A stretch of 64,000 bases of DNA from Flavobacteriales bacterium (GTDB lineage: Bacteria; Bacteroidota; Bacteroidia; Flavobacteriales_D; Crocinitomicaceae), in NCBI GenBank assembly GCA_947500875.1, contig CANMUN010000002.1:1-64000 (forward strand), given 5' to 3'. The position numbers were made by a program, and so were the translations under genes. The stretch's first letter is position 1; each line of letters begins with the position of its first letter. The notes beneath the pieces were generated by a model. The model was not told where the DNA came from. It searched no databases and saw only the letters and a program-made list of their open reading frames with translations. This document shows, piece after piece, positions 1 through 64,000 of this stretch.

Positions 1-49
1 ATATCCAACGAAAAACTGCTGTCCTTTTATGAACTAAAACACCCAACCC

Positions 50-57
50 TATCTTCG
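50..57 (+). promoter_or_regulatory. Probable -7 box of the PIN-PhoH gene
   Basis: TATCTTCG lies 7 bases before the ATG at 65. It differs from the Bacteroidetes -7 consensus TAnnTTTG at one base. No clear -33 TTG was found at the usual spacing. If used, the transcript would have almost no leader. Confidence 0.4.
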
Positions 58-64
58 TTATAAT

Positions 65-1390
65 ATGAAAAAGAAAACCAAAATTTTCGTACTTGACACT
101 TCCGTTTTAATCCATGATCACCACGCCATAACCCACTTTAAGGAACATGATTTAGCCATTCCAATTACCGTTTTAGAGGAGCTGGATAAATTTAAATTAG
201 GCAATGACACCAAGAATTTTTCTGCACGAGAGGTCATTCGATTCATTGATAAATTAGTGGGTAACAAAAACCTGCAGGAGTGGATTGAAATCAATAAAGG
301 GCTAGGCAAATTCAAGGTGGTCATGGATACCGATCCAAAAACCTTGAACGCAGAAAAAATTTATGCTGCAGGAAAAAACGACCACAAAATCATCAATGCC
401 GCCTTACTCGTGCAAGAGGAGTTTCCAGGGCGAACCGTTATTTTGGTTACCAAAGACATAAACTTACGCATCAAGGCAAAAGCCTTAGGGGTTCCCGCGG
501 AAGACTATGAAACGGGCAAAGTATATGAAATCAAGGAAAAACTCGAGCCCAATAACATCGTTGATGGGGTGGACAGCGAGGTGATTCGTGAAATATTCAC
601 CCGAGGAGTTACCGAAGAACAAGGCATACTTGGGGACCGCAAAAAAACCAATGGGTACTACATTCTAAAAAACGGAAAAAGTTCATCTTTGGCCTTTTAC
701 AATGAAAGTGAAGGCACCTTGGAACGCATCGAAAAGGAATTTGTGTACGGAATAAAACCCAAAAATGCGGAGCAAGCTTTTGCCTTACACGCCTTATTAA
801 ATCCCAACATTAAACTGGTAGCGGTTCAAGGAGTGGCAGGAACAGGAAAAACCCTTTTGGCGTTAGCCGCGGCGCTAGAACAGGAAAAGAAATTCAACCA
901 AATCATACTTGCTCGGCCCATTGTGCCGCTTTCCAATAAAGAAATTGGCTTTTTACCAGGGGACGCCAACGACAAAATCAGTCCTTACATGGAGCCCTTG
1001 TGGGATAACCTTAAATTCATTAAATCCCAGTACGGCGAAAACGAAAAAAAACACAAAGCCATAAACGAAATGGAGTTGAACAAAAAAATCATTATTACTC
1101 CATTGGCTTTCATTCGAGGAAGAAGTTTTTCGAACATTATGTTCATCATCGATGAGGCCCAAAATCTTACACCTCACGAGATTAAAACCATCATTACGCG
1201 TGCCGGCGAAAACACGAAGATAATCTTCACGGGAGACGTCCAACAAATCGATACTCCCTACTTGGATGAATACAGTAACGGTTTAGCGTATCTGATTCAG
1301 AAAATCAACGGTAAATCGCTGTTCGCTCATGTAAAATTGGAAAAAGGTGAGCGGTCGGAATTGGCGAATTTAGCGAACGAACTCCTATGA
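65..1390 (+). CDS. PIN domain-PhoH family ATPase (YlaK-like)
   Basis: A 441-residue cytoplasmic protein with an N-terminal PIN nuclease domain and a C-terminal PhoH ATPase domain, the layout of YlaK/PhoH2-type proteins linked to RNA cleavage and unwinding. The PIN part (about residues 5-150) starts with LDTSVLIHD, with an acidic residue at 11, and contains VTKDINLR. The PhoH part has Walker A GVAGTGKT at 256-263 and Walker B ending in D363-E364, followed by AQNL. Both halves look intact. The 3' end overlaps the convergent ftsE gene by 6 bases, so no terminator separates them. The family call is secure. The RNA substrate is unknown. Confidence 0.9.
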   Translation: MKKKTKIFVLDTSVLIHDHHAITHFKEHDLAIPITVLEELDKFKLGNDTKNFSAREVIRFIDKLVGNKNLQEWIEINKGLGKFKVVMDTDPKTLNAEKIYAAGKNDHKIINAALLVQEEFPGRTVILVTKDINLRIKAKALGVPAEDYETGKVYEIKEKLEPNNIVDGVDSEVIREIFTRGVTEEQGILGDRKKTNGYYILKNGKSSSLAFYNESEGTLERIEKEFVYGIKPKNAEQAFALHALLNPNIKLVAVQGVAGTGKTLLALAAALEQEKKFNQIILARPIVPLSNKEIGFLPGDANDKISPYMEPLWDNLKFIKSQYGENEKKHKAINEMELNKKIIITPLAFIRGRSFSNIMFIIDEAQNLTPHEIKTIITRAGENTKIIFTGDVQQIDTPYLDEYSNGLAYLIQKINGKSLFAHVKLEKGERSELANLANELL

Positions 1391-2053
1391 TAATTGGACC
1401 TTTCCACTGTCCACTTTTAACGTTCTTGCGGGGAATTTTTGCACCATTTGAAGGTCGTGGGTTGCCATTAATACGGAGGTGTTCTCTTCCTTGGTTAGGG
1501 CAAGTAACAACTCCATGATTTCAGTCGAAGTCTCAACATCTAAATTACCCGTGGGCTCATCAGCTAAAATGATTTTAGGGTCGTTCAACAAGGCGCGTGC
1601 AATAGAAACCCTTTGTTGTTCTCCTCCGGATAAACGGTTCGGCATTTGATCTGCCTTCTGTTCGATACCAACCAACTGCAACACACTCATCGCCCTGCTA
1701 TGGATTTCCGCCTTATTTTTCCACCCCGTAGCTTTCAAAACGAAATACAAATTTTGAATTACGGTTCGGTCCATTAACAACTGAAAATCTTGAAACACGA
1801 TGCCCATTTTTCTTCTTAAAAAAGGAATTTCCTTCTTCCTGAGATCATTTAACGAGTAGCCCGCAACGGATCCCGTACCCTGCGTTAAGGGTAATTCTCC
1901 GTACAATGTTTTGAGTAAGGAACTCTTACCGCTGCCCGTTTTACCAATAAGATAAACGAATTCAGCAGGATCAATGCTAAAATTAACCTCGCTTAACACC
2001 ACAGCCCCACCTTGTTCTATGGTCGCATTTGAAAGTTCTATGATTTTTTCCAC
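1385..2053 (-). CDS. ftsE: Cell division ABC transporter ATP-binding protein FtsE
   Basis: A 222-residue ABC ATPase of FtsE length and pattern. Walker A is GKTGSGKS (37-44), the signature is LSGGEQQR, Walker B is IILADEPTG, and the H-loop is ATHD. With FtsX it forms a membrane complex that signals to periplasmic peptidoglycan hydrolases during division. Its partner ftsX is not adjacent but about 23 kb away at 24796. The start codon is GTG (reverse complement of 2051-2053), and no ATG fits. A reverse-strand box CATCTTTG at 2066-2073 could be its -7 element. It diverges from the TPR gene at 2187. LolD-type ATPases are similar in sequence; the ftsX in the same window favours FtsE. Confidence 0.82.
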   Translation of the reverse strand: MEKIIELSNATIEQGGAVVLSEVNFSIDPAEFVYLIGKTGSGKSSLLKTLYGELPLTQGTGSVAGYSLNDLRKKEIPFLRRKMGIVFQDFQLLMDRTVIQNLYFVLKATGWKNKAEIHSRAMSVLQLVGIEQKADQMPNRLSGGEQQRVSIARALLNDPKIILADEPTGNLDVETSTEIMELLLALTKEENTSVLMATHDLQMVQKFPARTLKVDSGKVQLS

Positions 2054-2174
2054 CGATTTTTTTCACAAAGATGCTGAACAGGATAAAGCGTGTTTGCGCT
2101 TTCTTGAAATATATCTTAACACGGTTGCGTGAAAAACTTTTAACCTTTTGGAGCCCTTACCGTTGGGTGTATTA

Positions 2175-2182
2175 TACTTTTG
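2175..2182 (+). promoter_or_regulatory. -7 box TACTTTTG before the TPR gene
   Basis: TACTTTTG matches TAnnTTTG exactly. It ends 4 bases before the ATG at 2187 and 7 before the one at 2190, so the mRNA would begin at or next to the start codon. It falls inside the longer reading frame that opens at 2148, which argues against that upstream start. Confidence 0.55.
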
Positions 2183-2186
2183 TTGT

Positions 2187-5100
2187 ATGATGCGAAATCT
2201 GCTTTTTTCATGGATTACCTTGAGCTTTTTTGTGGTTCATTTTGCCCAAGAAACGCAGAAGACCCTTTCTCCCTACAGCACTTATTATCGAGGAGTAGAA
2301 TTATTCGAAAAAGAACAGTATACCGCTGCAAGAATTGAATTCGACCTTTTTTTATTGCAAAACTTAGATCGAAACGACCCCTTTGTGGTCAATGGATATT
2401 ATTATCGGGGCATGTCGGCATTGCACGTTTACAACGATGATGCAATCCCGTTATTGGAATCCTTCATCCGGGATTATCCTGAAAACACTTATCAAAACCA
2501 AATTCAATTCGAAATAGCCAACTACTATTTTCAAAAAGAAGATTACGAGAACGCTTCCGCGTATTATTTAAAAACCGAAAGCCAATCCTTGGACTCCTCG
2601 GACCAAGAGCGCTATTTTTTTAAAAAAGGATACAGCTGCTACCAGCAAAACTTAAAAGCGGAAGCCATTGCGGCTTTTAAACCGATTAAAGATTCTCAAG
2701 GACCTTATGGAATGATAAGCCTTTACTATTTTGCTCATCTCAATTACCTTACTGGGAATTTAGACATCGCTAAAACTGGATTTCATCGGTTGAAACATGC
2801 GACGGATTTCAAAACTATTGCTCCATATTACATCGTTCAAATTAACCATAAACAACAGAATTACGACAGCGTGATCGCTTATGCTCCAAGCGTTTTAGAT
2901 ACTGCTGATTTGGGAAACTACAACGATATTCTTCATCTTCTCGGGGATTCGTATTACAAGACGGAGCGTTTTAAAGAAGCCTCTACCTATCTTAAGCAGT
3001 ACAACGATAAAACAAAAACTTCACGGGCTGAAGATTATCAATTAGGCGACGCCCTCATGAAATCAGGCGATCCTGAAACGGCAATCCTTTACCTCGAGCG
3101 GGCAGCGCGAATGGATGACAGTTTGGGACAAACCGCCATGTATGAGATCGGAAGCTGTTATCTAAAAAACGACAAATTACTTCCTGCGCGCAACGCCTTT
3201 GAAAAAGCATCGACCATGAAAACCCTGGGGAATGTCGCAGAAGATGCCTTATATCAATTTGCGGTAATCTCCTTTAAAATCGACATTAATCCCTACGATG
3301 AGTCGGTACGCGCATTTGAACAATACCTGAATAAGTACCCCAACTCTTCCCGTAAAAACGATATCTTCCAGTACCTGGTTAACGTTTATGCTTCCACAAG
3401 TAATTACGAGAAAGCCCTAGCTTCCCTCAATAAAATTCCGAACAAAGACCAGCAATTAAAAAGCGTTTACCAAACCGTTGCCTTTAATTTAGGGGTTGAT
3501 TTGTTTCAAAAAGGGTTAATAGATTCCGCTTACTCCGTTATGAATTTGGTTGAAAAACACCAAGAAGAACCAGAGTTAATTGCTAAATCGCGTTTTTGGC
3601 GCGCGGATATTTTATTTAGAAAAGGGAAGTTTCAGGAGAGCATTAAAGAATTCAAACGATTTCTCAGTTCCCCCTCCGTAAACCTGTTAGAAGAAAAAAA
3701 CGATGCCTATTATTCAATGGGTTACGCATACCTTTCGTTGGATCAGTTATCCGATGCCATGGAGTATTTCGGTATTTATTGCCAATCCGATACTAAAAAT
3801 GCTGAAAAACACCTGGATGCGCTTTTCCAATTAGCCGACGGAAATTACCAACAGGGAAAAGACGAACAAGCCATCCTTTACTATAAAAAAATTATTGCGT
3901 TAAATTCAGACCTCACGGACCGAGCCTTGTTTTACTTGGCAAAATCTTACGGTTATAACAAACAAGCGGCTCTAAAAATAAGCACCCTCGAATCCTTGCT
4001 TTCAACTTATCCCAACTCAAAATACGTTCAAAACGCGACCTATGAACTGGCCATGAGTTTTAAATCGCAATCCGAATTCAACAAAGCCTACGCTTATTTT
4101 GAAAAATACCTTGATCAATATCCCCAATCACCTAAACGGGTTAATTGCCGGATCGAAATGGCAGATATTTACTATAAACAAGGAAATTATGAGCTTTCCG
4201 AAGGCGCTTATCGGTCCATATTAATGGAATACGGTAACAAACCCGACATCTGTGCGGTGGCTGCTAAAGGTTTAATGGACGTATACCTGACCCTTAAAAA
4301 ACCTGAATCCGCCGAACAAGTGGCCAACGAATACGATTGTGCCGGTTTATCTTCCGATGAAAAAGAAAACTTATACTACAATCCTGCTTTACAAAGTTAT
4401 GTGGACAGCAATTACCGGGATGCTATTCCAAAATTCAACCAGTATTTAACAAAATTTCCTCAGGGGAAATTCGCCTACGACGCTCATTTTTACCTTGCGA
4501 ACTGCTTTTTAAGAACCCAAGATACCGCACAAGCCGTGCCGCATTACGAAACGTATCTATCGGGACCTGTTTCAAATTATTTCGAGCCTGTTTCCCTTCG
4601 ACTTGCGGCATATTTTTACGAAAACAAAGAATTCACTCAAGCGAACACTTACTACCAATTACTGGAGAAGCATGCGGCTAAACCCAACAACATTAATGCC
4701 GCTAAATTGGGAATCATGCGCTGCTCCTTTCTTCTAGAAAACCATGAAAAGGCAAAAGAATATGCGCAGCAAGTTAGGATGACACCAGGGCTTGCACAAA
4801 ACCTGAAAATCGAAGCTGAATACGCTTACGGAATGAGCGCATATTATCTGAAGGATTATACTTCAAGTTCCCCATCGTTGCGCTGGATTGTTAAAAACAC
4901 CACCACAGTTAAAGCTTCTGAAGCAAAATATGCATTGGCAAATATTCAATTTTCTAACTTGAACATGGATTCCTGTATTATCCTTGTAAAGGAACTCGTG
5001 AAAATGAAACCAAGCTATAATTATTGGGTTGCGAAAGGACTTATTCTTCAAACAAAAGCACTGATAGAGCAAGAAAATTATGTTGAGGCAGATCAAACGA

Positions 5101-5252
5101 TTACCTCGGTTATTGATTTCTACCCCGCCAAAGAAGAAGATGGTGTGCTGGAGGAAGCAAAAGAGGTAAAACAAACGTTGGATGCCTTAATGAATCCGCA
5201 AAAACCGGAAGAGGAAAACCTTCAAAAAACCCTTGAAATTAAACCTGAATAA
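2187..5252 (+). CDS. Long TPR-repeat protein, exported
   Basis: A protein of about 1020 residues, built almost entirely of tetratricopeptide repeats, with an N-terminal signal peptide (MMRNLLFSW... ending near HFAQ). The frame is open from 2148, but the first 13 residues lack signal-peptide character and lie under the promoter, so the start is placed at 2187 or 2190. TPR arrays bind other proteins, and this one should act in the periplasm or at the outer membrane. The next gene, an outer-membrane barrel protein, begins one base after its stop, so the two are co-transcribed and probably work together. I know no assigned function for the pair. Its long series of YxxGxxx/A-x-YY helical repeats resembles the BamD/YbgF type of periplasmic TPR. 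Confidence 0.8.
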   Translation: MMRNLLFSWITLSFFVVHFAQETQKTLSPYSTYYRGVELFEKEQYTAARIEFDLFLLQNLDRNDPFVVNGYYYRGMSALHVYNDDAIPLLESFIRDYPENTYQNQIQFEIANYYFQKEDYENASAYYLKTESQSLDSSDQERYFFKKGYSCYQQNLKAEAIAAFKPIKDSQGPYGMISLYYFAHLNYLTGNLDIAKTGFHRLKHATDFKTIAPYYIVQINHKQQNYDSVIAYAPSVLDTADLGNYNDILHLLGDSYYKTERFKEASTYLKQYNDKTKTSRAEDYQLGDALMKSGDPETAILYLERAARMDDSLGQTAMYEIGSCYLKNDKLLPARNAFEKASTMKTLGNVAEDALYQFAVISFKIDINPYDESVRAFEQYLNKYPNSSRKNDIFQYLVNVYASTSNYEKALASLNKIPNKDQQLKSVYQTVAFNLGVDLFQKGLIDSAYSVMNLVEKHQEEPELIAKSRFWRADILFRKGKFQESIKEFKRFLSSPSVNLLEEKNDAYYSMGYAYLSLDQLSDAMEYFGIYCQSDTKNAEKHLDALFQLADGNYQQGKDEQAILYYKKIIALNSDLTDRALFYLAKSYGYNKQAALKISTLESLLSTYPNSKYVQNATYELAMSFKSQSEFNKAYAYFEKYLDQYPQSPKRVNCRIEMADIYYKQGNYELSEGAYRSILMEYGNKPDICAVAAKGLMDVYLTLKKPESAEQVANEYDCAGLSSDEKENLYYNPALQSYVDSNYRDAIPKFNQYLTKFPQGKFAYDAHFYLANCFLRTQDTAQAVPHYETYLSGPVSNYFEPVSLRLAAYFYENKEFTQANTYYQLLEKHAAKPNNINAAKLGIMRCSFLLENHEKAKEYAQQVRMTPGLAQNLKIEAEYAYGMSAYYLKDYTSSSPSLRWIVKNTTTVKASEAKYALANIQFSNLNMDSCIILVKELVKMKPSYNYWVAKGLILQTKALIEQENYVEADQTITSVIDFYPAKEEDGVLEEAKEVKQTLDALMNPQKPEEENLQKTLEIKPE

Positions 5253-5253
5253 C

Positions 5254-6972
5254 ATGCGATTACTCGTCTTAACGATTGTATTTTTTGGGGTTTCCTTCGT
5301 TTTTGCCCAATCGGATGTGTTCGAAACCGATGGAAAAGGAAACCGAGATATCGAGCGCAGTAGCAGGATCCCGTCTTCCCCGAAAATCGTCGATAACATT
5401 CCTGTAAACAAAGTCACCAGCCGGCCCCTTTTAGAATTAAACCAACGCATTGTTGTTCGTACCGATACCATCGAAGCTGCAACCATTGAAACAGAGCAAA
5501 TGCTGAATAAATTCTATCCTTTTTACGTCAAGGCAGGAATGGGTTCGGCTTTAATGCCCTTTGCGGAATTGTATGTGAATTCCACAAGGTCTCGCAACAG
5601 CTATTACGGGTTTCACGCGAAACATATGAGCTTCTTTGGAACCATTAAAGACCGAGAAAATCAACGCTATGCCCCTGCAGGATTCGATAAAACCTCCTTG
5701 CTTGGGACTTTTGAAACCTTTCAGCGTTCATATTCGCTTTTGGGTCAACTGCACTACCTCAACCATGGCTTTCATTATTACGGTTTAACTCAAGAAAATG
5801 CTAATGCCGATTCTTTGGCGCAACGCTATCAAACCATTGATGCAAAATTGGTCCTTGATACCCATCCTATGGATACCGCTCGTTTCAACGTTCGTACCAC
5901 CGCAAACTTTCGTTACACCTCCACCGGAGCACCTTATCTTGACAGTTTAAAGGACTGGAAAGCCAAGGAACAAGCATTCAATTTGAACATGTTGGGCTAT
6001 TATACAACAGAGAAAAACACCTTTCATGGCTTATTGGGTCTTAGGTATAACGGTTATGCTTACGGTATTTTGGATTCCATTTTAATGCTGTCGGACAGCG
6101 GTTTACTTCGTAAAAACCCGATTTTTGATGTTCAACCGGGTGTAAAAAGCTATTTACTCAACCAGCGACTGTTCGTTGACGCAGGTTTTGCCGTGAGCAT
6201 AGATGGAGGCAACTCAACAAAAGCTTATTTTTTTCCGAAGGTTTATGCTCAATATGCTTTTGCTCAAAATTCTTTCGTTCCTTTTTTGAGCATTGGAGGA
6301 CAGATTACACAAAATTCACTCTATTCCTTGTACACCTTGAATCCCTATATCAACCCGAACGTGTTGATTCAAAATGAAATTAATCCTTACGACATTCAAT
6401 TGGGTTTTAAAGCAAAGATGGGCAAGAATTTCCATGGTGGTCTTAGCGCAAACTTTTTAAAAGTCAACAACCGCGCATTTTTTGTTACGGACACCTTGAT
6501 GTCTTCGGGTAATCGATTCGATTTAGTTTACGACTCCTTGAATCACACGAAACTTGAAGGAAAACTGACCTATCAGTCCGGATCCAAACTCAACGTCAAT
6601 CTTATTGCCCGCTACCATAGTTACGAGATGTTGAACGAGGCAAGAGCTTGGAATTTACCCAACGTTGAGGTTATACTCGGAGGAGCATATAATTTATTCG
6701 ACAAACTTTTGGTTAAAGCAGACTTAACTTTGGCGATGAATCGATTCGCAAAAGTAGAGGCTTCAACGCCTAATGCCCTTTTCGAAAACAACCAACACTT
6801 CATTAATCTTGGGAGCATAATTGATGCCAATTTAGGTATTGAATACCGCTACAACAAGCGTTTATCGGGCTTCTTACAAATAACGAACCTTGCGGCTCAA
6901 CGTTATCTTACGTTTTATAATTATCCGGTAATTCCTATCCAAGTTTTAGCTGGAATCACGTGTAAATTTTAG
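5254..6972 (+). CDS. Outer-membrane beta-barrel protein, TonB-receptor-like
   Basis: 572 residues from the ATG at 5254. The frame is open from 5233, but the later Met gives a clean signal peptide (MRLLVLTIVFFGVSFVFAQ) one base after the TPR stop. The mature protein has alternating polar/hydrophobic strands rich in Y, F, N and G, and ends with an aromatic residue (ITCKF), as outer-membrane barrels do. I see no obvious plug domain or TonB box, so it may be a barrel-only relative of TonB-dependent receptors. It is co-transcribed with the TPR protein. Cargo and role are unknown. Confidence 0.68.
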   Translation: MRLLVLTIVFFGVSFVFAQSDVFETDGKGNRDIERSSRIPSSPKIVDNIPVNKVTSRPLLELNQRIVVRTDTIEAATIETEQMLNKFYPFYVKAGMGSALMPFAELYVNSTRSRNSYYGFHAKHMSFFGTIKDRENQRYAPAGFDKTSLLGTFETFQRSYSLLGQLHYLNHGFHYYGLTQENANADSLAQRYQTIDAKLVLDTHPMDTARFNVRTTANFRYTSTGAPYLDSLKDWKAKEQAFNLNMLGYYTTEKNTFHGLLGLRYNGYAYGILDSILMLSDSGLLRKNPIFDVQPGVKSYLLNQRLFVDAGFAVSIDGGNSTKAYFFPKVYAQYAFAQNSFVPFLSIGGQITQNSLYSLYTLNPYINPNVLIQNEINPYDIQLGFKAKMGKNFHGGLSANFLKVNNRAFFVTDTLMSSGNRFDLVYDSLNHTKLEGKLTYQSGSKLNVNLIARYHSYEMLNEARAWNLPNVEVILGGAYNLFDKLLVKADLTLAMNRFAKVEASTPNALFENNQHFINLGSIIDANLGIEYRYNKRLSGFLQITNLAAQRYLTFYNYPVIPIQVLAGITCKF

Positions 6973-6987
6973 CTTTTATTATTAGGC

Positions 6988-7008
6988 TTCATGTTGAAAT
7001 AACATGAA
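6988..7008. repeat. Inverted repeat over the amidase promoter
   Basis: TTCATGTT, a 5-base spacer, then AACATGAA: a perfect 8-base inverted repeat. It overlaps the -33 TTG (6994-6996) of the amidase promoter. No T-run follows on the + strand, so it is a poor terminator for the barrel gene. An operator is possible. Confidence 0.5.
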
Positions 7009-7021
7009 AAAAATACTTTTG
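6994..7021 (+). promoter_or_regulatory. Promoter of the T9SS amidase gene
   Basis: TTG at 6994-6996, a 17-base spacer, then TACTTTTG at 7014-7021. This is the best full match to the Bacteroidetes TTG/TAnnTTTG promoter in the window. The frame of the downstream gene is open from a GTG at 7021, inside the -7 box, so that GTG cannot be the start. The start at 7057 leaves a leader of roughly 30 bases. Confidence 0.7.
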
Positions 7022-7056
7022 TGGTGTCTATTTCGTTAAAAGCCAAAAACTTAACC

Positions 7057-10011
7057 ATGAAATTCCCGCTTTTTATTTTACTGCTTGTAACCACAACCCT
7101 TTTTGCTCAAACTTCGTTCACGTCACTCTACCTACAATACCCTTCTGTGCCGAAAGGTTTCGTTGAGGCATATGCATTCACCCATACCCGAATGCACGCG
7201 TTGGCGAAAAGTGAACCCTCATCATGCTCCAACATTCCCCAACCCTTCGGGATTCTTGGATTATTCGATGAAGGAAATCACTATTTTATCGAGAATGCGA
7301 AGAAAATAAGCCAGCTTTCGGGAATAAGCGTTCAAACCATGAAAGCTTCCGAAGAACAACAACTCGCTGCCTTTGCCAAAACCTGTGAAATCCTCATACA
7401 ACATCCGATTAACCAAGAACTATCCGAGGGAGAAACAATCTATCAATTGATGGCGCAATTGAGCGAAATCCCGAGATCCAACGCAGGAAACCTCTACGCT
7501 TTTGAATCTTCCGTTTTTGCCATATTTCAATTTTTACAAGACGAAGAAATGGCGGCTAACTACCATTTTCCGCAACGCAGTTTCGACTTAAAACACATCT
7601 TTGGGGATGAAAATTACGAGGTTTTAAGCTCAAGCCACATTCAACTTCAACCCAATCGCGTGGAATCCCAGAACGGCGCGGTCTACAACTCAAGCATTGC
7701 TTCCATAAAGTCTGCCGATTATGGCCCTGCACTATGGAACCCTGCCCCCAATTGCAATTTCAGCTCTCGTAACGGAACGGCGATTTCGGCCGTTACCATC
7801 CATACCGTTCAGGGATCGTATTCCGGAGCCATCTCCTGGGGTTTAAATTGCAATGCCCAGGTTTCGTATCACTACGTAATTCGCAGTTCTGATGGACAAG
7901 TGACCCAAATGGTCCTCGAATCCAATAAAGCTTGGCATGTTGGTACGGCTAATCCCTACACCATTGGAATTGAACACGAGGGTTACGTTTCGAACGCAGC
8001 GTGGTACACCAACGCCATGTACCAATCTTCGGCAAATTTGGTTAAAGAAATCACCCAGAGCGGTTATGGAATCAACCCTTTAAGGACCTATGACGGTACG
8101 AGCAGTTCAAGCGGTCAAGTCCTTGGAGACTGCCTTAAAATCAAAGGACATCAACATTACGCAAACCAAACCCACACCGATCCTGGAATTAACTGGAATT
8201 GGCCCAAGTACTACCTGCTCATTAACAACAACTACACTCCTACCGTGATTACCAACGCCTCAGGAAACCTCTATGATTCTGGCGGAGCCAACGGAAACTA
8301 CGGCAACGACGAACGAAAAGTTTGGGTCATTCAACCCAGCAATGCGGCGTCCGTTCAGCTTACGTTTAGTGCGTTTAATACACAGACAGGAAAGGACAAA
8401 GTGTTAATTTACGATGGGGCTTCCACGAATGCTCCATTGATCGGAAGTTATAGCGGAACAACCCTTCCTCCGGTCATTCAATCGACGAATCCTGCGCTCA
8501 CCCTTGAATTTCGTTCCGATTGCGGTACAACCCAAAGCGGTTGGTCCGCCTCGTATACCTCCAATGCGCAACTCAACGATGTTACCCCACCGATAAGTTC
8601 CGCATTGCTTCCATTGGCTTGGCATACGCAAGACTTTACGGCAGGACTGGTTTCCACCGACCCCGCTTCAGGTGTTGCGTATTCCTTCTATAATGTATCC
8701 TCTCGTTCCAATGCCAACAACCCCAAGTATTCCAACAAAAGTTATGGTTTCTTTCGGGAAGAATTTTCCGGAACCGCTTTTCAATGGACCAATCAAACCG
8801 GCAGTTTTCAAATTGGGAATGGCATTTTTAGCATGAATGACGCTTCACAAAACAACTCCAACGCTTATGCACAACTCACTCAAAATCAACAAGAAACCTA
8901 TTTATATACTTGGAGGCAAAGGATTACTTCTACCAACGCCAATCAAAGAGCAGGCATGCATTTCTTTTGCAGCGACCCCACCCTTGCCAACCGGGGAAAT
9001 TCCTATTTTGTTTTCTTCCGCGAAGAAACGGATAAAGTACAAATTTACGAAGTCAACAACGATGTTTTCACGATGCAATACGAGGCGCCGATCACCCTTG
9101 TTCCCAACCAATGGTATACGGTAAAAGTCATCTATTCCCACAGTTCTGGTAACATTGTGGTTTACGTGAACAACGACTTAGTCGCCACATGGCATGATAA
9201 TTCTCCCCTTGCTCAAGGAAATTCCATTTCTCTTCGTTCAGGAGCTTGTACGGTTGATTTTGACAATATTTTTGTCTATCAATCGCATGCTAATCAAGAA
9301 CTGGTGAGTGTTGGTCCCAATAAAGAAATTGAACACCAAAGCGATCAACAACAACCTTCCGGGGTCATTCGAATGATTGCTATGGATTCTTCCAGTAATT
9401 GGTCAAACGCCAGCGAACAAACCGTTCAAGTGGACTGGACTGCTCCGGTTTTTACCGCCTGCAACGATGGTCCAAGCAATGATATCGATAGTTTTTACAC
9501 TGCCGCTTTGAAAACCAATTGGTCGTCCAATGATCCACATTCCGGTGTATCTTACTATGAACTATCCCTTGGTACCTCCGTTGGAAACACTTCTGTCTTG
9601 AATTGGATGAACATGAGTACAAGCACGAGCTACACGTACAACTTGACAAGTCCTATTAATGGCACCGTTTATTTCGGAAATGTCAAATCCACCAACACCG
9701 CGGGATTAACGGGAACGCAAAGCACCGACGGTCAGAAATACCTGTCACAAGCCAACATGTTGTTACCCGAATCACCCAACCCACTAGCACAAATTTTGGT
9801 TTATCCTAATCCCAACAACGGTCAACAACTCCATTTGACAAACCTTCCTTTTCCTGTCGGGATTCAACTCTACGACGCGCAAGGAAAACTCATACTCAGC
9901 AAAGAACCTGGACTTCACAATCTTCTTGATACAAACATAGCCCAAGGAGTTTACAACTTACAACTTTCAGGAGAAGGAGCTCAATTGAATTTGCGTTTAG
10001 TGGTTCAATAA
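7057..10011 (+). CDS. T9SS-exported N-acetylmuramoyl-L-alanine amidase with CUB domain
   Basis: 984 residues from the ATG at 7057, which starts a signal peptide (MKFPLFILLLVTTTLFAQ). The middle holds an Amidase_2/PGRP domain with zinc-ligand candidates H249 (TIHT), H365 or its neighbour in KGHQHY, and H373 (QTHTDPG). It should cut the bond between MurNAc and L-Ala in peptidoglycan. A CUB-like domain follows (about 395-510), then a concanavalin/LamG-like region. The C-terminus is a type A T9SS sorting domain (VYPNPNNGQ... to LVVQ), so the enzyme is secreted or cell-surface bound. Likely uses are attack on other bacteria, scavenging or wall turnover. It overlaps the convergent dehydrogenase gene by 7 bases. 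Confidence 0.88.
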   Translation: MKFPLFILLLVTTTLFAQTSFTSLYLQYPSVPKGFVEAYAFTHTRMHALAKSEPSSCSNIPQPFGILGLFDEGNHYFIENAKKISQLSGISVQTMKASEEQQLAAFAKTCEILIQHPINQELSEGETIYQLMAQLSEIPRSNAGNLYAFESSVFAIFQFLQDEEMAANYHFPQRSFDLKHIFGDENYEVLSSSHIQLQPNRVESQNGAVYNSSIASIKSADYGPALWNPAPNCNFSSRNGTAISAVTIHTVQGSYSGAISWGLNCNAQVSYHYVIRSSDGQVTQMVLESNKAWHVGTANPYTIGIEHEGYVSNAAWYTNAMYQSSANLVKEITQSGYGINPLRTYDGTSSSSGQVLGDCLKIKGHQHYANQTHTDPGINWNWPKYYLLINNNYTPTVITNASGNLYDSGGANGNYGNDERKVWVIQPSNAASVQLTFSAFNTQTGKDKVLIYDGASTNAPLIGSYSGTTLPPVIQSTNPALTLEFRSDCGTTQSGWSASYTSNAQLNDVTPPISSALLPLAWHTQDFTAGLVSTDPASGVAYSFYNVSSRSNANNPKYSNKSYGFFREEFSGTAFQWTNQTGSFQIGNGIFSMNDASQNNSNAYAQLTQNQQETYLYTWRQRITSTNANQRAGMHFFCSDPTLANRGNSYFVFFREETDKVQIYEVNNDVFTMQYEAPITLVPNQWYTVKVIYSHSSGNIVVYVNNDLVATWHDNSPLAQGNSISLRSGACTVDFDNIFVYQSHANQELVSVGPNKEIEHQSDQQQPSGVIRMIAMDSSSNWSNASEQTVQVDWTAPVFTACNDGPSNDIDSFYTAALKTNWSSNDPHSGVSYYELSLGTSVGNTSVLNWMNMSTSTSYTYNLTSPINGTVYFGNVKSTNTAGLTGTQSTDGQKYLSQANMLLPESPNPLAQILVYPNPNNGQQLHLTNLPFPVGIQLYDAQGKLILSKEPGLHNLLDTNIAQGVYNLQLSGEGAQLNLRLVVQ

Positions 10012-10949
10012 GGTTCGAAATGCTCCAAAATTTTGTCGGCCAATACCGCACTCAATTTGAAGTAACTTTCGTGGGTCCAACCTCCAACATGGGGAGTAAG
10101 AATAACGCGGTTAGATTGGATTAAATAATCCAACACTTCTGAAGCATCATTGCTCCTCATGCTTTCAAAGTCTTTGGATTCATATTCAAGTACATCTAAT
10201 CCCGCCCCCTTTATTTTACCGCTTTTAAGTGCTTCCACCAATGTAAAGGTGCGCACAATTTTGCCGCGAGAAAGGTTCAAAAAATAGATTGATTTAGTGA
10301 ACCTATGGATAAACGCGTCATCCACTAGATCGATGGTTTCTTTATTTTGAGGAATATGTAAGGAAAGAACATCGACTTGCTCGTGAATGGCTTCCATCGT
10401 ACTTTCTTGAACTTGACCATCCCCAAAACCGGTGAGGTATTTATCGTACACCAAGACTTTGACATCAAAACCCTTCAATAATTTGGCAAAAGCCCTACCG
10501 TTGTTACCGTATCCAATAATTCCTACGGTTTTCCTACTTAATTCTTCTCCTCGGTTTTCTTCTCGGCGCCAGACTCCTTGTTGAATGTGTTCTTGGGCTT
10601 GGGGAAATTTGTTGAGTAGCGCCAGCAACATACCCAAAGCGTGCTCCGCAACAGCAAGACGGTTTCCCTCTGGAGAATTGAACATTGGAATACTTCGTGC
10701 TTTACAATACCGTTGGTCAATATTCTCCAGTCCCGAACCAGAACGCGCAATGAATTTTAAATTAGGAAAATGCTGCAATACCGTTTCGCTTAAGAAAAAA
10801 CGTGCCCGAACAACGATGCCCTCTACTTCGGATCCTAAGGATATAAAATCCTCCAGGCTCATCGAAGTAGCATCGACACAATGGAACCCTCTTTTGGTTA
10901 AACGCTCTTGTAACACTTCATGGACTGTATCCACAAAAAACACCTTCAT
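10005..10949 (-). CDS. D-isomer-specific 2-hydroxyacid dehydrogenase (SerA-like)
   Basis: A 314-residue NAD-dependent dehydrogenase. The Rossmann motif is GIIGYGNNGRAFAKLL, and the catalytic set of the family is present: Arg in NLSRGKIV, Glu in LDVLEYE and His in TPHVGG. The substrate-binding part is in the first 95 residues and the last 30. It lacks the C-terminal ACT domain of long 3-phosphoglycerate dehydrogenases. Members of this short type include phosphoglycerate, glycerate and lactate dehydrogenases, so the substrate is uncertain. The gene stands alone 130 bases downstream of mnmG. A weak -7 box (TACTTTTA on the reverse strand) lies at 10963-10970. Confidence 0.82.
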   Translation of the reverse strand: MKVFFVDTVHEVLQERLTKRGFHCVDATSMSLEDFISLGSEVEGIVVRARFFLSETVLQHFPNLKFIARSGSGLENIDQRYCKARSIPMFNSPEGNRLAVAEHALGMLLALLNKFPQAQEHIQQGVWRREENRGEELSRKTVGIIGYGNNGRAFAKLLKGFDVKVLVYDKYLTGFGDGQVQESTMEAIHEQVDVLSLHIPQNKETIDLVDDAFIHRFTKSIYFLNLSRGKIVRTFTLVEALKSGKIKGAGLDVLEYESKDFESMRSNDASEVLDYLIQSNRVILTPHVGGWTHESYFKLSAVLADKILEHFEPY

Positions 10950-11056
10950 GTTGGATTTTTCATAAAAGTAGCAAAAAAACGGCCTTCATAATTGACGGCT
11001 ATCGATCGTTCTTAAGATAATCAATGTATTTTTATGTCTCAAGTATTTTAACCCCT

Positions 11057-11078
11057 TTAAAACGCATTAAAACGCATT
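11057..11078. repeat. Two-copy 10-base tandem repeat
   Basis: TTAAAACGCA occurs twice head to tail, followed by TT, just past the mnmG stop codon. It is short and may be a simple slippage product. I see no stem-loop with a T-run here. Confidence 0.5.
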
Positions 11079-11079
11079 T

Positions 11080-12948
11080 TTACCTTCCTAAATAGATCAA
11101 AAGAACGGAAATATCGCTCGGGGAGACTCCAGAGATGCGCGATGCTTGTCCGATGGTAATGGGTTGTACCTCGGACAATTTTTCAACCGCTTCGCTGCTC
11201 AAACTTTTCAATTGACGGTAATTCAAATCGGAGGGAATACTAACTCTTTCAAGGCGAAGCATTTTTGCCGCATTTTCTTCTTCACGATCGATATAACCTT
11301 CGTACTTGAGTTGAATCTCTGCTTGCACTCTTACCTCTTGGTTCAATTGCCGATCCTTTAGGTAATTATATAATTCAATATTACATTTTTCCAACATGGA
11401 TAAATCAACACCTGGTCGAGTAATGAGCGATGCTGCTTTCATTTGTTGGGAAATGGGCGCTGAGTCTACGGCCGTTAAATCATCATTGACCTCGGTTGGA
11501 GTGATACCAATGGTTCGAAGCGCTTTCTTTAATTGTTGGATTTCTTCTTCTTTCTGTTCTACTTTCCTGCGCTGCTCATTGGTCAACAAACCTAAATCCG
11601 ATGCTTTGATCGACAGGCGCAAATCGGCATTATCTTGCCGCAGCAGGATGCGATATTCCGCTCGACTAGTGAACATTCGGTACGGCTCGTTGGTGCCTTT
11701 GGTAACCAGATCATCAATTAGCACCCCGATGTATGCTTCGCTTCTTTGCAGGATAAAAGGCTCTCGTTCGTTGATTTTCAAATGTGCGTTTATACCCGCC
11801 ATTAGTCCTTGACATGCCGCTTCTTCATAACCTGTTGTACCGTTGATTTGACCGGCAAAATACAATCCTTCAATGCGTTTTGTTTCAAGGGTATGTTTTA
11901 ATTGCGTTGGTGGAAAATAATCGTATTCGATGGCATAGCCGGGTCGAAACAATTTAGCCTTCTCAAAACCCGGTATGGACTTGATCGCTTTAACTTGTAC
12001 ATCTTCTGGTAAAGAGGTACTGAAACCGTTAACGTAAATTTCAACCGTATTCCAACCTTCTGGTTCAACGAAAATTTGATGTCTATCGCGGTCAGCAAAA
12101 CGATTTATTTTATCTTCAATGCTTGGACAATAACGCGGACCGGTACTTTGGATGGCTCCATTAAACATGGGAGATCGATTAAATCCGGTTCTAAGAAGAT
12201 CGTGGGTTTCAGGATTGGTATAGGTAATATAGCACGGCAACTGCCGGGTTAATGCTTGGGTATTCCAAAAACTGAATTTACTGGGATGTTCGTCTCCAGG
12301 TTGAGGTTCCATTAATGAATAATCCAAGGAACGACCATCCACCCTCGGAGGGGTTCCGGTTTTCATCCTACCCGATTCAAATCCTAAGCCAATTAAGTCC
12401 TCTGTAATGCCCGTAGAAGCTTTTTCACCAACCCTACCGCCTCCGAATTGCTTTTCGCCTAAATGAATAATACCGTTTAAAAATGTACCATTGGTTAGGA
12501 TAACTGCCTTTGCAAATATATTGATGCCCAAGCTTGTTTTTACACCTACAACTTTTCCCCCTTCAACAATGACACCCGTACCCATATCCTGCCAAAAATC
12601 CACCATTGGATTCTGTTCTAACAAGAAACGCCACTCAGCGGCAAACATCATGCGGTCGTTTTGAGTACGAGGTGACCACATGGCAGGCCCTTTAGAGCAA
12701 TTCAGCATCCGAAATTGAAGCGCGCTTTTATCGCTTACTATTCCCGATCCTCCTCCTAACGCGTCTATTTCTCGAACGATTTGTCCTTTGGCAACGCCGC
12801 CCATTGCAGGATTACAACTCATTTGTGCAATGGTATTCATGTTCATAGTGAGTAATAAAACCCGGCTCCCCATCTTTCCTGCGGCATAAGCAGCCTCGCA
12901 TCCAGCATGACCTCCACCAACCACAATTACATCATACGTATCAAGCAT
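11080..12948 (-). CDS. mnmG: tRNA uridine 5-carboxymethylaminomethyl modification enzyme MnmG
   Basis: 622 residues, the normal length of MnmG (GidA). With MnmE it makes the cmnm5 group on wobble uridine 34 of several tRNAs, using FAD and a folate. The N-terminal FAD motif is [16 protein letters not shown], followed by the family blocks [20 protein letters not shown] and [18 protein letters not shown] and the C-terminal helical MnmE-binding region are also present. It is the last gene of a leftward operon after DUF4175, an anti-sigma-type ATPase and ybeY, with only 5 bases between ybeY and mnmG. A parS site lies 10 bases upstream of its start. In many bacteria this gene sits near the chromosome origin. 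Confidence 0.97.
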
Positions 12949-12953
12949 TTCTT

Positions 12954-13379
12954 TCAGTGTTTCACGTGAAACAATTTTGTTAGATAGTAGTTTTCTTTGC
13001 TTCTCATCGTTCTTATTTCTTCTTGGTTTTTATCATTGTACCCGAGCAAATGCAACAAACCATGGTACACAACACGATGCAATTCCTCATCGAACGACAC
13101 TTTTTCCACGCTTGAATTCTCTCGTACGCGATCTATAGAGATGAATAAGTCACCAGCGACATAGGTTTCCGTAGAATAATCGAAGGTAATGATATCCGTG
13201 TAATAATCATGCTTAAGATGTTCTTGATTTAGGGTAAATAATTCCTCATCTGAACAAAAAATTAAGGTTACATCTCCTAATTCCTTGCCTTCTTCCATAA
13301 TTATTAACGGCAATGATCCTTCCAAAGAATCCAAAGGTAGATGCTCGTATTCTTTCGAATAAAAGGAAAAAGAAATCAT
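12954..13379 (-). CDS. ybeY: Endoribonuclease YbeY (16S rRNA maturation)
   Basis: 141 residues, a zinc-dependent RNase that matures the 3' end of 16S rRNA and takes part in ribosome quality control. The metal site begins HGLLHLLGY, supplying two His ligands. The usual third His (GYDH) is replaced by GYNDK. I recall Asp/Lys at this spot in other Bacteroidetes YbeY proteins, so this is probably lineage-normal and not damage. The last codons, encoding FHVKH and the stop, are the parS sequence itself. The start overlaps the stop of the upstream ATPase gene by 4 bases, so the two are translationally coupled. Confidence 0.92.
12958..12973. other. parS: parS centromere site (ParB-binding)
   Basis: TGTTTCACGTGAAACA is a perfect 16-base palindrome identical to the consensus bacterial parS. 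ParB/Spo0J binds it, spreads, and loads SMC to segregate the origin region. It lies inside the last codons of ybeY, just upstream of mnmG. Chromosomal parS sites cluster near the replication origin in most bacteria. I found no second match in the window; other CACGTG cores diverge in the arms. parA and parB are not in this window. Confidence 0.9.
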
Positions 13380-13789
13380 CGGTTAAAACAAATCGTCACC
13401 ACGGATCCACCCTCTTCAAAGATTAAGTTATCTGAAAGGCTTTTCATTAAAAATACCCCTCTCCCGTTCTCTTTTAATAAATTTTCTGGTGCCGTGGGAT
13501 CCGGTATTGCTTCAGGATCAAAACCCGCCCCTTGATCTTTAATTTTAAAACAAATCCAAGACTCATTGTTTAACACAGCCACCTCAACACTACGAGTTGC
13601 GTCACCACCATTACCATGCACGATAGCATTATTTACACCTTCTGTAACCGATATCAATATATTACCAAATAAATCCTCGGAAATATTTAAATCGGCGCAT
13701 GCCTTTTCTATAAGATGTTCCACATCTGAAATCGATGCTGGTACTGAAGGCAACTTGACCTCGTATATACAGGTTAGGTCTAAATTCAT
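13376..13789 (-). CDS. Anti-sigma-factor-type ATPase (RsbW-like, GHKL fold)
   Basis: 137 residues with a GHKL/HATPase_c2 fold as in RsbW and SpoIIAB serine kinases. N-box-like residues are in GVNNAIVHGNGG, the G1-like box is IKDQGAGFDPEAIPD, and the G2-like box is NGRGVFLMK. Such proteins bind a sigma factor or phosphorylate an STAS-domain antagonist. No sigma factor or STAS gene is next to it, so its partner is unknown. It begins 10 bases after the DUF4175 gene and its end overlaps ybeY by 4 bases, so it belongs to the DUF4175-ybeY-mnmG operon. Confidence 0.82.
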   Translation of the reverse strand: MNLDLTCIYEVKLPSVPASISDVEHLIEKACADLNISEDLFGNILISVTEGVNNAIVHGNGGDATRSVEVAVLNNESWICFKIKDQGAGFDPEAIPDPTAPENLLKENGRGVFLMKSLSDNLIFEEGGSVVTICFNR

Positions 13790-13799
13790 AACGTTCTAT

Positions 13800-16700
13800 T
13801 TATTGAACCATATTAAAATAACTTTCAGCCTTACTTCTAAAATACTGATTAAAAGAGGGATCCACAACATTGATCATTTCAACCTGTTTTACCGACTGCT
13901 TCTTGTACTCTTTTAATTCAATAAGGTTACTTGTATTTTGATCTTTTCCAGATTTGGATTCCCGCTTTTCCTCATAACCGCGTTCCATTATAGCTTTTTC
14001 GCTTTCTAATAACCTCGTTAGAATGTCTTGCTGGCGTTTAACCATGTCCTTATCAATCCGTTGATTGATGAGTTCGCGCTCCTGTTCTTCCAATTCTTTT
14101 AATAAAGGATTCAACTGATTGCCGCTGCCTTTACCGTCTTTGTTTAATTCATTTTTTAACTGTTCCAACTTTTGACGAATTGCGGTTTGCTCTGCTGCCA
14201 TTTTTGCAATTTCTTTGTTCCCCAACCCTAACATGTTCATGCCTTGAGTACCCGGTTTCATTCCAGGATTGTTTCCCTCTTTATCTCCCGGTTTATCTCC
14301 ACCAGGACTTTGACCCTTTTGCATCCTCTCCAATTGCTTCTTAAGCATTTCTTTCATATCACCCGTCGACATACTTCCCGGCTTCGGCTTACCACTTCCA
14401 GGTTTACTACAACTACCGTTACTAGGCATGCTGCTTTGAGCTTGTGCCTGCATTTGCTGCAATGCCTCATTTAACAGCAGTGCAAGATTATTATAAGCCG
14501 TCATTACCTGCTGCTCATTGCTGACTATATCTTGCTTTCTATGGTCATCAATGGCCTCGATGGCTGATTCTTGGGAAAACGCTATGTCGTTCAACTCTTT
14601 ATCAATAAAGCTTGCTACTTTCGGCTGACGCTTTGCCAAGGCTAAAAGGCTGTCACGAACCGTTCCTGTCTCTCGATTGATCCGTAGTTGTTCTCTGCCC
14701 AATTTCCGGTATTTGGGGTCGGAAAAGTTTACCCGGTTAAACTCTTCGATTAAAGACTCCTGATCAAAACTCAGCACCATCAAACTCTCCAAAATCTGCC
14801 GTAGCATTTCCATATCCTCCTCGGCTTGCTGTTGGTTACTCGCTTGCTGTTGCTGGTTTAACTGCTCTGCCAACTGCTCCATTTGATCACCGGCTTGCTT
14901 CTGAGCATCTTTTGCTTTACTTTTTTTATTATTTCCTAAATCTTCTTTTGCGTTATTCAGTTGATTATCAATAGATTGCTCTAACTCCTTGGTATTCTCT
15001 AGATTAAGCGGATCCATGAGTTCTTTGTTCAGTTCTTTGGTGTTTTCCAATTTTTTTTGAATTGAATCGAATTGCTGATTAATCTCATCTTGTTTCTTCA
15101 ATAATTCTTCCTTGCTTAACGACTTTTCATCCATCTCCTTGCGCAGTTCTTCTTGAAGTTTAGCCGTTTCTTTCAACTCTTTTTCGATATCGTCGATGCG
15201 TTCATTGACTTGCAACTTCTTTAACATTTCCAAGGTCCTATCCAATTGCTTGGTCATATTCTCCGAAGATTGGTCGAGTTTGTCAACCTCCTTCTTTAAC
15301 TCCATGTCAGCGCGGTCATTGAACATTTTTTCAATTTCTTCCAAAAGCTTTTTTAATTCATCGTCCATGACCTCCTCCAACAATTTTTGAATCATCTCTT
15401 GTTTTTCTAACAATTCTTTATCAATTTCAGAGAGTTGATTCTTATCTTGAGTAGACTGCTCCAACTGCTCCTTTATCCTTTCCAATTCGCTACTTAACGC
15501 TTTCTGTTCTTCTTTTAATTGCTGAATTTGTTGTTTATTATTCCAGTCTTTGGTTTGACTGTTGTTTAAATCTTTTTTCAATTTATCTACGTTGCGTTCA
15601 AAAGCCTTGGTCTTTTCAATCACCTTTTCGATATCCTTAGAAGTTTTTGCTTGATCTGCTTCGCGTTCCTTATTCAACTCTTGTAAATCAGGCAATGCGT
15701 ATTGTCCAATAAAACTCCTCGTAGATTTATGGCCGTTCACCCCATCGTTGTCGGAAACCGTAAAGAAATACTCTATTTTATCTTCCAACTGAACTGATTC
15801 ACGTCGAAAATCAACGGCAAAAGTAAAAGCACTCTTAGATCCAGGAGTAAACCCTACAGGCAGTACGGCAGACTTTACTTCTTTTCCTTTGCGAATAATT
15901 TTATACATAAACTTCAACGAGGAAAGACCGTAATCATCGCTGATTTGACCGTTGAAATACTTTACTCCTTCTTGAATCGAATCCGATTGTTCATTCAGCA
16001 GTATTTGTGGGTAAGTATCCTTTACAACATTAATCCTAAACTTTGTTGAATCCAACCTATTGTTAAATTTATTGATTAAAAACAAGGCTAAATCCCCTGA
16101 ATTACGGACCTTATGGGCCAACTTAAAATGTTCACTGTTAAAACGATGCGTATTGCCAAAGCATTTAATTTTCAAAGCTTTTACATTCGTTGCACCACCG
16201 CTCCAGGTTAATTGCGTACCTTCAGGAACCGTGATATCCGCAGCGTTCTGAATGATCTCGTTCTTTTTACTTAAATAACTCGGATAAATGGCCTGCAGAG
16301 TAATTTTTCCAAGGACGCTTTTTCCTGTTACGTGGTATTCAAAGGATTTACTTTGATAACCGTTCGCTTCAAAGTAGAACTTACCTGAAGTATTGACTTT
16401 AATGAGGGTAAAATCAAAACGGTTCTTTAAAGAACGGTTCATTAAAAATTTACCTTGATCGGTAACTAAATACACTTTATCCGGTATTCGTTCTCCCTTC
16501 AAAGAGACACTCACAGGAATATCAGTACCTTCTTCCACTGTATATTCACCCGCTTTCACCGAAAAATAAAACGGTAAAAACTCCTTATCAAACCTCACTA
16601 TTCGATAACTTCCTTGAGTTAAAATTGCCGGAATAAAAACCAGCAATAAAATCAAGGTAAACAATGAAGGTAATACGTATTTCAAGTACTTTCGATTCAC

Positions 16701-17165
16701 ACTAAAATCAATGGCTTCTGTGAACCTAAAAATCTTTAATTGATCGGTTTTTTGAGCTATAGAAGCTAACAACAATTCATTCGAGTTGTCAAAACCACTT
16801 TGCTCCTGGTGTAACTGTAAGGTATTGGTTAAACGGTCAGCGATTTCAGGGAACATCTGGCCGATAAGAAAACTTGCCTCTAAATGAGATTTTCGATTAA
16901 TGACTCCCTTGGATTGGAGTAAAGGGTAAAAAAACCACCTGAATAAAACGTATATGTTAGAGCAAAGAAAAAAACATAAAAAGAACAACCTTACCCATTG
17001 ATGTAAATCCAGGAAATATGCTAAACTTGAAAACATCAAGTAGGAAAAAAACAAAAGGGCTAAAAAAATTAGCAAACCCCGTATTGACTGATTTAAATAA
17101 AATTTATTTAAAAATCGATCAATTTCCTTTTCGAGGTATGCAATGTTGGAATTTGAGTCGGACAT
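13800..17165 (-). CDS. DUF4175 family membrane protein with long coiled coil
   Basis: 1121 residues. Hydrophobic segments in the first 190 residues (near LLIFLALLFFSYLMF, LFFLCFFLCSNIY and YVLPSLFTLILLLVF) are followed by beta-rich domains to about residue 490. A very long Glu/Lys/Gln coiled coil comes next (about 490-780), then a low-complexity Gly/Pro/Lys-rich stretch (GKPKPGS and similar), then a charged helical tail. This is the layout of Bacteroidetes DUF4175 proteins, whose function is not known to me. It probably sits in the inner membrane with the coiled coil as a reach or scaffold element. It is the first gene of the leftward operon ending in mnmG, and faces the AT-rich gap at 17166-17619. 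Confidence 0.82.
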   Translation of the reverse strand: MSDSNSNIAYLEKEIDRFLNKFYLNQSIRGLLIFLALLFFSYLMFSSLAYFLDLHQWVRLFFLCFFLCSNIYVLFRWFFYPLLQSKGVINRKSHLEASFLIGQMFPEIADRLTNTLQLHQEQSGFDNSNELLLASIAQKTDQLKIFRFTEAIDFSVNRKYLKYVLPSLFTLILLLVFIPAILTQGSYRIVRFDKEFLPFYFSVKAGEYTVEEGTDIPVSVSLKGERIPDKVYLVTDQGKFLMNRSLKNRFDFTLIKVNTSGKFYFEANGYQSKSFEYHVTGKSVLGKITLQAIYPSYLSKKNEIIQNAADITVPEGTQLTWSGGATNVKALKIKCFGNTHRFNSEHFKLAHKVRNSGDLALFLINKFNNRLDSTKFRINVVKDTYPQILLNEQSDSIQEGVKYFNGQISDDYGLSSLKFMYKIIRKGKEVKSAVLPVGFTPGSKSAFTFAVDFRRESVQLEDKIEYFFTVSDNDGVNGHKSTRSFIGQYALPDLQELNKEREADQAKTSKDIEKVIEKTKAFERNVDKLKKDLNNSQTKDWNNKQQIQQLKEEQKALSSELERIKEQLEQSTQDKNQLSEIDKELLEKQEMIQKLLEEVMDDELKKLLEEIEKMFNDRADMELKKEVDKLDQSSENMTKQLDRTLEMLKKLQVNERIDDIEKELKETAKLQEELRKEMDEKSLSKEELLKKQDEINQQFDSIQKKLENTKELNKELMDPLNLENTKELEQSIDNQLNNAKEDLGNNKKSKAKDAQKQAGDQMEQLAEQLNQQQQASNQQQAEEDMEMLRQILESLMVLSFDQESLIEEFNRVNFSDPKYRKLGREQLRINRETGTVRDSLLALAKRQPKVASFIDKELNDIAFSQESAIEAIDDHRKQDIVSNEQQVMTAYNNLALLLNEALQQMQAQAQSSMPSNGSCSKPGSGKPKPGSMSTGDMKEMLKKQLERMQKGQSPGGDKPGDKEGNNPGMKPGTQGMNMLGLGNKEIAKMAAEQTAIRQKLEQLKNELNKDGKGSGNQLNPLLKELEEQERELINQRIDKDMVKRQQDILTRLLESEKAIMERGYEEKRESKSGKDQNTSNLIELKEYKKQSVKQVEMINVVDPSFNQYFRSKAESYFNMVQ

Positions 17166-17619
17166 ATTCTTGGTAAAAATAAGGAATAGCAGCTATTTTC
17201 AAAATCAAAATCAATCAACAAAACTTAAAATTGTATTTATATTCTTTTTTTAAAGAAAATTTATTCTTTTTATTAAGGTTGTTCATTTGTTGATAACGTC
17301 TTTTTGAGGTTAACGGTGTTCATTTAATAAACGTTATTTGCACAGTTTGTTAACATAATTCACACCAAAATCCTTTGTTGAATCAATGATAACTCAATTC
17401 AATGAACATATGTGTATAGATTCCTAAAAAAAAGAGTGCATTGTGAATACTAACATGATAAAAACATGATAACTCACCCTTTCTTTTAAACGTCATGTAA
17501 AATTATTTTTGAATTAGCATTTATATTGGATTTGAACCCCCTGAGTTTTTATCTTTTATTAAATGTAATTAACAAGGGAATGAACAAGTTATTAAAACCA
17601 TAACTTTGTTAAAAAAACA
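17166..17619. other. oriC: AT-rich repeat-bearing gap, candidate oriC
   Basis: The only gap above 300 bases. TGTTCATT occurs four times: 17280-17287 and 17317-17324 direct, 17401-17408 and 17579-17586 inverted. ATGATAACTCA occurs twice (17386-17396, 17466-17476) and CATGATAA twice (17454, 17465). DnaA-box-like 9-mers are TGTTGATAA (17288-17296, 8 of 9 to TGTGGATAA), TGTGTATAG (17411-17419), TGTGAATAC (17442-17450) and, on the other strand, TAATTCACA (17356-17364), each 7 of 9. Bases 17221-17280 hold only 7 G/C in 60, like an unwinding element. A perfect parS lies 4.2 kb away, and mnmG is nearby. There is no perfect DnaA box, so origin status is inference. Confidence 0.45.
17601..17608 (+). 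promoter_or_regulatory. -7 box TAACTTTG before rpiB
   Basis: TAACTTTG matches TAnnTTTG and ends 11 bases before the rpiB ATG at 17620. No convincing -33 TTG is present. Confidence 0.5.
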
Positions 17620-18051
17620 ATGAACCTTAGTATTGGATCCGATCATGCAGGCTATGCTTTAAAATCAACACTGATTCCTTGGCTTGAATCCATGGGACAT
17701 ATAGTAGCAGATAAGGGTTGCCATAGCGAAGAAAGCATCGATTATCCTGATTATGGACATCCTGTAGCGTCCGACGTAGAATCCAATACCGCTAATGTAG
17801 GAATTTTAATTTGCGGTTCTGGAAACGGTATCAGTATGACCGCTAATAAGCATCAAGGAATCCGATGCGCCTTATGCTGGACTCCAGAAATTTCAGCCTT
17901 AGCAAGACAGCATAACGATGCGAATATTGTAGCCCTTCCTGCTCGATTTATTGACCTTGCTACCGCTAAGCAGATTGTTGAAACCTTTCTAACGACCGAT
18001 TTTGAAGGTGGAAGGCACGCCAACCGCGTTGCAAAGATTGCTTGTCATTAA
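17620..18051 (+). CDS. rpiB: Ribose-5-phosphate isomerase B
   Basis: 143 residues, the standard RpiB/LacAB length. It interconverts ribose 5-phosphate and ribulose 5-phosphate in the pentose phosphate pathway. Family blocks are GSDHAGYALK at the N-terminus, the active-site Cys in LICGSGNGISM, and the phosphate/ring-opening region HNDANIVALPAR. The gene is alone on the + strand right of the AT-rich gap, and its last 4 bases overlap the convergent hemW stop. Confidence 0.95.
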   Translation: MNLSIGSDHAGYALKSTLIPWLESMGHIVADKGCHSEESIDYPDYGHPVASDVESNTANVGILICGSGNGISMTANKHQGIRCALCWTPEISALARQHNDANIVALPARFIDLATAKQIVETFLTTDFEGGRHANRVAKIACH

Positions 18052-19148
18052 ATTCTGAACAATACCGAACTTATTCGATCAGCTTTTAGAAAACCAGTCT
18101 TTGTAAGCCGATAAACGTTGTTTTCATACGTTAAGTCACCGTTTTTTATAAGGAGCTCTATTTCTTTCTTTTCTTGTGTACTTAGGTTACCGAAACGCTC
18201 AATAGCATCAAGGCTGACACCTTCCAATGTTCTTAAGCCCGTTAGCCAAAGTTCGTTCCACCGGTTTTCATCGGTTAATTCTTCGGTATCAAACCAATCC
18301 AATTGCTTCATGTATTGCGCATTGTTCGCAACATTCCAGCGGCGGATATATTTTCCATCGTATGAATGAGCGCCAGGTCCAATACCTAAGTAGGGAAATC
18401 CTTTCCAGTAATTTTTGTTATGAAGCGCATAAGCTTTATTTCGGGCATAATTTGAGACTTCGTATTGTTCAAATCCACGTTCTATTAACCGTTGTTGGAC
18501 TTCAAAATAATGTTCCACTTGTTGATGTTCGTTGATTAAAGGCGCTCCAGATTTTTTCTCGGTATGGGATAGTAAGGTTTTATTTTCCAAGGTTAAAGCA
18601 TAGGCAGAAACATGATTGATAAAAGGTTTTTCGGTCATTTCTGCCATAACTTGTAGGTCTTGGAGCGTTTGATCAGGAACCCCGTAAATCAAATCGATGG
18701 AACATTTAAAAGAAAAATTTTGAAGCAGTTCCATGTTTTTCCAAACATCTTTTGCCGTATGGTTGCGGTTCATCCAATGCAGCAATGTTTCGTTCAAACT
18801 CTGAATGCCGATACTTAGGCGGTTAATTCCCAAGGATTCCCAGTCGGTTAAATTATCGTGTGTTAAATCCTCCGGATTAACTTCCAAGGTAATTTCTTCC
18901 ACCAAAGTATGGGGGTTAAAAACGTCAAGAAAACCTTGAAGCTCCTTTTTGGAAAGTAAACTCGGCGTTCCTCCACCAAAGTAGATGGTTTTTACAGGAT
19001 CTTCAAGTTCAGAAAGACGTTCTCGAAGTTCTCTAACCATGGTTTTCAACAAACGTTCACGGTATGAATGAAAAGTTGTAGAAAAGTGAAAATCGCAATA
19101 GCTGCATTTTTTCCTACAAAAAGGAACGTGAATGTATATCCCAGCCAA
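18048..19148 (-). CDS. hemW: Radical SAM heme chaperone HemW
   Basis: 366 residues. The radical SAM cluster motif is CRKKCSYC (CX3CX2C) near residue 10, followed by IYFGGGTPSLL, EVNPEDLT and RLSIGIQS. The C-terminal HemW domain is present. HemN-like proteins of this length with CX3CX2C but no extra N-terminal HemN residues are heme chaperones (HemW) and not coproporphyrinogen oxidases. It starts 2 bases after the T9SS protease stop, so it is the last gene of a three-gene leftward unit with a thioredoxin-like protein and that protease. A functional link among the three is not evident. Confidence 0.9.
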   Translation of the reverse strand: MAGIYIHVPFCRKKCSYCDFHFSTTFHSYRERLLKTMVRELRERLSELEDPVKTIYFGGGTPSLLSKKELQGFLDVFNPHTLVEEITLEVNPEDLTHDNLTDWESLGINRLSIGIQSLNETLLHWMNRNHTAKDVWKNMELLQNFSFKCSIDLIYGVPDQTLQDLQVMAEMTEKPFINHVSAYALTLENKTLLSHTEKKSGAPLINEHQQVEHYFEVQQRLIERGFEQYEVSNYARNKAYALHNKNYWKGFPYLGIGPGAHSYDGKYIRRWNVANNAQYMKQLDWFDTEELTDENRWNELWLTGLRTLEGVSLDAIERFGNLSTQEKKEIELLIKNGDLTYENNVYRLTKTGFLKADRISSVLFRI

Positions 19149-19150
19149 CG

Positions 19151-21415
19151 TTAATCTTTCATCAAATTAATGACCGATTGATAGCCGTTTTCCAAGGTAC
19201 AATGCAACCAATACATACCAGGTTTTAGGTCAGTAACGTCAAGGGAAAAATGCAGGGTCGGAACAAAATATTGAGCGTTAACTAATTTACCTTGCAGATC
19301 AAACAAGTGGATTTGCACTAGGTTCGAATTAGTACGTCCATGGATAAAGGTTTTTCCAGGATTTGGATACAGGTTTATTTGAACATTTTCCAAACCGGGA
19401 AGCCCGCTTCCTTGCACACAAAAATTGAGTTGCGCTTGATCACCAAAATCTGAAGCCGCGGAAGAAATTCCTGTTAAAGAGTCTCCTTGAGCACTGATGA
19501 TTACATTGCCACTAGAATCGCACCAAGGCAAACCGTAAATTCCATCCCCGTACGAATCGTTGATGGTAAAAATGTAACACCCCGCATTTAAACACCACGT
19601 CTCACTGATTAAGCCCGGAGCATTATCCGGGTACCCGCTGCCACTGAATAATACGGTTCCAGCCTGATCTGCTACCTCCCAAGAGGTCTCAGAACCGTAG
19701 CAATCCAGCGTTAAATCAAGAAGTACGGCTTGTCCGTTAATAACTACGGTAAACATGTTGTTTTGTACGTTGTTGTTGATGTTCTCATCGTTCCCAGTAT
19801 TTGGATTATTCACTGTTGCAGTAAACGTATGCGTTCCAGCACCGAGGTTTGCTGCGGGTAAGGTTATGGTAGTCGATTGCCATTGTGCCAAGGATCCGTT
19901 CCACGTGTAGTTTAAATTATTTTGGCCATCAAAACCATAAGTTATGGTAACGGAAGTCAAAGTCAAGGCTCCTCCGTTCGAAAGGGTAACAGAAGGGGTA
20001 ATGGTTCCGTTACAAAAAGTTCCAGAAACTCCCGCAGTTCCGGACAAAGCAGGGTCTACTTGTGCTGGTACGTTACCGCTTGGGTCATACCCGTTCACAA
20101 AGGTGGCGTTCGAAGCAGCAGGGTCTAGCCAGTATTTCAATTGGTTCGTGCTGTCGCTGTTTTGGGGATTCCAAGAATAACTGATTTTACCGTATTCATC
20201 GGACAGAGCGGCTGCACCGCATGCAGATGCTCCACCGTGTAATTGACCAACGATTCGATGGTTTTGGTCAAACAAGGGTGATCCAGAAGAACCTCCTTCC
20301 GTTACTCCTTCATCCCAACCTGTTACTCCCCAATGGGAATTTGCTGGACTTGCTCCAAAAGATGTTGATATAAGGGGATTATTTTCAATGGATATTTTTT
20401 TAATATCCCCTGCGGGGTGATGAATACCTACAGCAGAGATTGGGGTGTTGTTGGTATTATCCCATCCGTTAAAATAAGGGTTGAATGCAGCAGGTACCGT
20501 CCCTCCTTGCAACCCCCCTGTTATTTCTACCAAACAGAAATCCGACGCACTGGCGCGTGCACGCAACACAGCACCGTTTAAGGATTGAAAGGTCGGTTCG
20601 CTTGCTGGATTGTTGCAGCCAGGGCTTTGCCAATTGAAACGAAACACCCAATTTGCGGGATTACTGAAGCAATGGTTTGCGGAAAGTACATAAGGCTTTC
20701 CGTTGTTCAAGGTATTGTTGATCAACGATCCGGAGCAAAAACCATTGTTGTTGGTAACCAGCATCACCACACCGTTTCTTTCTTGCTGCCAAGCTGCACC
20801 TTGCGGACAATTCACGTTAAAATTGCAATTACCCGAACTACCAAAGGCCTTTAAATAGAATTCATGAGGCGTTCTATATCCGTGAGTAACGGTACTCAAT
20901 TGAACGTGTCCTTTCGAATTTCCTTTAGGAACATAGTATTCAAGGATGATTTCATCTCCGGGTACCAACTCACTGCCCAATTGTTCTTCATAGAGGTGTT
21001 CTTCGGTAAATTTTCCCAGAATAAAGGTTTTATCTGGATTGTAGATGTACAATTCGTTGCCTTTCGGGATTACGGTATGATCAAAGGCAAGATTTAAGGT
21101 TAAGGCACCGCTGCTTTTAATGCGTAACAACCAAAGTTGTCCGTCGTTTTTTGTAGGTATCCAAACACCGTTAGCCATAGAATTAATCGAAGTGGCATGG
21201 TTGTAACCAAAGCGCCAAGGCTGGTCACCAAGGGAATCCAACACCCGGTCTTCTTCTTTCAAAGCGTTAATATCGGGAGAAGGAAAGGAAATCAAGGGGA
21301 CTTTTTCCCAACTGTTTTCTGGAAAATAATGCCCTTTACCCCCACCTCCTTGTATTTGTGCTTGGGTCTTTAATGTCAGACCGAGAAGAAGAAGGAATAG
21401 ATGAAATTTATACAT
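19151..21415 (-). CDS. T9SS-exported trypsin-like serine protease (lysyl-endopeptidase-like)
   Basis: 754 residues with a signal peptide ending near KTQAQ. A chymotrypsin-fold protease domain has a complete triad: H248 in LSANHC, D292 in ASDFCLVE and S377 in GGSSGSPL. Several Cys pairs resemble the Lysobacter/Achromobacter lysyl endopeptidase group, suggesting Lys or Arg preference, but the specificity pocket was not checked. A CARDB-like Ig domain follows (about 465-560), then a further beta domain. The end is a type A T9SS sorting domain (NLYPNPGKTF to LMKD). It is expected outside the cell or on its surface, degrading protein for growth. It lies 4 bases downstream of the thioredoxin-like gene. 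Confidence 0.9.
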   Translation of the reverse strand: MYKFHLFLLLLGLTLKTQAQIQGGGGKGHYFPENSWEKVPLISFPSPDINALKEEDRVLDSLGDQPWRFGYNHATSINSMANGVWIPTKNDGQLWLLRIKSSGALTLNLAFDHTVIPKGNELYIYNPDKTFILGKFTEEHLYEEQLGSELVPGDEIILEYYVPKGNSKGHVQLSTVTHGYRTPHEFYLKAFGSSGNCNFNVNCPQGAAWQQERNGVVMLVTNNNGFCSGSLINNTLNNGKPYVLSANHCFSNPANWVFRFNWQSPGCNNPASEPTFQSLNGAVLRARASASDFCLVEITGGLQGGTVPAAFNPYFNGWDNTNNTPISAVGIHHPAGDIKKISIENNPLISTSFGASPANSHWGVTGWDEGVTEGGSSGSPLFDQNHRIVGQLHGGASACGAAALSDEYGKISYSWNPQNSDSTNQLKYWLDPAASNATFVNGYDPSGNVPAQVDPALSGTAGVSGTFCNGTITPSVTLSNGGALTLTSVTITYGFDGQNNLNYTWNGSLAQWQSTTITLPAANLGAGTHTFTATVNNPNTGNDENINNNVQNNMFTVVINGQAVLLDLTLDCYGSETSWEVADQAGTVLFSGSGYPDNAPGLISETWCLNAGCYIFTINDSYGDGIYGLPWCDSSGNVIISAQGDSLTGISSAASDFGDQAQLNFCVQGSGLPGLENVQINLYPNPGKTFIHGRTNSNLVQIHLFDLQGKLVNAQYFVPTLHFSLDVTDLKPGMYWLHCTLENGYQSVINLMKD

Positions 21416-21419
21416 AACC

Positions 21420-22043
21420 TTAATTTTTGATGGGAGCTTTGACCCTTTTTATTCCACATCCTTTCGGTTCTGTGGCATTGGGTTTGATTTTTTTATGGTT
21501 TCCTTTTGCTCGAATGGCATTGAAAAGGTAAGGACTATCTTCCTTACGTGATTTATCCCAAGTATTGTCAATGGAACCCGAGTATATCAGGGTTAAATCC
21601 TCGTCAAAAAAATACACATGCGGCGTCGTTTTGGCACCAAAAGCATCCGCTAATTGCGATTCGGTATCCAGCAAATAAGGCATGGCATATCCTTGTTCTT
21701 GCGCGTGTTTTTTCATTTCTTCAAACGAATCGGCTTGGTTGCGTTTCCCTTCGTTTGAATTGACGAGGATGAAGCCGATTTCGTTGGCTTGAGCCGCTTT
21801 ATACAACGAATCGTACTGTGTTTCCCATCCCGGAAAATCGTCTGAACCAACCACAAAAGGGCACGAATTGCAGCTGAAAACAACAATGAGTCCGTTTTTA
21901 TTGACCGCCTGAGTTAGGGTCACGGTCGTTTCATCAATGTTCTTTAAGGAATGGTTTTGAAGAGGGGCGCTGTCTTTTATGGATAATTGAGCTAAGTTGT
22001 TAAAGAGGGATAAAAGAAAGAGGAAAAAAAAGCAGTGTTTCAT
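21420..22043 (-). CDS. Exported thioredoxin-fold protein (redoxin, AhpC/TSA-like)
   Basis: 207 residues from the ATG at 22043. The frame is open to 22151, but that would run into udk, and only the later Met gives a signal peptide (MKHCFFFLFLLSLFNN). The fold is peroxiredoxin/thioredoxin-like with a CNSC motif at C58-C61, then ILVNSNEG and a cis-Pro region TTPHVYFF. It should act as a periplasmic thiol oxidoreductase or peroxidase. The C-terminal tail is rich in Lys with CGIKR. It leads the unit protease-hemW. An oxidative folding role for the Cys-rich protease is possible but unproven. Confidence 0.82.
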   Translation of the reverse strand: MKHCFFFLFLLSLFNNLAQLSIKDSAPLQNHSLKNIDETTVTLTQAVNKNGLIVVFSCNSCPFVVGSDDFPGWETQYDSLYKAAQANEIGFILVNSNEGKRNQADSFEEMKKHAQEQGYAMPYLLDTESQLADAFGAKTTPHVYFFDEDLTLIYSGSIDNTWDKSRKEDSPYLFNAIRAKGNHKKIKPNATEPKGCGIKRVKAPIKN

Positions 22044-22117
22044 AGGATGAAGTATTGAAGTGCAAGAATAGTTAAAAACTAAAACGTGAGCAATAATCCA
22101 TGGAAAAACCGAATGGT

Positions 22118-22125
22118 TATCTTTG
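22118..22125 (+). promoter_or_regulatory. -7 box TATCTTTG before udk
   Basis: Exact TAnnTTTG match ending 7 bases before the udk ATG, predicting an almost leaderless mRNA. No TTG at normal -33 spacing. Confidence 0.55.
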
Positions 22126-22132
22126 TTAAAGA

Positions 22133-22774
22133 ATGATAGATAAGAAACCATTAGTTATCGGTGTTTGTGGTGGTAGCGGTTCAGGAAAAACAACCTTAAT
22201 CAAGCGTTTACAGGAGGAAATAGCGCATTTGAACCCTGCATTATTCACCATGGACAACTATTACCTTCCCATAGAATCACAGATGCTTGACCCCAACGGA
22301 ATCGTTAACTTTGACTTGCCCACTGCGTTGGACGAGGAGCAATTATCGAACGATTTAACCCGGCTTTATCACGGAAACGCGATAGAGGTTAAAGAGTATT
22401 TCTTCAATACCCAACCTGGAAAAAATGTCTTGATTACCATTGATCCTTCCGACCTTATTTTGGTGGAAGGTTTGTTTCTATACCATTATTCGGAAGTTTT
22501 TAAGCTAGTGGATTGGAGTGTTTACGTGGACGTTGATTTAAAAACACAATTAGACCGAAGGATATACAGAGATCAGTCCACACGCGGTTACAAGCACCAA
22601 GAAATCATATATCAATGGGAAAACCACGTGTTGCCTTGCTATCATTCCTACATTGAGCCTTACAAGCATCAAGCTAATTTTGTGTTTAATAACGATGAAC
22701 GCGCCGAGCGAGATTTTTCCGAACTCATGGTGCAAATCAACGAATTACTTCTTCAGCGAGGTTTTTTTAGCTAA
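22133..22774 (+). CDS. udk: Uridine kinase
   Basis: 213 residues of the phosphoribulokinase/uridine kinase P-loop family. Walker A is GGSGSGKTT at about 14-22, then MDNYYLP (substrate loop) and VEGLFLYHY. It phosphorylates uridine and cytidine to UMP and CMP for pyrimidine salvage. It is followed 32 bases later by ispG in the same direction, probably co-transcribed. The start ATG follows directly on a -7 box. Confidence 0.9.
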   Translation: MIDKKPLVIGVCGGSGSGKTTLIKRLQEEIAHLNPALFTMDNYYLPIESQMLDPNGIVNFDLPTALDEEQLSNDLTRLYHGNAIEVKEYFFNTQPGKNVLITIDPSDLILVEGLFLYHYSEVFKLVDWSVYVDVDLKTQLDRRIYRDQSTRGYKHQEIIYQWENHVLPCYHSYIEPYKHQANFVFNNDERAERDFSELMVQINELLLQRGFFS

Positions 22775-22806
22775 ACATTCCCTCATTAAACGTTGTTTCT
22801 TTTTCT

Positions 22807-24717
22807 ATGATGTACTGTAAAAATCCTTACCAGCAAGAAAGACTTAATACCCTAGAGGTAAAGGTTGGTTCATTGCACCTGGGCTCGAATTTCCCTATCC
22901 GTGTTCAGTCCATGACAACAGCCGATACAATGGATACCCATGCCTCTGTCGAAGAATCGGTTAGGATGTTGGATGCTGGTTGCGAAATTGTGCGTTTAAC
23001 CGCTCCGAGTAAAAAGGAAGCAGAGAATTTACAACAGATCAAACAAGCCCTAAGCGAACGAGGGTATCAACAACCTTTGGTGGCGGACATTCATTTTACG
23101 CCTAACGCGGCTGAAATTGCGGCACTGCACGTAGAAAAGGTGCGCGTGAATCCGGGTAACTATGCCGACAAGAAGAAGTTCGAGGAGATAAATTACACGG
23201 ATGAAAGCTATCAATCAGAGCTTTTAAGGATTGAAGAGAAGTTCACCCCGTTGGTAAAGCTCTGTAAATCCTTAGGAAGGGCGATGCGTATTGGAACAAA
23301 TCATGGTTCACTTTCAGATCGAATCTTGAGCCGCTACGGCGATACCCCCGAGGGCATGGTGGCCTCGGCGTATGAGTTCATTGAAGTGTGCGAAAAAAAT
23401 GGCTATTTCAATTTGGTGATTTCCATGAAAGCCAGCAATACGCTGGTGATGGTTCAGGCATACCGCCTATTGGTTTCTGAAATGATGAAAAGAGGTCGGC
23501 ATTATCCCTTGCATTTGGGGGTCACAGAAGCCGGTGATGGGGAAGACGGAAGAATTAAGTCAGCGGTTGGAATAGGATCCCTGTTAGTAGACGGACTGGG
23601 AGATACCGTCCGTGTTTCGTTAACCGAAGCCCCGGAACTTGAGGTTCCGGTTGCTCAAAAATTAATTGCTATTACGCAGCAAAATCATACACTTCCCCTT
23701 CCTTTTGTACCCAAAGACTTACCGTTTAATCCATTTTCGTTTACTCGTCGTGAATCCACTTGTGAGGGAACAATTGGCAGAGGACAAGTTCCTGTTGTCG
23801 TGGCGGATTTTTCCCAACAAGAAACCATCACTGCGGCGAACTTGTTCGCTTGCGGCTATACTTATTCTAGCGCTTTAGACAAATGGAATGTGCATGATGC
23901 AGCAGCGGATTATCTTTATTTGGGTCAAAACACGTTAAATTTCGAATTACCGGGTACTTTAAGGGTTATTGTAGACGAAACAGCATGGACAACTCAAAGC
24001 CATCTTCCAGCTGGAACGATCCCCATGGTTTCCTTGCAAAACCGCAATGCAATTCCTCAAAACCAAGCTTGTTTTTGTAAAACAAAAGCAGAAGATTTGG
24101 CGGAGGATTTGCATTTATTGCAACCCCATGATGTGCTCGTCCTTCAATCCTCTTATGATAATAAGGTACAATGGTTCCGGTGGGCATTTATGCTGTTAAA
24201 AGAACATCAAAAATCCAACCCGGTAGTTTTTAAACTGCAGTCAAAATCGACAGATATTGAACAATTTCAATTGGAAATGGGGGTTTTTGCAGGATCCCTC
24301 TTCGTAGACGGATTGGGTGATGGTTTATGGATTCAAGCGCCTCATCAACCGAAAATTGAAATCAACAAGGTGGCCTTTGGGGTATTGCAAGCAACAAGGC
24401 TTAGAATATCAAAAACCGAGTACATTTCTTGTCCCAGTTGTGGAAGAACCCTGTTCGATTTACAAGAAACCACGGCAAAAATTCGAGATCGAACAAGCCA
24501 TTTAAAGGGATTGAAAATTGGAATCATGGGGTGCATCGTCAATGGCCCTGGTGAAATGGCGGATGCCGATTACGGATATGTAGGTTCGGGTCCGGGTAAG
24601 ATTACGCTATACAAAGAAAAGGAGGTTGTTCGTAAAAACGTGAACACCGAGGATGCCGTGGATTCCCTGATTGACTTAATCAAATCCCACGGAGATTGGG
24701 TGGATCCGGCGCATTAA
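22807..24717 (+). CDS. ispG: 4-hydroxy-3-methylbut-2-en-1-yl diphosphate synthase, long form
   Basis: 636 residues, much longer than the roughly 370-residue E. coli enzyme because a central domain is inserted (about 290-520), as in Bacteroidetes, Chlamydia and plant IspG. It converts MEcPP to HMBPP in the MEP isoprenoid pathway. The TIM-barrel part begins VGSLHLGSNFPIRVQSM, and the cluster domain near the end supplies Cys residues in SCPSCGRT and GCIVNGPGE. The start is ATG at 22807; the Met one codon on is also possible. ispD of the same pathway is at 57248. The products feed uppP substrates and the carotenoids encoded at 44-46 kb. Confidence 0.95.
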   Translation: MMYCKNPYQQERLNTLEVKVGSLHLGSNFPIRVQSMTTADTMDTHASVEESVRMLDAGCEIVRLTAPSKKEAENLQQIKQALSERGYQQPLVADIHFTPNAAEIAALHVEKVRVNPGNYADKKKFEEINYTDESYQSELLRIEEKFTPLVKLCKSLGRAMRIGTNHGSLSDRILSRYGDTPEGMVASAYEFIEVCEKNGYFNLVISMKASNTLVMVQAYRLLVSEMMKRGRHYPLHLGVTEAGDGEDGRIKSAVGIGSLLVDGLGDTVRVSLTEAPELEVPVAQKLIAITQQNHTLPLPFVPKDLPFNPFSFTRRESTCEGTIGRGQVPVVVADFSQQETITAANLFACGYTYSSALDKWNVHDAAADYLYLGQNTLNFELPGTLRVIVDETAWTTQSHLPAGTIPMVSLQNRNAIPQNQACFCKTKAEDLAEDLHLLQPHDVLVLQSSYDNKVQWFRWAFMLLKEHQKSNPVVFKLQSKSTDIEQFQLEMGVFAGSLFVDGLGDGLWIQAPHQPKIEINKVAFGVLQATRLRISKTEYISCPSCGRTLFDLQETTAKIRDRTSHLKGLKIGIMGCIVNGPGEMADADYGYVGSGPGKITLYKEKEVVRKNVNTEDAVDSLIDLIKSHGDWVDPAH

Positions 24718-24795
24718 CGTGCTATAAACAATGCAACGTGAATTATTCCTTTTTTAAAAACGACGTTTGCTTGCTCTTTTATCTATTTTCGCATC

Positions 24796-25680
24796 ATGGC
24801 CGAAGCATTGGAGAAATACACAAAGAGAGGAATTAGGAACAGTTACATTTCCACCATCGTGGGGATTTCGTTGGTTCTGTTTTTAATTGGGATTGTTTTT
24901 AGCGGTTCAATGGCATTAAGTTCGGTACAGCAACAAGCCAAAGAGAGCATACAATGCGATGTTTTTTTTAAGACTGAAATCAAGGACGCTGACATCAAAC
25001 AATTGGAGGCGCGAATCAAGCCTTGGAAGGAGATTAACAAAGTTTGGTTTGTTTCTTCGGAAAGGGCGGTTGAAGAATTCGCTGGAGAGGGTTCACAAGA
25101 TATTCAAGCATTGTTTGAAGAGGAGAACCCGCTGCCTCCTTCTTTATGTTTCAACCCAAAGGCTCAATATGCAACGAAAAAGGGACTAAAGAAAATCAAA
25201 GAAAAACTCCTAAGGTCTTTTCCCGAAATGGTGGATGAGGTGAGCTATGACGCCTCATCGGTTGAGCAAATCAATTTAGGATTTAAACAATTTGCCATTG
25301 TTTTCCTATCAGTTGCCCTTTTACTTATTGTAATTGCGGTTGCCATGATTAATAATACCATTCGAATGGCGCTTTACTCACGTCGTTTTACCATAAAAAC
25401 AATGCAGCTAGTTGGCGCAACTGGTTCTTTTATTCGGCGGCCTTTTTTAGTTCAGTCGATTGGTAACGGTATTATCTCTGCCTTCATCGCTCTATTGTTG
25501 TTGGTTACCGTGTTTTACGCCTTGAACAATGTGTTAGAAACCATCGAAATCACCTTTTCGTTGATGAATCTTATTATCCTCACCGGTTCATTGCTGTTTA
25601 TGGGCGTTTTCATTACCTTCGCATCGACATGGTTTGCCTTGAGCAAATACCTAAGATTAAAACTCGATAAACTGTACTGA
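24796..25680 (+). CDS. ftsX: Cell division protein FtsX
   Basis: 294 residues. One N-terminal membrane segment (about 22-43) and three near the C-terminus bracket a periplasmic domain of about 120 residues, the FtsX pattern. With FtsE (at 1385) it controls peptidoglycan hydrolases at the septum. A degenerate -7 box TATTTTCG is at 24784-24791. The following genes (DUF3098 with 1 base between, uppP 1 base later, truB overlapping by 4) form a tight operon known in Bacteroidetes. Confidence 0.9.
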   Translation: MAEALEKYTKRGIRNSYISTIVGISLVLFLIGIVFSGSMALSSVQQQAKESIQCDVFFKTEIKDADIKQLEARIKPWKEINKVWFVSSERAVEEFAGEGSQDIQALFEEENPLPPSLCFNPKAQYATKKGLKKIKEKLLRSFPEMVDEVSYDASSVEQINLGFKQFAIVFLSVALLLIVIAVAMINNTIRMALYSRRFTIKTMQLVGATGSFIRRPFLVQSIGNGIISAFIALLLLVTVFYALNNVLETIEITFSLMNLIILTGSLLFMGVFITFASTWFALSKYLRLKLDKLY

Positions 25681-25681
25681 C

Positions 25682-25990
25682 ATGCGTAAAATCAACCATT
25701 TTGGTTTCGAAACTAAAAATTATAAAATTCTAATAGCCGGGTTAATTGTCAATGTTTTAGGTTTTATTTTGATGATTGGAGGCGGATCAGACGATCCAAA
25801 TTCGTTTGATGCGGATGCTTTGTTCAGTCCCGTAAGAATAACCTTGGCACCCTTCCTTATTTTATTGGGTTACGTAATTATTTTTTTCGCAATCATGAAG
25901 AAACCGACAGCAAACGTTCACGATGTTTCCGAAAAACCGGTAAAGGAAGAGGATACCAAGCCTGATACAAAGGCCCAAAAACGAAAGTAA
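25682..25990 (+). CDS. DUF3098 small membrane protein
   Basis: 102 residues with two membrane segments (ILIAGLIVNVLGFILMIGGG and ITLAPFLILLGYVIIFFAI) and a charged, Lys-rich cytoplasmic tail. The pattern FGFETKNYKIL...GGGSDDPNSF is that of DUF3098, found beside ftsX and uppP in Bacteroidetes. Function unknown. Its place between a division gene and the lipid-carrier phosphatase suggests an envelope role. Confidence 0.85.
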   Translation: MRKINHFGFETKNYKILIAGLIVNVLGFILMIGGGSDDPNSFDADALFSPVRITLAPFLILLGYVIIFFAIMKKPTANVHDVSEKPVKEEDTKPDTKAQKRK

Positions 25991-25991
25991 T

Positions 25992-26861
25992 ATGTCGATC
26001 CTTGAGGCGCTGATCCTTGCCCTGGTTGAGGGTTTAACGGAGTTTTTGCCCATTTCCAGTACAGCTCACCTGTTGTTTACCGAAAACCTCATGGGAATGG
26101 AGTCCAGCGATTATGTTAAGATGTTTACCGTTTCGATTCAATTTGGTGCTATTTTGGCAGTGGTAGTAGCTTATTGGAAACGTTTTTTTGTTCAGGTTTC
26201 CTGGTCTTTTTATAAGGTACTTGCCTTATCCGTTTTACCCGCCCTCGTTTTAGGAAAGCTTTTCGATGATAAAATTGAAGAGGTTTTCGAGAAACCGGTG
26301 ATCATTGCGTCCGTTTTAATCGCAGGGGGTATATTGTTGCTGTTCATCGATAAAATCTTTTCTAAAGAATCCGAAATACTGGATGGCGAAGTATCAATTC
26401 GCAAAGGCCTTGCCGTTGGCTTTTGGCAATGTTTAGCCATGATGCCTGGGGTTAGCAGGTCTGCTGCATCGATTATTGGTGGCCTTCAGCAGGGCTTGAA
26501 TCGAAAAACGGCAGCTGAATTCAGTTTCTTCCTTGCCGTACCCACGATGGCAGCGGTTACCCTTTATTCGTTGGTGTTGAAAGATTGGAATTATCACGGT
26601 CAAGCTATGAAAGGGTTTGAGATGGTGTTAAGTTCTCAGCAGAATACGCTGATTTTCATCTTGGGTAATGTTGCCTCTTTTGCGGTAGCATTTTTAGCGG
26701 TTAAAATGTTCATTCGGTTTTTACAAAAGTATGGTTTCAAAGTTTGGGGTATTTATCGCATTGTTGTTGGGTTGGTTTTATTGCTGGTTTTTTTAAATCA
26801 ACCCCCAAATCAAGAATCCCAGCCCTCAAAAGTTAATTCTACCATAAATCACCATCCATGA
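25992..26861 (+). CDS. uppP: Undecaprenyl-diphosphatase (BacA/UppP)
   Basis: 289 residues with about eight membrane segments. Active-site blocks are EGLTEFLPISSTAHL near the N-terminus and PGVSRSAASI in the middle. It removes a phosphate from undecaprenyl diphosphate so that the carrier lipid can be reused for peptidoglycan and polysaccharide synthesis, and it confers bacitracin tolerance. The hydrophilic C-terminal tail (NQPPNQESQPS...) is not part of the family core. It overlaps truB by 4 bases. Confidence 0.95.
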   Translation: MSILEALILALVEGLTEFLPISSTAHLLFTENLMGMESSDYVKMFTVSIQFGAILAVVVAYWKRFFVQVSWSFYKVLALSVLPALVLGKLFDDKIEEVFEKPVIIASVLIAGGILLLFIDKIFSKESEILDGEVSIRKGLAVGFWQCLAMMPGVSRSAASIIGGLQQGLNRKTAAEFSFFLAVPTMAAVTLYSLVLKDWNYHGQAMKGFEMVLSSQQNTLIFILGNVASFAVAFLAVKMFIRFLQKYGFKVWGIYRIVVGLVLLLVFLNQPPNQESQPSKVNSTINHHP

Positions 26862-27556
26862 ATTTTTTGGAAGGGGCGGTGTTGTTGGTGGATAAACCGT
26901 ATGGGTGGACTTCTTTCGATGTGGTAAACAAGCTTCGTTGGAATTTAAAACAAGCGTTGAACGTTAAAAAAATAAAGGTAGGCCATGCAGGCACCCTGGA
27001 CCCCTTAGCATCGGGCCTTTTAATCGTGTGTGTCGGTAAACAAACAAAGAATGTAGACGCCTATATGGCGGAAGAAAAAACGTATACAGGCACGTTCCTT
27101 TTGGGTAAAACAACGCCTTCTTTTGATTTAGAAACCGAGTACAATGAAAGTTTTTCCGTTGACCATATAACGCAATCGGCCATTGAAGCAACAGCCAAGA
27201 AGTTTTTAGGTCAGCAGCATCAAACCGCACCGATTTATTCTGCCAAGCAAATTGATGGCAAACGGGCATATCTTTATGCTCGAGAAGGAAAGGAGGTTGA
27301 GCTGAAGTCGCACCTTATCAACATTACACACTTCGAGACGGATGCTAAATTGTTTCCTGAAATACGGTTTGAGATTACCTGTTCAAAAGGCACTTATATC
27401 CGTTCGATTGCTCAAGACTTTGGCCAACTACTTGGCTCGGGCGCTACGTTGATTGAGCTGCGAAGAACCCGTTCCGGAGCTTTTGATGTGGATCAAGCAA
27501 AAACCGTGGACGAATGGATAGATGTGATTCAATCCAAACAAATCACTATTCTTTAA
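26858..27556 (+). CDS. truB: tRNA pseudouridine(55) synthase TruB
   Basis: 232 residues. The N-terminal block is LLVDKPYGWTSFDVV, and the catalytic Asp is in GHAGTLDPLASGLL. YSAKQIDGKRAY and CSKGTYIRSIAQDFG match the family. It makes pseudouridine 55 in the T-loop of tRNAs. It is short, lacking a full PUA domain, as in many Bacteroidetes. It is the last gene of the ftsX operon, and the end overlaps the convergent small gene by 11 bases. Confidence 0.95.
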   Translation: MNFLEGAVLLVDKPYGWTSFDVVNKLRWNLKQALNVKKIKVGHAGTLDPLASGLLIVCVGKQTKNVDAYMAEEKTYTGTFLLGKTTPSFDLETEYNESFSVDHITQSAIEATAKKFLGQQHQTAPIYSAKQIDGKRAYLYAREGKEVELKSHLINITHFETDAKLFPEIRFEITCSKGTYIRSIAQDFGQLLGSGATLIELRRTRSGAFDVDQAKTVDEWIDVIQSKQITIL

Positions 27557-27713
27557 TGTGCTTTAATTTCTCTTGAACTTCACGGATGTACCTTTGGTAT
27601 TTTTCTATTTTTTCGGAATATCCGTTTTCTTCTGCTCGATGCAAGCGTTTTTGAAGGTAATGCAAGCGCCGACCGAGTTTGAATTTATCCCATTTAGTTA
27701 AAATGCGTTTCAT
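27546..27713 (-). CDS. Small basic protein, 55 residues, unknown
   Basis: A reading frame from ATG (reverse complement of 27711-27713) to TAG, translating to a 55-residue Lys/Arg-rich helical protein beginning MKRILTKWDKFKLGRRLHYL and ending LKHIKE. Charged heptad-like residues suggest one long helix or short coiled coil. Support is the start followed by an uninterrupted frame in an otherwise unexplained gap, and a palindrome upstream at 27727-27744. I do not recognise a family. It could bind RNA or DNA given its charge, but that is a guess. It is convergent with truB. Confidence 0.5.
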   Translation of the reverse strand: MKRILTKWDKFKLGRRLHYLQKRLHRAEENGYSEKIEKYQRYIREVQEKLKHIKE

Positions 27714-27726
27714 GTTGAATGCTTAA

Positions 27727-27744
27727 CTTTTGTTTAAACAAAAG
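27727..27744. repeat. 18-base perfect palindrome in a divergent promoter region
   Basis: CTTTTGTTTAAACAAAAG is perfectly self-complementary. It lies between the divergent starts at 27713 (-) and 27864 (+). Each end holds CTTTTG, part of a -7-like box in each orientation (ACTTTTG and ACCTTTTG contexts). It may be an operator or overlapping divergent promoter elements. Confidence 0.55.
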
Positions 27745-27863
27745 GTACAATTTTTTTACCATTATTTCAAGAATCCGCTCAAAATTAACAAGGCTTAATC
27801 GCATTCAATTTAATGGCATTTAAAACTGAACGAAAAATTGTACATTCGTTGTAAACTTAACGT

Positions 27864-30200
27864 ATGATGAAAAAATTACTTTTACTTTTTTGTGCAGTTT
27901 TCTTTGCTTGGAATGCGCAAGCGCAATGTGACTTTATTTATGTTACTCCCTTGGGGCTACCAACCGGCGTTGGCAGCATGAACGACCCCATGGATGTTGC
28001 AACGGCTTTTGCAACAGCACCAAGCAATAGTCATATACGGATGGCAATAGGAATTTATACCATTAACAGCCCCTTGAGCCTTAATGGACAGAACATTACG
28101 GTTGAAGGTGGTTTTATCGACAGCTTAGCCTGGACCAAAACCAGTGTTGCAGGAGCCACGACCATTTTCAGAACCAACAGCAACCCTTTAGGTCTTCCTA
28201 GTGCACCTAGAATTTCTGCTATAGAATTAGTGAGTAAAACAGGTTTTCGTTTTCAGGACCTAACCGTACAAACGGATAATGCAGCAGCATCTACCCAGGG
28301 ACAGCCTTATGGAACCACCGTTTATGGAATGTATCTGGATAGCTGCAGCGGTTATCATTTAGTGAGATGTCAAGTTCTTGCAGGTAATGCAAGTGCAGGT
28401 TTCAATGGCTCTGTTGGTTTGAACGGGGTTAACGGCAGTAACGGAGCACAAGGAGGACCCGGTAGTTGCGATGGTGGTACATGTACCTTCAGCAGCGGTA
28501 ACGCTGGCGGAAATGGGGGAGTTGGAGGCCAAGGCGGCGGTGGGGTAGCTGGCGGTGCCGGAGGGCCTCAACAGAATAACGCCACGAATCCGGGTTCTGC
28601 AGGAACCGCAGGAACAGGGAGAAATGGTGGCGCTGGTGGTGGCGGTGGAGCCGGTGGGGATGAGTGCACTTCCAATAACGGAGGTAACGGTGGAGCAGGA
28701 GGAGCATCGGCATGTTCGAATGGTGGAGCAGGAGGAAATAAAGGAAATGACGGAGACCCAGGAGGAAATGGCACCAATGGAGCTAATGGAACAGCGGGAT
28801 CTGCCGGAGCCATAGGCAGCAACGGTCCTGCGGGAACGAACGCAGCAGGATTTTGGCAACCAGGAGCTCAAGCACCAAATGGAGCCGACGGTTGTGGAGG
28901 TTCTGGCGGCGGCGGTGGTGGCGGTGGCGGAAGGCAAACGTGTAATTTATGTGATAATGGACCTGGAAACGGTGGTGCCGGTGGAGGAGGTGGCGGCCAA
29001 GGGGGCCAAGGAGGAACTGGTGGTTACGGTGGCGGCAGCTCCTTTGGAATTTATATTAACGTGAATGGACAAGGTGGAAACATGGTAGATTGTTTCATCC
29101 AGTCTGGCATATCTGGTGCAGGTGGTGTTGGAGGTAATGGTGGTACAGGAGGAAATGGCGGTACAGGTGGGGCGATTCAAGCATCGTGCACAAGTGAAAT
29201 TGGTGACGGTGCACCTGGAGGTACTGGAGGCGCAGGGGGTGTTGGCGGAAAAGGAGGCAATGGATCCAACGGAATAACCCAGGCGGTTTATGTAGTGGCT
29301 GGAGACACTTTACTAACCCAAATAGACACCTTTAATTTACAAGCACAGCCTGAAATTCATATCAGTTATGCAACGTGCAGCAATGCTTCAATGCAAGCTC
29401 AGGCCATGAATGCAAATACCGTTTCTTGGTCGTTTAACACGCCAGCCAATGCGATTTCGGCGAACACGAATCCTGCTTCTTTTTCCAGTGGAAACGTAGG
29501 CTACACAACGGTTCAAGCGCAAGTAAACGGTGGAGGAAATGAGCTCTACACCGATTTTATTTATATCAGTTGTTCAGGGGAAACCATCAACCAAAACCAG
29601 TCCATTTGCCAAGGAGAACAGGTGTTATTCAACGGAACCTACCTTACCCAATCAGGCACTTATTCTGACACTCTCACCAATGCGCAAGGATGTGATAGCG
29701 TTGTGCTTATGGTCTTAACGGTAAATCAAGTCAACAACACGGTTTCCATTAGCCCAAGCAACGGACAGCAATTGGTTTCAAGCAATACTGGGTTGATGTA
29801 TCAATGGATCAATTGTGCTACAGGAGCCAATCTTCCCGGGGCTAATGGTTCTTCCTTATTGGCAACACAAAACGGAACCTATGCCGTGATAAGCACGGAC
29901 GCTAACGGTTGTTCGGACACCTCGAATTGCATTACGATCAACTACATTGGAATTGACGAACTTGCTTCCCAAGCGTTCAGCCTAACACCTAACCCAGTGG
30001 TTGATGCAATGACCGTTTCCTTTAATGAGGCGTTTACGGGAAACATTAGCATTACCGACCTAGCTGGTAAAATGGTGTACTGCGCTAACTTATCCAATCA
30101 AAAAGATTGGGTTATTCCGATGAATGTTCCTCAAGGGATTTATTTTGTTAACGCCGAAAATAAGGCGCTTACGAAAACGGTCCGCGTGGTTAAATTATAA
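27864..30200 (+). CDS. Glycine-rich T9SS-exported surface protein
   Basis: 778 residues. A signal peptide (to about 21, ending NAQAQ) is followed by a region with parallel beta-helix features (about 25-190). About residues 175-470 are dominated by Gly-Gly-X, Asn-Gly and Ala-Gly motifs, like collagen-like or PE_PGRS low-complexity regions. A repeat of the form CQGEQVLFNGTYL...GCDSVV common in Bacteroidetes surface proteins follows, and then a type A T9SS sorting domain (LTPNPVVDAM to VVKL). It is probably an adhesin or matrix protein. The Gly tract makes the + strand strongly G-rich and creates long false antisense frames. The hairpin terminator at 30222-30247 ends it. Confidence 0.8.
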   Translation: MMKKLLLLFCAVFFAWNAQAQCDFIYVTPLGLPTGVGSMNDPMDVATAFATAPSNSHIRMAIGIYTINSPLSLNGQNITVEGGFIDSLAWTKTSVAGATTIFRTNSNPLGLPSAPRISAIELVSKTGFRFQDLTVQTDNAAASTQGQPYGTTVYGMYLDSCSGYHLVRCQVLAGNASAGFNGSVGLNGVNGSNGAQGGPGSCDGGTCTFSSGNAGGNGGVGGQGGGGVAGGAGGPQQNNATNPGSAGTAGTGRNGGAGGGGGAGGDECTSNNGGNGGAGGASACSNGGAGGNKGNDGDPGGNGTNGANGTAGSAGAIGSNGPAGTNAAGFWQPGAQAPNGADGCGGSGGGGGGGGGRQTCNLCDNGPGNGGAGGGGGGQGGQGGTGGYGGGSSFGIYINVNGQGGNMVDCFIQSGISGAGGVGGNGGTGGNGGTGGAIQASCTSEIGDGAPGGTGGAGGVGGKGGNGSNGITQAVYVVAGDTLLTQIDTFNLQAQPEIHISYATCSNASMQAQAMNANTVSWSFNTPANAISANTNPASFSSGNVGYTTVQAQVNGGGNELYTDFIYISCSGETINQNQSICQGEQVLFNGTYLTQSGTYSDTLTNAQGCDSVVLMVLTVNQVNNTVSISPSNGQQLVSSNTGLMYQWINCATGANLPGANGSSLLATQNGTYAVISTDANGCSDTSNCITINYIGIDELASQAFSLTPNPVVDAMTVSFNEAFTGNISITDLAGKMVYCANLSNQKDWVIPMNVPQGIYFVNAENKALTKTVRVVKL

Positions 30201-30221
30201 GGTACTCATACTCTTATATTG

Positions 30222-30247
30222 AAAAGCGCCCGTCAAGGGCGTTTTTT
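30222..30247. terminator. Bidirectional hairpin terminator
   Basis: CGCCC, loop GTCAA, GGGCG (30227-30241), flanked by AAAA on the left and TTTTTT on the right, so it can work for the + glycine-rich gene and the - AIM24-family gene, which converge here. Confidence 0.85.
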
Positions 30248-30248
30248 A

Positions 30249-31040
30249 TTAACGGCCATCCCCGTCTAGGAAGTTGCCAAGTCCGCCCAATATGCTTCCC
30301 TCTTCTTTTCTTGGGCCTGTTCCATAGGCTAGAATACGCGATGCAAGGCGCGACACGGGCAAACTTTGTAACCAAACCTCTCCTGGCCCAGTGAGTGTCG
30401 CAAAGAACAAGCCTTCACCTCCAAAAAGTGTGTTTTTTATTCCTCCTACAAATTGGATGTCATAGTCGATGGTTTGCGTGTAGGCTACAATACATCCGGT
30501 ATCAATTCTAAGGGTTTCTCCGGGTTTTAGCGCGCGTTTCATGACGTATCCGCCGGCATGGCAAAAAGCTAAGCCATCGCCTTCCAGTTTCTGCATAATA
30601 AATCCTTCTCCTCCAAAAAGTCCGGTGCCCAATTTGCGTTGAAATTCTATACCCACAGAAACCCCTTTGGCCGCAGCAAGGAAGGAATCTTTTTGACAGA
30701 TTATTTTTCCTCCATACTGTTGCAAGTCGATGGGAATTATTTTTCCAGGATAAGGGGAGGCGAAAGCAACTTTGGCTTTGCCCATTCCGGTATGTGTAAA
30801 GGCCGTCATGAACAGGCTTTCACCCGTTAATAAGCGCTTACCCGCACCCCAAAGTTTGTTCATGAATCCGCTTTGTTGTTGTGATCCATCCCCAAAAATC
30901 GTTTCCATTTGAATTCCTGGATCCATGTACATAAAGGACCCGGATTCCGCAATGGCCGTTTCTTGGGGGTCTAATTCAATCTCCACCATTTGCATTTCTT
31001 CGCCGTGGATGTAATAATCGATTTCGTGGTTGTTGCGCAT
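30249..31040 (-). CDS. TIGR00266/AIM24 family protein
   Basis: 263 residues of the TIGR00266 (AIM24-like) family, a double beta-barrel fold with many Gly turns. Typical stretches are [41 protein letters not shown] and [16 protein letters not shown]. The biochemical role is unknown; the yeast relative AIM24 acts in mitochondrial inner membrane organisation. There is no signal peptide. It starts 77 bases downstream of pth on the same strand. Confidence 0.9.
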
Positions 31041-31117
31041 GTAGTTGTATTTACGTCACGAATTTAATAAAGCCTATGGGGATTGGTGTTGAGCCTTCGT
31101 TAATTTTTGCTAAGGAA

Positions 31118-31681
31118 TTATTTTCCGTTGAACTGGCTCATAGCCAACTGTAGCCCTATCGCACAAAATGCTTCGCAGGCTTCTACAGCAAGTGTTACTT
31201 GTTCATTCAAGGTTAATTGTTCTTCTTCGGACCACTTACCTAATACATAATCCGATTGTCTACCCTTAGCAAAGTCGCTTCCGATTCCAAATCTCAGCCG
31301 GGCATATTCGTTGGATTGAAGCGTAAATTGGATGTCTTTAAGGCCGTTGTGTCCGCCATCTGAGCCGCTTCCTTTCAGTCGAATCTTTCCGAAGGGCAGG
31401 GCAAGGTCGTCGGTTACGACCAACAGGTTTTCTTTAGAAACACCCTCTTTTTGCAGCCAATAATTTACGGCTTTACCCGATAAATTCATGTAGGTTGTGG
31501 GCTTGATGAGCACGAAGGTTTTACCTTTAATTTTAATGGTGGTCCTGTGGCCGCCGCGGTCCAAAATAAAAACACCTCCGTGTTTTTTGGCCAACACATC
31601 CACCACGTTGAATCCAATGTTGTGGCGCGTATTATCGTATTCCATTCCCGGATTTCCGAGACCTACTACCAAGAATTTCAT
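31118..31681 (-). CDS. pth: Peptidyl-tRNA hydrolase
   Basis: 187 residues. The N-terminal block VGLGNPGMEYDNTRHNIGF carries the catalytic His near residue 20; further blocks are VTDDLALPFG and SDGGHNGLKDI. It frees tRNA from peptidyl-tRNA that drops off the ribosome. It stands 33 bases downstream of the T9SS type B protein gene in the same direction and may share its transcript. Confidence 0.96.
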   Translation of the reverse strand: MKFLVVGLGNPGMEYDNTRHNIGFNVVDVLAKKHGGVFILDRGGHRTTIKIKGKTFVLIKPTTYMNLSGKAVNYWLQKEGVSKENLLVVTDDLALPFGKIRLKGSGSDGGHNGLKDIQFTLQSNEYARLRFGIGSDFAKGRQSDYVLGKWSEEEQLTLNEQVTLAVEACEAFCAIGLQLAMSQFNGK

Positions 31682-31714
31682 GCGCCAAAATTACGAAAAG
31701 TAGCGAGCTGTAAA

Positions 31715-34141
31715 TTAGCGGGCAAGGTGAAAGAATCCGCTATACGTTTGATTTTTCTCCGTCAAGGTCAACACAAAGAAATAAACACCATCGGAAAGGT
31801 CCCCACCGTTCCACGTATTCGCATATCCTACTTGCTCAAATACCACGTTGCCCCATCGGTTTAAAATTTTCAAGTGATTAGCAGGATAAAAGTCCAAATA
31901 TTCAAAGGCGAGCAAGTCGTTTACTTGGTCGTTGTTGGGCGTAATAATGTTGGGAATGGACACCTCTGCTGGAACGACCATCAAAGGACCGCAAAGGGTA
32001 TCAACGCAACCCATTACATCTTCTACCGCCAAACACAAAACGTTGGAGGAGGGCGCATTGAAGGTGTTGTTCCAGGAATTATTCATCGAAACCATTGAGC
32101 CGTTAAGTATCCAAGACCATTGATTAATGGTAGAGGCGGGTGAAACGCTTTGATCTTGAAAGGAGGTTGGGATTCCAACGAGCACTGGAGTTGGAGTTAC
32201 TGAATAATTGGCTTGTGGATTGCTGTGAACCGTAACCGAAAAAGTTGTGGTATCTGAGGTACAACCATCGCCTTCTGCATAAGCACTGAACGTTACCGTA
32301 TTGGGGGCACCGGCATTGACTTCGTTGAAGTTAAAATTTCCTTGCCCGTTCGTATTATTGCCAAAATAATAGGCAGTTCCATTGCTGAAACACGAACTTA
32401 ATTCGATGAGGTTGTTGGTCCCAGAACAAACCACAGAATCATAGGTCAGTTCAATATTGGTTGCGGGCTTAATGGGAACGGTTTCAAAAGGGATTCCTGC
32501 AATCACGGCTCCACAAGCGTCTGTAATTACCGGAGGAGGAATATTTAACAGCGTGTAGGAGGAATCGCAATAAATAGGACAATTAGGAATATTCAGGGTG
32601 AATAAATGGTTGGTTGAACCCGCACCGCACCCGGTGTTGGTTCCGGTAACCACGGTATCGTTGGTCCAGGGATGGGTAAACGTGTAGGGAGCAACGCCGT
32701 AGCGAGCATATGCTCTAACATCTACAGAACACACATTGGAACATTGAGGAGTTTGGGTGGCATACCAAACAGATCCATACGACTCGGGAGTTCTGCCGTA
32801 CACCACGACTTGAAAAGGCCAAAGCGTCGTGAAAGGGTCGTAGCGAATGTACGTTGTATTGCAGCCGGCTCCATAGGTGTAACGGCTTAAATGGAAACGC
32901 ACATAGAAGTTGGTGGCAGTACAGGCTTCTGGAATACAACACACCAAAGGCGACATCATGTTAAAGCTATCTAAGTAGGCAGTACCCGCAGACTGCGCAT
33001 TCGCCCCTGTGATGGTAAAGGTTTGGGAGTTTCCACAAATCGTGCTGAAGTACATAACTCCTTGGTTCATGGTGGCACCGGCCCAAGGGTCAGCGTAAAA
33101 ACTGGAACTAACATAAACTCCCGTTGGGGTAATGCCAGCAGGAATTGTTGCTTGCAAGCTATCGACATTATAGGTCGGCGTTAAACACGAATTCATATAG
33201 CCCCCAGCCCAAGTAGCGGTAGGCCCACCTACCAATGGGTCGATGGTAATGGGGTAAACGCGTTCGGTAGCATTGAACCATGAGGCGGCAATACCGATGG
33301 TTAAACGGTACTCATTGCTTTCGCCCATTTGCTGGAAACTCATGGATCCTTGCTGATAGTTCATGGAGGCGTCGTAGGCAAATGGAGCGAATATTTTTCC
33401 ACAGGGTTTTTGGGTTGCACGGTCTACGACGATAATGTCCGCACCATAAGCGAGACCATCGATGAACAAGGCTCCTCGAGAACCCCGCACGTTAATTTCT
33501 CCCATTTCATAGGCTTTCAAAGACTCGTACTGAAGTTCATAACCCTCGGGAAGGACTACGGTTTCCTCTACGGTAAAATACTGGGGGTCGTTTAAGGTAA
33601 CTGGTGCGTTGACCAGCACATTGCTTTTCACCCGGTCTTCCGAGAAGATGAGCTGTTGGGTATAGTTTCCTTGACGGATTTCACAACCCGTACCCCTTAC
33701 ATCAGCGTTCCCGAGCGACACTTTGGGCATGGGGATGCCGTTATACTGCCGGTTTTTACCCAAGAGCAACGTTGAGCCGTTATCGTCCAAGCTGATGGTG
33801 TAGGTTCCGTCGTTGTTAAGGTGCGTAGGGTAAGCTTGTTGTTGGGCCGACCATCCGTTCAGAGATGGATTCAAGCCTGATTTAATTGGTTGCAATTTCC
33901 CGTTTTTATCCAAATAATGAATGGGTTTTTTGCTGAACACACCTTTAGTGTTGCCTTTTTCATCTTTGAAATGGCTGGAATAAAGGGTTCGTTGGATCGT
34001 TAATTCCGTCCACACACGCCCTTGTTCTTCCATCATCAAAGAGCTGTCGTTTCCTTTAACTAACGGCGCTGATTCTATGTAACGCTGCGCTGTGACCAAA
34101 TTAAACGCAGAAAAAATGAAGAGTAGTAGTAGTTTTTTCAT
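31715..34141 (-). CDS. T9SS type B sorting-domain protein (gliding-motility-type CTD)
   Basis: 808 residues with a signal peptide (MKKLLLLFIFSAFNLVTAQ). The N-terminal 280 residues are beta-rich and contain no motif I recognise. The middle is rich in Cys, Thr and Asn (about 310-560), followed by a PKD-like domain (about 640-710). The end is the type B sorting domain typical of large Flavobacterial surface proteins (IPNIITPNNDQVND... LKILNRWGNVVFE ... GVYFFVL). It is expected to be exported and possibly attached to the surface. Its ATG overlaps the stop of the DUF2231-like gene by 4 bases. Confidence 0.82.
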   Translation of the reverse strand: MKKLLLLFIFSAFNLVTAQRYIESAPLVKGNDSSLMMEEQGRVWTELTIQRTLYSSHFKDEKGNTKGVFSKKPIHYLDKNGKLQPIKSGLNPSLNGWSAQQQAYPTHLNNDGTYTISLDDNGSTLLLGKNRQYNGIPMPKVSLGNADVRGTGCEIRQGNYTQQLIFSEDRVKSNVLVNAPVTLNDPQYFTVEETVVLPEGYELQYESLKAYEMGEINVRGSRGALFIDGLAYGADIIVVDRATQKPCGKIFAPFAYDASMNYQQGSMSFQQMGESNEYRLTIGIAASWFNATERVYPITIDPLVGGPTATWAGGYMNSCLTPTYNVDSLQATIPAGITPTGVYVSSSFYADPWAGATMNQGVMYFSTICGNSQTFTITGANAQSAGTAYLDSFNMMSPLVCCIPEACTATNFYVRFHLSRYTYGAGCNTTYIRYDPFTTLWPFQVVVYGRTPESYGSVWYATQTPQCSNVCSVDVRAYARYGVAPYTFTHPWTNDTVVTGTNTGCGAGSTNHLFTLNIPNCPIYCDSSYTLLNIPPPVITDACGAVIAGIPFETVPIKPATNIELTYDSVVCSGTNNLIELSSCFSNGTAYYFGNNTNGQGNFNFNEVNAGAPNTVTFSAYAEGDGCTSDTTTFSVTVHSNPQANYSVTPTPVLVGIPTSFQDQSVSPASTINQWSWILNGSMVSMNNSWNNTFNAPSSNVLCLAVEDVMGCVDTLCGPLMVVPAEVSIPNIITPNNDQVNDLLAFEYLDFYPANHLKILNRWGNVVFEQVGYANTWNGGDLSDGVYFFVLTLTEKNQTYSGFFHLAR

Positions 34142-34575
34142 GCATTCGATGATTCAAGGTGAATTATTTTTCCTCCGCTTTTCCCTACTTCATAACCAAA
34201 ATAACACGCTGCTAGGCTAAGCGCTAAGATGCCCCACAACATAAATTTTTTCCAAGAGTAACTCATCCAAGACGCCCAAATAGCCAGGACAGAAATCGCT
34301 CCTAAGGCGGCATTAACCCAGAGCAAAAGCTCGGCTTTTTCCTCGTGTTCGTGAATTACATGATGGCTTATTTTGGGGTATAATTGTTCAACCGCCTCCT
34401 CAGCACCTTCTCCGCTGTTGAGCGCCAAAAAAGTACTAATAGCGGTAAGAATAAAAAAGAAATAGCCGGTGCGCTTGACCAATTCGGAAGAATAGATCAT
34501 TCCGATGAGAATAAGGATAATTCCCGCTATGGGAAAAATGATGGGAAAATGGTTTACGAGGTTGTGAAACTGCAT
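34138..34575 (-). CDS. DUF2231-like four-helix membrane protein
   Basis: 145 residues with four membrane segments. The N-terminal FHNLVNHFPIIFPIAGIILI, with His before a Pro, and the central charged loop HHVIHEHEEKAE are the pattern of DUF2231-type proteins, in which His residues may bind heme or metal. Function is not established. It is the first gene of a unit with the T9SS type B protein. A -7-like box TATTTTCG lies on the reverse strand at 34600-34607. Confidence 0.65.
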   Translation of the reverse strand: MQFHNLVNHFPIIFPIAGIILILIGMIYSSELVKRTGYFFFILTAISTFLALNSGEGAEEAVEQLYPKISHHVIHEHEEKAELLLWVNAALGAISVLAIWASWMSYSWKKFMLWGILALSLAACYFGYEVGKSGGKIIHLESSNA

Positions 34576-34655
34576 TAAATTAATTTGAAGAGCAAGTTAC
34601 GAAAATAATTAAAAAAACCCGACTTTTCCATAGGCCTCTTTTCACCTCAAAACCC

Positions 34656-34663
34656 TATTTTTG
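34656..34663 (+). promoter_or_regulatory. -7 box TATTTTTG before asnS
   Basis: Exact TAnnTTTG match, 8 bases before the ATG at 34672. No TTG at a normal distance. Confidence 0.5.
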
Positions 34664-34671
34664 TAACCATT

Positions 34672-36114
34672 ATGGGTGTTTCAATAAAAGAATTACTGCT
34701 TCAAAGCACACAAGTGGTTGGTTCTACCATAACCGTACAAGGTTGGGTTAGGGCCTTTCGAAGCAATCGTTTTCTACAAATCAATGATGGATCAACCTTG
34801 GGTACACTCCAGGCCGTTATTGATTTTAATGCTTTTCCAGAGGAGGAATTGCGCAAACTAACTACAGCAGCGGCCGTTAAACTAAGCGGCGAGGTGGTGG
34901 AGTCTATTGGCTCCGGCCAGTCGATTGAATTGTTGGTAAAACATTTTGAGGTCTTAGGTCTGGCGGCAGCGGATGATGTACAGAGAACCGTTATGCAGCC
35001 CAAGCGCCACAGTTTAGACTTTTTAAGAGAACAAGCACATTTTCGTTTTCGGACCAATACGTTTGGAGCGGTATTTAGAATTCGCCACTCGGTTTCCTAC
35101 GCAATCCACCATTATTTTCATTCCCACGGATTTTACTACCTGAACACCCCAATAGTTACAGGATCCGATGCAGAAGGTGCGGGAGAAATGTTTCGTGTAA
35201 CCACGCTCGACGCCCAAAACCCACCACTCACCGAGGAAGGAAAGGTGGATTTTAGCCAAGACTTTTTTGGTAAACCGGTGAATTTAACCGTGTCGGGTCA
35301 ATTGGAGGCAGAACTTGCAGCCTTAGCCCTTGGCAAAGTTTACACCTTTGGCCCCACTTTTAGAGCCGAAAACTCCAATACTTCGAGACACCTCGCTGAG
35401 TTTTGGATGATCGAGCCCGAAGTTGCGTTCAATGACCTTCAAGCGAACATGGATTTGACCGAGGACTTCCTGAAGTACATCTGCCGTTTTGTGTTGGAAA
35501 ACTGCCAAGAGGACCTGCAGTTTTTGAACGATCGCGATCAGCAAGAACAAGCCCAAAAGCCTCAGCACGAGCGCAATGAGTTGTCGTTGATAGAGCGCAT
35601 CCAATTCGTGGTGGAAAATCCCTTCAAGCGATTGAGTTATACCGAGGCCATCGATGTATTGAAGAATTCCAACCATTACAAAAAGAAAAAATTTCAGTAC
35701 GATGTCGCTTGGGGAATCGATTTGCAAAGCGAGCACGAACGGTATTTGGTGGAAAAGGAATTTAAATGCCCGGTAATCCTGACCGATTATCCCGCCGAGA
35801 TAAAAGCATTTTACATGCGTTCCAACGACGACGGAAAAACGGTTGCGGCTATGGACGTGTTGTTCCCCGGAATTGGCGAAATTGTAGGGGGATCGCAACG
35901 GGAAGAACGGCTGGAGGTCTTGCAACAGAAATGTGCGGCGTTTGGAATTCCTGAAGAGGAATTGTGGTGGTATATGGATACGCGACGCATTGGAACGGTG
36001 CCACATGCAGGATTTGGATTGGGCTTGGAGCGCATGATCATGTTCGTCACAGGAATGACCAATATCCGAGATGTGATACCTTTCCCAAGAACCCCCTTGA
36101 ACGCCTCGTTTTAA
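34672..36114 (+). CDS. asnS: Asparagine-tRNA ligase
   Basis: 480 residues of a class II aminoacyl-tRNA synthetase. An N-terminal OB-fold anticodon-binding domain (VQGWVRAFRS...) is followed by motif 2 (TFRAENSNTSRHLAEFWMIEPE) and motif 3 (GLGLERMIMFVTGM). The Asn specificity is shown by the overall similarity and by FGKPVNLTVSGQLEAE. It charges tRNA-Asn. Its stop codon TAA shares a base with the rpoN ATG (TAATG), so translation of the two is coupled. Confidence 0.96.
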   Translation: MGVSIKELLLQSTQVVGSTITVQGWVRAFRSNRFLQINDGSTLGTLQAVIDFNAFPEEELRKLTTAAAVKLSGEVVESIGSGQSIELLVKHFEVLGLAAADDVQRTVMQPKRHSLDFLREQAHFRFRTNTFGAVFRIRHSVSYAIHHYFHSHGFYYLNTPIVTGSDAEGAGEMFRVTTLDAQNPPLTEEGKVDFSQDFFGKPVNLTVSGQLEAELAALALGKVYTFGPTFRAENSNTSRHLAEFWMIEPEVAFNDLQANMDLTEDFLKYICRFVLENCQEDLQFLNDRDQQEQAQKPQHERNELSLIERIQFVVENPFKRLSYTEAIDVLKNSNHYKKKKFQYDVAWGIDLQSEHERYLVEKEFKCPVILTDYPAEIKAFYMRSNDDGKTVAAMDVLFPGIGEIVGGSQREERLEVLQQKCAAFGIPEEELWWYMDTRRIGTVPHAGFGLGLERMIMFVTGMTNIRDVIPFPRTPLNASF

Positions 36115-37547
36115 TGGCACTCAAGCAACAATTCACCCAACGCCAGGACCTGCGCTTGTCGCCGCAGCAAATTCAATTAATGAAATTGCTGCAAATACCT
36201 GCTGCGGAATTGGACCAGCGCATCCAGCAGGAAATAGAGGAAAATCCCGCGTTAGAACAAGGGGATGACGAGAATCTTGAGCCACTGGAGGATCCAGCAG
36301 CCAACAGCGATGAAGAGGATTTTGATTTCTCGGAGTATTTTGATGAAGACTCATCGGATTACAAAACCCAAGTCAGCAACCATTCTAAGGACGAAGAGGA
36401 GCGGAGTGTGCCTATTTCAGGAGAAAATTCTTTTCAGGACCGCTTGATGGAACAGTTGCAATGGAACGATCTTAGCGAAGAAGAACTTGTTATTGCGGAG
36501 GTGATTGTTGGAAATCTGGATGAGTCGGGATATTTAAACCGTTCCCTTGATGCCCTAGTGGACGACTTAGCCTTCCATTACAACACCAGAGTTGCCGAAC
36601 AAGAGGTGTTGGGGGTTTTGTATCAAATTCAAGAACTGGATCCCGCAGGGGTAGGAGCACGGACCTTGCAGGAGTGCCTAATGCTTCAAGCTCGGCGAAG
36701 AAACGATGGTAGCCGGCTGAAATCCTTGGTTTTGAAGGCCTTGAAAGATTGTTTTGAAGCGTTTACTAAAAAGCACTACGATAAAATGGCGCTGAAGCTC
36801 AAAATCGAGGAAGAGGAGTTAAAAGAGGTGGTGAATGAAATTTTGAAGTTAAACCCCAAACCAGGAGGTTCGGTTAAAGGCAATGATAAAGCTGTACAAC
36901 AGGTTATTCCGGACTTCATCCTGAATGAAGTTGACGGGGTTTTTGACTTGTCGCTGAATGCGCGCAATACCCCCGATTTGAAAATCAGCCGGGAATACCA
37001 AACCTTAATGCGGGCATTCGCCGAGGGAGCCAAAACCTCTAAAAGCGATAAGCAAGCATTAACTTTTGTAAAACACAAGGTGGACTCTGCCAAAGGATTC
37101 ATCGATGCGATCAAGCAGCGCCACGAAACCCTGTACCTCACCATGAGTGCCATTTTGGAACATCAACAAGCATTTTTCCTAACGGGCGATAACACCAAGT
37201 TGAGGCCGATGATTTTAAAGGATATCGCGGACCGAGTTCAAATGGATATTTCCACGATTTCGCGGGTAGCGAACAGTAAATACGTTGAGACGAACCACGG
37301 GATTTACCTTTTGAAGAATTTGTTTTCAGAGGCGATGACCACGGATTCAGGTGAAGAAGTTTCTTCTCGAGAGGTGAAGCAAATTTTACTCGAAGCCATT
37401 GAGAAAGAGGACAAAAAAGCGCCGATTCCCGATGAGAAGTTGATGGTGATTCTGAACGAAAAAGGGTATAATATTGCTCGCAGAACCGTTGCTAAATACC
37501 GAGAACAGCTCAATATTCCCGTAGCTCGTCTGCGTAAAGAACTATAA
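36114..37547 (+). CDS. rpoN: RNA polymerase sigma-54 factor RpoN
   Basis: 477 residues starting at the ATG that overlaps the asnS stop; a frame open further upstream at 35964 is only asnS read in another frame. The Gln-rich N-terminal activator-interacting region has LSPQQIQLMKLLQIP. An acidic region (about 45-110), a core-binding domain and a helix-turn-helix follow, and the RpoN box ARRTVAKYRE is at 455-464. It directs polymerase to -24/-12 promoters and needs AAA+ activators; none is in this window. Confidence 0.96.
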   Translation: MALKQQFTQRQDLRLSPQQIQLMKLLQIPAAELDQRIQQEIEENPALEQGDDENLEPLEDPAANSDEEDFDFSEYFDEDSSDYKTQVSNHSKDEEERSVPISGENSFQDRLMEQLQWNDLSEEELVIAEVIVGNLDESGYLNRSLDALVDDLAFHYNTRVAEQEVLGVLYQIQELDPAGVGARTLQECLMLQARRRNDGSRLKSLVLKALKDCFEAFTKKHYDKMALKLKIEEEELKEVVNEILKLNPKPGGSVKGNDKAVQQVIPDFILNEVDGVFDLSLNARNTPDLKISREYQTLMRAFAEGAKTSKSDKQALTFVKHKVDSAKGFIDAIKQRHETLYLTMSAILEHQQAFFLTGDNTKLRPMILKDIADRVQMDISTISRVANSKYVETNHGIYLLKNLFSEAMTTDSGEEVSSREVKQILLEAIEKEDKKAPIPDEKLMVILNEKGYNIARRTVAKYREQLNIPVARLRKEL

Positions 37548-37549
37548 CC

Positions 37550-38182
37550 ATGACTCAATTAAGCCATTTCTTTTCCTGGTTGTTTTTGCCGTTATTGATG
37601 CCGCTTTATGCCTTGTTGATTGTGATGTTTGTTCCTTCGAGCCCGGTGGATATGTCGGAAATTAGCCCCTATGTCCTTCCATTGCATTTGAAGTGGGTGC
37701 TTTGGACCGTGTTTTTGATATTTTGTTTTGTGGCTCCAGGTTTGTCATTTTATGGGCTATACCGGTTTAAGATTATTACTACGCTCGACATGGAGTCGCG
37801 CCTTGAGCGGCGAATCCCCTTGTTGATCATGTTGGGGTATAATTTAATCTTGATTTGGTTTATTTACCAGAGCGATCCACAAGGAGTTTTACCCAATATC
37901 TTTATGCGGCTACCCCTCGCCGGTTTATTGGTTACGGTGTTGTTTACGGTTATTACTTCGTGGATAAAAATTTCGATGCATGCTGGTGGATGCGGAATTT
38001 TCACCGGGTTTCTGTTTGCTTTTTATCAACAGCAACACGACCCGTCCTTAGCGGTAATATCGATAGCGTTTTTGATTTCGGGGCTGGTTATTGGCTCGAG
38101 ATGGTTCTTAAAAAAACACACTTTGCTTGAGCTTACCTTGGGTTTTTTCATGGCATTTCTTATGGCCTGGCAAGTTCAATAA
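37550..38182 (+). CDS. Polytopic membrane protein, PAP2-like C-terminal motif
   Basis: 210 residues with about six membrane segments. The C-terminal half carries KISMHAGG and, about 30 residues later, SRWFLKKHTLLEL. These resemble the later part of the lipid phosphate phosphatase (PAP2) signature (SGH then SRxxxxxHxxxD), with Gly/Ala changes and a final Glu in place of Asp. It may be a degenerate or variant PAP2 enzyme acting on a lipid phosphate. The early KxxxxxxRP block is not evident. It follows rpoN by 2 bases. The function is not established. Confidence 0.6.
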   Translation: MTQLSHFFSWLFLPLLMPLYALLIVMFVPSSPVDMSEISPYVLPLHLKWVLWTVFLIFCFVAPGLSFYGLYRFKIITTLDMESRLERRIPLLIMLGYNLILIWFIYQSDPQGVLPNIFMRLPLAGLLVTVLFTVITSWIKISMHAGGCGIFTGFLFAFYQQQHDPSLAVISIAFLISGLVIGSRWFLKKHTLLELTLGFFMAFLMAWQVQ

Positions 38183-38196
38183 AACCCCTAGAAGCC

Positions 38197-40041
38197 TTAC
38201 TCCACCGTGACCGACTTCGCTAAATTTCTCGGTTGATCCACGTTGCATCCGCGCATTACGGCAATGAAATAGGAAAGTAACTGGAGTGGAATCGTTGCTA
38301 GCAAGGGCACCAAAACCTCATCGGCAGCAGGAATTTCAATGATGTGATCGGCCATGGATTTTACGTGGGTGTCGCCCTCAGTGACAATGGCAATGATTTT
38401 TCCTTTTCTGGCCTTCACTTCTTGAATGTTAGACGCCACCTTCTCGTAAGAGTTTCCTTGCGTAGCAATCACAAATACCGGCATGTTTTCGTCGATTAAG
38501 GCAATGGGTCCGTGTTTCATTTCTGCCGCGGGATAACCTTCTGCATGGATGTACGATATTTCTTTCAGCTTTAACGCACCTTCTAAGGCTACAGGAAAGG
38601 AAGACCCTCGACCTAAGTATAAAGCGTTGGAGGCGTCTTTATAGGTCTTCGCAATCGATTCAATTAGGTCATTTTTCGCCAAGATTTGTTTTACTTTTTC
38701 GGGAATTGCTTCAAGTTCCGCCAATAATTCGTGAAATTTAGATTGGCTAATCGTCCCCTTTTTATGGGCCAATTGAAGCGCCATCAACGTGAGTATTGTA
38801 ACTTGAGCAGTGAATGCTTTGGTTGACGCCACCCCAATTTCCGGCCCGGCATGGGTGTATGAGCCCGCATCCGTAATACGTGAAATGGAGGAGCCGACGA
38901 CGTTACAGATGCCAAGAATGGTTGCGCCTTTGCTTTTAGCAAGTTCTAAAGCAGCAAGTGTGTCGGCAGTTTCTCCTGATTGAGAAATGGCAATCACGAC
39001 ATCGTTTTCATGAATGATGGGGTTTCGATAACGGAATTCACTCGCATATTCGACTTCCACATTAATTCGGGCTAAGTCCTCGAGCAAATATTCACCCACC
39101 AAACCGGCATGCCAAGACGTTCCGCAAGCCACGATTATTAAACGGTTGGCTTGAATCATTTTTTGCTCGTAATCGCGAATTCCACCAAGTGAAATCAATC
39201 CTTTTTGGGCGCTTAGCCTTCCCCTAAAGCAATCTTGGATGGACCGCGGCTGTTCGTTGATTTCTTTCAGCATGAAGTGCTCGTACCCTCCTTTTTCGAG
39301 GGCTTCAAGCTCAAGTTCCAGTTTTTGAATGTACGGCGTTTTGGGTTGGTCGCCAATGTTGAACAACTTGAGGCCCTCCTTACGGTCAATAACGGCGATT
39401 TCTTCATCCTCCATGTAGACAACGTTTTTGGTGTATTCTACTATGGGTGAAGCATCAGAAGCACAGAAATATTCCCCGTCCTCCCCGATTCCAACGACAA
39501 GAGGGCTGCTTTTTCGGGCGGCTACAAGCCGATCGGGAAATTCATTGGAAATGGCGACAATGGCGTAGGCTCCTACGACGTGGTTTAAGGCAATTCGCAA
39601 GGCTTCTCCGAACCAAACCTGTTCTTTCTTAGAAATATCATCTACCAAGTGCACCAAGGCTTCGGTGTCGGTTTCACTTCTAAAGGAATACCCCTTATTG
39701 ATCAATTCTTTTTTGATGGAATCATAATTTTCTATGATACCGTTATGGATCAACGCAATTTTACCATCGGTGTCGTAATGTGGGTGCGCATTAACGTCGT
39801 TGGGTTCTCCGTGGGTTGCCCAACGGGTATGTCCAATGCCCGCAGAGCCTTGCGTATTCTGATCTTCGACAAAGGCCTCTAAATTGGACACTTTCCCTTG
39901 TTTTTTGTAAACGTTCAGTTGCCCTGCGTTGGATAATGCAATTCCCGCTGAATCGTATCCACGATATTCCAAGCGTTTTAATCCTTTAATAATAATGGGA
40001 TAGGCCTCTTTGGGACCAATGTATGCTACAATTCCGCACAT
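38197..40041 (-). CDS. glmS: Glutamine-fructose-6-phosphate aminotransferase (isomerizing)
   Basis: 614 residues. The N-terminal nucleophile Cys2 is in MCGIVAYIG (glutaminase domain to about 235), followed by two SIS isomerase domains and the conserved tail LAKSVTVE. It makes glucosamine 6-phosphate for peptidoglycan and lipid A. No glmS ribozyme is expected or seen. It follows the DUF4270 lipoprotein gene by 2 bases and so is the last gene of a leftward unit with the glycogen-synthase-like gene. Confidence 0.97.
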   Translation of the reverse strand: MCGIVAYIGPKEAYPIIIKGLKRLEYRGYDSAGIALSNAGQLNVYKKQGKVSNLEAFVEDQNTQGSAGIGHTRWATHGEPNDVNAHPHYDTDGKIALIHNGIIENYDSIKKELINKGYSFRSETDTEALVHLVDDISKKEQVWFGEALRIALNHVVGAYAIVAISNEFPDRLVAARKSSPLVVGIGEDGEYFCASDASPIVEYTKNVVYMEDEEIAVIDRKEGLKLFNIGDQPKTPYIQKLELELEALEKGGYEHFMLKEINEQPRSIQDCFRGRLSAQKGLISLGGIRDYEQKMIQANRLIIVACGTSWHAGLVGEYLLEDLARINVEVEYASEFRYRNPIIHENDVVIAISQSGETADTLAALELAKSKGATILGICNVVGSSISRITDAGSYTHAGPEIGVASTKAFTAQVTILTLMALQLAHKKGTISQSKFHELLAELEAIPEKVKQILAKNDLIESIAKTYKDASNALYLGRGSSFPVALEGALKLKEISYIHAEGYPAAEMKHGPIALIDENMPVFVIATQGNSYEKVASNIQEVKARKGKIIAIVTEGDTHVKSMADHIIEIPAADEVLVPLLATIPLQLLSYFIAVMRGCNVDQPRNLAKSVTVE

Positions 40042-40043
40042 AA

Positions 40044-41318
40044 CTAAAAATTCGTGTAGGTGATAATAATTTTTGGACGCATCTTGTTGATGGTGTTTTG
40101 CCCATTAAAGATAATCCGTTCTGCGGAATTAACGAAGAAACGAGGAGAAACAATTAACCCGGTATTTTCGATGTCTTCATTGATGACTGCCTGAACGTAT
40201 TGTTTAAGGTCCGCCGTAAATTCTTTTTTCGTTTCTGCGTAAGCACCCGTCACCCCCGTGTTGATATAACCTTGAGAAGCAGCCGTTTTTTTGGTGGCAA
40301 AGGTAACCGTCGCTCCGGGTTTATACTTGTTGCCCAGTTGGTATTGAATGGGTAGGTGTATCTCTGCTCGATGAATGAGTTGGTTTTTGGCGAACTTATT
40401 GAGCCCGGGTACGACAATTTTTGCGCGAACACCAAAGGCTTGAGCGTAAAATTCGTTCATTCCAACCGAGGGGTTGTTGTTCACCGCTTCAACCGGCGTA
40501 TTGGAACGGTTGATATCCACGTGTGTAAAATCGGCGCAAATTGAATTCATCAGAAAATCATAGGTTTTCGATGCACCAGATTGTCGGTAATATATGGTGA
40601 GTTTGGTTCCCGGATCGTTGAGGTTGAAATAGAAAACACCTCCTTGTCCGTTGGTTAAAGGAGGGTTATCGGTTCGAACATAAAGCCCTTTGAAGTAGTT
40701 TTGAAACGCTTCGTTGGAGGCAAAAACACCGCTTCCGTTGGAAGCCGAGGTGATGAACTGTTTTGCCAGCGAGGTGTCTAAATAAATCCTTAATTGGGCC
40801 TGTACACTGTCGTCCCCGATCAGGGTAAAATTTAAAGGATCTGGCGTGATGATGGTTTTGTTTGGGTCCACCAAAGAAGTGGAGGCATGCGAAATATGGT
40901 CAAAGGAATAATACGTTGAGTCATTGTCCATCGGTGATGTCAGTTCGAATACCTCAAAGGTTTGTGCGGATAGGTCTCCATAATAACCGGCATACTCTAA
41001 TCCTAAAACAAACGAATCGACCACGATTTCATTGAGGTTCCCGAAGTCGGGATTCGTGCCGGCAATCCGCAATTGGGTGTAAAAAGAGGCGTTGAACTCC
41101 CCAAAAACAGGGTCTTTGTAGTGTCCTAGCACTACATTCGAAACATTATCGGTTACGACGGAATCCTCAATGAAAACAGATGTTCCTAAGTAAAACGTAT
41201 CGGTGGTTGTGCCGTTCAAATATTGGTTTGAATTTAACAAGTCTTTTCCAAGCGTGTTTTCCTTTTTGCGGCAAGAATACAAGGCCAAAAGAACAGAAAT
41301 AGCCACCAACCAACGCAT
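40044..41318 (-). CDS. DUF4270 lipoprotein
   Basis: 424 residues from the ATG at 41318, which puts a lipobox (ALYSC, Cys16) after a short signal sequence. The longer frame from 41339 would overlap the upstream gene by 11 bases. The mature part, rich in beta strands, starts RKKENTLGKDLL and has the repeating pattern of DUF4270 proteins (DTFYLGTSVF, VLGHYKDPVFGEF). The family is restricted to Bacteroidetes and of unknown function, at the outer membrane by its lipoprotein signal. It lies between the glycogen-synthase-like gene and glmS. Confidence 0.85.
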   Translation of the reverse strand: MRWLVAISVLLALYSCRKKENTLGKDLLNSNQYLNGTTTDTFYLGTSVFIEDSVVTDNVSNVVLGHYKDPVFGEFNASFYTQLRIAGTNPDFGNLNEIVVDSFVLGLEYAGYYGDLSAQTFEVFELTSPMDNDSTYYSFDHISHASTSLVDPNKTIITPDPLNFTLIGDDSVQAQLRIYLDTSLAKQFITSASNGSGVFASNEAFQNYFKGLYVRTDNPPLTNGQGGVFYFNLNDPGTKLTIYYRQSGASKTYDFLMNSICADFTHVDINRSNTPVEAVNNNPSVGMNEFYAQAFGVRAKIVVPGLNKFAKNQLIHRAEIHLPIQYQLGNKYKPGATVTFATKKTAASQGYINTGVTGAYAETKKEFTADLKQYVQAVINEDIENTGLIVSPRFFVNSAERIIFNGQNTINKMRPKIIITYTNF

Positions 41319-41328
41319 AATAACCGAA

Positions 41329-42168
41329 TTATTTGACAACTAAGGTAGCATCAATGATGCCATCAAAAAACGACGAAAAGGCTTTTGCCTGATGCTCTTC
41401 TTCAACAAATTCCAATTTCGGAATGTTCATTTCGTCGTAGATGCTTTTGAGCTGAGGGTTGAGTATGGGCTCTGCTAAGGTTAATCCGTCGCAGTGGGAC
41501 AAGACCAACCGGGTTAGTGACTGGAAGTCGGGGGTTTTTAACGCTTCTGTAACGGATTTTGGAAAGCCGTCAAAGGTGAGTTTTTGCGAAAGCCGAGGAT
41601 CTAACTCGCCCTCAAAAAGGTCATTGTATACATGATAAACCACTTTGGTTTCTTTAAAATGCGGGTCTTTTTTGTAAAAATGTTTGATGTACAAAGCCAT
41701 CATTCCTGTAAACCAGCCGTGGCAGTGGATGACATCGGGCTGCCAGCCTAATTTTTTGAGCGTTTCAAGAACCCCCCTCACAAAAAACATGGAGCGCTCG
41801 TCGTTGTCCTTGCACACGGCTCCGTCATCCTTGACTAAGCCTTCTTTTCTTCGGAAGAAATCGTCGTTATCAATAAAGTATACTTGCATTTTTGCCGCGG
41901 AAACGGAAGCAACCTTAATAATCAAGGGGTGGTCTTGATCGTCGATGGAAATGTTCAGCCCGGACAAGCGAATCACTTCATGTAATTGATGCCGACGCTC
42001 ATTAATCAGACCGTACCTTGGGGTAAAAACGCGAATTTCTTTTCCTTCCTCTTGGGTCGATTGAGCTATTCGAAGGCTATCATTCGCAACATTGGACTTG
42101 GTTAGAAATGGAGAAATCTCTTGAGAAACAAATAATACGCGCTTTTTTTCCATAGATTTCAATTTCAA
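41329..42168 (-). CDS. Glycogen/starch synthase-like protein, N-terminal half only
   Basis: 279 residues related to the N-terminal catalytic half of GT5 glycogen/starch synthases (VLFVSQEISPFL, PDVIHCHGWFTGMMALYIK). The family's KTGGL ADP-glucose loop is replaced by LTKSNVAN, and the entire C-terminal GT1 half is absent, so synthase activity is doubtful. The frame is intact and the gene heads an operon, so it is not a pseudogene. Stand-alone versions of about this size occur next to panC in flavobacteria. A structural or regulatory sugar-binding role is possible. The Met at 42153 is an alternative start. A -7-like box (TACCTTCG, reverse) lies at 42182-42189. Confidence 0.75.
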   Translation of the reverse strand: MKLKSMEKKRVLFVSQEISPFLTKSNVANDSLRIAQSTQEEGKEIRVFTPRYGLINERRHQLHEVIRLSGLNISIDDQDHPLIIKVASVSAAKMQVYFIDNDDFFRRKEGLVKDDGAVCKDNDERSMFFVRGVLETLKKLGWQPDVIHCHGWFTGMMALYIKHFYKKDPHFKETKVVYHVYNDLFEGELDPRLSQKLTFDGFPKSVTEALKTPDFQSLTRLVLSHCDGLTLAEPILNPQLKSIYDEMNIPKLEFVEEEHQAKAFSSFFDGIIDATLVVK

Positions 42169-42220
42169 ATAATTAGGGGTGCGAAGGTAGGTAAAACCTA
42201 TGAAAGTTCCTAAAAACGCA

Positions 42221-42228
42221 TAGCTTTG
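42221..42228 (+). promoter_or_regulatory. -7 box TAGCTTTG before panC
   Basis: Exact TAnnTTTG match 17 bases before the panC ATG. A clear -33 TTG is lacking. Confidence 0.45.
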
Positions 42229-42245
42229 CCGACATAAGCGACAAA

Positions 42246-43091
42246 ATGACCCAAGAAATAAACGAGGTTTTAAGGTTATCGGAGTATGTTCAAGCGGCGA
42301 AGTTAAAAGGCAAAACAGTTGGTTTTATACCCACCATGGGCGCCTTACATGAGGGACATCTCGCGATCGTTCGTCAGGCTCGTCAAGAAAACAACGTCAC
42401 CGTGGTTAGCATTTATGTGAATGAACGTCAATTCAACCATGCCGAAGACTTTGTAAAATATCCCCGCAACCGAGAAAGGGATGTTCATTTGTTGCAGGAG
42501 GAAGGGGTGGATGTTGTTTATTTCCCTCAAACGGAGCAGCTTTTTACCCCAGAAAATCTTCCGGTAAATTTTTCCTTGAAGGGATTGGAGGACGTTCTTG
42601 AAGGCGCTGCTCGGCCGGGTCATTTTAAGGGAGTGGTTGAGGTGGTACACGCCCTTTTTCTTCACGTCCAACCCACAAAAGCATATTTTGGTTTGAAGGA
42701 CTTTCAACAGGTTACCATCCTACGTAAAATGGTAAAAGAGCTTAATTTACCCGTTGATTTAGTAGCAGTACCGACGGTTAGAGCTGAAAACGGGCTGGCC
42801 TTAAGCAGCCGAAACCAAAGGTTAAGCGAATGCGAACAGAATGAAGCGCTGGTATTAATTCAAACCTTATCTTTCTTGAAACAGCACTATGGTAAAATCC
42901 CCATGAAAGAATTATTGGATCAGGCCAGAACGAACATTCATCAATCCCCTTTGAAATTGGATTATTTGGAAATTATAGATCTTGAAACCCTAATTTCATT
43001 GGCAGAGGTTCAACCCCAGGCATTGGCTTGCGTTGCAGCCTTTTGCGGAGAGGTGCGTTTAATTGATAACATGCTTTTGATTGCCCAATGA
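42246..43091 (+). CDS. panC: Pantothenate synthetase
   Basis: 281 residues. The N-terminal [10 protein letters not shown] holds the HxGH-type nucleotide motif; [16 protein letters not shown] and LSSRNQRLS complete the family pattern. It joins pantoate and beta-alanine using ATP, the last step of pantothenate (vitamin B5) synthesis. panD, making the beta-alanine, follows directly. It diverges from the glycogen-synthase-like operon. Confidence 0.96.
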
Positions 43092-43106
43092 ATTCGATTA
43101 CTTTTG
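43077..43106 (+). promoter_or_regulatory. Promoter of panD inside the panC end
   Basis: TTG at 43077-43079, a 19-base spacer, then TACTTTTG at 43099-43106, all consensus. It overlaps the last codons of panC. The resulting mRNA would have a leader of about 17-20 bases before the ATG at 43129, preceded by AAGGGG. Confidence 0.6.
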
Positions 43107-43128
43107 CCCTCTACAAAAGCAAGGGGAA

Positions 43129-43482
43129 ATGCAAATTCAAGTTTTAAAATCGAAAATCCACCGCGTTACGGTTACCCAAGCCGACTTAAATTACATCGGT
43201 AGCATAACCATCGATGAACGCCTTATGACCGCAGCGAACATTGTGGAAGGCGAAAAGGTACAAGTGGTGAACGTGAACAATGGAGAACGCTTGGAAACCT
43301 ATGTAATTAAAGGCGAAAAAGATTCTGGAACCATTTGTTTAAACGGTCCTGCTGCCCGAAAAGCCGCGGTTGGAGACGTGGTCATTGTGATCAGTTATGC
43401 ACTGATGGATTTTGAACTAGCCAAAACGTTCAAGCCGAGTTTGGTTTTCCCGAAAGAGCCCACCAACCTGTTGATTCCATGA
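43129..43482 (+). CDS. panD: Aspartate 1-decarboxylase (PanD proenzyme)
   Basis: 117 residues from the ATG at 43129, the standard PanD length. An upstream frame start at 43081 would add 16 residues without family similarity and would sit inside the panD promoter. AAGGGG lies 3 bases before the ATG as a ribosome-binding site. Self-cleavage at G24-S25 (NYIGSITID) produces the pyruvoyl group. The decarboxylation of Asp gives beta-alanine for PanC. The end overlaps the next gene by 4 bases. Confidence 0.95.
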
Positions 43483-43988
43483 AACGCCTGGAACACGTTC
43501 AATCAAAGATAATTTCGCCCTCACAAGCGGCTTGCTTGGCCGAAATGTATCGGTTAAGGCAACAAAAAATGGTTTTCACCAATGGGTGCTTTGATTTATT
43601 GCATTTAGGACATGTTACCTATTTGTCCCAAGCAGCGGCCTTGGGAAATAAATTGTTCGTTGCGGTTAACGATGACGCCTCGGTTCGAGGGTTAGGGAAA
43701 GGAAGCCATCGACCCGTTAATCCTGAATTTGCTCGAGCAATGGTTGTTGCCTCTTTAGGTTTTGTTGACCATGTTCTCGTTTTTTCTGAGCCAACCCCGC
43801 TGAATATCATAACGCAGATTAAACCGGACATCCTTGTTAAAGGAGCCGATTACGACGCCTCCATTTGTGACCCGTCCGACAAGCGATATATTGTCGGTAA
43901 AAAGGAAGCAGAGGCTTGGGGAGGCATTGTCCAAACCATCCCGTTGGTAGAAGGATTTTCTACCACCCTATTGCTTTCGAAGGGATAA
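43479..43988 (+). CDS. RfaE2-type heptose-1-phosphate adenylyltransferase
   Basis: 169 residues of the cytidylyltransferase-like fold, with [16 protein letters not shown] (HxGH motif) at about 31-46, [13 protein letters not shown] and ILVKGADY. These match the C-terminal domain of HldE (RfaE2), which activates D-glycero-D-manno-heptose 1-phosphate with ATP for LPS core. No other heptose genes are near, so the substrate is inferred from family. It is co-transcribed with panD, overlapping by 4 bases. Its 3' end overlaps the convergent lycopene cyclase gene by 21 bases. Confidence 0.85.
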
Positions 43989-44660
43989 ACGCTCTCGTTG
44001 AAATTCGAACAGCAGCACAAACCCAATGAGCAAATCGAAGTTGTAGAACAAGTCCTCAATAGGAATGGTTATCAATCGCCAACCCGAAAACTCTTGTTCG
44101 TTGTACCACACAACAGGTCGATCGGTTGCTGCCCCCGTAAGTAAGCCGTTCACCAGCAGAAAAGGGATTAAACAGATGAGGTAAGTAATCACCAATTGAG
44201 TAAGCCAGTTAGGAGGCCTCAGCACCAAGGAGAAAGCAATGACTAAGGACAGTGTAACGGCCGTGTAGGGATACCATCCCAGAGGTGTTTTGATGAGTAA
44301 AAGAGCGCCCAAAAAACCAAAAATCGAGAAAAAAATACGGTTCAATAAGGCGAGGTTTCGCGGCTTGAAATAAGCACCAGTAACCTCATAAATAAAGAGG
44401 CAATTGTACGGAACAACCACGAAAAACAATACTTCTTCCAGCGGCAAATTACCAAGATATATCCCGGAAATATATTCCGGGTTAAATCCCCAAATCCCTT
44501 TTACGGTGAACCATTGGTCCCACACTAAAAACAGTCCCGAAATTAAAATGAGTGGAGCAATTAAACGGGGGATGTTCTTGTAATAGGCCACCTTTCGATC
44601 GAAACTTAGGCATAAAGGACCCAAAAACGAAAACAGGAGAATATACCCGTAAAAACTCAT
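43968..44660 (-). CDS. Lycopene cyclase, fused CrtY-c/CrtY-d type
   Basis: 230 residues from the ATG at 44660, which overlaps the crtZ stop by 4 bases (ATGA); the frame is open to 44684. Two tandem lycopene-cyclase domains of about 100 residues each show six or seven membrane segments. The domain hallmark PLEEVLFFVVVPYNCLFIYE is seen once clearly in the first half, and a matching acidic segment near the end (IPIEDLFYNFDLL). This is the heterodimer-type cyclase (CrtYc plus CrtYd) in one chain. It forms beta-ionone rings on lycopene. It ends the carotenoid operon. Confidence 0.88.
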   Translation of the reverse strand: MSFYGYILLFSFLGPLCLSFDRKVAYYKNIPRLIAPLILISGLFLVWDQWFTVKGIWGFNPEYISGIYLGNLPLEEVLFFVVVPYNCLFIYEVTGAYFKPRNLALLNRIFFSIFGFLGALLLIKTPLGWYPYTAVTLSLVIAFSLVLRPPNWLTQLVITYLICLIPFLLVNGLLTGAATDRPVVWYNEQEFSGWRLITIPIEDLFYNFDLLIGFVLLFEFQRERLSLRKQ

Positions 44661-45136
44661 GCTTTGGATTTTTGAGCTAGCCAAGCTTTTTTAGCCTCAC
44701 GGTAGAATCTCGGAGGAACCAGTAACATTCCAAAACAAGCACCTTCTTCCTTGTCCTGGTTTTTATGATGCACCTTATGTGCCTTTCGAATGGCATAAAA
44801 ATAGGGGTGATCAACATCCCTCAAAAATTTATACCGGCGATGGATGTAAACATCGTGAATCAAGAAATAGGCAATTCCATACAAGGCGATGCCAAAACCC
44901 ATCCAAACCGTAGGGTAGAAATTATACATGATTCCTAACATGATTCCTAACCATGAAGGAATGGCGTAAATCAAAAAGAAAATGTCATTTTTTTCAAAAA
45001 AACCTGCCTCTACTTGATGGTGGTCTCGGTGGAAATACCACATGAAACCGTGCATGACAAATTTATGGGTAAACCACGCCATGAATTCCATTCCGAAGAA
45101 CGTTGCAATTAGAAGTAAAGGACCCCACCAAGCCAT
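44657..45136 (-). CDS. crtZ: Beta-carotene hydroxylase CrtZ
   Basis: 159 residues starting at the ATG at 45136, one base after the upstream gene's stop. Four His clusters typical of diiron carotenoid hydroxylases are visible: HKFVMH, HRDHH, HDVYIH and HKVHH. It adds 3-hydroxyl groups to beta-ionone rings, giving zeaxanthin or the hydroxylated end of myxol-type carotenoids. Four membrane segments bracket the His motifs. Confidence 0.95.
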   Translation of the reverse strand: MAWWGPLLLIATFFGMEFMAWFTHKFVMHGFMWYFHRDHHQVEAGFFEKNDIFFLIYAIPSWLGIMLGIMYNFYPTVWMGFGIALYGIAYFLIHDVYIHRRYKFLRDVDHPYFYAIRKAHKVHHKNQDKEEGACFGMLLVPPRFYREAKKAWLAQKSKA

Positions 45137-45137
45137 A

Positions 45138-45755
45138 TTAAAAGAAGAATTGAATAACAAAAAACACAATCAAAGCAAAAAACAAAACCCACGTAGTATT
45201 GTTCGCTTTTACTTTGGATATTCCCACGTTGATGCCTTGTGCTAGCAACGCAACTAAAAACCAACAAATGTAATTGTAAACAGGTATTTTCCCTCCCTTC
45301 CAAAACCAATATCCGTTTTCTACCGCAACCGGTTCCATGAAATAATCAAGACCCGTCATAAGCAAGGCCGCTACCACGATAATAACCCATGGTCTTTTTA
45401 TAAAAACCGCCGCAACAGCGCCCGTTACCACCGTAAGCATCGCCCAATTGACACCGATAATAAAGGGAACACCGGATATTTTTGGCCCCAAATTCGCGCC
45501 ATAATAATACGAACCAAACAACCATCCCTTGTGTACTCCAATCCATTCTGCGGCAAAACCGAGGAGAAAAACGATAGCAGTAACCCAGACCAGTGGGCTT
45601 TTCCAACGGTAAGAGGACATTAAAATCAAAAAAGACAACAACAACGTATAGGGACTTAAGGGAAGCACGACGCTCCGTAAGCCGCTGACCATCAGCGATG
45701 CGATCCCCACACCATAGAGGATAAGTAATAGAATTATACCCGATCGCTCTTTCAT
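45138..45755 (-). CDS. Carotenoid 1,2-hydratase-type membrane protein (CruF family)
   Basis: 205 residues with about seven membrane segments, of the carotenoid biosynthesis/CruF (DUF422) family. Recognisable segments are EWIGVHKGWLFGSYYYG, GPKISGVPFIIGVNWAML and MTGLDYFMEPVAVENGYWFW. CruF hydrates the psi end of acyclic or monocyclic carotenoids, a step toward saproxanthin and myxol. Together with the cyclase and CrtZ this suggests a monocyclic hydroxylated carotenoid. crtD, crtB, crtI and crtE are not in the window. The start ATG overlaps the stop of the upstream dehydratase-like gene by 4 bases. Confidence 0.85.
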   Translation of the reverse strand: MKERSGIILLLILYGVGIASLMVSGLRSVVLPLSPYTLLLSFLILMSSYRWKSPLVWVTAIVFLLGFAAEWIGVHKGWLFGSYYYGANLGPKISGVPFIIGVNWAMLTVVTGAVAAVFIKRPWVIIVVAALLMTGLDYFMEPVAVENGYWFWKGGKIPVYNYICWFLVALLAQGINVGISKVKANNTTWVLFFALIVFFVIQFFF

Positions 45756-46771
45756 GATTGAATCTTTCCTTTTAGGGCATTATCAATGCTTTCCTCCAGG
45801 GTGAAGAAGGGTTGAACAAGGAGGGTTTTTAATTTGCTTGAATCATAAACCCGCGTTGAATAGGCGGCGCGTGTGGACTCAATGGTCATGCCTTTTCGTT
45901 TTCCCCAAAGTAAGGACCAAGTTTCCAAAAGATACGAAAGGGGCAACGCAATCCAATACGGAGCATAAATTTTTGGACCCCGTTTTCCCATTTTTTGGCA
46001 AATGAGCGAAAAAAGGGTTTTAAAATCTTGATTGTTTCCCGTACAAAGAAACTTTTCAGAACAGAAGGAGCTTTGCATTAAAAACAGCATGGATGAGGCA
46101 ACGTCTCTTGCATCTACGATGGCGTTGGCTCCGCTGGGGTAAAACGGCATTCGCTTTTTTGCAACCTTGAACATTTCCATAGACCCTTCATCCCATTTCC
46201 CCGCACCAATCACGGTACATGGGTTAATAATAACGGCATTCAACCCCTCTTCAATTCCTCTCCAAACTTCTTTTTCCGCGCCAAATTTCGACACGGAGTA
46301 TCCGCTGTTTTTATCGGTGGCTTTCCATAAACACGCCTCATTAATGGTGCCCCCGGGGTTCTTTCCCAAGGCGGCGGTAGAACTTACATAACACAGTTTA
46401 AGACCCGGCTCCTGCAGGCAGGCATTCACCACATTCGCTGTCCCCTGGCGGTTGAATTCAATGCAACGGTAAAAATCAATTCGGTGGAAGGAAACAAGTG
46501 CTGCGCAATGGTAAACCTCTTTCGCATTGGAAACCACCTCTTTCAAACCGTCAACATCCAAAACATCCAAGTCTACCCAAGTGATGTTTCCGTACCACTT
46601 GGAGGCGTTCTCTGCGCCGTAATACTGAAATACTTTTTCAACGGTTGAATGGTTTTTTGAACTCCTTGCGGTTGCCGTTACAGGACCTCTTTGGGCGAGC
46701 AAATACAATAAATGACTTCCAACAAGCCCAGATCCTCCAATAACGACGGTCTTGTTGTTATGCCCCTGCAT
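45752..46771 (-). CDS. NAD(P)-dependent epimerase/dehydratase, extended SDR
   Basis: 339 residues. The Rossmann motif is VVIGGSGLVGSHLL at 10-23, the active site YSVSK (YxxxK) is near residue 167, and STAALG precedes it. This is the pattern of extended short-chain dehydrogenases (dihydroflavonol-reductase/3-beta-HSD-like). The substrate is not indicated by sequence. Its position between hemL and carotenoid genes could mean a carotenoid or lipid sugar modification, but this is inference. It overlaps hemL by 14 bases and cruF by 4. Confidence 0.85.
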   Translation of the reverse strand: MQGHNNKTVVIGGSGLVGSHLLYLLAQRGPVTATARSSKNHSTVEKVFQYYGAENASKWYGNITWVDLDVLDVDGLKEVVSNAKEVYHCAALVSFHRIDFYRCIEFNRQGTANVVNACLQEPGLKLCYVSSTAALGKNPGGTINEACLWKATDKNSGYSVSKFGAEKEVWRGIEEGLNAVIINPCTVIGAGKWDEGSMEMFKVAKKRMPFYPSGANAIVDARDVASSMLFLMQSSFCSEKFLCTGNNQDFKTLFSLICQKMGKRGPKIYAPYWIALPLSYLLETWSLLWGKRKGMTIESTRAAYSTRVYDSSKLKTLLVQPFFTLEESIDNALKGKIQS

Positions 46772-48062
46772 AAAGAAGATCTAATCCATGACAAAACAAC
46801 TGAGCGGCATGGGTGAGTTCTTCAACGGAATGCGCCGAGGAAACAAAACCCACTTCGTATCCGCTGGGCCCCAAATAAATTCCATGATTGAGCAGATAAT
46901 CGTGTAAACGGTTGAAAGAACTCATGTTGGGATCAATTTCATCGGCCCGATGGATGGTTTTTTTTCCATTGAACGAAAGCCAAAAGATGGAGGCCAAGGA
47001 AACAAGTTCAAAAGGGTATCCTTTAACCTTGGAATAGGCATTAATTCGCTCGACAAAACCGCGTGTTTTTGCTTCCATTTCACGGTAAAAATCAGGGGCC
47101 ATGCACAATTCTAATTGTGCAATACCTGCGGCCATGGCCACCGGGTTACCGGAAAGTGTTCCAGCCTGATAAACCGGGCCGTCCGGCGAAACACAAGCCA
47201 TTATTTCACAGGACCCTCCATAGGCGCCGACCGGAAGTCCTCCTCCAATGATTTTTCCGTAGGTTACGATATCGGGTTGAATGCCATAAAGTTCAACGGC
47301 TCCTCCAAAAGCCACCCGGAACCCCGAGATTACCTCATCAAAGATTAGCAACACCTTGTGTTTCCAGCAAAGCGACCGCAAGCATTGCAGAAAAGACAGG
47401 TCTTGCAGTAATAACCCGTTGTTTGCAGGAACCGGCTCTATGATTGCCGCGGCCAATTCGTTGCCGTAGGCTTTGAAGGTTTGTTCCAGGAGTTCGATGT
47501 CGTTGAGGGGCAACACAAGGGTCTCTTGTGCAATGGAATCGGGAACGCCTGCACTGGAAGAGGTGCCCAAGGTTACTAATCCGCTTCCTGCTTTTACTAA
47601 AAGGGAGTCTACGTGTCCGTGATAACAACCTTCAAACTTTAAAATTTTCGCCTTTTGGGTATAGCCCCTGGCCAAGCGAAGGGCGGACATTACCGCCTCG
47701 GTACCTGAGCTTACAAAACGCATCTTTTCCACATGAGGTAAACGCTCTTTGAGCATTTGGCCCAGTTCGTTTTCAAGGCGAGTAGGAGCACCGAAACTTG
47801 ATCCGTTTTTTAAGGTTTTGATGATTTTTTCTTCAACGTACGGATGCGCATGTCCGTGAATTAACGGACCCCAAGAATTGCAAAAATCGAGAAATTCATT
47901 ACCGTCTTCGTCCCACACACGGGACCCCTTTCCACGGGCGAAAAACAAGGGGGTGCCGCCTACGCCCTTAAAGGCCCTTACGGGAGAATTTACTCCGCCC
48001 GGAAACAGGCTTAAGGCCTTTTGGTAATGTCGTGCAGACTGCGTGCGGTTAAGTTGGCCCAT
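46758..48062 (-). CDS. hemL: Glutamate-1-semialdehyde 2,1-aminomutase
   Basis: 434 residues of the class III aminotransferase fold. The PLP Lys is in VTYGKIIGGGLPVGAYGG; SGTEAVMSALRLARG and FDEVISGFR match the family. It makes 5-aminolevulinate from glutamate semialdehyde for heme. It heads a leftward operon that continues into an SDR and three carotenoid genes, with overlaps throughout. The heme-carotenoid pairing is unusual. Divergent from kynU, 40 bases away. Confidence 0.96.
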   Translation of the reverse strand: MGQLNRTQSARHYQKALSLFPGGVNSPVRAFKGVGGTPLFFARGKGSRVWDEDGNEFLDFCNSWGPLIHGHAHPYVEEKIIKTLKNGSSFGAPTRLENELGQMLKERLPHVEKMRFVSSGTEAVMSALRLARGYTQKAKILKFEGCYHGHVDSLLVKAGSGLVTLGTSSSAGVPDSIAQETLVLPLNDIELLEQTFKAYGNELAAAIIEPVPANNGLLLQDLSFLQCLRSLCWKHKVLLIFDEVISGFRVAFGGAVELYGIQPDIVTYGKIIGGGLPVGAYGGSCEIMACVSPDGPVYQAGTLSGNPVAMAAGIAQLELCMAPDFYREMEAKTRGFVERINAYSKVKGYPFELVSLASIFWLSFNGKKTIHRADEIDPNMSSFNRLHDYLLNHGIYLGPSGYEVGFVSSAHSVEELTHAAQLFCHGLDLLYAGA

Positions 48063-48069
48063 TGTTCCT

Positions 48070-48077
48070 TATCTTTG
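48070..48077 (+). promoter_or_regulatory. -7 box TATCTTTG before kynU
   Basis: Exact TAnnTTTG match 25 bases before the kynU ATG, in the 40-base gap shared with the divergent hemL. Confidence 0.5.
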
Positions 48078-48102
48078 ACGCAAAAATACGAAACAGAAGC
48101 GG

Positions 48103-49377
48103 ATGAATTTTGAAAACTCTTTAGAATTTGCAAAAGCATTGGACGCCCAAGATCCCTTAAAGGCGCACCGAGAATCCTTTTTAATTCCAACGTTTGGCAA
48201 GAAAAACACCGTCTATTTCACGGGCAATTCTCTCGGACTTCAGCCTAAAAACGCGCAAAAGTACATTTTAGAAGAGCTGCAGGATTGGGCAAACTTGGGG
48301 GTAGAAGGGCATTTTGAGGCTCGAAGGCCGTGGTATTCTTATCACGAAATCTTAACGGAAAAAACCGCCCGAATCGTTGGGGCTTTACCCTTAGAGGTTT
48401 GCACCACCCATAGCCTTACCACCAACCTGCATTTGTTGATGAGCTCCTTTTACCGCCCCCAGGGCAAACGAACGAAAATTTTATGCGAAGCGAAAGCTTT
48501 TCCCAGCGATCAGTATGCCCTTGAAAGCCAAATAAGGTGGCATGGATTACCTGCTTCCGATTTGGTAATGGTTGGTCCTCGGGAAGGGGAACATCTAATT
48601 CACGAAGAGGATATTTATGCTAAAATTGATGCGTTAGGAGACGAATTGGCCTTGGTGCTCTGGGGAGGGGTAAATTATTACACCGGACAGTATTTCGACC
48701 TTCAGCAAATTACGCAAAAAGGCCATGCCGTAGGCGCGGTCGTTGGGTTTGATTTAGCCCATGCCGCGGGCAATGTGAATTTGCAGCTTCACGATTGGGG
48801 GCCCGATTTTGCTGCGTGGTGCGGATACAAATATTTGAACTCATCTCCCGGAGGGGTTTCCGGTTATTTTGTGCATGAACGTCATGCGTTTCGAAAAGAC
48901 CTTCCAAGGCTAGCGGGTTGGTGGGGACACAACAAAGAAAGCCGTTTCAAAATGGAGCCTGGGTTTGATCCTTTACCCGGCGCAGAGGGTTGGCAGTTGA
49001 GCAATGCCCCCGTTCTTGGAATGGCGGCTCATTTGGCCTCGCTAGAAATATTTGATGCTGCCGGAATGGAGGCTATTGGAAGGAAAAGAGATCTTCTTAC
49101 TGCGTATCTGTGGTTTGTGATTGATGAGGTTTCCAAAAGAATATCAGAAAACGGCGTTTTGGAAATAATCACCCCCGAAAACCCCGAAAAGAGGGGGGCT
49201 CAATTATCCATGTTGCTCGCAACACACGGCATAGAGTGTTTTAACCGCTTAAGCGCCTCCGGGGTAATAGCCGACTGGAGGGAGCCCAATGTAATCCGCG
49301 TTGCTCCTGCACCGCTCTACAATCGATTCGAAGACGTTTATTGGTTCGGTCAACACCTTTTCAAGGCGCTGCAATAG
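48103..49377 (+). CDS. kynU: Kynureninase
   Basis: 424 residues of a PLP enzyme. The lysine binding PLP is in CGYKYLNSSPGG; YFTGNSLGLQPK near the N-terminus and HSLTTNLHLLMSSFY are conserved. It cleaves kynurenine to anthranilate and alanine in tryptophan breakdown, or 3-hydroxykynurenine for NAD synthesis. No other kynurenine-pathway gene is adjacent. Its last 28 bases overlap the end of the convergent purN. Confidence 0.93.
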   Translation: MNFENSLEFAKALDAQDPLKAHRESFLIPTFGKKNTVYFTGNSLGLQPKNAQKYILEELQDWANLGVEGHFEARRPWYSYHEILTEKTARIVGALPLEVCTTHSLTTNLHLLMSSFYRPQGKRTKILCEAKAFPSDQYALESQIRWHGLPASDLVMVGPREGEHLIHEEDIYAKIDALGDELALVLWGGVNYYTGQYFDLQQITQKGHAVGAVVGFDLAHAAGNVNLQLHDWGPDFAAWCGYKYLNSSPGGVSGYFVHERHAFRKDLPRLAGWWGHNKESRFKMEPGFDPLPGAEGWQLSNAPVLGMAAHLASLEIFDAAGMEAIGRKRDLLTAYLWFVIDEVSKRISENGVLEIITPENPEKRGAQLSMLLATHGIECFNRLSASGVIADWREPNVIRVAPAPLYNRFEDVYWFGQHLFKALQ

Positions 49378-49928
49378 GCAAAAACAACTTCCGGAAAGTG
49401 CTGTAATTCCAAAAGCCGTATTTTTCGCTCCAAAGATTCCGGAGATTCTTCCGGTGAAAGTGAACAGCAAAATTGAGCTATAATTCTTCCTTCGTCGTAG
49501 TTTTCATTCACCAAGTGAACGGTAATTCCGCTTTCTTTTTCTTGGTTTTCAATTACTTTACGGTGCACATGAATGCCGTACATGCCTTTGCCTCCGTATT
49601 TTGGCAGCAAGGATGGGTGTAGGTTAAGTATTCTATCGGGAAAAAGGTTCAGTAATTCGGGGGTGATTTTACGCAAGAATCCCGCCAAAACAAGCACCTC
49701 TATTCGATGGTTTTCCACAAGAAGCTTCACTTTTGTGATGTCCCAGGGCTCGATGTGCTCAAAGGCAACCGCGGTTTGTGAGCAAAATTCGGACATCTCT
49801 GCATTTACTTGGGTTGATACGACCAACGCTACGCGTATACAATCCCCTTTCAACGATTGTTGAATTACGTTTTTGGCATTGCTGCCTTTTCCGGAGATCA
49901 TAAGTGCTATGCGGATGGGGTTTTGCAT
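49350..49928 (-). CDS. purN: Phosphoribosylglycinamide formyltransferase
   Basis: 192 residues. Family blocks are MISGKGSNAKNVIQ, VLAGFLRKITPELL and the catalytic region NLHPSLLPKYGGKGMYG with SGITVHLVNENYDEG. It transfers the formyl group from 10-formyltetrahydrofolate in the third step of purine synthesis. Divergent from acpP. Confidence 0.95.
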   Translation of the reverse strand: MQNPIRIALMISGKGSNAKNVIQQSLKGDCIRVALVVSTQVNAEMSEFCSQTAVAFEHIEPWDITKVKLLVENHRIEVLVLAGFLRKITPELLNLFPDRILNLHPSLLPKYGGKGMYGIHVHRKVIENQEKESGITVHLVNENYDEGRIIAQFCCSLSPEESPESLERKIRLLELQHFPEVVFAYCSALKRC

Positions 49929-50002
49929 GGCTCAAAATTAGGGAATACTGACCTTGGATTAGAGGTTTAGTTTTCCTTATAAAATAAAAAGAGCGAATTA
50001 TT

Positions 50003-50032
50003 TTGATTTTATCGAGTTTGTTTTTTTCTTTG
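50003..50032 (+). promoter_or_regulatory. Promoter of the acpP-fabF operon
   Basis: TTG at 50003-50005, a 19-base spacer, then TTTCTTTG at 50025-50032 (one mismatch to TAnnTTTG). The ATG of acpP follows 28 bases later, preceded by an A-rich stretch. Confidence 0.5.
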
Positions 50033-50060
50033 CAAGCTTAAACCTTTAAATAAAAGTAAG

Positions 50061-50297
50061 ATGTCTGAAATTAAAAGTAAAGTAATCGCCATCATTGTTG
50101 ATAAATTGAACGTTGAAGAAGCTGAAGTAACGGATACTGCAAGTTTCACGAATGATTTAGGTGCGGACTCTTTAGATACCGTTGAATTGATTATGGAATT
50201 CGAAAAACAATTTGGCATTTCCATTCCTGACGATAAAGCAGAAACCATTCAAACGGTTGGCGACGCGGTTTCGTACATCGAAGAAAACGCGAAATAG
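50061..50297 (+). CDS. acpP: Acyl carrier protein
   Basis: 78 residues, acidic, with the phosphopantetheine-attachment serine at S37 in [12 protein letters not shown]. It carries acyl chains during fatty-acid synthesis. fabF follows 20 bases downstream, the usual arrangement. The ORF is on the + strand. Confidence 0.98.
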
Positions 50298-50317
50298 TAA
50301 AATTTTATTAGCAACCA

Positions 50318-51571
50318 ATGCAGTTAAAACGAGTCGTTGTAACTGGGCTTGGCGCGCTCACGCCCATCGGAAATTCTCTAGAAGAATATTGGGAAAACCT
50401 CCTTCAAGGGAAGAGCGGAGCAGCCAATATTCAGCAATTCGATGCGTCGTTGTTTAAAACGCATTTTGCGTGTGAGGTAAAGAATTTTGATGTTGAACAG
50501 TTTTTGGACCGTAAAGAGGCTCGAAAATTGGATCAATTCACCCAGTATGCTTTGGTTTCTGTAATGGAAGCAGTTGAGCACTCCAAAATATTAGAGTCTT
50601 CTCCGAATTTGGATAAAATCGGTGTGGTTTGGGGTTCTGGAATTGGTGGATTGAAAACGTTTCAAGACGAAGCACAAGGGTTTTTTGAAGGGGATGGAAC
50701 TCCCCGTTTCAACCCGTTTTTCATTCCTAAAATGATCGCGGATATCGCTGCGGGTCATATTTCTATAAAGTACGGTTTCCGCGGCCCCAACTATGTTACG
50801 GTTTCGGCTTGTGCCTCTTCGAACAATGCGCTAATTGATGCATTCAATTTGATTCGACTCGGAAAAGCAGATGCCATTGTGAGTGGAGGATCTGAGGCGG
50901 CAGTGAATGAAATGGGAATGGGAGGATTCAATGCACTGAAGGCTCTTTCCACGCGAAATGAATCTCCAGAAACGGCGTCACGCCCGTTCGATTCAGACCG
51001 GGACGGTTTTGTTTTAGGTGAAGGAGCAGGAGCGTTAATTCTCGAGGAGTACGAGCACGCAAAACGACGAGGAGCGACCATTTATGCTGAAATCGTCGGC
51101 GGAGGAATGTCGGGAGACGCCCATCACATAACCGCGCCACATCCGGAAGGAATAGGCGCCCGTAATACCATGATAGCAGCACTGGAGGACGCTGAAATCG
51201 CTCCGGATAAAATCGATTATATCAACGTTCATGGAACGTCGACTCCTTTGGGAGATGTTGCCGAAATCAAAGCCATTCAAGCGGTCTTCGGAGAGCATGC
51301 TTATGCATTGAACATCAGTTCTACGAAGTCCATGACAGGACACCTTTTGGGCGCAGCAGGAGCAATTGAAGCCATCGCTTGTGTTATGGCAGTTCGTAAC
51401 GATAAAGTACCACCGACGATTAATCATCAAACGGCAGACCCAGAAATTGATCCAAAAATGAACCTTACGTTGAATAAGGCCCAAGAAAGACCTGTGCAAT
51501 ATGCCATGTCGAATACGTTTGGTTTTGGTGGACACAATACCAGCGTAATCTTTAAAAAATACGTCCAATAA
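50318..51571 (+). CDS. fabF: Beta-ketoacyl-ACP synthase II
   Basis: 417 residues. The catalytic triad is Cys165 (VSACASSN), His in NVHGTSTPLGD and His in SMTGHLLGAAG; the GFGGHNTSVIF tail is conserved. It elongates acyl-ACP with malonyl-ACP. It shares the acpP promoter. The next gene, rnc, follows in the same frame directly after the TAA stop. Confidence 0.97.
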   Translation: MQLKRVVVTGLGALTPIGNSLEEYWENLLQGKSGAANIQQFDASLFKTHFACEVKNFDVEQFLDRKEARKLDQFTQYALVSVMEAVEHSKILESSPNLDKIGVVWGSGIGGLKTFQDEAQGFFEGDGTPRFNPFFIPKMIADIAAGHISIKYGFRGPNYVTVSACASSNNALIDAFNLIRLGKADAIVSGGSEAAVNEMGMGGFNALKALSTRNESPETASRPFDSDRDGFVLGEGAGALILEEYEHAKRRGATIYAEIVGGGMSGDAHHITAPHPEGIGARNTMIAALEDAEIAPDKIDYINVHGTSTPLGDVAEIKAIQAVFGEHAYALNISSTKSMTGHLLGAAGAIEAIACVMAVRNDKVPPTINHQTADPEIDPKMNLTLNKAQERPVQYAMSNTFGFGGHNTSVIFKKYVQ

Positions 51572-52291
51572 TTGGCTATATCCTTACGTATTTTACGCAA
51601 GAAACGAAGCGAAGAAGAGATTCTTTTAATACGTTTTATTATTGACCATTTTGGTTATCGTCCCAAAAAATTGGAGGTTTTTTGTACCGCATTAACCCAC
51701 CGATCCATGGAGTTAAGCGATGAATCTAAAAGCAACGAACGATTGGAGTTTTTGGGAGACGCAGTGTTAGATGCCGTGGTGGCAGAGTTGCTTTTTAAAA
51801 AGTTTCCTGGAAACGATGAAGGGTATTTGACCAAATTAAAATCGAAAGTGGTTAACCGTAAAACGCTGTCTGACATAGGAGAACGGATGAATATTCGATC
51901 GAAGTTGAGGTATAACGACTCTCGGCAAATAAATGTCGCTAGTTTGGAGGGAAATGCCTTTGAGGCGTTAATCGGAGCAATTTATTTGGACGGCGGTTTT
52001 GAAGTCGCGCGTAAATGCGTTCAAAACCACGTATTAAGGAAGTATGTCGATCTTAACAAACTTTTAGAAGAAGAAATAGATTTTAAATCGCGTTTAATTA
52101 TTTGGTGCCAAAAGAAGCGGTTAAAGTTCAGTTTTGATGTGGAAAGTGAACAGCATGTCCGCGGTTCTTGGGAATATGTGGTACAAATCCATATTAACGG
52201 AAGAGAATCTGGTAAGGCAAAAGGTCAATCTAAGAAACAAGCGGAACAATTGGCGGCTCAAGACACCTTGAAATTATTAGGTGAAATTTAA
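51572..52291 (+). CDS. rnc: Ribonuclease III
   Basis: 239 residues. The catalytic signature is NERLEFLGDAVLDAVVAELLF (shown in part), with the second acidic site in GNAFEALIGAIYLDGG; a dsRNA-binding domain fills about 165-235 (GKAKGQSKKQAEQLAAQ). It processes rRNA and degrades double-stranded RNA. The start is TTG at 51572, immediately after the fabF stop TAA and in the same frame; no ATG is available before residue 46. It probably depends on fabF translation for initiation. Confidence 0.93.
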   Translation: MAISLRILRKKRSEEEILLIRFIIDHFGYRPKKLEVFCTALTHRSMELSDESKSNERLEFLGDAVLDAVVAELLFKKFPGNDEGYLTKLKSKVVNRKTLSDIGERMNIRSKLRYNDSRQINVASLEGNAFEALIGAIYLDGGFEVARKCVQNHVLRKYVDLNKLLEEEIDFKSRLIIWCQKKRLKFSFDVESEQHVRGSWEYVVQIHINGRESGKAKGQSKKQAEQLAAQDTLKLLGEI

Positions 52292-52310
52292 AAGGCATTG
52301 TTTTTTTTCG

Positions 52311-52318
52311 TTACTTTG
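52311..52318 (+). promoter_or_regulatory. -7 box-like TTACTTTG before the small membrane gene
   Basis: One mismatch to TAnnTTTG (T in place of A at position 2), 15 bases before the ATG at 52334. Confidence 0.35.
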
Positions 52319-52333
52319 TAAAAACAATTAGGT

Positions 52334-52564
52334 ATGTGGACAGATTTTGTATACGCTATCGGTGACGCTTTTCAATGGTCGTTTGGTTTTTTCGAGTTCG
52401 TTCAGAATTATTTCAACAACCTCCTGCTTGCTTTAGGTTTTGTTGGGTTTGCTTACTGGATGAGCGTTCAAAACAAGCTGAGTAAAAAAGCAAACGTTCC
52501 ATCCGAAGTAAACGAGGATGGTTTCGAGGGTTGGTACAAGGAAGAGAATAGGCAGATTAAATAG
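52334..52564 (+). CDS. Small membrane protein, DUF6341-like
   Basis: 76 residues with a single clear membrane segment (YFNNLLLALGFVGFAYWM, about 27-44) and a charged tail. The aromatic N-terminus, FAYWM and the position after rnc resemble a small flavobacterial protein that I think is classed as DUF6341. Identification by memory is weak. Function unknown. It ends 20 bases before the hairpin terminator that also serves sdhB. Confidence 0.6.
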   Translation: MWTDFVYAIGDAFQWSFGFFEFVQNYFNNLLLALGFVGFAYWMSVQNKLSKKANVPSEVNEDGFEGWYKEENRQIK

Positions 52565-52583
52565 CATTAATTTTAAAGTAAAT

Positions 52584-52614
52584 AAAAAAGGGGAAGCACA
52601 AGCTTCCCCTTTTT
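52584..52614. terminator. Bidirectional hairpin terminator
   Basis: GGGGAAGC (52590-52597), loop ACAA, GCTTCCCC (52602-52609), flanked by an A-run on the left and TTTTT on the right. It can end both the small membrane gene and the convergent sdhB. Confidence 0.9.
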
Positions 52615-52630
52615 GTTTTGTATAACGGGT

Positions 52631-53398
52631 CTATTTGGAGGATTTTACCGCTGAAATAAGGAATTCCCGGTTCATTCTAGCAATGTTCTCTATGGAAATC
52701 CCTTTCGGACATTCTACTTCACAAGCGCCTGTATTGGTGCAATTACCAAAGCCTTCTTCATCCATTTGACGCACCATATTTAAAACGCGTTCTTGAGCTT
52801 CCACTTTTCCTTGAGGAAGCAAAGCATATTGAGAAACTTTAGCTCCTACAAAAAGCATGGCAGAACTGTTTTTACAAGCCGCAACACAAGCGCCACACCC
52901 GATGCACGCAGCCGCTTCAAAGGCTTTATCTGCGTCTTCTTTTGGAATGGGAATAGCATTGGCATCCATCGTCCTTCCGGAAGTATTAACGGAAACAAAA
53001 CCTCCCGCTTGTTGAATTCTATCAAACGCCGAACGGTCTACCACGAGGTCTTTTACAATAGGGAAGGCTCGAGACCTCCACGGTTCAACATAAATCGTTT
53101 CTCCGTCCTTGAATTTACGCATGTGAAGCTGACACGTGGTGGTACCTGTATCCGGACCATGCGCACGGCCGTTGATGTATAAAGAGCACATTCCGCAAAT
53201 ACCCTCACGGCAATCGTGATCGAAAGCTACCGGTGATTTTTGCTCGTTGATGAGCTGTTCGTTCAATTGGTCCAACATCTCAAGAAAGGAGCTGTCCGTA
53301 GAAACGTTATTTAAGGCATAGGTTTCCAAGGCCCCTTTGGCTTGGCTGTTTTTCTGCCGCCAAATTTTAAGCGTAATATTGATGAATTTCGTTGCCAT
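52631..53398 (-). CDS. sdhB: Succinate dehydrogenase/fumarate reductase iron-sulfur subunit
   Basis: 255 residues. The [2Fe-2S] ligands are in [16 protein letters not shown] with a later Cys in TTTCQL; two further clusters use [15 protein letters not shown] and [14 protein letters not shown]. It passes electrons between SdhA and the quinone site of SdhC. It is the last gene of sdhCAB, 8 bases after sdhA. Confidence 0.96.
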
Positions 53399-53406
53399 AA
53401 TTTTCG

Positions 53407-55419
53407 TTATTTATAGTTTCGTGCTGCGATTTTAATGAATTCATAGTCCAGCTTTTCTTCATGTAGAGTAGCTTTACTTGCATCTGGACCCGTATATTCC
53501 CATGCCGCCACCATTTTATACCGCTCGTCGTTGCGTAGGGTTTCTCCTTCTCCGTCTTGATATTCCTCCCTAAAGTGTCCTCCGCACGATTCATTTCGGT
53601 TCAAGGCGTCCACGGCCATCAATTGACCTAGCTCTAAGAAATCAGCAACACGAAGGGCTTTTTCCAATTCAGGATTCAATTCGTTGGCATCCCCCGGAAC
53701 TTGTACGTCTCGGTAAAATTCTTCGCGTAATGCAGCAATTTCCTCTGTGGCCTGTTTAAGCCCGGCCTCATTTCGTCCCATTCCAACTTTATTCCACATG
53801 ATCAGACCGAGTTTTTTGTGGAAGTAATCCACAGAACGAGAGCCTTCATTGCTTAGGAACATCTGGATCCGGTCCTTTACTTCTTTTTCCGCCGCATCAA
53901 ATTCGGGTGCATCCGTAGAAACTTTACCGGTTCGAATGTCATCGGCCAGATAATTCGAGAGGGTATAAGGCAATACGAAGTAACCGTCGGCTAAGCCCTG
54001 CATCAAAGCGGATGCGCCAAGACGGTTTGCACCGTGGTCGGAAAAATTCGCCTCACCCGTTACAAAACAACCGGGAATGGTGCTTTGCAAGTTATAATCA
54101 ACCCATACTCCCCCCATGGTGTAATGCACTGCGGGATATATCTTCATCGGCGTTTCATACGGATTTTCATCCGTGATTTTTTCGTACATCGCAAAAAGGT
54201 TTCCATACTTTTCTTCAATCCACTTTTTCCCCAAGGCTAGGATGGTTTCTTGCGAAGGATTATGGTCTCCTTTGGCGTAGGCCGCTTGTTTTCCTTTGCT
54301 TTGAATTTCCGATGAAAAATCAAGGTATACGCCCTCGTTTGTATCGTTGGCTTCAATGCCGATACCGGCATCGCAACGTTCTTTTGCGGCGCGAGAAGCA
54401 ACGTCTCTAGGAACTAAGTTGCCAAACGCAGGATATCGGCGCTCCAAGAAATAATCTCGCTCGTCTTCGGCAATTTGAGTTGGTTTTAAACGGCCTTCAC
54501 GAATGGCTTCTGCGTCTTCTTTTTTCTTCGGCACCCAAATTCTTCCCGAGTTTCTCAAGGACTCCGACATCAACGTTAGTTTCGACTGATTGGTTCCGTG
54601 AACCGGGATGCACGTAGGGTGAATTTGCACAAAGCAAGGATTGGCAAAGTATGCGCCTCTTTTGTGAACCTTCCATCCCGCAGAAACGTTGCTTCCCATC
54701 GCATTTGTGGAGAGGAAGTACACGTTCCCGTAGCCTCCTGAGGCAATTACCACCGCATGAGCGCTGTGCCGTTCAATTTCTCCCGTAATCAGATTCCGTG
54801 CAATAATCCCTCGGGCTTTTCCATCGATGACCACCAAGTCCATCATTTCATGACGGCTGTACATCGTTACTCTACCTTGTCCAATTTGACGTGAAAGCGC
54901 GGAATACGCTCCCAAAAGCAGTTGTTGTCCTGTTTGACCCGCAGCATAAAACGTTCGTTGTACTTGGGTCCCTCCAAACGAACGGTTGTCTAATAATCCC
55001 CCGTATTCTCTTGCGAAAGGAACTCCTTGAGCAACGCATTGATCGATAATGTTTCCGGAAACTTCTGCCAAACGGTAAACGTTGGCTTCGCGGGCGCGGT
55101 AATCTCCACCCTTAATGGTGTCATAAAACAAACGATAAACAGAGTCTCCGTCGTTTTGGTAGTTTTTCGCAGCGTTGATGCCTCCTTGTGCTGCAATGGA
55201 ATGCGCTCTTCGCGGCGAGTCTTGGAAACAAAAAGCTTTTACATTGTACCCCATCTCGCCAAGGGAAGCTGCGGCAGAAGCTCCGGCCAAACCGGTTCCA
55301 ACAACGATTACATCGATTTTTGGACGGTTATTGGGCGCTACCAATTTCATGTGGTTTTTGTGGTTGGTCCACTTTTCAGCTAAGGGGCCTTCCGGTATTT
55401 TAGCGTCTAATTTTGACAT
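53407..55419 (-). CDS. sdhA: Succinate dehydrogenase flavoprotein subunit
   Basis: 670 residues, the long Bacteroidetes form. The FAD site begins [19 protein letters not shown], and the covalent-flavin His is in [19 protein letters not shown] (shown in part). The catalytic Arg/His region is [10 protein letters not shown] and [10 protein letters not shown]. It oxidises succinate to fumarate in the citric acid cycle. It is 18 bases after sdhC. Confidence 0.97.
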
Positions 55420-55437
55420 CGTGATGAGATTAAATCG

Positions 55438-56283
55438 TTATTTCAAATAAATTAAAACGGTGATAAGGGCAAACAACCCGGGAACAAGTACAGCGAAAAG
55501 TTTTCCTGCATTGTGGATTAGTGGCGTGTAACGCTTGTGGTTCAGACCGAGGGACTGAAATCCCGAAGCGAAACCGTGCCACAAGTGAAATGCTAAAGCG
55601 CCCATAGAAAACACATACAAGAGCATGTAAGCTAGGGCCATATCATTTTTCTTCGGGTTGAAGAAGTCCATAACCACCGTATGCAAATCTTTGTATCCTT
55701 CCGCAACTTTAACGTTGATGCTGGCCATATAAAGTTCAGTCTTGTTTTTTACCACTACTTCATCGCTTTTGGGGATGATTTGCATGTTGTGGGTATAATA
55801 CACTTCTTGTTTTTGAGCAGCTCCCATTGGGCCCGGTACAGAAACGGTGTAGGTGTGTAAAGGAATGTCTTCTTTAATTTTCGCTTTCCACCAAAAATTG
55901 GCCATGTGGGTTACAATGAAAACAAGAATCAAAGTTCCCAATACTGCCATGTAGCGTGAGGGTAGAGCGCTGTTGGCTCCAGGCTTGCTGTAAGCATAGC
56001 CTTGAGGTCGAGCTTTTTTGTTTTGGTAGGTAAGGTAAAACCCTTGTGCCGCGTGAAAAATAATGGAAAAATACGTCACATACGAAAGCACCTTGATAAA
56101 AGGATTATGTCCCATGAAATAGGCATATTCGTTAAAGGCTCTACGGCCTTCTTCACCTGTTTTCAAGATTAACTGCATGTTCCCGGCAAGGTGACCTATT
56201 AAAAAGGTGCAAAGGAATAAACCGGTTAAGGCCATCCATACCTTTTTAACAATGGAAGAGTTGAGCATGGTTTTTATCGACAT
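55438..56283 (-). CDS. sdhC: Succinate dehydrogenase cytochrome b subunit
   Basis: 281 residues with five membrane segments (near 16-33, 63-80, 112-128, 213-231 and 257-278) and His residues in several of them that can bind two hemes (LIGHLAGN, IFHAAQGFY, IVTHMANFWW, FHLWHGFASG). A soluble insert of about 80 residues between segments 3 and 4 fits the Bacteroidetes form. One subunit replaces the SdhC and SdhD pair. A consensus -7 box lies at 56303-56310. Confidence 0.92.
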   Translation of the reverse strand: MSIKTMLNSSIVKKVWMALTGLFLCTFLIGHLAGNMQLILKTGEEGRRAFNEYAYFMGHNPFIKVLSYVTYFSIIFHAAQGFYLTYQNKKARPQGYAYSKPGANSALPSRYMAVLGTLILVFIVTHMANFWWKAKIKEDIPLHTYTVSVPGPMGAAQKQEVYYTHNMQIIPKSDEVVVKNKTELYMASINVKVAEGYKDLHTVVMDFFNPKKNDMALAYMLLYVFSMGALAFHLWHGFASGFQSLGLNHKRYTPLIHNAGKLFAVLVPGLFALITVLIYLK

Positions 56284-56302
56284 AAGTTAATTTTTAACGT
56301 TA

Positions 56303-56310
56303 CAAAGGTA
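56303..56310 (-). promoter_or_regulatory. -7 box TACCTTTG of sdhCAB
   Basis: The reverse strand reads TACCTTTG, an exact TAnnTTTG match 19 bases before the sdhC start. Confidence 0.55.
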
Positions 56311-56357
56311 CGGCTATCAACAAATAAATCCGCGGTGGGTTTTTATTTAGAATGATT

Positions 56358-57251
56358 TTAGATAAACAACGAAGACCCTTGTTCAGTAACGGTTAATCGG
56401 ACCGATTTCCCCAAGATAAGCGCCTGATTATCATCGATGTGGCCCGCAGGAACCCCGAAAGCTACAGGGATGTTTAAGTTGCCGACTTGCTCCACTACCA
56501 ATTCCTCTAGGGTTTTACCGAACGGCACGTCTGTATCTTCCATGTCCGTAAATCCTCCAAGAATTAGCCCTTTGATGTTATGAAAGGCTCCCGCCATCCG
56601 CAAGGCGTACAGCATGCGGTCTATTTTATACAGGTGTTCTCCCACATCTTCTAAAAACAAAATTTTGTCGCGAAAATCACAACACAGGGGGGTCCCTAAT
56701 TGGCTGTAGACCAAGGTCATGTTACCACCGATCAGCACGCCCGAACATTCCCCCAATTGGTTAAGGGGGTGTTTTGGCCCAGTTACAGCAAAGGGCTTCC
56801 CAAACAAAGCCTTTTTCAAGCTAGATAGCGCACTTTCACTTCCTGTGGTAAAGCCCAAGGGCATGATTCCATGAATGCTCTGAAACCCTTCTTGTTGAAT
56901 TTTCTGATGCAAGAGGGTAATGTCGCTGAAGCCAATAACCCACTTAGGACGTTGTCGAAAACGATCCCAAGAAAGGTGCTCAATCAGTCGAACGCAACCA
57001 TAACCTCCTCGAGCACACACAATGGCCGCAAACTCCGGTGCATCAAGTCCCTTTTGAAAGTCAGCGAGCCGTTCTTGGTCGGTTCCTGAAAAATAATGAT
57101 ACCGGCCTAAGCAATGTTCGGCGATTTCAACGCTTAATCCCCAGCTTTCGATCATTTCTTTTGCCGCATAAACGGGGGACTCTTCAATGGCTTTTGCCGG
57201 TGCGGTAAGGTAAACGGTGTCTCCAGCGCTTAAAAAAGGGGGGGCAATCAT
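56358..57251 (-). CDS. LD-carboxypeptidase (peptidase family S66)
   Basis: 297 residues of the S66 family. The serine is in IGFSDITLLH, and Glu and His positions fit FLEDVGEHLYKID and VPAGHIDDNQA. Early blocks are LTAPAKAI and CARGGYGCVRL. Members (LdcA) cut the L,D-bond of recycled muropeptides in the cytoplasm, so that tetrapeptide becomes tripeptide. No signal peptide. The start overlaps the ispD stop by 4 bases (ATGA), so they are co-transcribed. Confidence 0.88.
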   Translation of the reverse strand: MIAPPFLSAGDTVYLTAPAKAIEESPVYAAKEMIESWGLSVEIAEHCLGRYHYFSGTDQERLADFQKGLDAPEFAAIVCARGGYGCVRLIEHLSWDRFRQRPKWVIGFSDITLLHQKIQQEGFQSIHGIMPLGFTTGSESALSSLKKALFGKPFAVTGPKHPLNQLGECSGVLIGGNMTLVYSQLGTPLCCDFRDKILFLEDVGEHLYKIDRMLYALRMAGAFHNIKGLILGGFTDMEDTDVPFGKTLEELVVEQVGNLNIPVAFGVPAGHIDDNQALILGKSVRLTVTEQGSSLFI

Positions 57252-57916
57252 GGTTGAGCGATGAGGTGTTGAGCAAGCATTAAATCCAAGGGGGTCGTGA
57301 TTTTGATGTTTTCGTCGTTGCCTTGTATCAGTCCCACCTTTTTGCCGATCCGTTCCACAAGGCTTGCATCATCGGTAAGGCTTGGGTCGAACGCCTGTTG
57401 ATAGGCTGTGCGTAAAATCTCGGTGGCAAAACATTGAGGGGTTTGTACGCTCAGGTACTCACTCCGAGGAACCGCCTGGCTGCCGTTCAGCGTTGATTTT
57501 CGAAGCGAGTCCCTCAAAGGAACGACCGGCACAACGCCGTCGTTCGATGCGATAGCCGCTTGGATTCTTTCCACGGTTTCTCGCGAAACAAAGGGTCGAA
57601 CTGCGTCGTGAACCCCGGTCCAAGGCGTATCCACCAAGGCAAGCGCGTTTTTAACGGAGTCGTAGCGCTCTCGGCCCCCATCGACCAGCACGCAGCGCTT
57701 TTCCAAAGAAAATCCTCGAAGGTGCGCTTGCACATAGTCCCTCCACAAAGGATCCATTGACACAATGAATTTGGGTTCTTCAAAATAGCGATCTAAGGCA
57801 AGTAAGGTGTGTAACAGAATCGGTTTTTCTTGAATTTCCAAGTATTGTTTGGGTCGGTCGGCCCCCATGCGAGAACCAACACCCCCAGAAGGAACAATAA
57901 GCGTCCAAGGATTCAT
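57248..57916 (-). CDS. ispD: 2-C-methyl-D-erythritol 4-phosphate cytidylyltransferase
   Basis: 222 residues from the ATG at 57916; the frame opens with TTG at 57922, two codons earlier. The N-terminal nucleotide motif is PSGGVGSRMGADRPKQY, then HDAVRPFVS and PLRDSLRKS, with a C-terminal NDENIKITTPLDL. It couples MEP with CTP in the isoprenoid pathway. The ispG enzyme of the same pathway lies at 22807. No ispF is fused or adjacent. Confidence 0.93.
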   Translation of the reverse strand: MNPWTLIVPSGGVGSRMGADRPKQYLEIQEKPILLHTLLALDRYFEEPKFIVSMDPLWRDYVQAHLRGFSLEKRCVLVDGGRERYDSVKNALALVDTPWTGVHDAVRPFVSRETVERIQAAIASNDGVVPVVPLRDSLRKSTLNGSQAVPRSEYLSVQTPQCFATEILRTAYQQAFDPSLTDDASLVERIGKKVGLIQGNDENIKITTPLDLMLAQHLIAQP

Positions 57917-57958
57917 GCTCAAAAATAAGCATATTCTTTCATCAATTCCTCGCGGACC

Positions 57959-57992
57959 TTGAGCAGGAATATCCTTCCTTTTCCTACCTTTG
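57959..57992 (+). promoter_or_regulatory. Promoter of cysS
   Basis: TACCTTTG at 57985-57992 is an exact -7 box, 16 bases before the ATG at 58009. A TTG lies at 57959-57961 with a 23-base spacer, at the upper limit of known Bacteroidetes spacings. Confidence 0.5.
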
Positions 57993-58008
57993 CTTCATTA
58001 ATTAATCC

Positions 58009-59472
58009 ATGACGCCTAATAAATCCTTGCACTTATATAACAGCCTAAGCGGGAAAAAAGAACCCTTTGTTCCCATCCACGAAGGCCGAGTGGGAATGTA
58101 CGTTTGCGGTCCCACCTTGTACAGCGAGCCGCACATGGGCAACATGCGCACCTTTATCAATTTTGACTTCATTTACCGTTGCCTTTTGCATTTTGGCTAT
58201 CAGGTAAAATATGTTCGAAACATTACCGATGCAGGACATATCACCAATAGTGCAGGCCAAGAAGTGGATAGCATCGGAAGCGCTGCTCGTTTAGAACAAG
58301 TTCAGCCCCTTGAAATCGTGTACAAATACAATGTTAAATTTCAGGAGTTACAACGGCTCTACAACTTGCTGCCACCCAACATTGAACCCACGGCAACAGC
58401 GCACATACAGGAACAAATTGAGGTTATCGAACAAATTTTGGAAAACGGATTCGCTTACGTTGAAAACGGGTCGGTGTACTTCGACGTTAAAGCGTATTTG
58501 CAGCATTTTCCTTACGGAGAGCTTAGTGGACGAAAAGTGGAAGAATTGGAACACGAAACCCGAGCCTTGAATGCACAAGAAGAAAAACGTTTTTTTGCCG
58601 ACTTCGCCCTTTGGAAAAAAGCCCAACCTGACGACATGCAAGTTTGGCGAAGCCCTTGGGGTAATGGCAATCCCGGTTGGCACATTGAATGCACGGCAAT
58701 GTCGACAAAATACCTGGGAAAACAATTCGATATTCACGGAGGAGGCATGGATTTAAAGTTTCCTCACCACGAAGACGAAATCGCACAGAATTGTGGCTCT
58801 TTTGGTTGCAATCCCGCACGTTATTGGTTGCATGCCAACATGCTGAACGTCAACGGGCAGAAAATGAGTAAGTCTTTTGGCAACTATTTCTTGCCCAAGG
58901 AAATAGTGGAAGGAAGCTCTCCCTTGTTCAGCAAGCCCTATGCGGCGTCGGTGGTACGGTTTTTCATGCTCCAAGCCCATTATCGCAGCACCCTCGACAT
59001 CACCGAAGAAGCCTTGAACGCCTCTGAAAAAGGATTTGAGCGCCTTATGGAAGGGCTTTCGCTATTGGACAAGGTCAGCCCGAGTAAGGAATCAAGTTTT
59101 TCCGTAGAAGACTGGAAACAAAGCGCAGAATCCGCCTTATTGGACGATTTTAATGCCCCTATCTTAATTGCAAACCTCTTTGAGGCCGTTAAACAAATCC
59201 ACGCACTCAACGAAGGTAAAGCGCAACTCAACGAAACGGACTTGTCCTTGTTCAAGGCCACTCTTGCGCATTTAACGTTTGAGGTATTAGGCATTGAGCC
59301 AATTGAAAACCAAGGAAACGATCGATTGGCCGGCGTTATGGAAGTCGTAATGGCCTTGCGTCAAAAAGCCCGAGAACAAAAAGATTGGGCAAGCTCCGAC
59401 ATGATCCGAGACGGACTCGCTAAAGCCGGGATTCAAATCAAAGACGGTAAAGAAGGAACTACATGGGGGTAA
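58009..59472 (+). CDS. cysS: Cysteine-tRNA ligase
   Basis: 487 residues of a class I synthetase. The HIGH motif is PHMGN in CGPTLYSEPHMGN, preceded by the zinc Cys; GWHIECTAMS and the KMSKS loop QKMSKSFGN are intact. The C-terminal DALR-like anticodon domain follows. It charges tRNA-Cys. The stop is one base before the next gene's ATG, so the two are likely co-transcribed. Confidence 0.97.
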   Translation: MTPNKSLHLYNSLSGKKEPFVPIHEGRVGMYVCGPTLYSEPHMGNMRTFINFDFIYRCLLHFGYQVKYVRNITDAGHITNSAGQEVDSIGSAARLEQVQPLEIVYKYNVKFQELQRLYNLLPPNIEPTATAHIQEQIEVIEQILENGFAYVENGSVYFDVKAYLQHFPYGELSGRKVEELEHETRALNAQEEKRFFADFALWKKAQPDDMQVWRSPWGNGNPGWHIECTAMSTKYLGKQFDIHGGGMDLKFPHHEDEIAQNCGSFGCNPARYWLHANMLNVNGQKMSKSFGNYFLPKEIVEGSSPLFSKPYAASVVRFFMLQAHYRSTLDITEEALNASEKGFERLMEGLSLLDKVSPSKESSFSVEDWKQSAESALLDDFNAPILIANLFEAVKQIHALNEGKAQLNETDLSLFKATLAHLTFEVLGIEPIENQGNDRLAGVMEVVMALRQKAREQKDWASSDMIRDGLAKAGIQIKDGKEGTTWG

Positions 59473-59473
59473 T

Positions 59474-59998
59474 ATGGCATTAATAAAAGCTTGCAGGGGC
59501 CATGAACCCTCCTTTGGAAACAACTGCTATTTAGCGGAAAACGCTACCGTAGTGGGGGATGTTATCATGGGCGACGATTGTTCCGTTTGGTTCAATGCGG
59601 TCGTTCGTGGCGATGTAAATTCCATCCGCATAGGCAACCAAGTCAACATACAAGACGGTGCCGTGTTGCATTGCACCTACGAGAAGACGACCTTAACCCT
59701 GGGCAATGCCGTATCCGTTGGTCATAATGCCTTGGTGCACGGCTGCACCGTTGAAAACGAAGTGTTGATTGGCATGGGGGCTATTGTGATGGACCACTGC
59801 TATATTGAATCCAATTGCATCATTGCAGCGGGAGCAGTGCTTTTAGAAGGAACGCGGGTTGAATCTTGGAGCGTTTATGCAGGCGTTCCCGCCAAAAAGG
59901 TGAAAACACTGAGCCCCGAACTGTTTGCCGGGGAAGTTCAGCGGATTAGTAAAAACTACATGCTTTACGCAAGCTGGTTTAAAGACGAAAGTCATTAA
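59474..59998 (+). CDS. Gamma-carbonic-anhydrase-like hexapeptide protein
   Basis: 174 residues of left-handed beta-helix repeats (IGNQVNIQDGAVLH, LGNAVSVGHNALVHG, IGMGAIVMDHC), the family of YrdA/PaaY/gamma-CA. Metal-ligand His residues of the family are present in VLHCT, VGHNALVHG. Many relatives show no carbonic anhydrase activity, so the reaction is unsure. It forms trimers in the cytoplasm. The frame is preceded by only 1 base after cysS. Confidence 0.9.
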   Translation: MALIKACRGHEPSFGNNCYLAENATVVGDVIMGDDCSVWFNAVVRGDVNSIRIGNQVNIQDGAVLHCTYEKTTLTLGNAVSVGHNALVHGCTVENEVLIGMGAIVMDHCYIESNCIIAAGAVLLEGTRVESWSVYAGVPAKKVKTLSPELFAGEVQRISKNYMLYASWFKDESH

Positions 59999-60011
59999 GC
60001 CAAAAATTTTG

Positions 60012-60019
60012 TTACTTTG
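60012..60019 (+). promoter_or_regulatory. -7 box-like TTACTTTG before the lipoprotein gene
   Basis: One mismatch to TAnnTTTG, 16 bases before the ATG at 60036. The same variant occurs at 52311. Confidence 0.35.
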
Positions 60020-60035
60020 TAGAAATTTAAAGCCC

Positions 60036-60473
60036 ATGCGCAACAGTTTGCTGATCCTTGCCGCAGTCTTTCTCCTGTTCGGTTGTAAAAAATACCCCGA
60101 GGGAGGCTACCGAAAAATGGCGAAAAACAACATTTATGGTACTTGGAAATTAACCGAATACTATCTGAACGGTTTTGAATATTCCGATACGGTCATTGTA
60201 GTGAATTTACAAGAGACCTTCAACGAAGGAGGAACCTTTACGCGTTCCTACATTGATGCTACGGGAACCTACCGCGCTTGCGAAGGAGGTTACGATATTG
60301 CTGCGGAACGCACCATCCTGAAAATTTTCCCAGACAGCACCTATCAAATTACCCCAACGGCAACAGTTATGTCTACCAACTTTTACATCAACCGCCTTAC
60401 GAAAAAGGACTTGTGGTATTCTTTTCAGACAGGATCAAGCCTTCACCAGCTGCGCTTTACTAAAATTAAATAG
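60036..60473 (+). CDS. Lipocalin-like small lipoprotein
   Basis: 145 residues from the ATG at 60036; the frame is open from 59925 but only there because it overlaps the previous gene. Signal sequence MRNSLLILAAVFLLFGC has a lipobox (LFGC, Cys17). The mature protein has the IYGTWKLTEYYLNG start and beta pattern of lipocalin-like domains common in Bacteroidetes lipoproteins. It should lie in the outer membrane facing the periplasm or surface. Ligand unknown. It is followed by pepP after 3 bases. Confidence 0.78.
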   Translation: MRNSLLILAAVFLLFGCKKYPEGGYRKMAKNNIYGTWKLTEYYLNGFEYSDTVIVVNLQETFNEGGTFTRSYIDATGTYRACEGGYDIAAERTILKIFPDSTYQITPTATVMSTNFYINRLTKKDLWYSFQTGSSLHQLRFTKIK

Positions 60474-60476
60474 GGC

Positions 60477-61772
60477 ATGAAGTACCACCTCATTGACCGC
60501 GAGCTCTTTGTGCGAAACCGCGCGAAGTTTACGGCCTCCATGGAGAAAAACACCTTGGCGGTGTTCAATTCCAACGACATTTATCCCATTTCTTCAGACG
60601 CTACGATGCCTTTTCAGCAACATCGCGATATTTTTTACTTATCCGGCGTAGATCAAGAAGAGTCTATTTTGGTCTTGTTTCCAACGGCCAGCAATCCCGC
60701 CCATCGGGAGGTCTTGTTTTTACGAGAAACCAATGAAACCATTGCCATTTGGGAGGGAGAGAAACTAACCAAGGCCAAGGCCTTTGAAACTTCGGGAATA
60801 AAAACCGTGTATTGGTTGAATCAATTCCCAACCATCTTTAAGCAATTGATGGCCGAAGCACAGGGAATTTATTTAAATACGAATGAACACCTGCGAGCCA
60901 ACACGGAAGTTGAAACCCGAGAAGACCGATTTATAAAGCAAGTCAAAACGGATTATCCGGCCCATCAGGTGTATAAATCGGCGCCGATTTTGCATAAATC
61001 CCGATCGATTAAGGAAGTCGTAGAACTGGCCTTAATGCAAACGGCTTGCGATATTACCGAGAAAGGGTTTCGCCGCGTATTGGATTTTGTAAAACCAGGC
61101 GTTTGGGAATATGAAATTGAAGCGGAATTTTCCCATGAATTTCTAAGAAACCGTTCCCAAGGCTTTGCCTACACGCCCATTATTGCTTCGGGCAAAAATG
61201 CCTGTGTGTTGCATTACATTGAAAACAACCAGTCCTGCCAAGATGGGGATGTAATCCTTTTAGATGTGGGGGCTGAATACGCCAATTATTCCTCGGATTT
61301 AACGCGCTGTATTCCTGTGAACGGAAGGTTTACCCCCCGTCAAAAAGCAATGTACAACGCGGTGCTTCATGTGAAAAAAGAAGCCACGAAATTATTAGTT
61401 CCAGGCACCCTCATGGCGGAATACCACAAGCAGGTGGGCACCCTCATGGAAGAGCAGTTAGTGAACTTGGGATTGATTTCCATTGAGGACATCAAAAATC
61501 AAGATGCTGCATGGCCGGCTTACAAGAAATATTTCATGCATGGAACGTCACATTTCTTGGGTTTAGATACTCATGATGTGGGCCTTTGGCACGAACCGAT
61601 TCAAGCCAACATGGTGTTTACCGTGGAACCGGGGATTTATATTCCCGAAGAAGGGTTGGGCATTCGTTTGGAAGACGATGTGGTGGTGCAGGCGAGCGGC
61701 GAGCCGTTCAATTTAATGCGCAACATTCCCTTAGAGGCAGAGGAAATCGAGGAGTTGATGAACCGTGGCTAA
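60477..61772 (+). CDS. pepP: Xaa-Pro aminopeptidase (M24B)
   Basis: 431 residues with an N-terminal AMP_N domain (FQQHRDIFYLSGV) and a creatinase-fold catalytic domain. The two-metal site is visible: Asp in LLDVGAEYANYSSDLTR, His in HGTSHFLGLDTHD, and two Glu in FTVEPGIY and GIRLEDDV. It removes N-terminal residues before proline in cytoplasmic peptides. Its stop overlaps the next gene, which starts with GTG. Confidence 0.95.
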   Translation: MKYHLIDRELFVRNRAKFTASMEKNTLAVFNSNDIYPISSDATMPFQQHRDIFYLSGVDQEESILVLFPTASNPAHREVLFLRETNETIAIWEGEKLTKAKAFETSGIKTVYWLNQFPTIFKQLMAEAQGIYLNTNEHLRANTEVETREDRFIKQVKTDYPAHQVYKSAPILHKSRSIKEVVELALMQTACDITEKGFRRVLDFVKPGVWEYEIEAEFSHEFLRNRSQGFAYTPIIASGKNACVLHYIENNQSCQDGDVILLDVGAEYANYSSDLTRCIPVNGRFTPRQKAMYNAVLHVKKEATKLLVPGTLMAEYHKQVGTLMEEQLVNLGLISIEDIKNQDAAWPAYKKYFMHGTSHFLGLDTHDVGLWHEPIQANMVFTVEPGIYIPEEGLGIRLEDDVVVQASGEPFNLMRNIPLEAEEIEELMNRG

Positions 61773-62535
61773 GCGGCTGCATTATCAAGTATTCGGCGAA
61801 GGACCCCTCACAGTTTACCTGCACGGTTATCTGGAGTCTTCCACCATGTGGGAACCGCTAAAGTTGAATGAAATTCCAGGAACCAAGGTGCTTATAGACC
61901 TTCCGGGTCATGGGAAATCTCCCTTGTTCGATCATAGGGAAGTTCCATCCATTAAATTCATGGCCGATGAGGTGGCACGGGTTATTTCGGAAATTAATCC
62001 AACCCAATACCGCGTCGTAGGGCACAGCATGGGCGGCTATGTGGCCTTGGAGTTGGCGGCCAATACCCCGAAAGACATCATGAAGCCGAGCCATATCACC
62101 TTGTTAAACTCCAATTGTTGGTCCGACAGTGAAGCCAAGCAAGCAGATCGTCTGCGGGTAGCCCGAATTGCGTTTACCGGCAAGGAGCTTTTCATTAATG
62201 AAGCCATTCCTAACTTATTTGCACGTCCAGCGGATTTTCAAAAGGAAATTGTAGCCATGAAAGAGGAGGCGAAGGCGATGACCTCGGAAGCGATAGCCTA
62301 TGCGGCCTTGGCCATGCGCGCACGCACGGATTACACGTTTTGGGTATTGGAAAACCCGAGCAAGGTTCGGTTCATACACGGAGCACTCGACCGCTTGGTG
62401 AGCGTTGAGGAGTTGCACCAACGTCTATTGCCCGCAGCCGACCAAGCGGCACCAGAAATCATCATCCTCTCGAACGCTGGCCACATGGCACACCAGGAAG
62501 CCACGGAAGAAGTGGTGAGGGGAGTGTTTGGGTAG
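61765..62535 (+). CDS. Alpha/beta hydrolase
   Basis: 256 residues starting with GTG at 61765, overlapping the pepP stop by 8 bases; the next Met (residue 28) would remove the first strand. The nucleophile Ser is in GHSMGGYVALEL, the oxyanion region near LHGYLESSTMW, and acid and His are in GALDRLVSVEE and NAGHMAHQEA. Substrate unknown; the family includes esterases, dehalogenases and thioesterases. Last gene before the accessory Fic/Xre unit. Confidence 0.87.
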   Translation: MAKRLHYQVFGEGPLTVYLHGYLESSTMWEPLKLNEIPGTKVLIDLPGHGKSPLFDHREVPSIKFMADEVARVISEINPTQYRVVGHSMGGYVALELAANTPKDIMKPSHITLLNSNCWSDSEAKQADRLRVARIAFTGKELFINEAIPNLFARPADFQKEIVAMKEEAKAMTSEAIAYAALAMRARTDYTFWVLENPSKVRFIHGALDRLVSVEELHQRLLPAADQAAPEIIILSNAGHMAHQEATEEVVRGVFG

Positions 62536-62545
62536 GCGATAACTA

Positions 62546-62593
62546 GGGTTTATTCCCGGGTGCGGGTTTAACCCGCACCCGGGGTGCTTCAAA
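62546..62593. repeat. Left boundary repeat with strong hairpin
   Basis: A 48-base element beginning GGGTTTAT. Inside it is a near-perfect palindrome: arm CCCGGGTGCGGGTT (62555-62568), one base, then the complementary arm AACCCGCACCCGGG (62570-62583), ending GTGCTTCAAA. The related element at 63862-63911 lies on the other side of the Fic/Xre pair in the same orientation. Confidence 0.8.
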
Positions 62594-62601
62594 GCTATCT
62601 A

Positions 62602-62618
62602 GGATTCCATCGGAATCC
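62602..62618. repeat. Small hairpin in the left flank
   Basis: GGATTCC, loop ATC, GGAATCC: a perfect 7-base stem. Second of three hairpins packed between the hydrolase and the Fic gene. Confidence 0.7.
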
Positions 62619-62652
62619 CACAAGTTTGTTTCATGGTGTAAAAATGAATGCA

Positions 62653-62669
62653 CGACCCCGTGGGGGTCG
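62653..62669. repeat. Small GC-rich hairpin in the left flank
   Basis: CGACCCC, loop GTG, GGGGTCG: a perfect 7-base stem. Third of three hairpins in a row, as in REP-like units. No T-run follows on either strand, so it is not a standard terminator. Confidence 0.7.
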
Positions 62670-62693
62670 AATAGGCTGTGTTCGCGGGCTTGT

Positions 62694-63287
62694 TTACGAG
62701 CGCGCAAAGCGAATGAGTGGAGAATAATCTCCAAGATCGGCCATTTTCAAAGCCTTCAAATATGCACTTCGTTGTTCGGAAGATTCAACCAAGCCATGGT
62801 GTCCCCAAGAAAACGTTTCAAGTCCAAAGACATGTGCCGCCATCAAATCCGCCATAATTCGAGAATGCCTCCCGTTGCCATTGGGAAAGCAATGTATGGA
62901 TACTAAACGATGCTTAAATCGTAGTGTAATTTCTTCAGGGGGATAAGTCTCATGGGTTATCCAAAAGGTGGTGTCATCGATGAGCCGCCTAAGTTCTATG
63001 GGAATTTTAACCCAGTCCACGCCAATATTGGTTTGCGTTTTCCGGAATTGACCCGCCCAGCGCCATACGATACCGAACATGCGTTGATGAAGCTGTACCA
63101 TGAAATCTTTGGTAAGTACGTCCGTGATTTTTCGTTTTGATTGAATCCACACTAATGCTTCATTGATATTCGCTTGCTCAAATTCATTCAACTGCTTTTG
63201 TGTAGCAATGGTTTTGATTTTCAACCCATCGATCTGATCGGGATCCAACGGCGTTTGACCATCTTGGTAGTTAAGAATTAATCCCAT
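62694..63287 (-). CDS. Mobile mystery protein B, Fic domain
   Basis: 197 residues of a Fic-fold protein of the mobile mystery B type. The Fic motif is HCFPNGNGRHSR (H132 to R143). The usual acidic residue that binds magnesium (D/E at position five) is Asn136. As I recall, this Asn is shared by the mystery-B family. Fic enzymes transfer AMP or related groups from nucleotides to protein hydroxyls; this one could act differently. It always pairs with protein A, and here the start overlaps A by 10 bases. The pair resembles a toxin-antitoxin module, unproven. Its stop lies 24 bases from the GC-rich hairpin at 62653-62669. Confidence 0.88.
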   Translation of the reverse strand: MGLILNYQDGQTPLDPDQIDGLKIKTIATQKQLNEFEQANINEALVWIQSKRKITDVLTKDFMVQLHQRMFGIVWRWAGQFRKTQTNIGVDWVKIPIELRRLIDDTTFWITHETYPPEEITLRFKHRLVSIHCFPNGNGRHSRIMADLMAAHVFGLETFSWGHHGLVESSEQRSAYLKALKMADLGDYSPLIRFARS

Positions 63288-63742
63288 AAGCTTTTTGGCA
63301 TGTTGTCAGCGAGTTCCCTTGTCAGTCTTTCTAACTCTTGGGTTTGGCTCTCTTGATTAGTCTCTTGACCCTCTAATCGCATGGTTTGATTCGATTGGAT
63401 TAAAATTTCCTGCGCTTTCTTTTTTGCTTGTTGTGTAATGGTGTTTTTTATGGAACCACTCTTGGGTTTAAAATAATATACCAGTTCCATATCCATTGCA
63501 TTTGCCGCTTTTTTTAAGGTAGCTAATGTAATTGCCTCGGTTTGTTCCCTTTTTTCAAAATTGGTTAGCGCACTTGCCGATACTCCAACGCGATGTGCAA
63601 GCTGCCTTAAGGACATACCCAAAGCCAATCGAGTATATTGAATCCATCCAACGGATAATTTAATCGAATGATTTCCCGTGTTGTAGGACTGGATTAATTC
63701 ATCCAGGTGCTTTTGGGTAAGGGTTCTTTTAAAATAATTCAT
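63278..63742 (-). CDS. Mobile mystery protein A, Xre-type regulator
   Basis: 154 residues. A helix-turn-helix of the Xre/Cro type (about 35-90) has MSLRQLAHRVGVSASALTNFEK, then a mostly helical C-terminal arm rich in Gln and Glu. Mobile mystery A is known as the invariable partner of the Fic protein B, and the two spread together among unrelated bacteria. It starts with ATG at 63742. A palindrome over its promoter (63748-63782) suggests that it represses its own operon. Confidence 0.88.
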   Translation of the reverse strand: MNYFKRTLTQKHLDELIQSYNTGNHSIKLSVGWIQYTRLALGMSLRQLAHRVGVSASALTNFEKREQTEAITLATLKKAANAMDMELVYYFKPKSGSIKNTITQQAKKKAQEILIQSNQTMRLEGQETNQESQTQELERLTRELADNMPKSLWD

Positions 63743-63747
63743 AACTT

Positions 63748-63782
63748 AAAAGTTTATAAATACAGCACAAATATAAACCTTT
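63748..63782 (-). promoter_or_regulatory. Promoter and candidate operator of the mystery A-B operon
   Basis: AAAAGTTTATA (63748-63758), 13 bases, then TATAAACCTTT (63772-63782): arms that match at 10 of 11 positions in inverted order. The reverse-strand -7 box TATATTTG (63768-63775) lies inside it, 25 bases before the ATG. A repressor bound here would block transcription, as for many Xre regulators. Confidence 0.6.
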
Positions 63783-63861
63783 AAATTAAATTTAGAAATA
63801 ATAATATTAACTTGTGGATTAAAAAAAACAAAAAAGCACTTGCTGGTTATTCGTGTCTTGT

Positions 63862-63911
63862 GGGTTTATCCCTGACTGCGGGTTTAAACCCTTACCCAGG
63901 GATGCTTTAAA
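63862..63911. repeat. Right boundary repeat, related to the left one
   Basis: 50 bases beginning GGGTTTAT and ending TGCTTTAAA, sharing block order with 62546-62593: GGGTTTAT, TGCGGGTTTAA, ACCC, GGG, TGCTT, AAA. Outer stem ATCCCTG/CAGGGAT and core palindrome GGGTTTAAACCC. Same orientation as the left copy. The stem is more degenerate than on the left. Confidence 0.75.
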
Positions 63912-64000
63912 ACAAATAAAAAACAACGCTTGCTCCGATGTCGCAACCTTTCTTTTTTGCTTTTTATTTACATGGGATTATCCACCTTCGCTTCGCTGAG
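63912..64000. other. Window edge, no gene seen
   Basis: The last 89 bases hold no reading frame that I can support. They contain T-rich sequence and end within CTTCGCTTCGCTGAG. Any gene on the right would begin outside the window. Confidence 0.5.

Follow-up and report, generated by a model that had tools for sequence, protein, structure and literature searches.

Why does a ybeY gene of a Flavobacteriales-type bacterium end on a perfect 16-bp palindrome, and what keeps this word in place? The locus lies in a window of 64,000 nucleotides, by which we mean the whole stretch of DNA analysed. With a probability of roughly 0.93, we take the palindrome to be parS, the chromosomal centromere site of this bacterium. 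According to this reading, which is built on sequence comparisons, ParB produced from a parAB operon located elsewhere (contig C29) would bind parS, load there and extend along the ybeY-mnmG region, and ParA would then move the newly copied origin region. Selection would retain the DNA word, the amino acids that it encodes being set by the frame in which it happens to land.

The palindrome at the ybeY-mnmG junction

A motif scan of the window located the word TGTTTCACGTGAAACA, which is a perfect palindrome and matches the parS consensus TGTTNCACGTGAAACA exactly, confirming the site announced by the original prediction (Table 1). On the minus strand, ybeY ends with AAA TTG TTT CAC GTG AAA CAC TGA, translated as K L F H V K H stop, in agreement with the proposal that parS encodes the last residues FHVKH of YbeY; the site begins at base two of the Leu codon and finishes at base two of the final His codon. 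By overlapping the gene in this way, parS fixes the codons with which ybeY ends. The proposed neighbourhood with mnmG was also verified, as NCBIfam models support the names of both genes (94 bits for a cut-off of 45 for YbeY, and 853 bits for a cut-off of 525 for MnmG). With only 5 bp between the two genes, the site lies about 10 bp ahead of the mnmG ATG, mnmG starting at 12948.

Table 1. Features of the window around the ybeY-mnmG junction
Feature	Position	Strand	Remarks
parS, perfect palindrome TGTTTCACGTGAAACA	12958..12973	.	exact match; sole exact copy in the assembly; core conserved at the junction
ybeY (rRNA maturation RNase)	12954..13379	-	last codons, FHVKH, written by parS; NCBIfam
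Spacer of 5 bp, ybeY stop to mnmG start	12949..12953	.	
mnmG (gidA)	11080..12948	-	NCBIfam; adjoins parS across most of the phylum
parS-like site, 2 mismatches, GGTTTCACGCGAAACA	5609..5624	.	probably not functional
A+T-rich gap between the ORF 13800-17165 (-) and rpiB (+)	17166..17619	.	near the local skew switch; 4.2 kb from parS

The assembly (2,503,375 bases in 102 contigs) contains a single exact match to parS, and base composition predicts 2e-5 exact matches per window and 9e-4 per assembly. A match arising by chance, already considered very unlikely in the original prediction, is refuted by this expectation together with the conservation of the word in relatives described below, and its probability is practically nil. 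Sites with up to three mismatches numbered 14 in the whole assembly versus 22 for the reversed control pattern, and a genome-wide excess of near-matches is therefore absent. Of the 13 parS-like sites with two or three mismatches, three, at window positions 5609, 57575 and 61363, are carried by contig C2, which represents 3.8% of the assembly (binomial P ~0.012); they are possibly weak half-sites near the origin. Regarding the site at 5609, no match with up to two mismatches was detected at the equivalent position of L015, the closest of the named relatives. Two further observations were made in the window. Positions 27727-27744, between ORFs, hold a perfect palindrome of 18 bp, CTTTTGTTTAAACAAAAG, and a small pair of minus-strand genes at 62694-63742 comprises a helix-turn-helix-regulator-like ORF followed by one with a Fic-like motif (FPNGNGR), both named by eye.

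Reading frame of the site in family genomes

The ybeY ends were compared in a set of 120 family genomes, 115 of which gave a YbeY match and 114 of which could be scored (G351 was left out, its contig ending ahead of the ybeY stop, and a second, partial YbeY match in G349 was not used). The 14-bp core GTTYCACGTGRAAC was present at the ybeY-mnmG junction, taken as 60 bp before to 400 bp after the ybeY stop, in 113 of the 114 scorable genomes, and the remaining one, G377, carries a one-mismatch copy, TGTTACACGTGAAACA, in the ybeY-mnmG gap. At least one full TGTTYCACGTGRAACA was found in 101 of the 114.

The way in which ybeY reads this word changes from one genome to another. The site is translated as FHV(K/E)(H/Q/R) in 12 family genomes and as V(S/P)RET or a similar tail in 32; its internal TGA provides the ybeY stop codon in 20, with tails ending in FT; it touches only the ybeY stop codon in 9 and lies past the stop in 40. 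Across the family genomes, the parS word occurs in all three ybeY frames. A quick tree of the 114 rows, computed from YbeY minus its last 12 codons and the start of MnmG and containing many weak forks, requires no fewer than 8 switches between the three coding frames, and no fewer than 23 when every placement is counted. In this tree, the window genome and G370, both of the FHV type, group together (support 91) among genus-mates that mostly have VSRET or VPRET. Since the word is kept across changed frames, it is the DNA and not the protein that is conserved; the tail is dictated by the site, since its residues switch with the frame (FHVKH, VSRET, FT-stop) or are missing altogether. In four loci (L109, L111, L120 and L122), ybeY lies next to repeats that combine a piece of its tail with parS, as if the tail had been duplicated with its site and the stop moved.

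Codon usage was described for tails chosen by their peptide and not by their DNA, the pattern being widened to C and P and so taking in the decayed tails of G394 and G385; these counts are descriptive, the genomes being related. In the 34 VxRxT tails selected in this way, the codons are GTT (34), then TCA (25), CCA (8) or TCG (1), then CGT (33) or TGT (1), and GAA (33) or GGA (1), and in the 12 FHV tails, CAC and GTG are used in 12 cases each. Elsewhere in these genes, the shares among synonymous codons are 37% for CGT (Arg), 22% for TCA (Ser), 29% for CAC (His) and 19% for GTG (Val). Synonymous positions are thus nearly invariant in the tails, as the check proposed beforehand on the 16-base word had called for, and the variable parS position is one that alters the residue (S/P, K/E). 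Variation of parS is known at the positions that vary in these tails. An intact core lies at most 50 bp from either of the decayed coded tails, VSREP (G385) and VSCET (G394).

Twelve family genomes share a tail of the FHVKH or FHVEH form, as would be expected if this peptide were conserved for a function of YbeY, the match to parS being incidental. However, most relatives have VSRET, an FT-stop or no parS-coded tail, and the DNA word persists all the same; frame switching refutes a conserved peptide as the main cause, and we give this explanation hardly any weight. In the original prediction, both the DNA and the function of the protein constrain the C-terminus of YbeY: the first part stands, whereas the second does not, as only a DNA constraint was found. 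The converse situation, a palindrome lost under a retained YbeY tail, was not what close relatives displayed, as they keep the palindrome and alter the tail. The comparisons point to the DNA word as the probable target of selection, from which the amino acids of the YbeY tail would follow according to the frame.

A perfect palindrome can also act in RNA, and the word folds at -3.9 kcal/mol, which would suit a hairpin ending the ybeY message as a terminator, a stability or a translation signal. The variation of the site does not respect such a stem, however: the sense-strand variant that ranks second in frequency, TGTTCCACGTGAAACA, loses a pair and drops to 0 kcal/mol, a C-A combination occupies positions 5/12 in 67 of 194 sense-strand sites compared to 14 with the tolerated U-G, and no T run follows the site. 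Compensatory changes elsewhere in the stem were not seen among these sites, although some would have escaped notice because the sites had been chosen with the core pattern. An RNA hairpin is accordingly a very improbable explanation.

Attachment of the site to mnmG across the phylum

Judged by MnmG, the closest named relatives are MAGs labelled Flavobacteriales and Crocinitomicaceae and a Fluviicola, with 73-77% identity; on this basis the organism belongs to the Bacteroidota and is of Flavobacteriales type, its family name being presumptive. A core site lies within 700 bp of mnmG in 68 of 80 named relatives, on the 5' side only in 19, on the 3' side only in 2 and on both sides in 47, and none was found within this distance in the other 12, which is counted against the parS reading. 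The named loci, amounting to 1.57 Mb, contain 158 core sites, and the 6 located further out all belong to a single locus, where they are some 1 kb away from mnmG. It should be noted that mnmG is bracketed by core parS in these 47 of the 80 relatives (L015-L094), and that three MAG records labelled Chryseobacterium gleum, Limnohabitans and Chitinophaga pinensis (L017, L031 and L080) have mnmG contigs of Flavobacteriales type, so that their labels or bins look wrong.

At the level of the phylum, TGTTYCACGTGRAACA occurs in 224 of 296 genomes versus 1 of 296 for the reversed control. Among 22 closed or nearly closed genomes, 20 of which consist of a single contig, the core is present in 20, and none of its 62 copies is more than 2.1 kb from mnmG or ybeY; the other two, G033 and G249, have one-mismatch copies only, at mnmG/ybeY. 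An even spread of sites over the genome, which would have spoken against parS, is therefore not what is observed, the exact copy of the present assembly being unique and 62 of 62 core sites lying at ybeY/mnmG in 20 of the 22 relatives. In one genome (G206), 8 parS copies were seen 5' of mnmG and 1 copy 3'.

In 33 representatives, one per family code in the phylum and picked for having a site, the site is within 600 bp of mnmG in 27 and within 100 bp in 24; it is 5' only in 10, 3' only in 13 and on both sides in 4. The exceptions are G030, G179 and G254, at 7-16 kb, and G013, G109 and G275, on other contigs. At class level, among the matches listed, parS and mnmG were seen on different contigs or some 118 kb apart in family f7 (G037, G064, G158, G162 and G178) and about 26 kb apart in family f9 (G072 and G166). 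The link between mnmG and parS is broken in these two families. When all 16 class-level genomes devoid of the 16-mer were inspected by eye for the 14-mer with up to one mismatch, 14 had a site within 600 bp of mnmG (exact in 11, with one mismatch in 3), and no such 14-mer was found within 600 bp of mnmG in G091 and G037. Absence of ParB was rejected as a cause of the missing exact sites, PF02195 ParB being present in 73 of 73 class-level genomes.

This proximity is also what would be expected of a transcription-factor operator controlling mnmG and unrelated to ParB, the site being about 10 bp ahead of the mnmG ATG here and at most 100 bp away in 24 of the 33 representatives, chosen for having a site. 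However, the word is exactly that of parS, its copy number ranges from 1 to 9, it is far from mnmG in family f7, and a cross-comparison of placements positioned it inside mnmG in G017, among the matches listed. The 13 representatives with 3' sites only are hard to square with an operator, which would not sit only downstream of the gene. We consider an operator unlikely as the explanation of the site; a second role of parS in mnmG control is possible.

The tie of parS to mnmG exceeds what a centromere needs, and this is counted against the parS reading. One tentative and rather doubtful proposal is that mnmG and parS form a fixed unit of the Bacteroidota, at most about 100 bp apart in most families while parAB moved to the far side of the chromosome, and that ParB loading would also serve mnmG or ybeY, inertia alone not being the cause; the output of a tRNA-modification and an rRNA-maturation gene might for example be tied in this way to origin segregation.

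ParB, the origin region and known systems

A centromere calls for its binding protein, and lack of ParB in the organism had been named as a ground for abandoning parS. The genome has one ParB_N match, on contig C29; the ORF concerned shares an overlap with a ParA-like one. This protein matches PF02195 at 3.7e-34 and the ParB/RepB/Spo0J partition protein model TIGR00180 of NCBIfam with 190 bits (cut-off 58), it scores 233 bits with the Noc model TIGR04285, under the cut-off of 315, and its best relatives of solved structure are Spo0J and ParB. In Caulobacter numbering, its residues are Q162, A170, K171, S172, R173, N178, H179, K184, G201 and R204, among which A170 departs from the usual G. A published study of ParB and Noc describes R173 and G201 as absolutely conserved in ParB, Q and R at positions 173 and 201 marking Noc (PMC7383237). 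Having R173 and G201, the protein carries specificity residues of the parS type and not of the Noc type.

The operon itself is not found at the site. In the draft genome of the window, parAB is on a contig other than that of parS (G000:C29:6860-7129, L095), and in 14 of 14 closed genomes parB lies 16.5-49.6% of the chromosome away from parS (a distance to parS, not to oriC). This distance reaches 44-50% in four closed family members, which places parB near the opposite end. In a review, par operons and most parS sites are assigned to the ori domain (PMC7022226). The unlinking of parAB from parS is contrary to this rule and is counted against the parS reading; the centromere stays put while the operon does not.

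Around mnmG, a uniform switch of local GC skew was not found in 62 named loci, and closed genomes were therefore sampled, five of them at 15-20 places each. Skew values were for the most part negative to one side and positive to the other, and they switched at the locus or close to it: within 133 kb in G281, between parS and +214 or +218 kb in G269 and G299, from +232 to +463 kb in G353, and from parS to about +390 kb in G134, where the signal was noisier. In these closed relatives (n=5), the switch is thus at the locus or within about 0.46 Mb. Its failure to coincide exactly with parS in every case, as in G353, and the noise in G134 are counted against the parS reading. The cumulative skew of the window reaches its minimum at 19706, and the A+T-rich gap upstream of rpiB (Table 1) is a weak candidate for oriC. 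DnaA-box-like 9-mers with up to one mismatch number 26 in the window, one of which, at 17288 and with one mismatch, falls in the gap; such boxes are sparse, and oriC is therefore not claimed.

Taken together, the sequence of the site, its uniqueness, the contact residues of ParB, the frame-independent conservation of the DNA, the clustering at mnmG and the proximity of the skew switch in closed relatives all support the parS reading. The locus would offer a clean natural case of a DNA-binding site that writes the end of a protein, the word being kept in three frames and even supplying the stop, with no constraint on the amino acids. It would further provide a simple means of finding the centromere and the origin region in Bacteroidota drafts, namely to look beside mnmG. 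Centromere and parAB are usually far apart in Bacteroidota, against the usual rule, and this separation makes two matters testable: the reason for which parS remains beside mnmG, and a possible influence of ParB on mnmG.

The parS consensus, the presence of parS inside genes and its occurrence around gidA/gidB are already known, and parS sites were reportedly surveyed in 2007. No description of parS at ybeY or mnmG in Bacteroidota appeared in the titles and abstracts of the open literature, a scope outside which most subscription papers lie, and no priority is claimed; the attachment of parS to mnmG and its separation from parAB look under-described. In Bacteroides caecimuris and Muribaculum intestinale, parS clusters and ParABS homologues lie near ori, as determined by GC skew and Hi-C, and were used to place ori; the passages considered from that study of gut bacteria name neither mnmG nor ybeY, and do not give the place of parAB (PMC10197239). 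Thermus thermophilus likewise has one chromosomal parS in a coding sequence, close to the origin as the present site probably is, but the Thermus site is in gidB, directly upstream of parA, whereas the present one is at the 3' end of ybeY before mnmG (gidA), without parAB (PMC4409726). Likewise, the Mycobacterium parS sites, at gidB and inside parA, overlap coding or promoter sequences of the gid/par cluster, a likeness to the present locus, but they are within 2 kb of parB, whereas parAB is here on another contig (PMC2346475). With the chromosomal ParABS systems of B. subtilis and mycobacteria, the locus has in common the 16-bp word TGTTNCACGTGAAACA, ParB residues of the parS type and, probably, a position near the origin; it differs from them in that parS is anchored at ybeY-mnmG and parAB is far off instead of adjoining.

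Follow-up and report, generated by a model that had tools for sequence, protein, structure and literature searches.

In a 64,000-nucleotide stretch of a Flavobacteriales genome (GCA_947500875.1, contig CANMUN010000002.1, positions 1 to 64,000; hereafter the window), the mobile mystery gene pair A-B is most probably an acquired unit of ~1.17 kb that lies inside an older, resident array of REP palindromes, and the REPs on either side of it are not its ends. An earlier note on this DNA had proposed a unit of ~1.37 kb mobilised in trans by a RAYT transposase; the DNA shared with a sister species measures 1.17 kb and excludes both REPs. We suggest instead that an A-B operon of ~1.17 kb with its own upstream region would have been acquired horizontally and would have landed in the intergenic palindrome array that separates a hydrolase gene from tRNA-Ser/kup. 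Both hairpins are resident members of this array (RAYT-type REPs also present in A-B-less relatives), bracketing A-B because the insertion fell between modules, beside the right REP. The hairpin-rich site may have acted as a recombination hotspot, and A-B may have come in through recombination at modules or between them, with no dedicated transposase involved. Matches of B-like proteins to 232 plasmid records, 99 of which are predicted to be conjugative, make delivery by a plasmid and subsequent recombination into the repeat-rich site a simple possibility; B had zero matches in a phage collection.

The gene pair and its surroundings

The window's pair (mob_myst; Xre/Fic), with A directly upstream of B, was recognised by requiring both proteins to exceed their curated NCBIfam cut-offs (that is, 127.8 bits for A against TIGR02612, cut-off 122.6, and 247.3 bits, E 1e-73, for B against TIGR02613, cut-off 124.4), and the two reading frames overlap by 10 bases. 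In its predicted products, an Xre regulator (A) and a Fic protein (B), the pair resembles a toxin-antitoxin operon. The features of the locus are as follows (G000 is the window's genome, and other G numbers are genus genomes compared with it).

61765-62535, + strand: alpha/beta hydrolase gene, left neighbour (Pfam Abhydrolase_6)
62546-62598, + strand: left hairpin element, composed of a half REP (GGGTTTAT), a full REP palindrome and a GTGCTTCAAAGC tail
62602-62618, + strand: GGATTCCATCGGAATCC, a small palindrome belonging to the resident array, also in A-B-less G006 and G037
62653-62669, + strand: CGACCCCGTGGGGGTCG, a small palindrome belonging to the resident array, with a REP directly after it in A-B-less relatives
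62692-63860, - strand: A-B unit shared with G043 (1.17 kb, 92% over 1174 aligned columns)
62694-63287, - strand: mobile mystery protein B (TIGR02613; Fic family; motif HCFPNGNGRHSR)
63278-63742, - strand: mobile mystery protein A (TIGR02612; Xre/Cro-type HTH)
63743-63860, - strand: AT-rich stretch upstream of A, inside the shared unit and conserved with G043 to its end; probably promoter/operator
63862-63911, + strand: right hairpin element (imperfect REP), which follows on from the GACCCC module once the empty site is reconstructed
63912-64000, + strand: more modules of the resident array, which continues to tRNA-Ser(gga) outside the window

Coordinates and profiles agree with the earlier description of a pair enclosed by two related elements of ~50 bases in direct orientation. 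The elements are 83% alike over 29 ungapped nt and 80% over ~50 nt (BLAST), and both have a GGGTTTAT foot, a palindrome around GGGTTTAA and a TGCTT(C/T)AAA tail; the left one contains a perfect 14-bp stem (62555-62583) and the right one an 81% palindrome (63868-63903). With up to two mismatches, the hairpin core occurs seven times in the window against 1.3 expected, a count reached by none of 100 shuffles. The intergenic array is a mosaic in which a variable hairpin head is followed by a GCTTCAAAACAATCAAAAGC... tail, and on the contig right of the window tRNA-Ser(gga) lies at 64159-64249 and kup at 64373. The hydrolase gene on the left is present in 77 of the 86 genus genomes.

Empty sites and the extent of the unit

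The order of hydrolase gene, tRNA-Ser(gga) and kup is kept in sister species without A-B, and five such loci were compared (G036, G115, G006, G024 and G037). A REP stands at this locus in three of them (G006, G024 and G037), the element in G024 being the same as the window's left one, and G036 and G115 have other array modules in the intergenic region. An empty site reconstructed by joining 62536-62691 of G000 to 63861-63915 aligns unbroken to G006 and G037 and also to the sequence on the right side of A-B in G043; the right REP thus occupies its resident position, immediately behind the GACCCC hairpin. The insertion point is between these two, 94 bases inward of the left REP, and where the left REP stands G006 has another hairpin (ACCGATACC..GGTATCGGT). 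The hairpins are thus present independently of A-B and, on these alignments, are not its ends. This contradicts the explanation of mobility offered by the earlier note, given that the empty sites of relatives carry the REP and do not end at the repeats, the insertion boundary being elsewhere. The other observation that the earlier note named as refuting it was made as well: the repeats are dispersed over the genome, and 80 other A-B loci lack them.

The boundaries of the unit come from one species pair, G000/G043. Of the sister species only G043 has A-B in the corresponding position, flanked by the array on one side and by tRNA-Ser/kup on the other, with different junctions. The common DNA breaks off abruptly on both sides, at the stop codon of B and 118 bp before the start of A, leaving both REPs outside; a gap of 1 nt separates it from the right REP, a closeness that could be more than chance. 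Identity at fourfold sites between the two genomes is 93% for B and 80% for A, against 40% for kup and 62% for the hydrolase gene (49-129 sites each), and because A and B are far more alike than these neighbours, the comparison argues for transfer or exchange of A-B after the two species split. As the same intergenic locus is occupied in both genomes but with different junctions, one old insertion followed by repeat turnover and later gene exchange is possible. Across the genus, A-B exceeds the cut-offs in 5 of 61 genomes, and these pairs take three places in the A-B tree (a quick tree with many open forks). Sporadic distribution and transfer between lineages together indicate that A-B is mobile, and on this point the earlier note stands.

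A distant A-B pair occurs at two different loci in G031 and G038, whose shared DNA runs only from B's stop to ~80 bp upstream of A, apart from a separate 50-base match left of B; no common end sequence was seen. Several similar AAGG.TATA..C boxes, possibly operator sites, lie upstream of A in G031 (L155 3958-4040) and G038 (L027 2546-2628), and the shared DNA stops just past them. Left of A-B in G043 (L148, G043:C114, 379-780) are a small HTH gene and a CCGATACC..GGTATCG hairpin, of which a degenerate copy lies right of A-B in the same genome; a hairpin of this kind is intact in A-B-less G006.

A Campbell-type entry, in which homologous recombination between a resident module and the single module on an A-B-bearing circle would give one module in the empty site and two around the insert, is unlikely, although it has several points in its favour. 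One GGGTTTAT-REP-GCTTCAAA element is found in the empty site of G024 and two in G000, both of the latter with the half-REP foot and the tail, and direct repeats are somewhat commoner around A-B outside attC-type loci (9/60 against 4/103 for other genes, p=0.016). The junction, however, falls between the GACCCC hairpin and the right REP rather than within a duplicated module, no REP lies in G043 from A-B to the left contig end, and the two copies are just ~80% alike. Direct repeats were also considered as a general hallmark of A-B and rejected: a shifted-segment control had inflated the excess, and gene-bounded controls shrank it (15/76 against 13/151). At three loci with direct repeats around A-B (L206 4602-4836, L218 4728-4910 and L230 4616-4669), the right copy seems to take in the beginning of the following gene, as though a second, diverged version of that beginning had come with the insert.

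Cassette arrays around other A-B pairs

We surveyed the best 80 A-B loci from 570 relatives, and A precedes B at all 80. At up to 17 of these loci an attC-like site comes after A-B, with TAA(A/T)GCCAACA or a variant at or just past B's stop, and at two (L161 and L177, Winogradskyella) A-B forms a two-gene cassette in an integron-like array in which a ~133-base site follows nearly every gene or A-B pair. The sites fold like attC, with R and L stems and unpaired spacers; in their alignment 91.5% of cells are paired and the covariation score exceeds those of all 500 shuffles; kinship of sequences can mimic structure in this way, but sliding the partners abolishes the signal. Compared with the R' of the site before it, the outer R'' bases of a site agree at 4-7 of 7 positions (at 6-7 in nine of ten cases), and compared with the site's own R' at 0-6 of 7; agreement with the previous site is what cassette insertion at G/TT leaves. 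Both cassette boundaries (an 8-10-base match in fixed geometry) surround A-B at 9 of the 80 loci. The sites follow genes on one strand at L161, L177, L166, L289 and L290 (Winogradskyella and Polaribacter), and a covariance model found at least 57, 69, 30 and 33 sites among the matches listed for four cassette genomes.

In these four genomes, a recombinase gene (384-405 codons in the two that were read through) precedes an attC-like site by ~0.4-1.6 kb and has the same orientation as the site, and at L289 and L290 the XerA-like recombinase stands at the head of the array, also in the same orientation. The candidates reach 190-213 bits against TIGR02249 (cut-off 265), skipping profile positions 180-240, and score best, above TIGR02249, with NF040815 (XerA). 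The recombinase is XerA-like and lacks the stretch of the TIGR02249 profile (positions 180-240) containing the IntI-specific part; we regard the Winogradskyella and Polaribacter arrays as a putative integron-like cassette system. As the A-B arrays lie on other contigs or at other places than the recombinase in the genomes seen, the link between array and recombinase rests on the shared site family. A literature search returned no attC or tyrosine recombinase in Flavobacteriaceae and no integrons in Winogradskyella, and with IntegronFinder 2.0 a complete integron was reported within Bacteroidetes proper only for Salinibacter (PMC9024848).

The attC-type A-B pairs fall into one branch (SH-aLRT 98), mixed with pairs that have no recognisable site, and the window's pair lies outside it. 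No attC-like site was found at the A-B pairs of G000, G043, G031 and G038, nor any across the 86 genus genomes but one in G026, and XerA-like recombinases at six loci of the genus have no adjoining cassette-type repeat array. Two weak model matches in the window (6950-7068 and 15986-16112; E 0.15 and 0.49) are probably due to chance. It is very unlikely that the window's A-B came as an integron-like cassette whose attC site was lost later: although pairs in the Flavobacteriaceae-rich branch are cassettes of attC-type arrays, and the sequence after B's stop in G043, TAAACCAACATCGATACC, falls one base short of the consensus for cassettes (TAAAGCCAACA), the position outside that branch, the site-free A-B loci of these four genomes and the single site in 86 genomes all speak against it. 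A wider reading would make the mobility of A-B in Bacteroidota a matter of hairpin-based recombination, with cassettes of an integron-like system run by a XerA-type recombinase lacking the IntI-specific domain in one branch, and with palindromic arrays next to a tRNA gene serving repeatedly as landing sites for such units in the window's lineage; we hold this to be rather improbable.

The REP family and known mobile systems

The palindrome of the two hairpins (consensus GGGTGCGGGTTTAAACCCGCACCC) recurs at several sites in G000 besides the window copies (contigs C92, C65, C69, C7 and C42) and is matched in 8 of 71 genus genomes, with 13 BLAST matches in G037 and 16 in G001, both strands counted; these two genomes have no A-B pair above the cut-offs despite their palindrome copies. 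As an extragenic palindrome of 20-40 bp in several copies per genome, it has the form of a REP. At one of their ends REP elements carry a conserved tag of four nucleotides (GTAG or CGTC; PMC3733652), and no constant tag was visible by eye beside the window-type palindromes. These REPs break assemblies: contigs C7 (69960-70099) and C69 (9560-9592) of G000 both end at the same REP, and in G024 the end of C25 and the start of C36 lie at one REP.

The Y1_Tnp genes of G000 and four sister species (L280-L288) form three groups, each gene bracketed by its group's own palindromic repeat: CGACTCC..GGAGTCG in group 1 (G006, G024 and G043), GCCCTGAAGGGGC in group 2 (G006, G024, G043 and G000) and the window-type palindrome in group 3 (G024:C2, with four copies in 2.1 kb around the gene, and G102:C5, with two to three). 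The proteins are 90-97% alike inside groups 1 and 2 and ~40% between groups, and those of group 3 are short (124 and 103 aa). Because window-type palindromes bracket Y1_Tnp genes in G024 and G102, the window's hairpins are very probably REPs of a RAYT; the REP likeness drawn by the earlier note is thereby borne out, and their role as unit ends falls with the empty sites and the limits of the shared DNA. The same two genomes overturned a contrary view, taken from the different REP of the sole Y1_Tnp in G000, by which the hairpins would have no link to any RAYT. The RAYT with the same repeat that the earlier note would have looked for was not found in the 93% complete assembly of G000, where the sole Y1_Tnp detected has the GCCCTGAAGGGGC REP, and none was detected in REP-rich G037. 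Given the short group-3 proteins and a REP-rich genome without Y1_Tnp, this REP/RAYT family may be dying out.

The ends of IS200/IS605 elements carry two hairpins in the same orientation. It is very unlikely, and already largely refuted, that the REPs in this manner close off on its left and right a 1.37-kb non-autonomous unit which a RAYT/IS200-like transposase would excise and insert in single-stranded form: the hairpin pair in one orientation and its RAYT-associated family fit, but REPs stand at the A-B-less locus, the shared DNA stops 94 bases before the left REP, the repeats are dispersed and the window's hairpin lies near A-B at 0 of the 80 other loci, G000 yielded no cognate RAYT and both candidates elsewhere are short, and RAYT mobilisation of A-B was rejected on the empty sites, the unit boundaries, the hairpin-free loci and G037 without Y1_Tnp. 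One proposed vehicle is thus removed for a gene pair of unexplained mobility, and ~1.17 kb is the likely unit size at the window's locus.

Compared with known systems, the window's proteins are no different from other TIGR02612/TIGR02613 pairs, with the same gene order, 10-base overlap, scores above both cut-offs, sporadic distribution and plasmid matches; what differs is the setting, a REP array beside tRNA-Ser. With IS200/IS605 elements the locus shares hairpins in the same orientation on either side of the gene unit, but the unit has no transposase and does not end at the hairpins. The repeats resemble REP/RAYT systems (TnpA_REP; PMC2817692, PMC8266576) in being short extragenic palindromes scattered over the genome and, in sister species, placed around Y1 transposase genes; they differ in their few copies per genome, in the cognate RAYT not found in G000 and perhaps in the tag, as no constant tetranucleotide was seen. 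Integron cassettes and attC arrays (PMC8618304, PMC9024848) have features that were not seen at the window's own locus; the Winogradskyella A-B pairs resemble them in their ratio of one cassette to each attC-like site, in R boxes complementary to the preceding site and in the recombinase gene at the head of such arrays. For part of the A-B family this offers a testable vehicle, a putative integron-like cassette system in Flavobacteriaceae that threshold-based integron searches may overlook, and whose unusual recombinase would set it apart from integrons in being XerA-like, without the IntI-specific region, and encoded in the same direction as the cassettes.
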